This document shows, one piece after another, positions 1 to 33,199 of a stretch of 33,199 nt of DNA. Under the pieces are notes generated by a model. That model worked only from the letters and a program-made list of their open reading frames with translations. It was not told the origin of the DNA and ran no database searches. The first letter of the stretch is position 1. Each line of letters opens with the position of its first letter. The translations under genes were made by a program, and so were the position numbers. The DNA comes from Lachnospiraceae bacterium (lineage in GTDB: Bacteria; Bacillota; Clostridia; Lachnospirales; Lachnospiraceae), in assembly GCA_017479085.1 (NCBI GenBank), contig JAFVCQ010000063.1, positions 1 through 33,199 of the forward strand, in the 5' to 3' direction.

Positions 1-1553
1 ATATCGAGCGCTTCCTCCTCATTTGTGCAGGTTTCTGCCCGTATGCCCGCATCGCCAAGCACAACCCGTGCATGTTCGAGGGCAACCGGATCATCATCGA
101 TCACTAATACATCCAGATCCTTTGGAAGAATATCGCTGACCGTCTCGTTCTTTCGGTACGATTTCTTTAAGGTAATGTTTACGGTAAATGTGGAGCCATT
201 CCCTTTTTCACTATCAACGGATATAGTTCCATTCATCATCTCCACGATATTCCTGGTAATGGACATTCCAAGACCTGTGCTTCCGTATTTGTTGGCCTTG
301 TTCTCATCTTCCTGCGAAAACGCTTCAAAGATCTTTGGAAGATACTCCTTATCCATACCGATTCCGGTATCCTTCATGATAAAACGCAGTGCAACCTGAT
401 CGTCAAATTCGTTCATCGGTTCAATCACAAACGTGACATTTCCCGGTGCAGACGTGAATTTTACAGCGTTTCCAAGAATATTTATAATGACCTGTTTCAG
501 CTTCATATCATCGCCTATGTAGTAATCGTCCACCTTGCCACGTATTTTGCACTCATAGGTCAGTCCTTTATCCTGACACTGACCGTTTATCATGGTATTG
601 ATCTGTTCCAACATCTCACGAAAGGAGAACTCGGCATGATTCAGTGTCATTCTGCCCGATTCGATCCGGCTCATATCCAGAATATCATTGATCAGTCCGA
701 GAAGATGTCTTGCACTTCCACCGATTTTTTCCAAATGCTCCCTCGTCCGTTCAGGCAGCTCCGGATCGCTCAGAGCGATCGTATCAAGACCAATGATGGC
801 ATTCATAGGAGTGCGGATCTCGTGACTCATGGAGGATAAAAACGCAGTTTTAGCAACATTCGCCTGATTGGCCTGTTCAAGCGCATTGCGCAGCTGTTCA
901 TTTCGGGCCTCCTGTTCCCTCTGAATCGCTGTCGTATCGCTTTTTAAGATGATATAAAATTCGGCTTGTTCATCCACCAAATAAAAATCAAACCTCTTAT
1001 AAAATACATCTCCGTCCACATCACAGATGATGTTGGCTTCATACGGTACCTTTCGCTTGATTTCCTTCGCAATGGTTTCCGGCATAAGCGATGCTGCCAT
1101 GTTCTCTTTCTGCTCCGCATCACCGTGAAGGACAGGAATAACCTGTTCGGAAATGTATGTCCAATAATCTCCTTGTCTCTCTTTTGGGAAAATACTTCCT
1201 CTTGTGATTAAGGCTCCGTCTCCGATCGTGATATGGTAGTGTCCATTGGACAGATAGGCTATCATATCAAATTGGTTTGCCAGTATTTTGTTGATGATAG
1301 TCTGCTTTACCTTATCATCATTACACTCCTGTTCTGTGAGAAAGGCGATGATATGCCCGGTAATCGGATGACGGCTGATGATGGCGGTCAACTCGACAAA
1401 GCAGATCTGACCATGTGTCCGGCGGGAGAAAAAAATCCTTCGGATATGCTCATGTCCCTCCAGATAAGCCGATGTTAGGGCTTCCGGACTGAATATTTCC
1501 ATGAACACTTCCTGCTCCCGTGCAATCGGATAAAATTGTCTGCGGTAATGCAT
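1..1553 (-). CDS. Hybrid sensor histidine kinase, C-terminal part (partial, runs off the left edge)
   Basis: The minus-strand reading frame stays open to the window edge. It starts with a region without clear motifs, followed by a PAS-like stretch, a short coiled coil, and a HisKA domain with the H-box SHEIRTPMNAIIG. The ATPase domain follows, with the N-box NILGNAVKFT, G1 box DTGIGMD and G2 box GSTGLGMSI. The last visible residues, VLVIDDDPVALEHARVVLG, begin a receiver domain with its acidic pocket. It would autophosphorylate on the H-box His and pass the phosphate to the attached receiver. The given start is the first in-frame ATG (1551-1553). No good ribosome site precedes it, and the frame is open further upstream to the C7/G7 tract at 1603-1609, where it should join the PAS protein encoded at 1588-2472. 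I therefore read this as the second half of one frameshifted gene, not an independent gene. Confidence 0.85.
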   Translation of the reverse strand, partial: MHYRRQFYPIAREQEVFMEIFSPEALTSAYLEGHEHIRRIFFSRRTHGQICFVELTAIISRHPITGHIIAFLTEQECNDDKVKQTIINKILANQFDMIAYLSNGHYHITIGDGALITRGSIFPKERQGDYWTYISEQVIPVLHGDAEQKENMAASLMPETIAKEIKRKVPYEANIICDVDGDVFYKRFDFYLVDEQAEFYIILKSDTTAIQREQEARNEQLRNALEQANQANVAKTAFLSSMSHEIRTPMNAIIGLDTIALSDPELPERTREHLEKIGGSARHLLGLINDILDMSRIESGRMTLNHAEFSFREMLEQINTMINGQCQDKGLTYECKIRGKVDDYYIGDDMKLKQVIINILGNAVKFTSAPGNVTFVIEPMNEFDDQVALRFIMKDTGIGMDKEYLPKIFEAFSQEDENKANKYGSTGLGMSITRNIVEMMNGTISVDSEKGNGSTFTVNITLKKSYRKNETVSDILPKDLDVLVIDDDPVALEHARVVLGDAGIRAETCTNEEEALD

Positions 1554-1587
1554 AAGCTGTGTATATCGGCTCTGGCTGGCATCTTCT

Positions 1588-2472
1588 TCAAACAGGTCTT
1601 TGCCCCCCCACCTCTTCCACAAGATCGCGGTCTATATCCACACGAAACATGGAGAGTGTTTTTTCATCTTCCCTATAATAGCTTTGTCCAATGTTTTCAT
1701 AGCTTGTTTTGAGTTTCTCCTCATATCCCTTTAACACCGTAATATCATAATAGGTAATATAGATATAGTGCTCTTCCAGATAATCGAAAAATGCGTATCG
1801 GACATTCGTCCAAACAATATGCCCCTTGGCCGTAATCTTTCGGATTTGAATATTCGGGCCATGATCCGGTGCTTCATGATACTTTAACATATGAGCAACG
1901 AGATGACGGTCATCTGCATGTGTCGTATCCTTGTAATGTGCGCCATCCATCTGTATGAGGGAATGTTCTACCGTATCCTCCATCATCTCGGCATATTCCG
2001 GAGAGACATAGACCGATTCGAGCCGCCCATCCTCATGCTGGCGGATCAGGATTGCAATATTTCCAAGCTGTCTGATGTTGTGCAGAAAGCGTATGCGGGC
2101 ATCCATTTCTTCCTTGTCGGTAAGATGGATGATAAGGAAACCAAGATAATCCTTACATGGAAGTTCGACCGGCTCAAAACGTACATGTAAATTTGCAAAC
2201 AGCATATAGGCTGTGATGGAATGCGGCTCCGTAAGACATTCGCGCATACGGGATGCCGTGTCCTCGTCCACTACATGATTCTCTACAAGCTTTGCACCGA
2301 TATAGTGCGTATCTCTCCCCCTGCTGTTCCAGTTCCTGTCAAATACCTTATTGGCATGGACGATCTGAAAATCAATCTTTTCGTGCTCTCCTTCCATCGG
2401 TTTGCAGATAAAGACAGACACAGGCAGCGTGTCATATAGTTTGGTATCAAATGGCAAAGGTTCCTCTAACAT
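1588..2472 (-). CDS. PAS-domain sensory N-terminal half of the frameshifted hybrid kinase
   Basis: This gives about 294 residues with two PAS-like sensory regions. One is near residues 10-110 (around LPVSVFICKP and FQIVHANKVF). The second spans about 130-260 (IRQLGNIAILIRQHEDG to YIYITYYDITVLKGYEEKL), ending in the usual PAS-to-coiled-coil linker. There is no signal peptide or membrane segment, so it is probably cytoplasmic. AAAGGAGG lies 6 bases before the second of two adjacent ATGs (2470-2472), which I prefer over the ATG at 2473-2475. The frame ends at a TGA (1588-1590) only six codons after a run of seven G on the coding strand. Dropping one G continues the protein directly into the kinase half. 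A sigma-A promoter sits at 2597-2625. Whether the break is real, phase-variable or a sequencing error cannot be told here. Confidence 0.8.
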   Translation of the reverse strand: MLEEPLPFDTKLYDTLPVSVFICKPMEGEHEKIDFQIVHANKVFDRNWNSRGRDTHYIGAKLVENHVVDEDTASRMRECLTEPHSITAYMLFANLHVRFEPVELPCKDYLGFLIIHLTDKEEMDARIRFLHNIRQLGNIAILIRQHEDGRLESVYVSPEYAEMMEDTVEHSLIQMDGAHYKDTTHADDRHLVAHMLKYHEAPDHGPNIQIRKITAKGHIVWTNVRYAFFDYLEEHYIYITYYDITVLKGYEEKLKTSYENIGQSYYREDEKTLSMFRVDIDRDLVEEVGGQRPV

Positions 2473-2596
2473 CATAATCCTCCTTTCATCGCTTCCCCTT
2501 CATATTTGATAAGCGGACTGCGGCATAGCCATTTATCTTTGAAATACGTTTGCCGGACATTTCATTTAACGTTTTGTTGAATATACGATAAGATAC

Positions 2597-2625
2597 ATTA
2601 TACACAGACTGTCCCAAATTGACAA
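2597..2625 (-). promoter_or_regulatory. Sigma-A promoter for the PAS/hybrid kinase gene
   Basis: On the minus strand, TTGTCA (2620-2625) is followed after exactly 17 bases by a perfect TATAAT (2597-2602). It points toward the kinase start about 125 bases downstream. The remaining intergenic sequence (2473-2596) shows no other element that I recognise. Confidence 0.75.
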
Positions 2626-2761
2626 GAAACTGGCATGGAAAGATTTTGATTTTTTGCTGCAATATGTAATGCATTGTCCTGCAGTGAACGGTGCGGGCGC
2701 ATTTGTACAGGGATACTGACTTGTAAATCATCATTTTTTTCTTCTACAGTTCCTAAGTTAA

Positions 2762-2790
2762 ATGACAGAAAAACAAAGTTGTGCTATACT
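2762..2790 (+). promoter_or_regulatory. Extended -10 promoter upstream of the nuclease remnant and methyltransferase
   Basis: ATGACA (2762-2767), a 17-base spacer and TATACT (2785-2790), with a TG at 2782-2783 making an extended -10 box. It would start transcription near 2797, ahead of the remnant, and read through into the methyltransferase. Confidence 0.7.
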
Positions 2791-2821
2791 GATGCTGTAT
2801 TAGTTAACTTTTCATGATTTT

Positions 2822-3195
2822 GTGAAATCCATGTTTGCCGGAGATGTGAGAGGCATGAACCACTACATGAACCGGGTGGCTCTTAACACATTCAGCTATT
2901 TCTGCCATGCATGCGGAGAATGTGCCGGTGACACATTCTCCGTAGACGCAGGAAAGAAGCCCTCGGAGGAGAGCGAGCCTGAGAAATTCTATCACGGTTT
3001 CGTGTTGGGACTATTGGTGGATCAGGCGGCAGGGTATGTGGTAAAATCCAACCGGGAAAGCGGCTTCGGGCGTTATGATGTGGTGATGGAGCCGAAGAAC
3101 GGGAAGGACACCGCAGTCATTATGGAGTTTAAGGTGCTCGACGACTACGACGGGGAGAAGGAATTAGCGGATACCGCAAAGAATGCACGATCATG
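2822..3195 (+). pseudogene. Remnant of the C-terminal PD-(D/E)XK nuclease domain of a DUF1703/AAA-ATPase-like protein
   Basis: From a GTG at 2822 the frame encodes a stretch ending in FYHGFVLGLLVDQAAGYV, then SNRESGFGRYDVVMEP and AVIMEFKVLDDYDGEKEL. This is the signature of the C-terminal nuclease domain (GRYDV...EFKV being the D-x(n)-E-x-K motif) of the very common DUF1703 'AAA-ATPase-like' proteins, normally over 500 residues long. The whole ATPase part is missing, no ribosome site precedes the GTG, and the domain breaks off at about TAKNAR, before its usual last helices. An extra segment containing a perfect hairpin (2915-2941) interrupts it after FSYF. The frame runs without a stop into the methyltransferase, so a fused protein is formally possible. 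I consider it a recombination remnant. Confidence 0.65.
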
Positions 3196-3217
3196 CAAAG
3201 GAGAGAGGATTACAGAT

Positions 3218-4330
3218 ATGAAGAATATGATTATTAATGGTGATTCCATTGATGAGATGAATAAAATGGAAGCGGAGAGCGTAGACCTGATCTTTGCAGA
3301 TCCGCCGTATTGGATGAGGGTGGACGGTGTCCTGAAACGGGTAGAGGGAACGGATTTTGACGGATGTGATGACGAGTGGGATCAATTTGAATCTCTGGAC
3401 AGCTACGAGGCCTTTACAAGAAAATGGCTCGAGGCCTGTTATCGTATTCTGAAGCCGGACGGTTCCATCTGGGTGATCGGCGGAATGCAGTGTATCTATA
3501 CCATCGGTGCGATTATGCAGCAGATCGGGTTCTGGTTCATCAATGATGTGGTATGGCATAAAAAGAATCCCACCCCCAATTTTATGGGTACCCGGTTGAA
3601 TAACAGTCATGAGACCTTGATCTGGGCGGCAAAGAGCAAACAGTCGAGGTTTACCTTTCATTATAAGACTGCGAAGGAATTCAACCTGGATACGGTATCC
3701 GATGAGGAATTTGAAAAGGGAAGCAGAAAACAGTTAGGTTCGGTCTGGCGAATCGCAGTATGCTCCGGAAATGAGCGTTTGAGGGATGAGGAGGGATCGA
3801 AGCTTCACAGCACACAGAAACCGCAGGAGATGCTGGATCGGATTGTAGCGATTTCTTCCTCGATCGGAGATCTGGTGCTGGATCCGTTTGGGGGAACCAT
3901 GACAACGGGGGTTGCCGCAAAGAAAATGGGCAGGAACTACATCATGATCGAGCGCAATGCAACATACTGCGAATATGGTAAAAAGCGATTGGACGCAGTT
4001 GAATTTGAGGATACTCCGATTGCGAGAGCGGATTTTGATCAAAAATCGGTGAAGGTATCGGTACCGGAGATGATCAGAGCGAATGCATTGATTGAAAATG
4101 AATGGTTTTATTTCCGTCAGGGTGACGCGGTGGCAAGGCTCATGGCAGACGGGAAGCTGGATTACAATGGCGAGATTCTGGATATGCATTCATGCGCGGC
4201 AAAGGCCAGAGGTGTAAAGGCAAAACGACTGAATGGCTTTGACTATTGGTATGTGATGCGGGATGAAAGCAGGGTATCCATTTCAGAGATTCGCGATGCA
4301 TACAGAGAAGCAATCCAACAGACCGAATAG
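3218..4330 (+). CDS. CcrM/HinfI-like adenine-N6 DNA methyltransferase (predicted GANTC) with RAMA domain
   Basis: This 370-residue beta-class DNA methyltransferase transfers methyl from SAM to adenine N6. Motif IV (FADPPYWMR) comes first, then blocks closely resembling Caulobacter CcrM as I remember it (DEWDQFESL, FTRKWLEACYRILK, VIGGMQCIY, NPTPNFMGTRL, HETLIWA, STQKP). The SAM-binding motif I (LDPFGGTMTTG) is near residue 230. A C-terminal RAMA-type domain (from about residue 285 to FDYWYV) is the part CcrM uses for DNA recognition. The start is the ATG at 3218, with AAAGGAGAGAGG eight bases upstream. The same frame is open further 5' through a nuclease remnant. No restriction endonuclease lies beside it, so it looks like an orphan methyltransferase. 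GANTC specificity is inferred from similarity only. Confidence 0.9.
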   Translation: MKNMIINGDSIDEMNKMEAESVDLIFADPPYWMRVDGVLKRVEGTDFDGCDDEWDQFESLDSYEAFTRKWLEACYRILKPDGSIWVIGGMQCIYTIGAIMQQIGFWFINDVVWHKKNPTPNFMGTRLNNSHETLIWAAKSKQSRFTFHYKTAKEFNLDTVSDEEFEKGSRKQLGSVWRIAVCSGNERLRDEEGSKLHSTQKPQEMLDRIVAISSSIGDLVLDPFGGTMTTGVAAKKMGRNYIMIERNATYCEYGKKRLDAVEFEDTPIARADFDQKSVKVSVPEMIRANALIENEWFYFRQGDAVARLMADGKLDYNGEILDMHSCAAKARGVKAKRLNGFDYWYVMRDESRVSISEIRDAYREAIQQTE

Positions 4331-4366
4331 AAGTTCAGCGGCTGACCGGACGGTTTGAGGTGAATA

Positions 4367-4440
4367 TTTCGTTCGTTAAGAATTAGCCAGTAAACATATA
4401 CCATACCCGGTAGCGTCCGGCTTAACTAAATGACATTGGC
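4367..4440 (+). mobile_element. Short MITE-like element (deletion derivative) with 8-base direct repeats
   Basis: A 74-base non-coding element flanked by perfect 8-base direct repeats GGTGAATA (4359-4366 and 4441-4448). Its right 48 bases match, with two substitutions and one extra G, the reverse complement of the left arm of the 210-base element at 11455-11664. Its left part (GTTAAGAATTAGCC...) matches the reverse complement of that element's right arm. It therefore looks like the same family with the central core deleted. No coding capacity. Confidence 0.75.
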
Positions 4441-4480
4441 GGTGAATAGTAACCATGCCGGGATTGGGAAAAAACAGCGG

Positions 4481-4509
4481 TTGCATCACCTTGGAAATGC
4501 GGTTATAAT
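4481..4509 (+). promoter_or_regulatory. Sigma-A promoter for the secreted amidase
   Basis: TTGCAT (4481-4486), a 17-base spacer and a perfect TATAAT (4504-4509). The GTG start of the amidase is 37 bases further on. The promoter lies just downstream of the MITE-like element, which therefore separates it from the methyltransferase gene. Confidence 0.75.
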
Positions 4510-4545
4510 GATATTATATTGATTTTAAGAATAGGAGAAAGTACA

Positions 4546-6198
4546 GTGAGAACAATTAAGAGAATTACGTCATATCTTCTGCTTGCGGCCATGCTGGGTG
4601 GAGCGGGCGTGCCGGTGCAGGCGGCGCAGAATGTGTCCGTTACCAGATACAGTGAAGGCGAACAGGCGACAGAAAGCGGACAAACGTCATCGGAACAGGG
4701 AAACAATACACAACAGACGGTAACGGAGCAGGCGACGACGGAACAGACCACGTCAGAGCAGACAAACGGGAAGGGGGATTTTGTGATTTCCTCCCTGTCT
4801 CCGGCAGATGCGAGGGTGATCGTGCTGGATCCGGGACATTGCGGAAAACATCCGGGGGCAAGTGGCAACGGACTGCGGGAGGAGGTTGTCGTTCTGGATA
4901 TTGCACAGGCTTGTAAGGATGCGCTGGAGGACTACGGAGATGTGATTGTATATATGACAAGAGAGGATGGGGGCTGTCCATCCGCAAATGGTCTGGGAGA
5001 TGACCTGTTGTCCAGAAACAATTATGCGAAGTTCCTGGGGGCGGATTTTCTGGTGAGTATGCATATCAACGCAGGTGTCTCAAGTGGAGCCTATGTGCTG
5101 ACAGCGTATAAGTCCGGTTATCATGACAATATCCGCAAAGAGACACAGGCATTTGGTAAGATTGCGCTGGCAGAGCTTAAGAAGCTTGGCATTACCAACC
5201 GGGGTCTCCTGCTGCGCAGGTCAGAATCCGGGAATCGATACAGCAATGGCAGTCTGGCAGACTATTATTCCATTGTGCGGCATGGGGTCCTGCAGAACAT
5301 TCCAAGTGTGATCATTGAGCACGGTTACATTACCAGCGCTTCTGACTGCAACCGTTTTTTCCGCACAAAGGCAAAGCGTGAGAAGCTGGGACAGGCGGAT
5401 GCCAAAGCGATCGTGAAGTATTACGATCTGAGCCAAAAGGTGATTCAGGGAACCTTTCAGAAGGAGGGGAAGGCAACTTATTTTCTGAACTCAGCAGACA
5501 GGAAGGTGGCCGGATGGATCAAACAGGATGGAGACTGGTATTATTTGGATGAGACGGATGGAACCAGACAGACCGGGTTTGTCACGGTGGGGGACGAGAT
5601 GTATTATCTCAATCCGTCCACCGGTGCAATGGTGACAGGCTGGTTTTCCGTAGATGGGAAACGATATCTGGCAAAGGGGAATGGAACGCTGGTGAGAAAC
5701 CGGATGCATGGAGACGGCAAGGCGAATTATCTCTTTGACAGTGCGGGAAGGCAGTTGAAGAAGGGCCTCCATACATTGGAAGGACATACCTACTATGTGA
5801 ACAGCAAGAAGAATGTCGTAACCGGGCCGGCGAAGGTGAAGGGCAAATATTATCTGTTTGATACGGAAACCGGTCATATGCTGTACGGTGAACAGAAACA
5901 GAAGGGCGTGTATTATTATCTGGATCCGGATACCGGCGTGATGGCGAGAAAGAAGATGGTGGAAATCGACGGTGCCACATATTATTATGGCAAAACCGGT
6001 GCCAGAGCGACCGGATGGGTCACCTATAAGAGCGGTAGATATTATTTTAATAAGTCCTCCGGAAAGATGGCTGTCGGCTGGAAAAAGATTGACGGGAAGT
6101 ATTATTATTTCGACAAGTCAACGGGCAAGATGGCAAAGAATAAATGGATCGGCAAGTATTATGTGAACGGAAAGGGAATTCGCACCAAGAAGAAATAA
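4546..6198 (+). CDS. Secreted N-acetylmuramoyl-L-alanine amidase with choline-binding-type repeats
   Basis: The 550-residue protein has a signal peptide (RTIKRITSYLLLAAMLGGAG ending near VQAAQ), then a Thr/Gln/Glu-rich linker (about residues 30-80). An Amidase_3 zinc domain follows, with the ligands seen as DPGH (His98), LREE (Glu112), SMHINA and IIEHGYI. This domain cuts the bond between muramic acid and L-alanine in peptidoglycan. The C-terminal half is a row of about eight CW_binding repeats (GDWYYLD, GWKKIDGKYYYFDKSTGKM and similar) that anchor such enzymes to wall polymers. I chose the GTG at 4546 because AGGAGA lies 7 bases before it and the signal peptide begins there. A TTG at 4519 is in frame but has no ribosome site. 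It is a monocistronic gene with its own promoter. Confidence 0.93.
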   Translation: MRTIKRITSYLLLAAMLGGAGVPVQAAQNVSVTRYSEGEQATESGQTSSEQGNNTQQTVTEQATTEQTTSEQTNGKGDFVISSLSPADARVIVLDPGHCGKHPGASGNGLREEVVVLDIAQACKDALEDYGDVIVYMTREDGGCPSANGLGDDLLSRNNYAKFLGADFLVSMHINAGVSSGAYVLTAYKSGYHDNIRKETQAFGKIALAELKKLGITNRGLLLRRSESGNRYSNGSLADYYSIVRHGVLQNIPSVIIEHGYITSASDCNRFFRTKAKREKLGQADAKAIVKYYDLSQKVIQGTFQKEGKATYFLNSADRKVAGWIKQDGDWYYLDETDGTRQTGFVTVGDEMYYLNPSTGAMVTGWFSVDGKRYLAKGNGTLVRNRMHGDGKANYLFDSAGRQLKKGLHTLEGHTYYVNSKKNVVTGPAKVKGKYYLFDTETGHMLYGEQKQKGVYYYLDPDTGVMARKKMVEIDGATYYYGKTGARATGWVTYKSGRYYFNKSSGKMAVGWKKIDGKYYYFDKSTGKMAKNKWIGKYYVNGKGIRTKKK

Positions 6199-6201
6199 AG
6201 C

Positions 6202-6230
6202 TTGTGAAAACAGGTTATATTTGGTAAAAT
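6202..6230 (+). promoter_or_regulatory. Promoter for glgP
   Basis: TTGTGA (6202-6207), a 17-base spacer and TAAAAT (6225-6230), beginning 4 bases after the amidase stop codon. No terminator is visible between the two genes. Confidence 0.65.
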
Positions 6231-6297
6231 AAGAAAATGTGTAAGAATTAAATCAAGAGAATGGAGATTCCGTTCAGACAGCAAGGAGGAAAAGTAC

Positions 6298-8772
6298 ATG
6301 GCTAGAAAGTTAGACTTCGATAAAGAAGCTTTCAAAAAAGAGGTTGTGAACAATGTCAAGACCCTGTATCGCAAGACGATCGACGAGGCGACCGAGCAAC
6401 AGGTATTTCAGGCGGTGTCCTATGCAATTAAGGACACGATCATTGACAAATGGATTGCCACTCACAAGGAATATGAGAAGAAGAATGTGAAGACGGTATA
6501 TTATTTGTCAATGGAATTTCTGATGGGCAGGGCGTTGGGGAACAATCTGATCAATCTGACCTGCTATGAAGAGGTGAAGGAGGCTCTGGAGGAATTGGGT
6601 TTTGATCTCAATGTCATTGAGGATGAGGAGCCGGATGCAGCACTGGGGAATGGAGGTCTTGGAAGACTGGCGGCATGTTTTCTGGATTCGCTGGCAACAT
6701 TGGGATATCCGGCATATGGCTGTGGTATCCGCTACCGCTATGGTATGTTCCGTCAGGAGATTCAGGACGGCTATCAGGTGGAGAGACCGGATGATTGGCT
6801 GGCAGACGGGAATCCGTTTGAGATCCGTCGTTCCGAATATGCATGCGAGGTCAAGTTTGGAGGCCATGTAAAGGTAGAATATAAGGATGGGAAGAATCAG
6901 TTCATTCAGGAGGGATACCGCTATGTCCGTGCGGTTCCGTATGATCTTCCGGTCATTGGCTATGGCAACAATGTCGTGAATACACTACGAATCTGGGATG
7001 CAGAGGCCATACAGGACTTTAACCTGGATTCGTTTGACAAGGGTGAGTATCATAAGGCAGTGGAGCAGCAGAATCTGGCGAGAACGATCGTAGAAGTGCT
7101 TTATCCGAATGACAACCATTATGCGGGAAAGGAGCTGCGGTTGAAGCAGCAGTATTTCTTCATCTCCGCCTCCATCCAGACGGCGCTTAAGAAGTTCAAG
7201 GAGAATAATTCGGATCTGCACGATATTCCGAAGAAGATCACGTTCCAGCTCAACGATACCCATCCGACGGTAACCGTTGCAGAGCTGATGCGGATTCTGG
7301 TGGATGAGGAAGGCTTAGAGTGGGATGAGGCATGGGATATCACCTGCCACACCTGTGCGTATACGAACCACACGATCATGGCAGAGGCATTGGAGAAGTG
7401 GCCGATCGAGCTGTTTTCCAGACTGCTGCCGCGTGTATACCAGATCATTGAGGAGATTGACCGTAGATATGTCAATATGATTCGGGAGAAATATCCGAAC
7501 AATCCGGAGAAGGTTAAGAGCATGGCGATTCTGTACGATGGACAGGTGAAGATGGCGCATCTTGCGATTGCCGGTTCTTACTCCGTGAATGGCGTGGCAC
7601 AGCTTCATACAGAGATCCTGAAGAAAAGAGAGCTGAAGGATTTCTATGAGATGCGGCCGGAGCAGTTCAACAACAAGACGAATGGTATCACACAGAGACG
7701 GTTCTTACTGCATGGCAATCCGCTGTTGGCAGCATGGATCACCTCCAAGATTGGGGATGAGTGGATTACCAATCTGCCACATCTTGCCAAGCTGAAGGTG
7801 TATGTGGATGATGAGAAGTGTCAGCAGGAGTTTATGAATATTAAGTATCAGAACAAGGTGCGTCTTGCTGCCTACATCAAGGAATATAATGGAATTGAGG
7901 TGGATCCGCGCTCCATCTTTGATGTGCAGGTAAAGCGTCTGCACGAATATAAGAGACAGTTGCTCAATATTTTACATGTGATGTATCTGTATAATGAGCT
8001 TAAGGAGCATCCGGAGCTGGATATCGTACCGCGCACCTTTATCTTTGGTGCGAAGGCAGCAGCCGGTTACAGAAGGGCCAAGCTTACGATCAAGCTGATC
8101 AATTCGGTGGCAGATGTGATCAATAATGACGAGTCCATTAAGGGTAAGATCAAGGTGGTATTTATAGAGAACTATCGTGTATCGAATGCAGAGCTGATCT
8201 TTGCGGCAGCCGATGTGTCAGAGCAGATCTCCACAGCATCCAGAGAGGCATCCGGTACCGGTAACATGAAGTTTATGTTGAATGGTGCCCCGACTCTTGG
8301 CACGATGGATGGAGCGAATGTCGAGATCGTAGAGGAGGTCGGTGAGGAGAATGCCTTTATCTTCGGTTTATCCGCAGAAGAGGTTATGGCTTACGAGCGT
8401 GACCACAATTATTATCCGGCTGATATCTTTAACAGCAATGCCAATGTACGGAAGGTGCTCACTCAGTTGATCAACGGGTTCTACAATGACGATACCGAGC
8501 TGTTCCGAGAGCTGTATGATTCACTGGTCAATGAGGATGTGTACTTTACGCTGAAGGATTTTGATTCCTACTGTGAGGCTCATAAGAAGATAGATGAGGC
8601 ATACCGGGATGAGAAACGCTGGGCACGCATGGCAATGTTAAATACCGCATGCTCCGGAAAGTTCTCATCAGACCGTACGATTGAGCAGTATGCGAAGGAG
8701 ATCTGGAAGCTGGAGAAGGTAACCGTTAAGGTGCCGGAAAACGTTCCAACAAAGAAGAAGGTGTCTAAGTAA
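6298..8772 (+). CDS. glgP: Glycogen/starch/maltodextrin phosphorylase
   Basis: An 824-residue cytoplasmic enzyme of the GT35 family, full length for the family. It releases glucose-1-phosphate from alpha-1,4-glucans using phosphate and pyridoxal phosphate. The N-terminal YYLSMEFLMGR and ALGNGGLGRLAACFLDS blocks and the substrate-site stretch IFDVQVKRLHEYKRQLLN are typical. The PLP-binding lysine is Lys658 in GTGNMKFMLNGAPTLGT. AAGGAGG lies 8 bases before the ATG. The gene has its own promoter and is followed by a strong stem-loop terminator, so it is transcribed alone. No other glycogen genes are nearby. Confidence 0.97.
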   Translation: MARKLDFDKEAFKKEVVNNVKTLYRKTIDEATEQQVFQAVSYAIKDTIIDKWIATHKEYEKKNVKTVYYLSMEFLMGRALGNNLINLTCYEEVKEALEELGFDLNVIEDEEPDAALGNGGLGRLAACFLDSLATLGYPAYGCGIRYRYGMFRQEIQDGYQVERPDDWLADGNPFEIRRSEYACEVKFGGHVKVEYKDGKNQFIQEGYRYVRAVPYDLPVIGYGNNVVNTLRIWDAEAIQDFNLDSFDKGEYHKAVEQQNLARTIVEVLYPNDNHYAGKELRLKQQYFFISASIQTALKKFKENNSDLHDIPKKITFQLNDTHPTVTVAELMRILVDEEGLEWDEAWDITCHTCAYTNHTIMAEALEKWPIELFSRLLPRVYQIIEEIDRRYVNMIREKYPNNPEKVKSMAILYDGQVKMAHLAIAGSYSVNGVAQLHTEILKKRELKDFYEMRPEQFNNKTNGITQRRFLLHGNPLLAAWITSKIGDEWITNLPHLAKLKVYVDDEKCQQEFMNIKYQNKVRLAAYIKEYNGIEVDPRSIFDVQVKRLHEYKRQLLNILHVMYLYNELKEHPELDIVPRTFIFGAKAAAGYRRAKLTIKLINSVADVINNDESIKGKIKVVFIENYRVSNAELIFAAADVSEQISTASREASGTGNMKFMLNGAPTLGTMDGANVEIVEEVGEENAFIFGLSAEEVMAYERDHNYYPADIFNSNANVRKVLTQLINGFYNDDTELFRELYDSLVNEDVYFTLKDFDSYCEAHKKIDEAYRDEKRWARMAMLNTACSGKFSSDRTIEQYAKEIWKLEKVTVKVPENVPTKKKVSK

Positions 8773-8813
8773 GAGATATCCGCTCGTTTCATGGTTCGAG
8801 GGAATAAAATTCA

Positions 8814-8848
8814 CCTCTCCCACATAGAATAGTGGGAGAGGTTTTTTT
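8814..8848 (+). terminator. Terminator of glgP overlapping the ribosome site of the next gene
   Basis: A perfect 10-base stem CCTCTCCCAC/GTGGGAGAGG (8814-8823 with 8832-8841) with an 8-base loop is followed by seven T (8842-8848). The ATG of the SpoIID-like gene begins at 8849. Its only Shine-Dalgarno candidate, GGGAGAGG, is the 3' arm of this hairpin. Confidence 0.85.
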
Positions 8849-9859
8849 ATGAAAAAATGTATTCTATTTTTATTGGGTCTTATGTTAATACCCTGTGTGC
8901 TGACACTGATCTTCAGTCTGTTCAGTGACAACATACAGATCGGGCAGGGCGGCAATTCTCTGGAAAACCGGCATCTGGGCAAGGAGATTCTGCTGGAGCG
9001 CAATGGTCTTTACAAGAGCATGGATGTGGAGGAATACGTGCTGGGAGTGCTTCCCGGAACGATTCCGGCAGACTATGACAGGGAGACGTTGAAGGTGCAG
9101 GCCATCCTGATCCGTACGAATATCCTGAAGGAAATGCAGGAGAAGAATACGGGAGATGCCGCAGATCTGTCCTATCAGTATTTGACGGTGGAGGAACGCA
9201 TTGCTCTGTGGGGAGACCGGAATTATGAAAATTATGAGCGAAGGATGGAGGCAGCGGTTGCAAAGACAGCCGGCAAGGTTCTGGTGCAGGGCGGGGAACT
9301 GATCACAGCGCTGTATCATGAGGTCAGTGTCGGAAAAACGGCCAGCGCACAGGAGATTCTGGGTAGCGATATCTCTTATTTGCAATCGGTTGACAGCAGT
9401 CAGGATGTGGAGGCAAAACACTACATGAATCTGGTTACATACACATGGGAGGAGCTGCAGGGAAGACTGGATGCGGCCAAACAGGAACAAACAGCCAATG
9501 CGGCAGATCAGGCCGGCACACAAGAGACACCGGACAGTGGGAACACAGATCCGGAACAGATCCCGATTCAGATTGAGGAGAGCACAGAGCATGGATTTGT
9601 GAAGCAGATCTCGGTTGCCGGTACCTCCTATACAGGGGAGGAGGCAATGCGGATCTTTGACTTGACTTCGACGAATTTCTATGTGGAGGAGATAGAGGGC
9701 GGAATCCGTTTTATCTGTCTTGGAAAGGGAACGTGTCTGGGAGTGTCACAGTATGGTGCAAACTGTATGGCACAGAAGGGAAAAACACTGGAGGAGATAC
9801 TGACCTATTATTATCAGGGGGTGAGTCTGGCAGATTACAAAAACACAACAAAAAAGTAA
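8849..9859 (+). CDS. spoIID: SpoIID/LytB-domain protein (stage II sporulation protein D-like)
   Basis: The 336-residue protein has an N-terminal membrane anchor (KKCILFLLGLMLIPCVLTLIF). The split SpoIID domain includes MDVEEYVLGVLPGTIP, ETLKVQAILIRTNIL, ALYHEVSVGKTAS and a C-terminal GKGTCLGVSQYGANCMAQKG with EILTYYYQGVSL. SpoIID is the lytic transglycosylase that trims glycan strands during forespore engulfment. In typical members a Glu-Met-Pro follows the EEYV motif, and its Glu is thought to be catalytic. Here this position reads G70-T71-I72-P73, so the Glu is absent. A Gln/Thr-rich insert (about residues 205-240) interrupts the domain. The SpoIIQ-like gene downstream matches the usual spoIID-spoIIQ order. 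The ribosome site lies inside the preceding terminator hairpin. Confidence 0.85.
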   Translation: MKKCILFLLGLMLIPCVLTLIFSLFSDNIQIGQGGNSLENRHLGKEILLERNGLYKSMDVEEYVLGVLPGTIPADYDRETLKVQAILIRTNILKEMQEKNTGDAADLSYQYLTVEERIALWGDRNYENYERRMEAAVAKTAGKVLVQGGELITALYHEVSVGKTASAQEILGSDISYLQSVDSSQDVEAKHYMNLVTYTWEELQGRLDAAKQEQTANAADQAGTQETPDSGNTDPEQIPIQIEESTEHGFVKQISVAGTSYTGEEAMRIFDLTSTNFYVEEIEGGIRFICLGKGTCLGVSQYGANCMAQKGKTLEEILTYYYQGVSLADYKNTTKK

Positions 9860-9928
9860 TATGGAATCTTTGAAGATTCTGAATAAAAAAATTCCTCCAG
9901 GGCAAACCTATCCTTAGAGGTGATGAAG

Positions 9929-10057
9929 ATGCAAAGTCGAAATAAAATGGTTTTACAAAAGATGAGGGATAATGCGTTTTATATCGCATTGGGACTGGGA
10001 TTACTGGCGATATTGGCGGTTGTGGCGGTCTATACCATGGAGCATGGTGGTCTGTAG
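9929..10057 (+). CDS. Membrane-anchor fragment of a SpoIIQ-like protein, ended by an amber codon
   Basis: An ATG at 9929, 8 bases after AGAGG, encodes 42 residues: a short basic cytoplasmic part and one transmembrane helix (about YIALGLGLLAILAVVAVY). A TAG at 10055-10057 then ends it, and the next codon in the same frame is a GTG that opens the M23-like domain. The architecture of anchor plus external M23 domain after spoIID is that of SpoIIQ. A single change (for example CAG to TAG) would explain the split, so I treat this as the 5' part of one broken gene. Confidence 0.6.
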   Translation: MQSRNKMVLQKMRDNAFYIALGLGLLAILAVVAVYTMEHGGL

Positions 10058-10741
10058 GTGGCACAGGGAGAGGTGGATCTCAATCAGGCATCCGACTACT
10101 CTGCAATCACGACTCAGGAGCAGGTTGTCAAGGAGACAAACGGAAAGACTGCAAGCAAATCCGGTACGCAGGAACGCACAACGGAGCAGATCACGGAGGA
10201 AGCAGTCACGACAGAACAGGAGGAAGTGACCACAGAGATTACAGAAACCGAAACGGCCTCTGCCGGGACGGAGAATGCGGAGACAGAGGAAAAGCTGCCG
10301 GTCATATCCGATATGGGCCAGCTTGATTTCAACAGTGAAAAGACGATCACATGGCCGGTCAACGGTGAGGTGATTCTGCCTTACAGCATGGAGACCACTG
10401 TTTATTTCCAGACGCTTGATCTGTATCGGTGTAATCCGGGTATGCTGATCTCGGCAGGAAACGGAACGACTGTCAAAAGCGCTTATCTTGGCAAGGTGAC
10501 CAAAGTGACGAGTGACAATACCTATGGAAATATGGTTACTGTCTATCTTGGAAACAATTACAGCGTTGTCTATGGACAATTGGACACAATCTATGTCAAA
10601 GAAGGAGATTATGTCAAGGCAGGAGATTCCATCGGTACGATTGGCAATCCAACGGATTCCTTTCTGGCGGAGGGCAGCCACCTGTTTTTTGAGATGTTAG
10701 AGGGCGATGAGCCGGTGGACCCGCTGTTGTATATTGAATAA
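10058..10741 (+). CDS. SpoIIQ-like, degenerate M23 (LytM) peptidase-domain protein, detached from its anchor
   Basis: These 227 residues, read from a GTG directly after an in-frame TAG, have a long Thr/Glu-rich linker (to about residue 95). An M23 fold follows (ITWPVNGEVILPYS, SAGNGTTVKSAYLGKV, YGNMVTVYLGNNYSVVYGQL, VKAGDSIGTIG, GSHLFFEML). The first zinc ligands (usual HxxxD) are absent: the region reads LYRCNPGMLISA. The usual HxH is only H-L-F, so the domain is probably not catalytic, as in Bacillus SpoIIQ. There is no signal peptide or membrane segment here; those lie upstream of the TAG. Translation could only come from reinitiation at TAG-GTG or readthrough. The neighbour upstream is spoIID-like. 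Confidence 0.75.
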   Translation: MAQGEVDLNQASDYSAITTQEQVVKETNGKTASKSGTQERTTEQITEEAVTTEQEEVTTEITETETASAGTENAETEEKLPVISDMGQLDFNSEKTITWPVNGEVILPYSMETTVYFQTLDLYRCNPGMLISAGNGTTVKSAYLGKVTKVTSDNTYGNMVTVYLGNNYSVVYGQLDTIYVKEGDYVKAGDSIGTIGNPTDSFLAEGSHLFFEMLEGDEPVDPLLYIE

Positions 10742-10839
10742 CAAGAGAAATGTCTTTTCGTTAAGCTGCTGATAAATCGGGATAATGGAATTCGTTTTAT
10801 GTGATTTTTGCAAAAAACAATATTTTTTCCTTACAAAAC

Positions 10840-10868
10840 TTGACAGGCTATATATCATGTTGTATATT
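10840..10868 (+). promoter_or_regulatory. Strong sigma-A promoter for acyl carrier protein
   Basis: A perfect TTGACA (10840-10845), a 17-base spacer and TATATT (10863-10868). The AT-rich stretch before it could act as an UP element. The rest of 10742-10931 shows no gene or terminator that I can support. Confidence 0.85.
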
Positions 10869-10931
10869 TTGTTTTGATAGTGATGGCTCTTAGGAAAGCC
10901 GGGAATAATGATATAAAGGAGAAGAAGTATT

Positions 10932-11165
10932 ATGTTGGAAAAGATGAAGGAGATTATTGCGGAGCAGCTTAGCGTGGATGAGAGTGAGATTGAACTGTCC
11001 TCTAATTTCAAGGATGATTTGGGAGCGGATTCATTGGATTTGTTCGAACTGGTAATGGCTCTGGAGGAGGAGTACGATGTTGAGATCCCGTCTGAGGAGC
11101 TGGAGAACATTGCTACCGTAGAGGATGTAATTGAATATTTAAAGAATCATGGTGTAGAGGCATAA
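10932..11165 (+). CDS. acpP: Acyl carrier protein
   Basis: A 77-residue acidic helical protein of the usual ACP length. The phosphopantetheine attachment serine is Ser34 in the motif [13 protein letters not shown]. It carries growing acyl chains in type II fatty acid synthesis. AAAGGAG lies 10 bases before the ATG. It is transcribed alone from a strong promoter and closed by a bidirectional terminator. No fab genes are adjacent, so it may be a second ACP or simply separated from the fab cluster. Confidence 0.95.
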
Positions 11166-11190
11166 GCCTGACAGACTGCATCAAACATAA

Positions 11191-11224
11191 AAGACCGGCT
11201 GCGAAAACCGCAGCCGGTCTTTTT
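11191..11224. terminator. Bidirectional terminator between acpP and the convergent small gene
   Basis: A perfect 13-base stem (11191-11203 with 11209-11221) with a five-base loop AAAAC. On the plus strand the stem end merges into a run of T. On the minus strand the T run comes from the A stretch before 11193. It serves acpP and the gene at 11236-11409. Confidence 0.9.
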
Positions 11225-11235
11225 GATACACCGGA

Positions 11236-11409
11236 TTACATCTGCTTGCGAACGACACCGTACTCATCATCCAGACGGAAGAAGGAGCAATCGGAGGTCT
11301 GTCCCTGAAGGAACTTTACCATATCATCCTCATCCAGATGAACATCACATTCATAACATTCCCAGTCTTCGTCGTATATGTAGTGTACGCATTGTTCACA
11401 CAGATCCAT
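11236..11409 (-). CDS. Small Cys-rich protein (DUF6472-like)
   Basis: A 57-residue acidic protein with CEQC and CYEC pairs plus a further Cys (SDCSFF), a pattern suggesting a small zinc ribbon or metal site. Genes like this are frequent in Lachnospiraceae and I assign it to DUF6472 from memory. The function is unknown. The start is the ATG at 11407-11409 because GGGAGGAA lies just upstream; an in-frame ATG at 11446-11448 has no ribosome site. It converges on acpP and shares its terminator. Its promoter region adjoins the MITE-like element at 11455. Confidence 0.75.
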   Translation of the reverse strand: MDLCEQCVHYIYDEDWECYECDVHLDEDDMVKFLQGQTSDCSFFRLDDEYGVVRKQM

Positions 11410-11454
11410 CACAGGTTCCTCCCTTTTGGTATGTATCGTCGTATACACAGAGTG

Positions 11455-11664
11455 GCAATGTCATTTAGTTAAGTCGGACGCTACCGGATATGGTATATGT
11501 TTCCCATTCCGGGCACGCTTGCGCTTAGCTGCGGACGTAACGGTACTAAATTCGCAGCTTGGGCTGCTCATTAAGGACCGACGTCCACAGATAGCCCTGC
11601 ATTGTGAAACATATACCATACCCGGTAGCTGTTTATTGGCTAATTCTTAACTTAATGACATTGC
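11455..11664. mobile_element. MITE-like element with terminal inverted repeats and near-perfect 8-base target duplication
   Basis: About 210 non-coding bases whose 19-base ends are GCAATGTCATTTAGTTAAG and, on the other strand, GCAATGTCATTAAGTTAAG. The inverted arms extend about 48-58 bases inward, including ACATATACCATA near both inner ends. The flanks are ACAGAGTG (11447-11454) and ACAGAGTA (11665-11672), matching at 7 of 8 positions. The core has further hairpins (AGCTGCG with CGCAGCT). A 74-base derivative lies at 4367-4440. There is no transposase, so it would move only with a related insertion sequence elsewhere. Confidence 0.8.
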
Positions 11665-11710
11665 ACAGAGTACTTCATGAATTCGGGTTCCGGAGGAGCT
11701 CCCTGACACC

Positions 11711-12355
11711 CTACTGTAAATTCTCGAAATCCAACATGCTGGACAGCAGATCCTGTAGTTCCGAATCGCTGATGGAATATACATTATCGGTTGGGGCTAC
11801 GGTTACAGTGGTGGTAACCGGATCGGCATAGGTAATGTTTTCCATGTTCTTGGAAATATAATCATACAGGTAATCTACGACAACCGCATATGCCTCATCC
11901 GTAGACGGGGTATTGCCGGCATCCATCTGCTCTTGATAATAATTCGTGATGTAGGTTTCCATGTCTGCTGAGATATCACCAAAAATCTGCATCTTGTAGG
12001 TAGTGACCGGTACGGAATAGGAATTGTCATCGTTCTTGGTCGCCTCGCCTACTTCATATTTGAAATTCTTGTACATGTTCTCGAACAGATCACGGAATTT
12101 CTGTTTGGTATCCGCATCAATGTTGTAATCATCCAGATAGGAAACCTCATCATCCAGCAGATCGTTGTATTGCTTGGCTGCATCCTCTTCGGAAATGTTT
12201 GTCAATTCGACATAATCTGCAAATTCGCCATGTGTATTTGCATCCAGACAGGCTTTTACATAGCGGCTGGCATCAAACTGCTGGCCGCATGCTGTCAGCA
12301 CGAAAGATGCCATCAGGGTCATAAGGAATAAGAGCTTTGTTTTTGTTTGTTTCAT
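11711..12355 (-). CDS. Lipoprotein of unknown function (DUF5105-like)
   Basis: A 214-residue protein with a lipoprotein signal (KTKLLFLMTLMASFVLTAC, lipobox LTAC). A mostly helical acidic domain follows (FDASRYVKACLDANTHGEF, YVELTNISEEDAAKQYNDL), ending in a Thr/Val-rich tail (DPVTTTVTVAPTD). It resembles the small Lachnospiraceae and Clostridium lipoproteins grouped under DUF5105, an assignment from memory. It would be anchored outside the cytoplasmic membrane. AAAGGAG precedes the ATG at 12353-12355. The frame is open further upstream, but without a ribosome site. An extended -10 promoter lies about 40 bases upstream. Confidence 0.8.
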   Translation of the reverse strand: MKQTKTKLLFLMTLMASFVLTACGQQFDASRYVKACLDANTHGEFADYVELTNISEEDAAKQYNDLLDDEVSYLDDYNIDADTKQKFRDLFENMYKNFKYEVGEATKNDDNSYSVPVTTYKMQIFGDISADMETYITNYYQEQMDAGNTPSTDEAYAVVVDYLYDYISKNMENITYADPVTTTVTVAPTDNVYSISDSELQDLLSSMLDFENLQ

Positions 12356-12391
12356 AGTTGTTTCTCCTTTATTATATAAATTTGTGTTACC

Positions 12392-12400
12392 ATTATAGCA
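12392..12400 (-). promoter_or_regulatory. Extended -10 promoter of the lipoprotein gene
   Basis: On the minus strand TGCTATAAT (12392-12400) is a consensus extended -10 box; the -35 region is weak. Just upstream, AGATATA and TATATCT form a 7-base inverted repeat with a 7-base spacer, a possible operator. Confidence 0.55.
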
Positions 12401-12467
12401 TATAGATATATTTTTTCTATATCTTTTTCGACAAGAGTTGCAATTTTTCCACGAGTGTGCCGTCACA

Positions 12468-13295
12468 CTAGCGTGAAGAGGAAGGGTAGATCTCATAGGA
12501 GATGTACTCCTCACTCAGATGGTAACCGAGCTTCTCTGCGATGGTCACGGAGATCAGGTTTGAGGCGTCCCAGCAGGGTTGTTTCTCCCGGGTGAGGCAC
12601 TCCAGTACCATACGGGCAGACACAGCGGTCGCAAGTCCTTTTCTGCGGTAATGGGGCGAGGTTGCAATCTCAATTTCGACGCTGTCTAAGCTGGTGCAGA
12701 AGGAGGAGGCGATGGAAGCTATTTTTCCGTTGATTCCCTCGATGATCACAAAGCCAAAGCCGTTTTCCGAAAAAGCTGCATAATTGGCATAATTTTGGGT
12801 CAGGGAGTGGCTCCAGTCCTGCTTTTGAAGCAGATAGTAAAAAGCTTCATCGATCGGTTTTACGATAAAACGTCTGGACACATTGGCTCCGGCATAATTC
12901 GGGTCATAGGCTGTATTGGAAATATATGCAGTGAGCTTGGCCTTGTTAAAATACTGTGGGTTTGGCCGGTTGAGTGCATAACGGGTCACTTTCTGATAGC
13001 CGGTGCTCTGGTAAAATTGTTGATTCCAGCTTTCGGACAGTGGCACCATGATCATATGTGAACGCCTCAGCATGGTAAAGAGAATGGAAAGAAGATTCTT
13101 CTTTTGACTCCCGCTGCCATCTCCGCCCAGATAGCAGTAATCGCCCATCTGAATGATTCCATAGGTGGGATCCTCTGTCGAATCGCAGAAGCCGCGTCCC
13201 ATTACCCCCTGAAGAAATGCTTCCGGGCAACTGTCATAGGCCTCTTTGAAAAAAGGTGCTAAAATATTTCCTTCCTGTAATGTGATTTCTTTCAT
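12468..13295 (-). CDS. GNAT-family acetyltransferase (PF12746-like)
   Basis: The 275-residue protein has a variable N-terminal half and a C-terminal GNAT fold. The acetyl-CoA loop is SPHYRRKGLATAVSARMVLEC, followed by CWDASNLISVTIAEKLGYHL. The length and the N-terminal half (GNILAPFFKEAYDSCPEAF, QGVMGRGFCDS) fit the PF12746 'GNAT acetyltransferase' family. It would acetylate an unknown small molecule or protein in the cytoplasm. AAAGGCGG stands 8-10 bases before the ATG at 13293-13295. It lies 55 bases downstream of the HD hydrolase gene, and the two are probably co-transcribed. Confidence 0.85.
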   Translation of the reverse strand: MKEITLQEGNILAPFFKEAYDSCPEAFLQGVMGRGFCDSTEDPTYGIIQMGDYCYLGGDGSGSQKKNLLSILFTMLRRSHMIMVPLSESWNQQFYQSTGYQKVTRYALNRPNPQYFNKAKLTAYISNTAYDPNYAGANVSRRFIVKPIDEAFYYLLQKQDWSHSLTQNYANYAAFSENGFGFVIIEGINGKIASIASSFCTSLDSVEIEIATSPHYRRKGLATAVSARMVLECLTREKQPCWDASNLISVTIAEKLGYHLSEEYISYEIYPSSSR

Positions 13296-13350
13296 GATTA
13301 TAAACCGCCTTTCTGTGTGGCAAAAGACATCAACAGGATTGTCAAACCGG

Positions 13351-13797
13351 TCAGACCAGTCCCTGCCGGTGATATTCCTCCAGCCTCTCCACAATCACCT
13401 TATGGTATGCTTTGTATTTTTGAAAACGTTCCTCATCCATGGGAGTGGGGTTGGGAATCCGGTCACGGTTCAGATTGTCTTCTATATCGTAAAGCTTGAC
13501 CTGCGCTGCCAGAGGATTGGTGAGAACACGGTCGATAAAATGTCCGTAATCTTCTCCCTTTTCTTTGGTAATACAGGCGATGGCTGACAATACATCTTCT
13601 GAAAAGCCCTCTGACCGGAGCATGTCCAGCGTGACGGGAGTATCCTCTACGGTATCGTGTAAAATTCCTACGATCATCTCGGTTTCGTTTTTTCCACGGA
13701 GCATGACCCGCATGGGATGGAGAATATAGATCTTTCCCGCTTTGTCAATCTGCCCCCTGTGTGCTTGTACAGCAATTGCGATGGCTTTTTCTAACAT
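13351..13797 (-). CDS. Single-domain HD hydrolase, MESH1/SAH-like (possible ppGpp hydrolase)
   Basis: A 148-residue protein consisting only of an HD domain of the RelA/SpoT-hydrolase type. Visible motifs are AHRGQIDKAGKIYILHP (His27), GILHDTVEDT (His47-Asp48) and VKLYDIEDNLNRDRI. Proteins of this size act as small alarmone hydrolases removing the 3'-diphosphate of ppGpp, but other nucleotide substrates are possible. GGGAGGAA precedes the ATG at 13795-13797. An in-frame ATG 21 bases upstream has no ribosome site. It is probably the first gene of an operon with the GNAT acetyltransferase. Confidence 0.85.
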   Translation of the reverse strand: MLEKAIAIAVQAHRGQIDKAGKIYILHPMRVMLRGKNETEMIVGILHDTVEDTPVTLDMLRSEGFSEDVLSAIACITKEKGEDYGHFIDRVLTNPLAAQVKLYDIEDNLNRDRIPNPTPMDEERFQKYKAYHKVIVERLEEYHRQGLV

Positions 13798-13877
13798 GTG
13801 TTCCTCCCTGAGATACAATCCGGTTTTTTCAATGTATGGCTGCTATGTTTTCAAATATCAATGAACGTCTTTACTCT

Positions 13878-13990
13878 GAAACTCCAAGAAGTCGAGCCCA
13901 AAGGGCAATGACTGATTGGCTAAGTTTCTGGTATACGTAGTGTACTTAGAGAATTCAAGCCCCAAAGGGCGCAGAATGAACTTAGTACAC
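13878..13990. repeat. Two tandem imperfect hairpins sharing a GCCC(C)AAAGGGC tip
   Basis: Hairpin 1 (13878-13928) is bounded by GAAACT/AGTTTC with CCAA/TTGG and AGTC/GACT inside and GCCCAAAGGGC at the tip. Hairpin 2 (13940-13990) is bounded by GTGTAC/GTACAC with GCCCCAAAGGGC at the tip. Both 5' arms share the pattern AGAA-TC-AGCCC. They lie between the divergent HD and diguanylate cyclase genes, at the edge of a gene remnant. They could be ends of a mobile element or a structured RNA. Confidence 0.5.
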
Positions 13991-13997
13991 CACCGTT

Positions 13998-14179
13998 TGC
14001 TTTCTATTCAATATACTATATTTTTTCCAGATTCTCAAGAAGAAAAACACCATGTGGTTGTCTATGCTTTATCCTGCATCCGGACAGGCTGTGAAACAAC
14101 AGTACAAACTGTAAATTTGGTTTTACTTGAAGACCGGGATAAAAAGTGGTATGCTGAAGATACTGTTATCACATTGTGA
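13998..14179 (+). pseudogene. C-terminal remnant of a secreted NTF2-like (DUF4829-type) protein
   Basis: The frame reads LSIQYTIFFPDSQEEKHHVV, then a Cys-containing turn, and ends VNLVLLEDRDKKWYAEDTVI before TGA. An alternating strand pattern ending in KW-Y-EDT is typical of the last strands of small NTF2-like lipoproteins of Gram-positives. No signal peptide or N-terminal domain is present. Upstream the frame only passes through the hairpin repeats, and there is no ribosome site. I regard it as a decayed fragment; the family is a guess. Confidence 0.4.
14127..14155 (+). promoter_or_regulatory. Possible promoter for the diguanylate cyclase operon
   Basis: TTGAAG (14127-14132), a 17-base spacer and TATGCT (14150-14155), lying within the gene remnant 66 bases before the cyclase start. 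Each box matches consensus at four of six positions, so this is tentative. Confidence 0.4.
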
Positions 14180-14220
14180 TAAGGACACAACATTTTAAAA
14201 TATGGGGGAAGATAGTTGTT

Positions 14221-15999
14221 ATGAAGCAATTACTTTTTGAGATTCACAACAAGGACAGTCTGCTGTCCGGCATTGAGGACATCAGACGGTATCAGGAGTA
14301 TCATCTGCCCAAGTCCATGGTGTTCCATTTGTATTGTGGAGTGGTGGACGAGGAGTGGATCACATGGATTACGGGTCAGCTTATGGACGTATTTCCGGAT
14401 GCAGGAATCGCCGGCGCATCTTCACATGCCGAGATTATTGACGGGCATTTGACCGATCCTGTCATTTTACTCTCCGTTATGTTTTTTGAAAAGACCGATG
14501 TCAAAGTAACCTGTTTTTCCGATGTGTTAGGAAAGGAAGCGGAGACGGGACGGAAGGTCTGTGAGATCATTGATTCCACACCCGATATCAAGGCGGCAGA
14601 ATTTTTGATTCAGGGTACACCGGTGGATAATTACGCATTTTTGCAGGAGGCTCAGAAGTGTCGCGGCGATGTGAAGATCTTTGGCGGATATCCGATTGGA
14701 CATGATGTGGATAATGACAGGCGCTTTATCGTTCATTCCAGCGGTGTTTTTGACAATGCTCTGGTGCTTGTGACCTATGCAGGGAAGGACTTTCACATTG
14801 ATGTTGCACACACGGCCGGCTGGCGGTCACTTGGGCGAAGCTTTACGGTGACGGCTGCGGATAAGAATACACTGATTTCGGTGGATGGCTTTCCGGCCGC
14901 TGATTTATATGAGCGATATCTGCGCATTGTTCCGGATGAGAATTTTATGGTCAATACGATGGAGTTCCCACTTTTTTTGGAGGATGACGGAATCGAGATG
15001 CTGCGGCATCCGGCGGCAGCTACATCGGATGGAACCCTTGCCCTTGCAGGCTATGTTCGAAAGGGTATGAAGGTCTATATGTCTTATGGGGATCCCAATG
15101 CGATTATCGCAGATGTGGATAAGCGCTGTGAGGAGGTTCGGCAATTTGAGCCGGAGGCGGTTCTGCTCTACACCTGTACGATGCGTAAGATGTTCTGGAG
15201 TTATTTTATCAATAACGAGATGATGCCATTTCAGAAGCTGGCGACAACGGCGGGATTTTGCACCGGTGGTGAGCTGAATCGTGACATGAAGAGCGGGAAG
15301 ATCATGTGGCATAACATCACACTGTTGTCCATAGCGATGCGTGAGGGGGACAAAACCGGCAAGAGCATACCGGAGGTCAGAGTGGATACGACAGCTCTGC
15401 ATGGTCAGGTTGGTCTGGTGCAGCGGCTGACAACACTGGTGCAGCGCACATCAGAGGAGCTTCGGGAGACACTTGACAATCTTCAGAGTGCAAACAGGAG
15501 ACTGATGAAGATGGCCACAACAGACGGATTGACCGGTCTCTATAACCGTCGTGAGATTGAATACCAGATCAATGAAGCACTGGATCAGACAAAACGCTCC
15601 GGTGGACAGGTGGCACTGATCATGTTGGATATCGATCATTTTAAGAATGTGAATGATACCTATGGGCATGAGGCAGGCGACCGGATCCTGGAAGGCTTTG
15701 CCAATGCGATCACCTCTCTCGTAAACGAGTATGAGGGCGAAGCGGCAGGCCGATGGGGCGGTGAAGAATTCTTCTGCCTGCTGCCGAATGACACACTGGA
15801 TATGGCGGTGGAACGTGCAGAAAAGATCCGTCGTACCATTGAAGACTATCCATTCCCTTATGTCGATCAGCTCACCTGCAGCGTGGGTGTCACCGTCGCA
15901 AATGGGAAGGAAGACCGCAAGAGGGTATTCTCCCGTGTGGACGACGCACTCTATGAGGCAAAGAGATCCGGAAGAAACCGCGTGGTGGTAGGTGAGTAG
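14221..15999 (+). CDS. FIST-domain diguanylate cyclase (FIST_N-FIST_C-GGDEF)
   Basis: A 592-residue soluble protein. Residues about 15-195 form a FIST_N sensory domain (GIAGASSHAEIIDG, FGGYPIGHD) and about 205-385 a FIST_C domain (AFCTGGEL-like GFCTGGELNRD). A coiled-coil linker (VQRTSEELRETLDNLQSANR) leads to a C-terminal GGDEF domain with the active site GGEEF at 513-517, so it should make c-di-GMP from GTP. FIST domains are thought to bind small molecules such as amino acids. The RxxD inhibitory site before GGEEF is absent (YEGE). I chose the ATG at 14221, with GGGGGAA about 11 bases upstream, over a GTG at 14176. It is followed after 12 bases by the Nudix gene. Confidence 0.9.
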   Translation: MKQLLFEIHNKDSLLSGIEDIRRYQEYHLPKSMVFHLYCGVVDEEWITWITGQLMDVFPDAGIAGASSHAEIIDGHLTDPVILLSVMFFEKTDVKVTCFSDVLGKEAETGRKVCEIIDSTPDIKAAEFLIQGTPVDNYAFLQEAQKCRGDVKIFGGYPIGHDVDNDRRFIVHSSGVFDNALVLVTYAGKDFHIDVAHTAGWRSLGRSFTVTAADKNTLISVDGFPAADLYERYLRIVPDENFMVNTMEFPLFLEDDGIEMLRHPAAATSDGTLALAGYVRKGMKVYMSYGDPNAIIADVDKRCEEVRQFEPEAVLLYTCTMRKMFWSYFINNEMMPFQKLATTAGFCTGGELNRDMKSGKIMWHNITLLSIAMREGDKTGKSIPEVRVDTTALHGQVGLVQRLTTLVQRTSEELRETLDNLQSANRRLMKMATTDGLTGLYNRREIEYQINEALDQTKRSGGQVALIMLDIDHFKNVNDTYGHEAGDRILEGFANAITSLVNEYEGEAAGRWGGEEFFCLLPNDTLDMAVERAEKIRRTIEDYPFPYVDQLTCSVGVTVANGKEDRKRVFSRVDDALYEAKRSGRNRVVVGE

Positions 16000-16011
16000 A
16001 AGGAGTGAGTT

Positions 16012-16596
16012 ATGGAATTCAAGGGCATTACCAAGAGGCAGGAGGGAAAGTACATCACCCGGTATGATATTCTGTATGAGACGGTGGATCATAAGGAGAA
16101 GGTCTATGAGATGATCAGCCGGAATTCCAATCTGACCACGAGGCAGGAGCTGACAGAGCATCCGGCAGATGCAGTCGTTCTGATCCTGCATGACAGAACG
16201 GGGGAACGGTTGCTGTTGAACAGGGAATTCCGCATGGCATGCGGGGACTTTGTATATAATTTTCCGGCAGGACTGATTGAGCAGGGGGAGACCTTTGAGG
16301 AAGGGGCAAGGCGGGAGCTTCGGGAAGAAACGGGACTTACGCTGGTTCAGATTGACAGGATACTGCCCGAAAGCTTCAGTGCGGTGGGCTTCTCCAACGA
16401 AAAGAATGTCTGCGTAGTGGGTGTGGCAGACGGGGAATTTGCCCCCAGCGATTCGACAGTGGAAGAGATTGAGGCGGCATGGTATACAAAGAAGGAAGTA
16501 AGGGAACTCTTAGAGAAGGAATATTTTGCGGCCAGAACACAGGCATACTGTTATCTGTGGAGCAGTGCCGTTCATAAAGGAGGAGACAATGATTAA
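16012..16596 (+). CDS. Nudix hydrolase (ADP-ribose pyrophosphatase-like)
   Basis: A 194-residue protein with a complete Nudix box: Gly87, Glu93, then Arg101-Glu102 and Glu105-Glu106-x-Gly108, matching GX5EX7REUXEEXGU. The preceding FVYNFPAGLIEQGE is typical of the ADP-ribose pyrophosphatase branch, which splits ADP-ribose into AMP and ribose-5-phosphate. Exact substrate preference cannot be read. GAAGGAG precedes the ATG. It is the middle gene of an apparent three-gene operon: it lies 12 bases after the cyclase and overlaps the flavodiiron gene by 8 bases, so it is translationally coupled to the latter. Confidence 0.9.
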   Translation: MEFKGITKRQEGKYITRYDILYETVDHKEKVYEMISRNSNLTTRQELTEHPADAVVLILHDRTGERLLLNREFRMACGDFVYNFPAGLIEQGETFEEGARRELREETGLTLVQIDRILPESFSAVGFSNEKNVCVVGVADGEFAPSDSTVEEIEAAWYTKKEVRELLEKEYFAARTQAYCYLWSSAVHKGGDND

Positions 16597-17749
16597 AAAT
16601 GTGACAGAACATGTAATTTATGCAGGTGTGGATGACAAGGAGCTGGATTTATTTGAGGGACAGTATATCATTCCAAATGGGGTATCCTATAATTCGTATG
16701 TGATTCTGGACGAGAAGATTGCCATCATGGATATGGTGGATCATCGCGCAGATCAGGAATGGTTCCGGAATCTGGAAGAGGTATTAGACGGAAAGCAGCC
16801 GGATTACCTGATCATTTCCCATATAGAGCCGGATCACTCAGCGAATCTTTCGGAGGTGCTGAAGCGGTATCCGGATATCAAGCTTGTCTCTAATGCGAAG
16901 CTGTTCGGCATGCTGCCGAATTTCTTTGAGGTGCCGGTGGAGGATCGTCAGGTGGTTGTGAAAGAGAATGACACGCTGTCCCTCGGAGAGCATACGCTTC
17001 AGTTTATCATGGCTCCGATGGTTCACTGGCCGGAGGTCATGGTGACCTATGAGCAGAAGGATAAGATCTTATTTTCCGCAGATGGGTTTGGGAAGTTCGG
17101 TGCATTGGATACCGACGAGGACTGGGCCTGTGAGGCGAGACGGTATTATTTTAACATTGTGGGCAAATATGGCATGCCGGTTCAGACCCTGTTGAAGAAG
17201 GCGTCCGCTCTGGATATTCAGGTGATCTGTCCGCTGCATGGCCCGATTCTTTCTGAGAATCTGGAATATTACATCGGAAAATATCAGGTTTGGAGCAGCT
17301 ATGAACCGGAGGATAAGGGAGTATTTATCGCCTATGCCTCCCTGCATGGCAATACAGCTCAGGCGGCACAGGAGCTGGCAGAGCTGCTTCGTGCGAAGGG
17401 GGAGGAGAAGGTCAGCATCAGCGATCTGGCAAGAGAGGATATGGCGGAGGCGGTCGAGGATGCATTCCGCTATGACCGCCTTGTGGTAGCGGCACCGACG
17501 AATGATGGCGCAGTGATTCCGGTCATGGCTGATTTTCTGAAGCATTTGGAGATGAAGGCATATCAGAACCGCAAGGTGGCGATCATTGAGAATGGTTCGT
17601 GGGCACCGATGGCAGGGAAGATCATGCGGGAACAGCTTGAGAAGATGAAGGATATCACGATTCTGGACACGATGGTGACAATCTGCTCGACCGTAAAGGC
17701 AGCAGAGCGGGAGCAGCTCAACGCTCTGGCAGAGGAACTGCGGGGTTGA
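16589..17749 (+). CDS. Flavodiiron protein (FprA/NorV-type oxygen or NO reductase)
   Basis: This 386-residue protein has an N-terminal metallo-beta-lactamase-like diiron domain. Its ligands are visible as H78-I-E80-P-D82-H83, then MVHWPEVM, FSADGFGKFG and CPLHGPIL. The C-terminal flavodoxin domain begins at about residue 250 (FIAYASLHGNTAQAA, FMN loop). Such enzymes reduce O2 to water or NO to N2O and protect strict anaerobes. All usual diiron ligands are present. No rubredoxin or reductase is fused, so it needs an external electron donor. The start is the ATG at 16589, 3 bases after GGAGGAGA in the overlap with the Nudix gene (an upstream in-frame start would lie inside that gene). A terminator follows. 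Confidence 0.95.
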   Translation: MIKNVTEHVIYAGVDDKELDLFEGQYIIPNGVSYNSYVILDEKIAIMDMVDHRADQEWFRNLEEVLDGKQPDYLIISHIEPDHSANLSEVLKRYPDIKLVSNAKLFGMLPNFFEVPVEDRQVVVKENDTLSLGEHTLQFIMAPMVHWPEVMVTYEQKDKILFSADGFGKFGALDTDEDWACEARRYYFNIVGKYGMPVQTLLKKASALDIQVICPLHGPILSENLEYYIGKYQVWSSYEPEDKGVFIAYASLHGNTAQAAQELAELLRAKGEEKVSISDLAREDMAEAVEDAFRYDRLVVAAPTNDGAVIPVMADFLKHLEMKAYQNRKVAIIENGSWAPMAGKIMREQLEKMKDITILDTMVTICSTVKAAEREQLNALAEELRG

Positions 17750-17809
17750 TAGAACCGCCTCCTGTGTGCAATGAGTGGGGACAAGCCGGTCTGTGTCGTG
17801 AACAATAAG

Positions 17810-17843
17810 GAGATTCTGTTAAATAGACAGGATCTCTTTTTTT
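17810..17843 (+). terminator. Intrinsic terminator after the flavodiiron gene
   Basis: Stem GAGATTCTGT (17810-17819) with ACAGGATCTC (17827-17836), one G-T wobble, a 7-base loop and seven T (17837-17843). It ends the operon beginning at 14221. The rest of 17844-18019 is AT-rich with a repeated AAATTGTCT, but holds no gene that I can support. Confidence 0.85.
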
Positions 17844-18019
17844 ATGGAACTGTGTAGAACATGGGTGTAAAAACACAAGTAAAATGCCCATAAAGTAAGG
17901 TGATACAAGGCTGATAACCTTTTCAGAAAATTGTCTGATTTACAGGCGAAATTGTCTTTTTTTATCGTTTTCTGTTTGTTTTTTAATGGTTTGACAGCCG
18001 GTTTTTGAATACGTTTTCA

Positions 18020-18038
18020 TCAATTCATGTTGAATTGA
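18020..18038. promoter_or_regulatory. Inverted repeat, probable operator of the transporter/radical-SAM operon
   Basis: TCAATTCA-TGT-TGAATTGA is a perfect 8-base inverted repeat around a 3-base centre. It overlaps the -35 box of the operon promoter, so a bound protein would block RNA polymerase. No regulator gene lies within the operon. Confidence 0.5.
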
Positions 18039-18058
18039 CAGTGAAAATAAGATATATT
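18030..18058 (+). promoter_or_regulatory. Promoter of the transporter/radical-SAM operon
   Basis: TTGAAT (18030-18035), a 17-base spacer and TATATT (18053-18058), 38 bases before the first start codon. The -35 box overlaps an inverted repeat. A perfect TTGACA at 18035-18040 has no -10 box at a suitable distance. Confidence 0.55.
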
Positions 18059-18096
18059 TCATGGCAGAAAACCGAGAGAAAGGATAGGGAAACAAG

Positions 18097-19203
18097 ATGA
18101 AAAAACGATTATTTTTAGGGTTACTGCTGGTATTTGCATTGTCAGTTTTTACAATCGGATGTGGTTCGGACGACAGTGCAGGCGATAATACAGAGGCCGT
18201 GCAGGAGGATACGACCGCAGCAGAGACAGAGACCGATGACACAGAGGCTTCGGAGGATACGGAAGCTTCAGTGGATGAAGAGGCGTTTCCACAGACCGAT
18301 CCGAATGAGGAGGTGACCATCCGGATTGCCAGACAGCCTAGTATTTATGTGGCTTGGTGGGCGGACGCACTGGGATATCTGGAGGAAGCATTCAAGGATT
18401 ATAATGTGAAAATTGAGTTCACGGAGTTCACGCTTGGGCCTCCGATCATAGAGGCAATGGCATCAGGTGAGATTGACATTGGATTCATGGGCGATCTTCC
18501 GGCTTATGCGGGTCTTCTGAACGGTGGTACTTATACAATTGTTGGAAAGTATTCCCAGGATACTGCGAAGCAGTTGATTGTCAGAACGGATGCAGGAATT
18601 GATTCGCTGGCAGATCTGAAGGGGAAGAAGATTGCGGTTCCGTTTGGAAGCAATATACAGCCGCTGGCAGAATTGTACTTAGAGGCCGCCGGTCTGACCG
18701 ATAATGATGTAGAATTGATCAATCTTTCCTTTGCCGATATCAACACAAGTATTTTAAATGGTGATATTGATGCAGGTGTCACAGGTGAGCCGAATGTATC
18801 AAAAATCTTAAATAACGGCGGTGACAGTGTGAAGACCTTAGAGACAGCAGATGGCTATAAACTGTATGTGAGTCCGATCATCGTTGAGAATGAATTCCTT
18901 GAGAAGTATCCGGATATTACGGCCAAATTCTTAGAGGCATTGGACAAGGCAGGACAGTGGGCAGAGGAGAATCCGGAGGATGCGATACAGGCGATCGTGG
19001 ATGCAGAGGGATTAGAGTATGATGATGTGGCCGCATTGGTCAGCAATTCAAAGTCATTCCGTCCATATATCACAGAGGATGAGCTGCAGGCCTTGCGGGA
19101 TGGTGCAGATCAGGCTTTGAAGTTTGAACTGATCACATCCGAGCTGAATGTGGATGATTATATTGATCTGAAGTATGCAGAGGCTGCCGGATTAGGAGAA
19201 TAA
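18097..19203 (+). CDS. ABC transporter substrate-binding lipoprotein (NitT/TauT/SsuA type)
   Basis: A 368-residue lipoprotein with signal KKRLFLGLLLVFALSVFTIGC (lipobox TIGC) and an acidic Thr/Glu-rich linker. A two-lobed binding domain of the NMT1/SsuA type follows: TIRIARQPSIYVAWWADALG, FTLGPPIIEAMASGEIDIGF, ADLKGKKIAVPFGSNIQPLAELYL, INTSILNGDIDAG. Relatives bind nitrate, taurine, alkanesulfonates or thiamine precursors; the ligand cannot be read from the sequence. It is the first gene of an eight-gene operon, with its own promoter and a candidate operator. It is followed by a strong stem-loop (19217-19255) that probably keeps its mRNA level above that of the membrane components. Confidence 0.92.
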   Translation: MKKRLFLGLLLVFALSVFTIGCGSDDSAGDNTEAVQEDTTAAETETDDTEASEDTEASVDEEAFPQTDPNEEVTIRIARQPSIYVAWWADALGYLEEAFKDYNVKIEFTEFTLGPPIIEAMASGEIDIGFMGDLPAYAGLLNGGTYTIVGKYSQDTAKQLIVRTDAGIDSLADLKGKKIAVPFGSNIQPLAELYLEAAGLTDNDVELINLSFADINTSILNGDIDAGVTGEPNVSKILNNGGDSVKTLETADGYKLYVSPIIVENEFLEKYPDITAKFLEALDKAGQWAEENPEDAIQAIVDAEGLEYDDVAALVSNSKSFRPYITEDELQALRDGADQALKFELITSELNVDDYIDLKYAEAAGLGE

Positions 19204-19216
19204 TATTGGATAAGTG

Positions 19217-19255
19217 GATTGCCAGACGGTGCGGATAACAATGCGTCTGGCAATC
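19217..19255 (+). other. Intercistronic stem-loop between binding-protein and permease genes
   Basis: A perfect 12-base stem GATTGCCAGACG (19217-19228) with CGTCTGGCAATC (19244-19255) and a 15-base loop. No T run follows, so it is more likely an mRNA-stabilising or partial-attenuation element than a full terminator, as often seen after binding-protein genes. Confidence 0.75.
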
Positions 19256-19295
19256 TATATATTAGAAAAGGATGATAAGGAATGGATGTGGGAAA

Positions 19296-20078
19296 ATGAG
19301 TACAAAGAAGGAAAATGCACTCGTAAGGGCACAGACGATCGTGGGTGCGGCAATTATTCCGGTATTTGTCATTGGATACTGGGTGGTTTGCAGCAAAAAA
19401 GGAATACTAAATACAACGATACTGACCAGTCCGGAGCAGCTTGTGGCACGGTTTCTAAAAATGTTTTCGGATGGAAGCCTGTGGAAGAATATTTTTTCCA
19501 GTACGAGAAGGGTATTAGAGGGCTTTACGATCGGTGCGTTTTTAGGACTTGTCATTGGTTCTCTGGTGGGGCTGTTCAAACCGATTCGGATCTTACTGTC
19601 AGCGGTCATTTCCATTTTGAGACCAATACCGCCCATTTCGATGATACCATTTTTTATTTTATGGTTAGGAATTGGTGAGGAATCAAAGTTAACGATCATT
19701 GCGATCGGAAGCTTCTGGTCTGTGCTGTTAAATACGATACAGGGCTTTCAGGATACCGACCCGAATCTGGTGGAAGTGGCCGATGTATTTGGAAAGAGCA
19801 AGGCGGTGATTCTGTTTAAGATCGTATTGCCCTCTGCGATTCCGTCGGTGTTTACCGGTTTGCGGTTAGGCATGAGCCATGCGTGGACCGCTGTGGTCAC
19901 CGCAGAGATGATCGCAGCATCTTCGGGTGTGGGGTATATGATTCAATATGCGAGAGAGCTGTCTCAGCCGGATTTGTTACTGTTGGGAATTGTATGTATT
20001 GGAATCATCGGTTTGATCATTGATACCGTGGTAATGTTTATTCAGAAGAAGGTAGTGTATTGGAGAACGATCGAATAG
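19296..20078 (+). CDS. ABC transporter permease (SsuC/TauC type)
   Basis: About 260 residues with six predicted membrane helices (for example AAIIPVFVIGYWVVC, FLGLVIGSLVGLF, LLGIVCIGIIGLIIDTVVMF). The BPD_transp_1 cytoplasmic loop contacting the ATPase is ADVFGKSKAVILFKIVLPSA with IPSVFTGLRLGMSHAW. It forms the membrane channel for the importer. The start is uncertain: the ATG at 19296 follows a weak GGATGTGGG, while an in-frame ATG at 19272 abuts AAAAGG too closely. It lies 12 bases before the ATPase gene. Confidence 0.9.
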   Translation: MSTKKENALVRAQTIVGAAIIPVFVIGYWVVCSKKGILNTTILTSPEQLVARFLKMFSDGSLWKNIFSSTRRVLEGFTIGAFLGLVIGSLVGLFKPIRILLSAVISILRPIPPISMIPFFILWLGIGEESKLTIIAIGSFWSVLLNTIQGFQDTDPNLVEVADVFGKSKAVILFKIVLPSAIPSVFTGLRLGMSHAWTAVVTAEMIAASSGVGYMIQYARELSQPDLLLLGIVCIGIIGLIIDTVVMFIQKKVVYWRTIE

Positions 20079-20090
20079 GAGGGCGTTGGA

Positions 20091-20861
20091 ATGGGGTTAT
20101 CGGTTAAGAATGTAAAGCGTGTCTTTTCTATCAACCAGAATGATTTAGAGGTATTAAAGGATATTAATCTGGAAATCAGGGACGGTGAGATTATAAGCAT
20201 TGTCGGGGGTAGTGGCTGCGGTAAAAGCACATTGCTAAAGCTCATTGCCGGACTGGATCGTCCAACGGGTGGAGAGATCCGGTTAGATGATAAGCCGATT
20301 GTAAAGCCGGATCCCCAAAATATTGGTATGATCTTTCAGGAGGCAAGATTATTTCCGTGGAGTACGGTAGAAAAAAACATTGAATTTGGGATGACGGATA
20401 AGCTCTCCAAAGAAGAAAAGGCAGAACGCGTGAAGGAGCATATTGAACTGGTTGGACTGACAGGCTTTGAAAAAGCGCTTCCGGCACAACTGTCCGGAGG
20501 TATGAAGCAGAGGGTGAGTATTGCCAGAGGACTGATCAATCGTCCAAGACTGCTGCTCTTAGATGAACCCTTCGGTGCATTGGATGCCTTTACAAAAATG
20601 AATCTGCAGCAGGAGGTTTTGCGCATCTGGGAAAGGGAGCATATGACCCTGATTCTGGTGACCCATGATATAGATGAGGCAATCTATCTGGGGGACAGAG
20701 TGGTGGTTATGTCTCCGAAGCCCGGCGTGGTCAAGAAGATCTTTTCCGTTGAGCTATCAAGGGAAAGGGATCGTACAAGTGCTGATTTTGCAGCTTACAG
20801 AAGGAAGGTTTTTGATGAATTCTTTGAGCGCAAAGAGGTGGATACGGATTATTCAATCTAA
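20091..20861 (+). CDS. ABC transporter ATP-binding protein (SsuB/TauB type)
   Basis: A 256-residue ATPase with Walker [10 protein letters not shown] (residues 39-47), Q-loop [13 protein letters not shown], signature [15 protein letters not shown], Walker [14 protein letters not shown] and switch VTHDIDEA. The FPW after the Q-loop and the length are typical of nitrate/sulfonate importers. AGGAGGG lies 8 bases before the ATG. It powers the permease encoded just upstream and is followed after 36 bases by the first radical-SAM-like gene, linking uptake to that enzyme. Confidence 0.95.
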
Positions 20862-20897
20862 TAGAATATACATATTTTTTAATGGGAGGAAAAGCAG

Positions 20898-22085
20898 ATG
20901 GCAAAGGAAATCAACAAAGAATTGTACAAAGAAATCCAGTTGAAAAATGAATTACTGGTAGAGGGTGTGAGTTTTGAACCGGATATTTTTCAACATGCAT
21001 CCCTTGGCGATAAGGTGTCGGAACAGGTAAATGCCATGTTTAACAGTGATAAGGAAGCGCATGTGGACAATGAATTTCCTGCATGTATCATTTCGCCAAA
21101 GGGACATTATCGTATTCAGCTTCGATGGATTCGGAAAAGTCCATACAAGTTGAACTATGAGGATGGCAGATATTTGATCCGGAAGGGACATGAGATCATA
21201 TTAGACCCTGTCGTTTTTTCCAAAAGACCGGATTACTATAACAAAAAGACATCGGATGGCGCATGGATGCGAACGGTGGCGCAGGATAATGGACATGGTG
21301 TCATCTTCATCCCATACAGCAATGAATGTGCCCTGAAGGACAGCGGAAAGGACTGCCTGTTTTGTAATATCAATGCCACCAGGGCATTGTATGCGGAAAA
21401 GGAATGTATCGCATGGAAGACAGCGGATCAGATCGCTGAAACCGTGAAGGAATGTTACGGTGACGGTTATGAGCATCTGACGATCAGCGGTGGATTCATT
21501 CCGGAGCGCCGTGAGGTGGACTATTACGTGGATGTGGCAGAGTCCATTACAGAGACACTTGGAAAGGACAGCTTTAACGGTACAGCCTGTGTGGGTGCAC
21601 CTCTGGATTTTTCCGTGTTTGAGAAGTATAAAGAGGCAGGCTTCAGCACCATCGCAACCAATCTGGAGATCTGGGATGAGGGTCTGTTCGACCTCATCTG
21701 TCCGGGAAAAAAGGATTTCTGTGGCGGCAGACAAAACTGGCTGGACGCACTCGATGAAGAATTACGTGTCTTTGGAAAACACAAGGTGCGCTCTGCCTTT
21801 GTGGCAGGTATTGAGCCGAAACCGTCCCTGTTGGAGGGGGTGCAGCACTTAATTGAAAAAGGAGTGATCGCTCTCCCGAATCAGTGGTATGTAAATGTCG
21901 GATCTGCATTGGAAGGTTGCCGGACACCGGAGCCTGAATGGCACTGGGATGTGTATGAAAAGACGGTTGGCTGGTACAGAAAAAATGGTGTGACCTGGGA
22001 TGAGTTTCGCAATGCCACAGCCGCATCCAGCACGGTGCTTCACGATCTGTTCCGTCTGTATGAGGACATTCCTCTAATGGCTTAA
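20898..22085 (+). CDS. Radical-SAM-like protein with CX8CX2C motif (paralogue 1 of the operon)
   Basis: A 395-residue soluble protein. The likely [4Fe-4S] site is Cys144, Cys153 and Cys156 (ECALKDSGKDCLFCN), i.e. CX8CX2C instead of the usual CX3CX2C. Downstream features fit a radical-SAM barrel: EHLTISGGFIPE (position of the GGE-like SAM motif), GAPLDFSVFEKYKEAG, TIATNLEIWDEGLFDLICPG and VRSAFVAGIEP. The N-terminal 130 residues (HYRIQLRWIRKSPYKLNY, RPDYYNKKTSDG) look like a separate domain. It shares the YN-K-S-G block and the ICPGK...G...W block with the protein at 23976-25250, so the two are divergent paralogues. GGGAGG precedes the ATG. The reaction is unknown. Confidence 0.8.
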   Translation: MAKEINKELYKEIQLKNELLVEGVSFEPDIFQHASLGDKVSEQVNAMFNSDKEAHVDNEFPACIISPKGHYRIQLRWIRKSPYKLNYEDGRYLIRKGHEIILDPVVFSKRPDYYNKKTSDGAWMRTVAQDNGHGVIFIPYSNECALKDSGKDCLFCNINATRALYAEKECIAWKTADQIAETVKECYGDGYEHLTISGGFIPERREVDYYVDVAESITETLGKDSFNGTACVGAPLDFSVFEKYKEAGFSTIATNLEIWDEGLFDLICPGKKDFCGGRQNWLDALDEELRVFGKHKVRSAFVAGIEPKPSLLEGVQHLIEKGVIALPNQWYVNVGSALEGCRTPEPEWHWDVYEKTVGWYRKNGVTWDEFRNATAASSTVLHDLFRLYEDIPLMA

Positions 22086-22137
22086 CCTGTACAGTGTTGT
22101 ATCGGAACAATGAGAATTCAGCATAGAAGGAGAAGAT

Positions 22138-23184
22138 ATGATAAAGGATCCGGTTGTCTTTGTGACAGATGATTTTTTATTAAAGGACAATTTTGAACTG
22201 CTGACGGAAAAATTGCTGCAGCGGGGAATTCGTGTGATTACAGGTCCGCCCACCATTCCGGGAGGGAAAAAAGAATACGCACAAGAGGAAATTCTGCAGT
22301 TTTTTCAGGATGTGGATGTGGTGATGGGATGTCCAAGAACAATTGCTAACAGACGGTTTTTAGAGAACTGCAGACATATTCTGGGTATTGTATACCCGGG
22401 AATCGGAGTGGAGACTCTGGATGTACAGACAGCGACTGAGAATGGGATCGCAGTGGGATTTGGGCCGATTCCCGAGAATTTTATAAGTGTCGCAGAGTTT
22501 GCGGTCGCATTGATTCTGATGTCGGTTCATCGCATGTTAAGTGGTGTCTATGCAACCTATGGAAAGGCACAGTGGCATAGGGACCGGTCGAATCCGGCAG
22601 GTGCCATATATAAAAAGAAAATCGGTTTTTTGGGATTTGGAAGAATTGGCAGGGCCGTGGCAGAAAGATTACAGCACTTTGATGTGGAAATGCTGGCGTA
22701 TAGCCCTTCCCTGACGAAAGCAAATGTGCCGGATTATATACAGGTGTGTACGAAGGAGGAGGTCATCCGGAAATCGGATGTTCTCGGATTGTATGTGGTG
22801 ATTAATGACGACACGAGAAATATGATAAACAGGGATACCTTAGCGATGATGAAACCAACTGCATATTTGATCAATATTGCCAGAGGAGAGGCGGTCAACG
22901 AGGAGGATCTGTATGAGGCGTTAAAAAATGGTGTCATAGCGGGTGCGGCATTGGATACCTATCAGCATGAGCCTCTGCCGCCAGACAGCGGCCTCAGAAT
23001 GTTGGACAATGTGATTCTGACACCACATATTGCAGCATCCACACGGGATCAGTTCTATGCAAGTCTGCAGGCTGAGTTTGATAATATTGTGGATATCTTA
23101 GAGGGACGTCTCCCGCGTTACTGCAAGAATCCGGAGGTGGAGCGGGCATTTTTTGACAGATATGAGTTGAGAAATTCAATTTAG
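22138..23184 (+). CDS. D-isomer-specific 2-hydroxyacid dehydrogenase
   Basis: The 348-residue protein has the split two-domain architecture of the family. The NAD-binding motif is GFLGFGRIGRAVAERL (GxGxxG). The catalytic trio is visible as Arg in NIARGEAVNEEDL, Glu in LDTYQHEPLP and His in ILTPHIAAST. It would interconvert a 2-hydroxyacid and a 2-oxoacid with NAD(P)H. The substrate is not readable, but the setting in the transporter/radical-SAM operon suggests it acts on a product or precursor of that pathway. AGAAGGAG precedes the ATG; 52 bases separate it from the gene before. Confidence 0.93.
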   Translation: MIKDPVVFVTDDFLLKDNFELLTEKLLQRGIRVITGPPTIPGGKKEYAQEEILQFFQDVDVVMGCPRTIANRRFLENCRHILGIVYPGIGVETLDVQTATENGIAVGFGPIPENFISVAEFAVALILMSVHRMLSGVYATYGKAQWHRDRSNPAGAIYKKKIGFLGFGRIGRAVAERLQHFDVEMLAYSPSLTKANVPDYIQVCTKEEVIRKSDVLGLYVVINDDTRNMINRDTLAMMKPTAYLINIARGEAVNEEDLYEALKNGVIAGAALDTYQHEPLPPDSGLRMLDNVILTPHIAASTRDQFYASLQAEFDNIVDILEGRLPRYCKNPEVERAFFDRYELRNSI

Positions 23185-23249
23185 TAACCAGAGCATCCGT
23201 TGTTGGCAGTTTGCGCTGTACTGGTACAGAGATAAGGAGAGAAGATATT

Positions 23250-23897
23250 ATGGAAATTACATTTGTAACAGATTATGTTTGTCCGTTTTGTATTGTAGGG
23301 AAGGAGCTTTTGGAGCGGGCGATTGACAGGTTAGGACTGGATGTTCAGGTGACGCATCATCCGATTGAACTGACGGAGGAGCCTGAGCCGAGAGTAGATA
23401 CATACCACGACGAAAAAAGGCGTGAGCGGTATAAGAAACTGGTGGAGCCGGGCAAAGCATTGGGATTAGATTTGAAGATACCGCCCAATATTATTCCAAG
23501 ACCTTATTCCAGACTGGCGCATGAGGGATGGTTTTATGCAAAAGAGCATGGAGCCGGTAAGCTTTACAGCGATCTGGTCTACAAAGCATATTTTATAGAC
23601 GAAGAGGATATTGGGGAGCTGTCCGTGCTGGCGGATATTGCCGGGAAGGCGGGACTAAATGCAGACGAGTTCAGGCAGGCATTAGAAGAGGGAACCTACA
23701 AAAAGGTACAGAGGGATGCGGTCAAATATGCAAAAGAGGATCTGAAGGTGACCTCGCTTCCAACCTTAGTGATCAATGGAAAAAAGATTAATTTTCAGGA
23801 ATATACGATAGATGAGGCGGTTCGCATACTGCAGAATGGGGAACACACGACTTCGAAGGCAGGGGAGTCCTGCAGTATAGATGGATGCTGCAGCTAA
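23250..23897 (+). CDS. DsbA/FrnE-family thiol oxidoreductase with Cys-rich tail
   Basis: A 215-residue thioredoxin-fold protein of the DsbA (FrnE/HCCA isomerase-like) family. The active-site CPFC is Cys11-Pro-Phe-Cys14. The cis-Pro loop is VTSLPTLVING, and a helical insert (residues about 55-150) contains PYSRLAHEGWFYAKEHG. There is no signal peptide, so it acts in the cytoplasm, unlike classical DsbA. An extra C-terminal tail, CSIDGCCS, adds three cysteines and may bind a metal or act as a resolving thiol. GGAGAG precedes the ATG at 23250; an earlier in-frame ATG at 23211 has no ribosome site. A sulfur- or metal-handling role in the operon is my inference. Confidence 0.88.
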   Translation: MEITFVTDYVCPFCIVGKELLERAIDRLGLDVQVTHHPIELTEEPEPRVDTYHDEKRRERYKKLVEPGKALGLDLKIPPNIIPRPYSRLAHEGWFYAKEHGAGKLYSDLVYKAYFIDEEDIGELSVLADIAGKAGLNADEFRQALEEGTYKKVQRDAVKYAKEDLKVTSLPTLVINGKKINFQEYTIDEAVRILQNGEHTTSKAGESCSIDGCCS

Positions 23898-23975
23898 ATT
23901 ACTTTCGTTCGCGGGTATAAAAAGGTATCCTTTTAAAATGCGATGGAACGGATAAAGGAAACGGGAGGCGTTGTG

Positions 23976-25250
23976 ATGGCAAGGGACAAGGAATGGAGAA
24001 AAAAGGAACTCAGCTTAAAGGAGGTACAGGAACGATATCCGGATATTCCGAAAAGCATGATCTTGAAGGTGGATCTGCAACGAAGAGGGCTGACCTATTC
24101 GGATGCAGCCGTTGCAAAGATAGATCCGGATATACATCTTGTAAATGCAGCCGGTGCAAACCGGTTTCGCGTCAGTGCAGATTATGTTCCGGATGGTCTG
24201 CTCATGCGGGATGGATCCTATCTGGTGATCAGCAATTTTGATTATGAGAAAAAGGAGCCGGAGCGGGATCCATATCTCATTGATGTAGTGGACGATCAGA
24301 TTGTGATCGTAGATCAGGATGAAGTGGTGGACTGGATTCAGGGATATTGGGAGAAGCCGGATTTTTATAATCAAAAGGCATCCAACGGAGAGCCTTTAAA
24401 TACATATGTGGCATGCCGCCCACAGAGATTAGAAATCACCATCAATTCCTACTGTCACTTCTGGGATACACCGGGTGAGGGCTGTAAATATTGTCCTATG
24501 TCTCCGAATTACAAGCTGAGCGGCAAGACAGAGGAACGATATGATCTAAAATATTATCAGGAGGCCTTTGCAGAAGCGGTTAAACAGAAGGGAAGAAACA
24601 CCATCGTGATCTTAACAGGCGGTTCGATCCTGTCGGGAGAGGAGGTGTTGGATGATGAGCTTCAGGTGTATATGGATGTGTTGAAGATGATCGGCGAATT
24701 TTTTGAACCCGGGCAACGCTTTCCAAGCCAGTTGATCGCAACGGCCTTTCATGAGAGGCAATTGGAACGGCTTTATGAGGAGACAGGACTTATGATCTAC
24801 ACACCGGATATCGAAGTGCTGAATAAGGAAAAATTTGAGTGGATCTGTCCCGGAAAAGCCCGTCATGTGGGATACGAGGAGTGGAAACGACGAATCTTTA
24901 AGGCAGTTGATATTTTTGGAAAGGGAAATGTGACAACGGGGGTCGTACTGGGAGTAGAGCAGGCCACACCGAATGGATTCCCGACAGAGGATGAGGCCTT
25001 TCGGGCAATCACAGAGGAAGCGGAGCATATTATATCGCACGGCGTAGCGCTTGCCGCCAACATTTGGAGAGCTACACCGAGATCTGCATTTCAAAATCAA
25101 AATACTCCTTCGCTCGACTATTATATCCGCACATTGCGTGAATTCGACCGGTTACAGAGAAAATACATTTCAAACCCATATACGGATGATTATAGGCGTT
25201 GTGGCGCGCATGTGGGTCTGGATCTGATGCGAACATACGGGGAGGTATAG
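23976..25250 (+). CDS. Radical-SAM-like protein with CX9CX2C motif (paralogue 2 of the operon)
   Basis: A 424-residue soluble protein with candidate cluster cysteines Cys160, Cys170 and Cys173 (SYCHFWDTPGEGCKYCPM), i.e. CX9CX2C. It is followed by barrel-like blocks VILTGGSILSGEE (GGE-like), LYEETGLMIYTPDIEVLN, FEWICPGKARHVG and VTTGVVLGVEQATPNG. The first 140 residues are a separate domain with a helical part (KELSLKEVQERYPDIPKSM) and EKPDFYNQKASNGEPLN, the latter shared with the protein at 20898-22085. GGGAGG lies 7 bases before the ATG at 23976; an upstream in-frame ATG at 23943 lacks one. Only 3 bases separate it from the PPOX gene. The reaction is unknown. Both paralogues in one operon suggest successive steps or a heterodimer. 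Confidence 0.8.
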   Translation: MARDKEWRKKELSLKEVQERYPDIPKSMILKVDLQRRGLTYSDAAVAKIDPDIHLVNAAGANRFRVSADYVPDGLLMRDGSYLVISNFDYEKKEPERDPYLIDVVDDQIVIVDQDEVVDWIQGYWEKPDFYNQKASNGEPLNTYVACRPQRLEITINSYCHFWDTPGEGCKYCPMSPNYKLSGKTEERYDLKYYQEAFAEAVKQKGRNTIVILTGGSILSGEEVLDDELQVYMDVLKMIGEFFEPGQRFPSQLIATAFHERQLERLYEETGLMIYTPDIEVLNKEKFEWICPGKARHVGYEEWKRRIFKAVDIFGKGNVTTGVVLGVEQATPNGFPTEDEAFRAITEEAEHIISHGVALAANIWRATPRSAFQNQNTPSLDYYIRTLREFDRLQRKYISNPYTDDYRRCGAHVGLDLMRTYGEV

Positions 25251-25253
25251 AAA

Positions 25254-25730
25254 ATGGCAGTGATCGGCAAGGAATTACTAGAGATTTTAGAGGATCCGCA
25301 GACATTAAAATGTATTGCGGCGACCGACAGGGATGGTATCCCGCACATTTCCTATAAGGGAACGCTGCATGTGGAGGAGGATGTCATTGTATTTTATGAC
25401 ATACTGCAAAGCTCACAGATCAACAAGAATCTGGTACATGCGATCTGGTTTGAAAAGAAAGTGGCGATCAGCATTTTATCAAAGGACAGACAAAGCTTTC
25501 ATATAGTGGGAGTCCCATTCAAATGCGTGACAGCCGGAGCGTATTTTGAAAAAACATACGAAAGGCTGCGTGCTGAAAAAGGGGATGTGGATTTGAATGC
25601 CATCTGGTATATCAGGCCGGAACAGGTGCGCGAAAACACATTCTCTGTCAGAAAGGCCGAGGAGGAACAGAACTATCCGGTGTTAAAACATATTGACCGC
25701 ATGATAAAGCCGGAGTTTTTAGAACAGTAA
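25254..25730 (+). CDS. PPOX-type flavin split-barrel protein
   Basis: A 158-residue protein of the pyridoxamine 5'-phosphate oxidase-like split-barrel fold. Visible features are LKCIAATDRDGIPHISYKGT, VIVFYDILQSSQINKNL and KKVAISIL, the usual FMN- or F420-binding strand pattern. Members include flavin reductases and oxidases; the real cofactor and substrate cannot be told. GGGGAGG lies in the last codons of the preceding radical-SAM gene, so the two are coupled. It is the last gene of the operon, with a terminator 19 bases downstream. It may supply electrons to the radical-SAM enzymes or reduce a pathway product (inference). Confidence 0.8.
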   Translation: MAVIGKELLEILEDPQTLKCIAATDRDGIPHISYKGTLHVEEDVIVFYDILQSSQINKNLVHAIWFEKKVAISILSKDRQSFHIVGVPFKCVTAGAYFEKTYERLRAEKGDVDLNAIWYIRPEQVRENTFSVRKAEEEQNYPVLKHIDRMIKPEFLEQ

Positions 25731-25749
25731 ACAGTGGTCTTTTTCCATG

Positions 25750-25783
25750 AAAAGCAGTAAATCTAAAAGGTTTACTGCTTTTT
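25750..25783 (+). terminator. Intrinsic terminator ending the transporter/radical-SAM operon
   Basis: A perfect 12-base stem AAAAGCAGTAAA (25750-25761) with TTTACTGCTTTT (25771-25782), a 9-base loop and a following T run. Confidence 0.85.
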
Positions 25784-25793
25784 AAAATTTATA

Positions 25794-25822
25794 TTGACAA
25801 CAGAACAATACAATGTTAGAAT
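25794..25822 (+). promoter_or_regulatory. Promoter of the Fur-family/metal-binding gene group
   Basis: A perfect TTGACA (25794-25799), a 17-base spacer and TAGAAT (25817-25822), with a TG at 25814-25815 making an extended -10 box. Transcription would start about 95 bases before the Fur-family gene. Confidence 0.8.
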
Positions 25823-25823
25823 T

Positions 25824-25836
25824 GAAAACGGTTTTC
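25824..25836. promoter_or_regulatory. Palindrome at the transcription start, candidate Fur/Zur-family operator
   Basis: GAAAAC-G-GTTTTC is a perfect 6-base inverted repeat directly after the -10 box. Its place suggests autoregulation by the Fur-family protein encoded downstream, although it does not resemble the best-known Zur box. Confidence 0.5.
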
Positions 25837-25917
25837 GTTTTTGATTCTTTGTGTTATATTTATCAGAATAAACACACGATTGCCGGATATAATGGATGAT
25901 TTGGCTGGTGAGAAGAT

Positions 25918-26340
25918 ATGAGCAAAAAAATCAACTATAAGACAAAATGGCAGGATGAGATCCTGAAGTATTTTCAGACGGTTTCCACAGGTCACGTAAC
26001 GGCTTCGGATGTGTATGAATACTTTAGGGGTGTGGGGTATACAATCGGTATGACGACAGTATACCGGCAACTGGATAATTTGGTTAATATGGGATATCTG
26101 AATAAATACACAATTGAAACAGGAAGCCCTGCATGCTATGAATATATGGAACAGGCTCCACAAAGAGATAGCAAACCCTGTTTTCACTGTAAATGCGAGG
26201 TATGTGGAAGATTGATACATTTACAGTGTGAAGAGCTGGCCGGAATACAGGGACATTTCGCAATAAAGCATGATTTTATGCTTAATCTGAAGAGGACCGT
26301 ATTTTACGGTGTGTGCAATGCATGTGAAAAAGAAATATAA
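25918..26340 (+). CDS. Fur-family metal-dependent transcriptional regulator (Zur-like)
   Basis: A 140-residue protein. The N-terminal winged helix contains TGHVTASDVYEYFRGVGYTI and GMTTVYRQLDNLVNMGYL. The C-terminal dimerisation domain has the structural-zinc pairs CEVC and CNAC, with metal-site residues in HCKCEVCGRLIHLQC and IKHDFML. It would repress metal-uptake genes when metal is bound. Zinc rather than iron is inferred from the ZnuA-like gene two positions downstream. The ribosome site (GAGAAG) is weak. Confidence 0.92.
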   Translation: MSKKINYKTKWQDEILKYFQTVSTGHVTASDVYEYFRGVGYTIGMTTVYRQLDNLVNMGYLNKYTIETGSPACYEYMEQAPQRDSKPCFHCKCEVCGRLIHLQCEELAGIQGHFAIKHDFMLNLKRTVFYGVCNACEKEI

Positions 26341-26383
26341 TTCGGAACGAATTGAGTCGAAGGTGACAAATGGAGACTAAGCT

Positions 26384-26692
26384 ATGGGGATGATAAGTAC
26401 AAACATAAAAAAAAGAGCAGCTCTGCTGATGTGTTTGATCGTAATGATAGTGCTGTTTTTTTCAGTGTACTATATTGCAGTAGAGGAACAGCATCATTGC
26501 GCAGGGGAAGACTGTCCGATTTGCGCTGAAATAGAACTCTTTCAGAATGTAGTACGCCAGATGGGAATAGGTGTTGTATGGAACACAGCGGTATCGATTC
26601 TACTGGTGCCATTTGTATTAAAAATGACAGCGGCAGTGCATGCGATATGCATCCATACATTGGTTAGTCAAAAGGTAAGAATGAATCATTGA
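26384..26692 (+). CDS. Small membrane protein with a His/Cys-rich loop
   Basis: A 102-residue protein with two predicted membrane helices (about ALLMCLIVMIVLFFSVYYIA and VVWNTAVSILLVPFVLKMTA). The segment between them, EQHHCAGEDCPICAEIE, could bind a metal ion. I do not recognise a characterised family. It lies between a Fur-family regulator and a ZnuA-like lipoprotein, which suggests a part in metal (probably zinc) handling. GGAG lies 8 bases before the ATG. Confidence 0.75.
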   Translation: MGMISTNIKKRAALLMCLIVMIVLFFSVYYIAVEEQHHCAGEDCPICAEIELFQNVVRQMGIGVVWNTAVSILLVPFVLKMTAAVHAICIHTLVSQKVRMNH

Positions 26693-26756
26693 TCCACTCC
26701 GTAATTAGGGATCATTTGCCCATTTCAACATTCTGAATTTATGGAGGTAGGATATT

Positions 26757-27809
26757 ATGAAGATAAAGAGATTATTGGTATTATTAGTGGCTTTGATGGC
26801 ATTTGGCTGCCTTGCAGCATGCGGCTCAGACGATCGTAAGGATGCAGGGACGGCAGATGTAGATTATGAAACAGAGACAGTTGAGGATGAAGATGATTCC
26901 GAATCCGTTAATGAAGAATCCGGTGATACGTTAAGGATTGTCACTACCATTTTTCCTGAGTATGACTGGGTCAGAGAGATTATGGGAGATCAGTTTGTAA
27001 ATGCAGATGTGACAATGCTGCTTGATAACGGTGTAGATCTTCACAGCTATCAACCTACGGCGAATGATATTCTTAAGATATCCGGGTGTGACCTTTTCAT
27101 ATACGTCGGCGGTGAGTCGGATGAATGGGTAGAGGATGTTATGAAGGATGCTGCAAACAAAGATATGAAGGTAATCAATCTGTTGGAGACATTAGGTGGA
27201 GACGTAAAGGAAGAAGAGGTTGTTGAAGGAATGGAAGCTGAGGAGGAAGATGGTGAAGAAGAGGAGGAAGTAGAGTATGATGAACATGTATGGCTTTCTC
27301 TAAGAAATTCACAGACTCTGTGTACGGCTATCGCTGATACATTGAAGGAGATCGACCCGGCCCATGCAGACATTTATGATACGAATGTGACAGCTTATAA
27401 TGAGAAGCTTGCTGCATTAGACGAGGAGTATAAGAGTGCAGTAGATGCGGCATCGAATAAAACAATACTTTTTGGGGATCGATTCCCGTTTCGGTATCTG
27501 GTGGATGATTACGGAATCACATACTATGCTGCTTTTGTTGGATGCTCTGCCGAGACGGAAGCAAGCTTTGAGACGATCATGTTTCTTGCAAATAAGGTAG
27601 ATGAGCTTGGTCTTTCTTCCATATGTACCATTGAGGGTACTGATAAGAAGATTGCCGGGACCATTAAAGAGAACACAAAAACAAAGGATCAGGAGATTCC
27701 TGTGATGGATTCTTTGCAGTCAACCACATCTGCTGATGTGAATGGAGGAAAGACCTATCTGTCTGCCATGACGGATAATCTTGAAGTGTTGAGGAATGCA
27801 TTAAAGTGA
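26757..27809 (+). CDS. Metal ABC transporter substrate-binding lipoprotein (ZnuA/AdcA-like, variant)
   Basis: The 350-residue protein has a lipoprotein signal (LLVLLVALMAFGCLAAC) and an acidic linker. A cluster A-I metal-binding fold follows, with candidate ligands at VDLHSYQPT and EYDEHVWLSL. Where ZnuA proteins carry a His-rich loop, this one has a run of Glu (EAEEEDGEEEEEVEYDEH). The third His-containing motif (usually HxAF.Y) reads DRFPFRYLVDDYG, without His. The family is clear, but metal geometry is therefore unusual; zinc is inferred from context. TGGAGGTAGG precedes the ATG. No permease or ATPase gene follows, so it must use subunits encoded elsewhere. Confidence 0.9.
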   Translation: MKIKRLLVLLVALMAFGCLAACGSDDRKDAGTADVDYETETVEDEDDSESVNEESGDTLRIVTTIFPEYDWVREIMGDQFVNADVTMLLDNGVDLHSYQPTANDILKISGCDLFIYVGGESDEWVEDVMKDAANKDMKVINLLETLGGDVKEEEVVEGMEAEEEDGEEEEEVEYDEHVWLSLRNSQTLCTAIADTLKEIDPAHADIYDTNVTAYNEKLAALDEEYKSAVDAASNKTILFGDRFPFRYLVDDYGITYYAAFVGCSAETEASFETIMFLANKVDELGLSSICTIEGTDKKIAGTIKENTKTKDQEIPVMDSLQSTTSADVNGGKTYLSAMTDNLEVLRNALK

Positions 27810-27840
27810 TAAAGGGCATTGGTGCCAAAATTAAAATATT

Positions 27841-27856
27841 GTTAACAAGTATTAAC
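27841..27856. promoter_or_regulatory. Candidate BlaI-family operator, site 1
   Basis: GTTAAC-AAGT-ATTAAC (inverted repeat GTTAA-N6-TTAAC), preceded by ATT, lies 42 bases before the BlaI-family start and upstream of a TATAAT (27879-27884). A near-identical site precedes the gene at 29665. Confidence 0.5.
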
Positions 27857-27897
27857 TGTTGGCAGCGATAAAACGATATATAATAAGGAGCGATACA

Positions 27898-28293
27898 ATG
27901 GGAAGAGAAGAACGGATGCCGACCGAGCGGGAATGGCTTTTGATGGAGGTGATCTGGGACAGAGGGGATACCATCACATCGTCTGAGATTCTGCAGCAGG
28001 TGCAGGCCGTAGATGAGATGAGCGACCGGACGGAACGGGTACTCCTTCACCATCTGGTAAAAAAGGGTCTGGTGGGATATACGGTAGACGAACATGACAG
28101 TCGTGTATACCACTATTTTGCAAAACGAACCAGAGAGGAGTGTCTGAGAGAAAAGCAGAGCAGCTTTATTGATGCCTATCACCGTGGAAGCGGGATTGGG
28201 GCAGCGGTCTCTTTTTTGCAGGGGATCGATCTGTCGGATGCGGAGATTTCGGAATTGGAAGATATTTTGAAACAGAGGAAAAAGCATGAATGA
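27898..28293 (+). CDS. BlaI/MecI-family transcriptional repressor
   Basis: A 131-residue winged-helix repressor. It begins PTEREWLLMEVIWDRGDTIT and has the recognition region SDRTERVLLHHLVKKGLV followed by the wing GYTVDEHDSRVYHYFA. The C-terminal helices provide dimerisation. In known systems BlaI is cut and inactivated when its partner membrane protease senses a signal. The start is the ATG at 27898 with GGAG 8 bases upstream. The frame is open further 5' but without a ribosome site. It overlaps the M56 peptidase gene by 8 bases, the usual blaI-blaR1 arrangement. Confidence 0.92.
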   Translation: MGREERMPTEREWLLMEVIWDRGDTITSSEILQQVQAVDEMSDRTERVLLHHLVKKGLVGYTVDEHDSRVYHYFAKRTREECLREKQSSFIDAYHRGSGIGAAVSFLQGIDLSDAEISELEDILKQRKKHE

Positions 28294-29533
28294 ATGGATT
28301 GTATGGATAAGGGATATCGTTTCGTTTTTCACAGCTTATTTTGTGACGATCGTAAGCCGATGCGCAATCGTGTCATTTCCCGTGCTGGCACTTATCCTGT
28401 TCCTTCGTAAAACGGTTCTGAGACGGACTGTGTTCTGGAAAGGCGCGGTATGGGCACTGCTGATCCTTGTGCCATTTTTGGGAAGGCTCAGGATCTATTA
28501 CGAGGTACCCCTTCGTCGGAATCCGTTTCTCATGTGTCAGGAAGTTGCAATCCGGTATCCATATATCCGTTATGGATATCTGGCTGGAATCCTATTGCTG
28601 CTTCGGAGCTCGTATCGTGCGCATCGAGACATGAGGCGCTTGATTCGGGGCAGTGAAGAACGGATGATCGGCGGACAGAGGGTGTTTCTTTCAGAAGCTC
28701 CGGTATCGCCTTGTGCATTTGGACTGTTTGCTCCGAAAATTATAGTGCCGCGCATCATGATGGAGGAATTTTCACAAAAGGAAATCCGTGCGGTCGTATT
28801 ACATGAAAGAACGCATATCCGTCTTGGACACCTGTGGCTGTATGTCTGGATGGAGGTTTTTTGCGCATTCTTCTGGATCAATCCGGTTGTCAGACTCTGT
28901 GAACAAAGGTTCAAGGAGGATATGGAGCAGATCTGTGACCGGGTGACGATACGGACCGGCAGACAGGATCCCATTCATTATGGGCAGCTCATTTTAAAAA
29001 GTGTGAGATGCCTGAGGGAGGAACCGGTGCGGTCTTCCGCCATGCTGATCGGTGAGGGCAATTCCAGAGAAGCCAAAGAACGTTTTTATAAGATTCGGGA
29101 CTATGAGCCTTATCGAAGAAGCACGATCGCGGGAGCCGCTCTTTGTGGCAGTCTGCTGATCGTTGCAGCGCTCCTTTTGCTCCATTCCTTATCGTATCCG
29201 CAATATCAGACATTGCCGGATATCACGATCATGGATGAAATGGGAGGAGTCTATGCGGATACCAAAGAGGTGGAACGCTCCGGCGCTGTGGAGTGCACCG
29301 GGGACGGAATCATAGTGGATGCAGAGAAGCTGCGGGAAATCCTGCCGGAGGATTTCCCGGGAGATCAGAGAGTATATATCTATTATGGCATCATTATGAA
29401 GATACCCGGCATGGGTGGAGGCGGATACTGTGCATGGGTGGAGGAGGTACCGGAAAGCGGCAGAATCAGGCCGGTGACCGGAGAACAGACGATGAGAGAC
29501 AAAATAGCCATATGGATGATCAAGAGGATGTGA
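28286..29533 (+). CDS. BlaR1/MecR1-type M56 membrane metallopeptidase with non-standard sensor domain
   Basis: The 415-residue protein has several N-terminal membrane helices (for example TAYFVTIVSRCAIVSFPVLA, GAVWALLILVPFLG). The cytoplasmic M56 zinc protease domain has the motif H173-E-R-T-H177 and a downstream EDMEQICDRV. A last helix (AALCGSLLIVAALLLL) follows. BlaR1 and MecR1 then carry a penicillin-binding sensor of about 250 residues. Here only about 115 extracellular residues follow, with no SxxK motif, so the signal is probably not a beta-lactam. It is translationally coupled to the BlaI-type repressor it presumably controls. Confidence 0.88.
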   Translation: MNEWIVWIRDIVSFFTAYFVTIVSRCAIVSFPVLALILFLRKTVLRRTVFWKGAVWALLILVPFLGRLRIYYEVPLRRNPFLMCQEVAIRYPYIRYGYLAGILLLLRSSYRAHRDMRRLIRGSEERMIGGQRVFLSEAPVSPCAFGLFAPKIIVPRIMMEEFSQKEIRAVVLHERTHIRLGHLWLYVWMEVFCAFFWINPVVRLCEQRFKEDMEQICDRVTIRTGRQDPIHYGQLILKSVRCLREEPVRSSAMLIGEGNSREAKERFYKIRDYEPYRRSTIAGAALCGSLLIVAALLLLHSLSYPQYQTLPDITIMDEMGGVYADTKEVERSGAVECTGDGIIVDAEKLREILPEDFPGDQRVYIYYGIIMKIPGMGGGGYCAWVEEVPESGRIRPVTGEQTMRDKIAIWMIKRM

Positions 29534-29534
29534 C

Positions 29535-29639
29535 ATGGGAGTGTATTTGGGGGTTGGTTATGCCCCATATCTCTATGGCGGCATTTTCAATTTGGGCGTT
29601 CCGATCATGAAGTTTACATTAATTGTTAACAGATATTAA
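29535..29639 (+). CDS. Possible 34-residue peptide after the M56 gene
   Basis: An ATG one base after the M56 stop codon, with AGAGGA 6-7 bases upstream inside the M56 gene, opens a 34-codon frame rich in Gly and Tyr with a hydrophobic character (GVYLGVGYAPYLYGGIFNLG). It ends within the second GTTAAC-N4-ATTAAC site. I recognise no family. It could be a coupled small peptide or a chance frame. Confidence 0.3.
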   Translation: MGVYLGVGYAPYLYGGIFNLGVPIMKFTLIVNRY

Positions 29640-29640
29640 C
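29625..29640. promoter_or_regulatory. Candidate BlaI-family operator, site 2
   Basis: GTTAAC-AGAT-ATTAAC, again preceded by ATT, is the same inverted repeat as at 27841-27856. It lies 24 bases before the DUF6033-like gene and over its likely promoter (TTTACA at 29613-29618). Confidence 0.5.
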
Positions 29641-29664
29641 AGATTGAAGAAAGGAGAAAATAGT

Positions 29665-30936
29665 ATGGAAATTTTAAGCGCAGCAACCAATGGAACCATG
29701 TATGCAAACCGGACAAACAGGGAAAAGACCGCAGCCTTCTCAAATAAAGGCGAAAAACCGGTCTGGAATGGGAAACAGGCATATAAGTATCTGGAAGACA
29801 TGAATCAGGCGGGACTGGATTATGGAGCAAGGGCAGTAAACTATTATGCCGGGAAGACGGCAGAGGATGGGGAGCTGTCTGTGGATGAGTTAAAAAAGCA
29901 GATCGGTGAGTGGTTTCCGGATTACACGCTGACAGACCGGGAACCCGGGAATGTGGTGCAGGGAAAGCATTACCTCTACATTGACAACAGTCAGCTCCAG
30001 AAGATGGCGAAGGATGCTTCCTACCGTGCGAAGGTTTATGGACTGATGGATCGGGAGCTGACGGTCGGGAAGGAATACACGCTGACTTATAGTGATGGGA
30101 GCAACCAGACGATGCACATTACGGGAAGTGTGTTCTCACTTTGTGAGGCGAATCGGAAATATGCAGGTGCTGATGGCGTTCCATACAGGGGGAGCTGTAC
30201 GAGTGATCACCCGTGGTCGAGCTCCAATTCACATCCGCAGGTGAGAAGCATGAGCTTTTTGTCGGATCATCTGGACCCGGCAAAGTCCGCAGGCAAGAGC
30301 AGGATATCGGTTGTAAAGAGGCAGGCAGAGCGGCTTGCAGGGAAACGGGCGGAGAAAAAGCAGGCAGAGAAACTTGCGAAGAAACGGACAGAGCAAAAGC
30401 AGGCAGAAAAGCTTGCGAAGAAACGGACGGAGCAAAAACAGATGGAAAAGAAAGTGCAAGTCCAAAATGCAAACGAGAAGATGCGAAGCACTTGGAAAGA
30501 GAGAAAAGCAACCGGCGCAGAAAAGGAAAATGTTACGCTTGAAATCTCGACAGAAGGAATGGAGCAGCTAGAGAGGATGGTCGGCAGCAGGGAGGAGGAA
30601 AACCCAAATCAGGACGTTGGAGTTGAAAGGCAGGAACAGCAGGACAAAACAGAGCAGAGCGAAGAACAAAAAGGAAAGGTAGCTGTAAATGAGGGAAAAC
30701 GGTTACGCCAGATCGCGGCGGCCAAGACGCAGGCTCAGATTCGGGCAGTTATGGCACTGCTGCAGGGAGATCTGAAGGACTGCGAAGACGGTCTGGAAAA
30801 CGGAGAATGTGACCAGTCAGAGGTAGATAAGGTTCATGCACTGATCGCCGCAGCACAGAAGCGCATGGTCGAAGTGAGCAATAAAGAAGCGACACCGGAG
30901 GAGGAAATGGCCTTTAGTATGGCGGGTCTGCTGTGA
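29665..30936 (+). CDS. DUF6033-like protein with Lys/Glu/Gln-rich tandem repeats
   Basis: A 423-residue protein without signal peptide or membrane helices. The first 200 residues form a domain (QAYKYLEDMNQAGLDYGARA, DGELSVDELKKQIGEWFPDY, PGNVVQGKHYLYIDNSQLQK) that I associate with DUF6033, common in Lachnospiraceae and of unknown function. A highly charged helical region follows, with three 13-residue repeats (QAEKLAKKRTEQK type). The C-terminal part (QIAAAKTQAQIRAVMALLQGDL) is helical and resembles a structural coiled coil. AAAGGAG lies about 8-9 bases before the ATG. Sharing an operator-like site with blaI, it may be the output gene of that system (inference). Confidence 0.75.
   Translation: MEILSAATNGTMYANRTNREKTAAFSNKGEKPVWNGKQAYKYLEDMNQAGLDYGARAVNYYAGKTAEDGELSVDELKKQIGEWFPDYTLTDREPGNVVQGKHYLYIDNSQLQKMAKDASYRAKVYGLMDRELTVGKEYTLTYSDGSNQTMHITGSVFSLCEANRKYAGADGVPYRGSCTSDHPWSSSNSHPQVRSMSFLSDHLDPAKSAGKSRISVVKRQAERLAGKRAEKKQAEKLAKKRTEQKQAEKLAKKRTEQKQMEKKVQVQNANEKMRSTWKERKATGAEKENVTLEISTEGMEQLERMVGSREEENPNQDVGVERQEQQDKTEQSEEQKGKVAVNEGKRLRQIAAAKTQAQIRAVMALLQGDLKDCEDGLENGECDQSEVDKVHALIAAAQKRMVEVSNKEATPEEEMAFSMAGLL
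30322..30438 (+). repeat. Three tandem 39-base coding repeats
   Basis: Units at 30322-30360, 30361-30399 and 30400-30438. The last two differ at only a few bases and encode the same 13 residues (QAEKLAKKRTEQK); the first is more diverged (QAERLAGKRAEKK). Copy number may vary by slippage without breaking the frame. Confidence 0.85.
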
Positions 30937-31015
30937 TGGACCCGGACAGCATGCGTCTCTTTAAAAAATCTGTGTATGGATGAACAGGTTTTTATGACAG
31001 TCGATTTTTTTGTGG

Positions 31016-31044
31016 TTGTTTTTATCAATTCAGAATGTTAAAAT
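31016..31044 (+). promoter_or_regulatory. Upstream promoter of ileS
   Basis: TTGTTT (31016-31021), a 17-base spacer and TAAAAT (31039-31044), with TG at 31036-31037. A short hairpin GAGAGT-ATAA-ACTCTC (31048-31063) lies near the expected start. The stretch 30937-31015 shows no clear terminator or gene. Confidence 0.55.
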
Positions 31045-31106
31045 AAAGAGAGTATAAACTCTCCCTGTTTGTTGGGCACTCGTGAGAAAGATAAGGACAC
31101 TTGGTA

Positions 31107-31135
31107 TTGACAAAAGAAAAGAGAAATGTTATAAG
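31107..31135 (+). promoter_or_regulatory. Downstream (main) promoter of ileS
   Basis: A perfect TTGACA (31107-31112), a 17-base spacer and TATAAG (31130-31135), with TG at 31127-31128. It is closer to consensus than the upstream promoter and would give a leader of about 125 bases. Confidence 0.75.
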
Positions 31136-31141
31136 AATCAT

Positions 31142-31267
31142 ATCTGAAAAGACGATGAAGGAGACAGTACCTTTTCTTTGAAACAGTATTAAAAGCGGAT
31201 GTATACCCTTTTCGTCCTGATACAGGATGAAAAGGGCATTTTATATTTTAGGAAGGGAAATAAGAGC
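31142..31267 (+). promoter_or_regulatory. Short ileS leader with hairpin; possible truncated T-box
   Basis: The leader begins with GACGATGAAGGAGACAGTAC (31151-31170), which resembles the opening of T-box stem I including its AGTA loop. It ends with a strong hairpin, CCCTTTTCGTCCT/AGGATGAAAAGGG (31206-31236), followed by CATTTTATATTTT. The conserved T-box sequence (GGTGG-ACCGCG type) and the rest of stem I are not visible, and about 125 bases is short for a working T-box. It may be a degenerate T-box or only a leader hairpin. Confidence 0.35.
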
Positions 31268-33199
31268 ATGTACGAAAAAGTATCAAAAGATCTCAACTTT
31301 GTAGAACGGGAACAGAAGACAATCGATTTTTGGAAAGAGAACAAGATATTTGAACAGTCGATTGAGGAAAAGGAGGGAAAGCCGGTCTATACTTTTTATG
31401 ACGGTCCGCCAACGGCGAATGGACAGCCACATATCGGGCATGTACTGACCCGTGTCATCAAGGACATGATCCCGCGGTACCAGACGATGAAAGGACACAA
31501 GATCATCCGTAAGGCCGGATGGGATACCCATGGTCTGCCGGTGGAGTTAGAGGTGGAGAAGCTTCTTGGAATTGATGGCAAGGAGCAGATCGAGGAGTAC
31601 GGTCTGGATCCGTTTATCACAAAATGTAAGGAATCGGTATGGAAATACAAGGGAATGTGGGAGGAATTCTCCGGCAAGGTCGGTTTCTGGGCGGATATGG
31701 ATGATCCGTATGTGACATATCACAATGATTTTATCGAATCGGAATGGTGGGCGCTTAAGAAGATCTGGGATAAGGATCTGCTGTATAAGGGCTTTAAGAT
31801 CGTGCCATACTGTCCGCGCTGTGGAACCCCGTTGTCCAGTCATGAGGTGGCACAGGGCTACAAGTCGGTGAAGGAGCGTTCCGCAGTCGTGCGTTTTAAG
31901 GTCGTGGGCGAGGATGCGTATTTCCTTGCATGGACGACGACACCTTGGACTTTGCCGTCGAATGTGGCTCTCTGTGTGAATCCACAGGAGACCTACTGCA
32001 AGGTAAAGGCAGCAGACGGTTATACCTATTATATGGCACAGGCCTTGCTTGACAAGGTGCTGGGAAAGCTTGCCACAGAGGATGCCCCTGCCTATGAGGT
32101 GCTAGAGACGTGTGTGGGAACGAATCTGGAGCATAGGGAGTATGAACCGTTATTTGCGTGTGTAGCCGAGAGTGCTGCCAGACAGAAAAAGAAAGGACAT
32201 TTTATCACCTGCGATTCCTATGTCACGATGACGGATGGTACGGGTATCGTGCATATTGCGCCGGCATTTGGTGAGGATGATGCGCAGGTTGGAAGAAAAT
32301 ATGACCTTCCGTTTGTACAGTTTGTAGATGGGAAGGGCAATCTGACAGAGGAGACCCCGTTTGCCGGACTGTTTGTAAAGGATGCCGATCCGAAGGTACT
32401 GGTCGATCTGGACAGCAGGGGATTGTTATTTGACGCTCCGAAGTTCGAGCATGATTACCCGTTCTGTTGGAGATGTGACACTCCGCTGATCTACTATGCG
32501 AGAGATACCTGGTTTATCAAGATGACTGCGGTGAGGGATGATCTGGTGGCGAATAACAACAAGGTTAACTGGATTCCGGAATCCATTGGAAAAGGGCGGT
32601 TTGGAGACTGGCTACAGAACGTGCAGGACTGGGGACTTTCCCGAAACCGTTACTGGGGAACCCCGCTTAATATCTGGGAGTGTGAGTGCGGGAAGCGTCA
32701 TGCCATCGGCTCCATTGCAGAGCTTAGGGAGATGAGTGACAACTGTCCGGAGGATATTGAGCTGCACCGCCCGTATATCGACGCAGTGACGATCCAATGT
32801 CCGGACTGTGGCAAGGAGATGCACAGGGTGCCGGAGGTGATCGACTGCTGGTTTGACTCCGGTTCCATGCCATTTGCACAGTGGCACTATCCGTTTGAGA
32901 ATGAAGACATTTTTAAGGAGAATTTTCCGGCAGACTTTATCTCGGAGGCGGTGGATCAGACCAGAGGCTGGTTCTATTCTCTGATGGCGATCTCCACCCT
33001 GATCTTCAACGAGGCTCCTTACAAGAACGTCATCGTACTGGGACATGTGCAGGATAAGGACGGACAGAAGATGAGCAAGTCAAAGGGAAATGCGGTAGAC
33101 CCGATGGAGGCACTGAATCAATACGGCGCTGATGCCATCCGGTGGTATTTCTATACAAACTCCGCTCCATGGCTGCCAAACCGCTTCCATGAGGATGCG
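31268..33199 (+). CDS. ileS: Isoleucyl-tRNA synthetase (partial, runs off the right edge)
   Basis: The first 644 residues of a class I aminoacyl-tRNA synthetase that charges tRNA-Ile. The ATP-binding HIGH motif appears as GQPHIGHV near residue 57. The editing domain contains the conserved [29 protein letters not shown] and [17 protein letters not shown]. The second ATP motif KMSKSKGN is near the right edge. Intact IleS proteins have about 1,040 residues, so the anticodon-binding part lies outside the window. GGAAGGGAAA precedes the ATG. Two promoters and a hairpin-bearing leader precede it. Confidence 0.97.

Follow-up and report, generated by a model that had tools for sequence, protein, structure and literature searches.

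A putative Lachnospiraceae operon that looks like a radical-SAM route to sulfur from sulfonate-like compounds

The 33,199-nucleotide stretch of Lachnospiraceae DNA analysed here (contig JAFVCQ010000063.1, hereafter the window) raises the question of what one ABC importer and two unusual radical-SAM enzymes, encoded together on one strand, do with each other. The operon looks like a version of an undescribed radical-enzyme extraction of sulfur from sulfonate-like compounds, relatives of which carry a sulfur-poor SAM synthetase, and it is probably one of the loci through which the bacterium scavenges sulfur anaerobically from sulfonate-type compounds. This reading draws on gene content, clade structure, genome co-occurrence, sulfur-poor composition and sulfite or siroheme neighbours, all taken from sequence. 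The features are as follows.

18020..18038, no strand: candidate operator, perfect 8-3-8 inverted repeat TCAATTCA-TGT-TGAATTGA, overlapping the promoter-like site
18030..18058, + strand: promoter-like site TTGAAT-17-TATATT, 9/12 matches, chance level
18097..19203, + strand: SsuA/NMT1-type substrate-binding lipoprotein, 368 aa (TIGR01728, NMT1)
19272..20078, + strand: SsuC-type permease, 268 aa (BPD_transp_1)
20091..20861, + strand: SsuB-type ATPase, 256 aa (ABC_tran)
20898..22085, + strand: rSAM1, variant radical-SAM protein, 395 aa (NF045502, Pfam Radical_SAM)
22138..23184, + strand: D-2-hydroxyacid dehydrogenase, SerA/glyoxylate-reductase-like, 348 aa (2-Hacid_dh_C)
23250..23897, + strand: DsbA/FrnE-like thioredoxin-fold protein, 215 aa (DSBA)
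23976..25250, + strand: rSAM2, variant radical-SAM protein (NF045502); the ORF opens at 23943 (435 aa)
25254..25730, + strand: PPOX/pyridoxamine-phosphate-oxidase-like flavoprotein, 158 aa (weak PPOX match, below cut-off)
25748..25784, + strand: terminator-like hairpin, 17 pairs, weak T tail (structure search)

In the ORF list of the window, all eight genes lie on the + strand at the positions and in the families first reported, although the PPOX match (18.0 bits) falls under the PF01243 gathering cut-off of 28.1; other PPOX-like proteins in rSAM1 loci score 45.8 and 52.4 bits. The intergenic gaps are, in gene order, 68, 12, 36, 52, 65, 45 and 3 nt, and the 45 becomes 78 with the rSAM2 start at 23976, not 23943, that relatives suggest. 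The eight co-directional genes plausibly form one operon. The initial annotation had bounded them with a single promoter and candidate operator at one end and a strong terminator at the other; the inverted repeat, the promoter-like site and the 17-pair hairpin are all there, but the promoter is at chance level (27 such matches in the window versus 21.8 expected) and the T tail of the hairpin is weak (15 terminator-like sites versus 7.4 expected). A 7-3-7 pattern with up to two mismatches occurs once in the window versus 0.19 expected and, having been derived from the repeat at 18020-18038 itself, shows that the repeat is single, not that it is functional. The operator core has no exact copy in 130 loci, so a shared regulon motif is not demonstrated. 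No Rfam element reached its gathering score in the window.

Both radical-SAM genes belong to the variant family NF045502 (profile name 'variant_rSAM'), rSAM1 with 430 bits against a cut-off of 125 and rSAM2 with 171 bits. Pfam Radical_SAM matches rSAM1 at 30.0 bits (cut-off 29.5) and gives no match to rSAM2. The traits of the radical SAM superfamily, a three-cysteine cluster motif and a TIM-barrel fold, are present. The canonical spacing of that motif is CX3CX2C; it is absent from both proteins, rSAM1 having CX8CX2C together with a CPGK motif and rSAM2 having CX9CX2C. rSAM2 is 73% identical to its counterpart in Blautia sp. MSJ-19. The next best named profile for rSAM1 is the MSMEG_0568 radical-SAM family (TIGR04043), a family linked to Nit1C nitrilase clusters. 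Membership was rejected at 83.7 bits for rSAM1 and 33.1 for rSAM2 versus a cut-off of 303.7, and no nitrilase was found among the ten proteins scanned. Plasmid matches to rSAM1 amount to 456 records, and the 15 listed are MSMEG_0568-type genes beside a nitrilase or plain 'radical SAM protein'; the one such plasmid locus inspected has no importer or HDK genes adjoining. The rSAM2 relatives on plasmids are two Streptomyces genes (27-28%), and no importer or MetK adjoins in the one such locus inspected.

The initial proposal that the importer and the two radical-SAM enzymes work together is supported. Same-strand importer genes lie within 5 kb of 20 of the 22 rSAM1 copies and of 22 of the 23 rSAM2 copies, two of these 22 (L066 and L019) being generic ABC matches, and a PPOX gene lies within 200 bp of rSAM2 in 19 of 23 copies. 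At L019 a full importer set adjoins on the opposite strand. Units of rSAM2, PPOX and importer are conserved in genomes of the Lachnospiraceae, Eubacteriaceae and Spirochaetota, and units of rSAM1 and importer in other genomes of the window's order, but the full eight-gene set was seen in none of the relatives' loci examined. The dehydrogenase and the DsbA-like gene have no counterpart in those loci. With no relative at E <= 1e-60 in the 245 other genomes of the order, the dehydrogenase is by this search private to this genome among 246; it may reduce a 2-oxoacid, as first suggested. The DsbA/FrnE-like ORF, read from an ATG inside a longer ORF that opens with TTG, has no signal peptide by eye and no Met after its start.

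As to what is imported, the binding lipoprotein scores 191.7 bits against TIGR01728, above the curated cut-off of 163.5 for aliphatic-sulfonate binding proteins. It also matches NMT1 (93.6 bits), and NMT1/THI5-like binding proteins can carry non-sulfur compounds such as an HMP/thiamine precursor, an amine or a heterocycle, which the radical enzymes would then modify. We regard such a non-sulfur substrate as highly improbable, given the aliphatic-sulfonate score, the low Met content of the operon and of proteins in relatives, and the genes near some relatives: siroheme, sulfite-reductase, MetY-like, CysK-like and tRNA-Cys genes. The last were found by ARAGORN in three of nine loci scanned, and siroheme genes lie near the cluster in a few loci only. 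In G272, about 20 kb running in one direction holds a sulfite-reductase domain gene, siroheme genes, metK2, rSAM2, PPOX, Ssu genes and MetY. Nothing in the neighbourhoods examined points to an amine or a heterocycle, and with the sulfur signature this led us to rate amine, heterocycle or thiamine uptake low. Of the sulfonate, amine or heterocycle first envisaged, the sulfonate stands as the most likely class.

The sulfur signature has two parts, composition and a second SAM synthetase. Met makes up 1.40% of the operon versus 2.91% of its flanks, represented by 16 genes picked by eye (p 3e-5), and Cys hardly differs (1.32% versus 1.49%). In its 368 aa the SsuA lipoprotein has, beyond the start, one Cys and two Met. 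Cys plus Met amount to 0.40% in IsrD-like, 0.83% in PPOX and 1.6% in SsuA proteins versus 4.2% in 112 other ORFs of at least 250 aa; rSAM1, rSAM2, SsuB and SsuC, at 2.9 to 3.4%, are not strongly sulfur-poor. The second SAM synthetase, MetK2, is found in eight of nine carrier genomes and in none of the 237 others of the order (Fisher 3e-14, a value that overstates independence because the counted genomes are related). Carriers in this 246-genome count have rSAM1 or rSAM2 at >=40% identity; 13 genomes and one more with weaker radical-SAM matches only, the strongest being G030 (34%), count as non-carriers. The MetK2 limit of E 1e-185 was set after the MetK matches had been seen; housekeeping copies come as close to it as about 1e-183 (71% identity), so that more diverged MetK2 proteins could escape it. 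MetK2 forms one clade (support 100/99) against 20 housekeeping copies, with a Treponema copy inside. Cys and Met after the start number zero in 12 of 19 MetK2 proteins and three at most, versus 11-18 in the 20 housekeeping copies; L012 is excluded from the tree and from these counts, the L055 entry covers only part of the protein, and the starts of some MetK2 proteins were probably placed too far upstream, an error that can only add Met. A single metK was found in five of 24 carrier genomes searched: of MetK2 type in G009, of the other type in G018, G254 and G256, and as a fragment in G274. On plasmids the best MetK2 match reaches 70.7%.

These data could also be read as a general starvation response, in which MetK2 replaces the housekeeping enzyme to save sulfur, SAM is catalytic, and the radical-SAM enzymes only modify an imported sulfur compound from which another enzyme frees the sulfur. 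The sulfur-poor MetK2 and neighbours, and the sulfur-assimilation genes near some clusters, would suit it; the tracking of MetK2 with these particular radical-SAM genes speaks against it without being decisive, and we consider it quite unlikely.

The operon had been called self-contained, which the analysis does not support. No metK2, nitrogenase-like, sulfite-reductase or siroheme gene is present in the window; all of these are found elsewhere in its genome, on other contigs of a draft bin 78.67% complete and 4.86% contaminated. Contig C87 carries metK2 with D, K and H-like genes of the Isr-type nitrogenase-like set; C172 carries a NifH-like gene (G145-type, by BLAST likeness); C32 carries a sulfite-reductase domain gene with siroheme, MetY-, CysK- and Rrf2-like genes. 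Tetranucleotide correlation with the window, compared for C87 and C172, is 0.93 and 0.95. Sulfite reductase (PF01077) is common: 20 of 22 carrier genomes have it, and so do 11 of 14 controls.

The Isr-type genes connect the operon with a published system. In Rhodobacter capsulatus, isethionate sulfur is obtained with a radical-SAM gene, nitrogenase-like genes and SsuCAB (PMC11423573). IsrBHDK with SsuCAB resembles our operon in its Ssu-type importer, radical-SAM gene and oxygen-free sulfonate assimilation. The published cysteine pattern, one in IsrD and three in IsrK (positions 12, 37 and 99; PMC11423573), is found in 7/7 IsrD-like and 7/7 IsrK-like proteins from C87 and relatives, the C87 copies having one Cys in IsrD and Cys 12, 37 and 100 in IsrK. 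rSAM1 shares a clade with radical-SAM genes beside Isr-type genes in relatives, adjoins K in G158 and G187, and occurs with an Isr-type gene in seven genomes. The differences are that the window lacks HDK, the genome's own IsrD-like protein as a whole-genome query matching on C87 only; that some genomes with rSAM2-PPOX units have no IsrD-like gene; and that metK goes unmentioned in the main text of the IsrBHDK paper (PMC11423573). On plasmids, the best 15 of 222 IsrD-like matches show 21-27% identity.

Could the radical-SAM proteins instead be maturases that build or activate the nitrogenase-like metal centre and leave the substrate untouched, as is thought for NifB and for MarB, which holds NifB motifs (PMC12552129)? 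We find this unlikely. An IsrD-like gene at >=40% identity is absent from 11 rSAM2 genomes, a search that left out G271, G272, G267 and G274 and gave matches of 22-29% (best 144 bits) in G246 and G256. G118, G158, G218 and G172 hold several radical-SAM and importer genes around one HDK set, and other rSAM1-importer units occur without HDK. A maturase would moreover not need the importer present at nearly every locus. Copies of the radical-SAM genes increase together with importer genes, whereas the nitrogenase-like set is present once or not at all, so the radical-SAM proteins look substrate-facing.

For a sulfonate-scavenging operon with substrate-facing radical enzymes, we infer the substrate class, the C-S cleavage, the SAM stoichiometry and the role of each redox protein. 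SsuABC would take up a sulfonate-type compound. The variant radical-SAM enzymes acting on it would consume SAM as a co-substrate besides needing it as a cofactor; every turnover would yield methionine, 5'-deoxyadenosine and a substrate radical whose C-S bond would break and release sulfite. The PPOX flavoprotein would be the likely electron partner of rSAM2, and rSAM1 may act with, or beside, the Isr-type reductase encoded elsewhere in the genome. The dedicated, nearly sulfur-free MetK2 of C87 would remake SAM from the methionine, so that the cycle would cost ATP and no sulfur. A siroheme sulfite reductase would then convert sulfite to sulfide, to be fixed by MetY/CysK-type enzymes. Phosphorylase-family PF01048 genes, whose products fit a role in removing 5'-deoxyadenosine, lie near 5 of 22 rSAM1 copies. 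In this operon both radical enzymes would share one importer and are joined by a dehydrogenase and a thiol protein, an arrangement that points to a hydroxy- or oxo-acid sulfonate, for example sulfolactate or sulfopyruvate. The SerA likeness of the dehydrogenase is compatible with the sulfolactate dehydrogenase SlcC, placed within or close to the SerA clade (PMC6303947).

As proposed here, the isethionate lyase IslAB, a glycyl-radical enzyme with its activase, frees sulfite from a sulfonate by anaerobic radical chemistry (PMC11423573). Our operon differs in that no glycyl-radical enzyme was seen in it and in the direct action proposed for the radical-SAM enzymes. To our knowledge, no importer or MetK link is known for the methylthio-alkane reductase MarBHDK, whose substrate is a thioether, not a sulfonate. 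It resembles the proposed system in breaking C-S bonds with a nitrogenase-like enzyme that has a radical-SAM gene as partner (PMC12552129). No description of a system such as ours was found among the matches listed in the literature searched, a scope without subscription papers and preprints. We tentatively advance the possibility, somewhat short of an even chance, that this is a new class of anaerobic desulfonation. In it the radical-SAM enzymes would themselves cut the C-S bond at one SAM per sulfur, the SAM being renewed by a horizontally carried, sulfur-free synthetase. It would exist in two forms, one coupled to a nitrogenase-like reductase (rSAM1) and one independent of it and coupled to a flavoprotein (rSAM2), which the window joins behind one importer.

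Organic sulfur in the gut commonly takes the form of sulfonates such as taurine, isethionate and sulfoquinovose breakdown products, and how fermenting bacteria acquire sulfur from them without oxygen is only partly known. With the module come named genes, a marker in the form of the sulfur-free MetK2, and a reaction that can be tested. The module is relevant as well to the radical-SAM partner of isethionate reductase, whose role has been called unclear (PMC11423573). A SAM synthetase with neither Cys nor Met would neatly illustrate how shortage of an element can shape the enzyme that handles it.

The eight genes that the initial annotation had read as one operon were confirmed as a same-strand run at 18097-25730 with intergenic gaps of 3 to 68 nt, the largest gap being 78 nt if the start of the second radical-SAM gene is placed at 23976.

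Operon genes in order, 18097-25730, + strand
SsuA-type lipoprotein
Permease
ATPase
Radical-SAM 1 (rSAM1)
D-2-hydroxyacid dehydrogenase
DsbA/FrnE-like protein
Radical-SAM 2 (rSAM2)
PPOX-like protein

A perfect 8-3-8 inverted repeat lies in front and a 17-pair hairpin behind; the promoter-like site that the repeat overlaps matches at chance level. The genes downstream, for a Fur-family regulator and a ZnuA-type binding protein, are outside the operon's theme.

That theme is set by the gene neighbourhoods of rSAM1 and rSAM2. A same-strand Ssu-type gene lies within 5 kb of 20/22 rSAM1 copies and 22/23 rSAM2 copies (window copies counted; two of the 22, at L066 with 34% identity and at L019, through a generic ABC match alone). 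The remaining two rSAM1 copies, both in L060, have an Ssu-type gene on the opposite strand, and at loci L017 and L019 the importer set adjoins on the opposite strand. A PPOX gene is found within 5 kb of 20/23 rSAM2 copies (19/23 within 200 bp), and MetK is near 18/23 rSAM2 copies versus 5/22 rSAM1 copies, again with window copies counted. Blautia sp. MSJ-19 and Roseburia hominis show the order metK, rSAM2, PPOX, SsuA, SsuC, SsuB; the same set, differently ordered, is found in Eubacterium, Pseudobutyrivibrio, Lachnospira and Treponema. Eleven further loci (L011, L012, L014, L055, L057, L058, L060, L062, L063, L064, L100) hold at least two radical-SAM genes of one clade. The rSAM2-PPOX-importer unit recurs in relatives; the dehydrogenase is private to the window's genome among 246 genomes of the order. 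Because five proteins of the Blautia locus L009 are 53-73% identical to those of the window (rSAM2 73, PPOX 53, SsuA 54, SsuC 66 and SsuB 70%), the operon looks like an L009-type unit that lacks metK and has gained rSAM1 together with genes for the dehydrogenase and the DsbA-like protein. A LacI-like regulator, identified by eye, repeatedly stands beside metK2-rSAM2 clusters, at five loci.

LacI-like regulators
L013 5788-6888
L015 10870-11937
L069 7298-8377
L099 5497-6570
L100 16643-17716

The cluster metK copies (MetK2) are, by their sequences, distinct from the housekeeping gene. In a search of 32 genomes, at least two metK genes were found in 19 of the 24 carriers of rSAM1 or rSAM2 and exactly one in each of the 8 non-carriers. 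All 19 cluster copies, with a Treponema copy inside their clade, are split from 20 housekeeping copies by a branch supported at 100/99. Across 246 evenly sampled Lachnospirales genomes, with a MetK2 limit of E <= 1e-185 chosen after the 32-genome search and carriers defined by a match at >=40% identity, MetK2 is present in 8/9 carriers versus 0/237 others (Fisher 3e-14, the genomes being related to one another). The genome of the ninth carrier, G018, is a 300-contig draft.

MetK2 contains hardly any sulfur. Past the start, 12 of the 19 copies (one partial) contain no Cys or Met and the maximum is three, versus 11 to 18 in the 384-394 residues of the 20 housekeeping copies; separating positions include C19A, C41A, C89I, M132I, M133I, M145L and C279P (the housekeeping residue given first, the MetK2 residue last, in housekeeping numbering). 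The Cys+Met share is also low in the IsrD-like protein (0.40%), PPOX (0.83%) and SsuA (1.6%), as compared with 4.2% in 112 other ORFs of at least 250 aa in those loci; rSAM1, rSAM2, SsuB and SsuC have 2.9 to 3.4%. The window's eight operon proteins contain 1.40% Met, whereas 16 genes selected by eye from the flanks have 2.91% (p 3e-5); Cys is nearly equal (1.32 vs 1.49%). Proteins made during shortage of an element tend to contain little of that element, and the low sulfur content points to probable expression under sulfur starvation. The need for a second, sulfur-free SAM synthetase would make most sense if the cell turns over much SAM at the very times when sulfur runs short.

In five genomes (G118, G158, G187, G218, G172) rSAM1 stands in one gene run with metK2 and the nitrogenase-like genes H, D and K of isethionate-reductase (Isr) type. 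The D and K proteins of rSAM1-linked loci and of contig C87 of the window's own genome match, 7/7 each, the cysteine pattern that PMC11423573 gives for isethionate reductase, with a single conserved Cys in D and three in K. C87 carries D and K, the end of an H gene and, next to them, a second rSAM2-PPOX-Ssu unit that includes metK2; on contig C172 a NifH-like gene adjoins a second rSAM1 at the contig end. This genome may hold two nitrogenase-like sets. Two differing NifH-like gene pieces are seen at its contig ends (L021 12936-13427, L022 10462-10887).

An IsrD-like protein at >=43% identity is encoded in 7/7 genomes with rSAM1 at >=47% (the query's own genome included), and an eighth rSAM1 genome has a fragment at 42%. 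At >=40% identity it was found in 0/11 named rSAM2 genomes, two of which gave 22-29% matches (best 144 bits); therefore rSAM2 seems to work without this nitrogenase-like partner. On the radical-SAM tree, nitrogenase-like neighbours changed repeatedly, yet the trait is partly clustered, since it takes seven gains or losses against a shuffled mean of 10.5 (6/500 shuffles as low). Several radical-SAM plus importer units surround single HDK sets. We read the radical-SAM proteins as probably substrate-facing, one branch of them having the nitrogenase-like enzyme for a partner. A second kind of PPOX-like gene, a PF01048 phosphorylase and a MatE-family exporter also recur at the rSAM1 nitrogenase-like loci.

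Second PPOX-like, PF01048 and MatE genes
L055 5209-7003 and 10102-10800
L057 11677-14177

Genes for sulfite and siroheme metabolism are found around some of the clusters. Ahead of metK2, Treponema locus L018 encodes a SirC-like NAD-binding protein, HemC, a CobA-HemD fusion, HemB and HemL, and L099 encodes CobA-HemD, HemB and HemL. Genome G272 has a single-direction run over ~20 kb.

Gene run of G272
First part: sulfite-reductase domain gene, HemA, SirC, HemC, CobA-HemD, HemB, HemL, LacI-like gene, metK2
Second part: rSAM2, PPOX, SsuA, second PPOX, SsuC, SsuB, second rSAM2, TauE-family protein, MetY, ThiF

Presence of the sulfite-reductase domain PF01077 in 20/22 carrier genomes says little by itself, because this common domain is also in 11/14 controls; its linkage (seven of those carriers have it on one contig with the radical-SAM cluster, at a distance of 8 to 31 kb) and the siroheme genes say more. 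Contig C32 of the window's genome holds PF01077 alongside genes for siroheme synthesis and MetY-, CysK- and Rrf2-like genes. Near other clusters are PLP enzymes of Cys/Met metabolism, CysK-like and cysteine-desulfurase-like proteins, Rrf2 and a rhodanese-TusA-DsrE protein. Regular tRNA-Cys (GCA) genes lie directly beside metK2-rSAM2-PPOX-Ssu clusters at 3/9 loci scanned.

tRNA-Cys (GCA) genes
L013 99-170
L016 14382-14452
L022 (C87) 15-86, - strand

These neighbours fit release of sulfite better than release of a thiol. Degenerate tRNA-like elements, tRNA-Cys-like by eye (Rfam tRNA 35-38 bits, ARAGORN negative), also occur ahead of metK2, followed by a short ORF (the one scanned is DUF2292 by Pfam) and then metK2.

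Degenerate tRNA-like elements
L057 2152-2222
L058 19056-19126, - strand
L011 8383-8453

In Pseudobutyrivibrio sp. OR37 (L128 959-8323), an Ssu importer, a MetY-like gene and what we take, by eye, to be a large glycyl-radical-like gene and a radical-SAM activase-like gene adjoin a sulfite-reductase locus, possibly a second, IslAB-like sulfonate route in that genome.

We propose a scheme of radical-SAM desulfonation in which SsuABC would import the substrate, a radical attack with SAM as co-substrate would lead to loss of sulfite, and electrons would come from PPOX for rSAM2 and from the nitrogenase-like enzyme for rSAM1. MetK2 would turn methionine back into SAM, a PF01048 phosphorylase-family protein, where present (its gene is near five rSAM1 copies), would clear 5'-deoxyadenosine, and sulfite would pass through sulfide to Cys and Met. 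In the weakest step, the window's SerA-like dehydrogenase could form or consume a 2-hydroxy acid such as sulfolactate; the sulfolactate dehydrogenase SlcC clusters in or near the SerA clade, according to PMC6303947. Against the scheme count the private dehydrogenase, a window without metK2, and counts drawn from related genomes.

The Isr system, Ssu importers and siroheme sulfite reductase are already known. In the literature searched, no description was found of a dedicated sulfur-free SAM synthetase, of the nitrogenase-free rSAM2-PPOX form or of the window's joined rSAM1 and rSAM2 form. The system would be a form of anaerobic sulfonate assimilation and stands a fair chance of representing a new enzymatic route.
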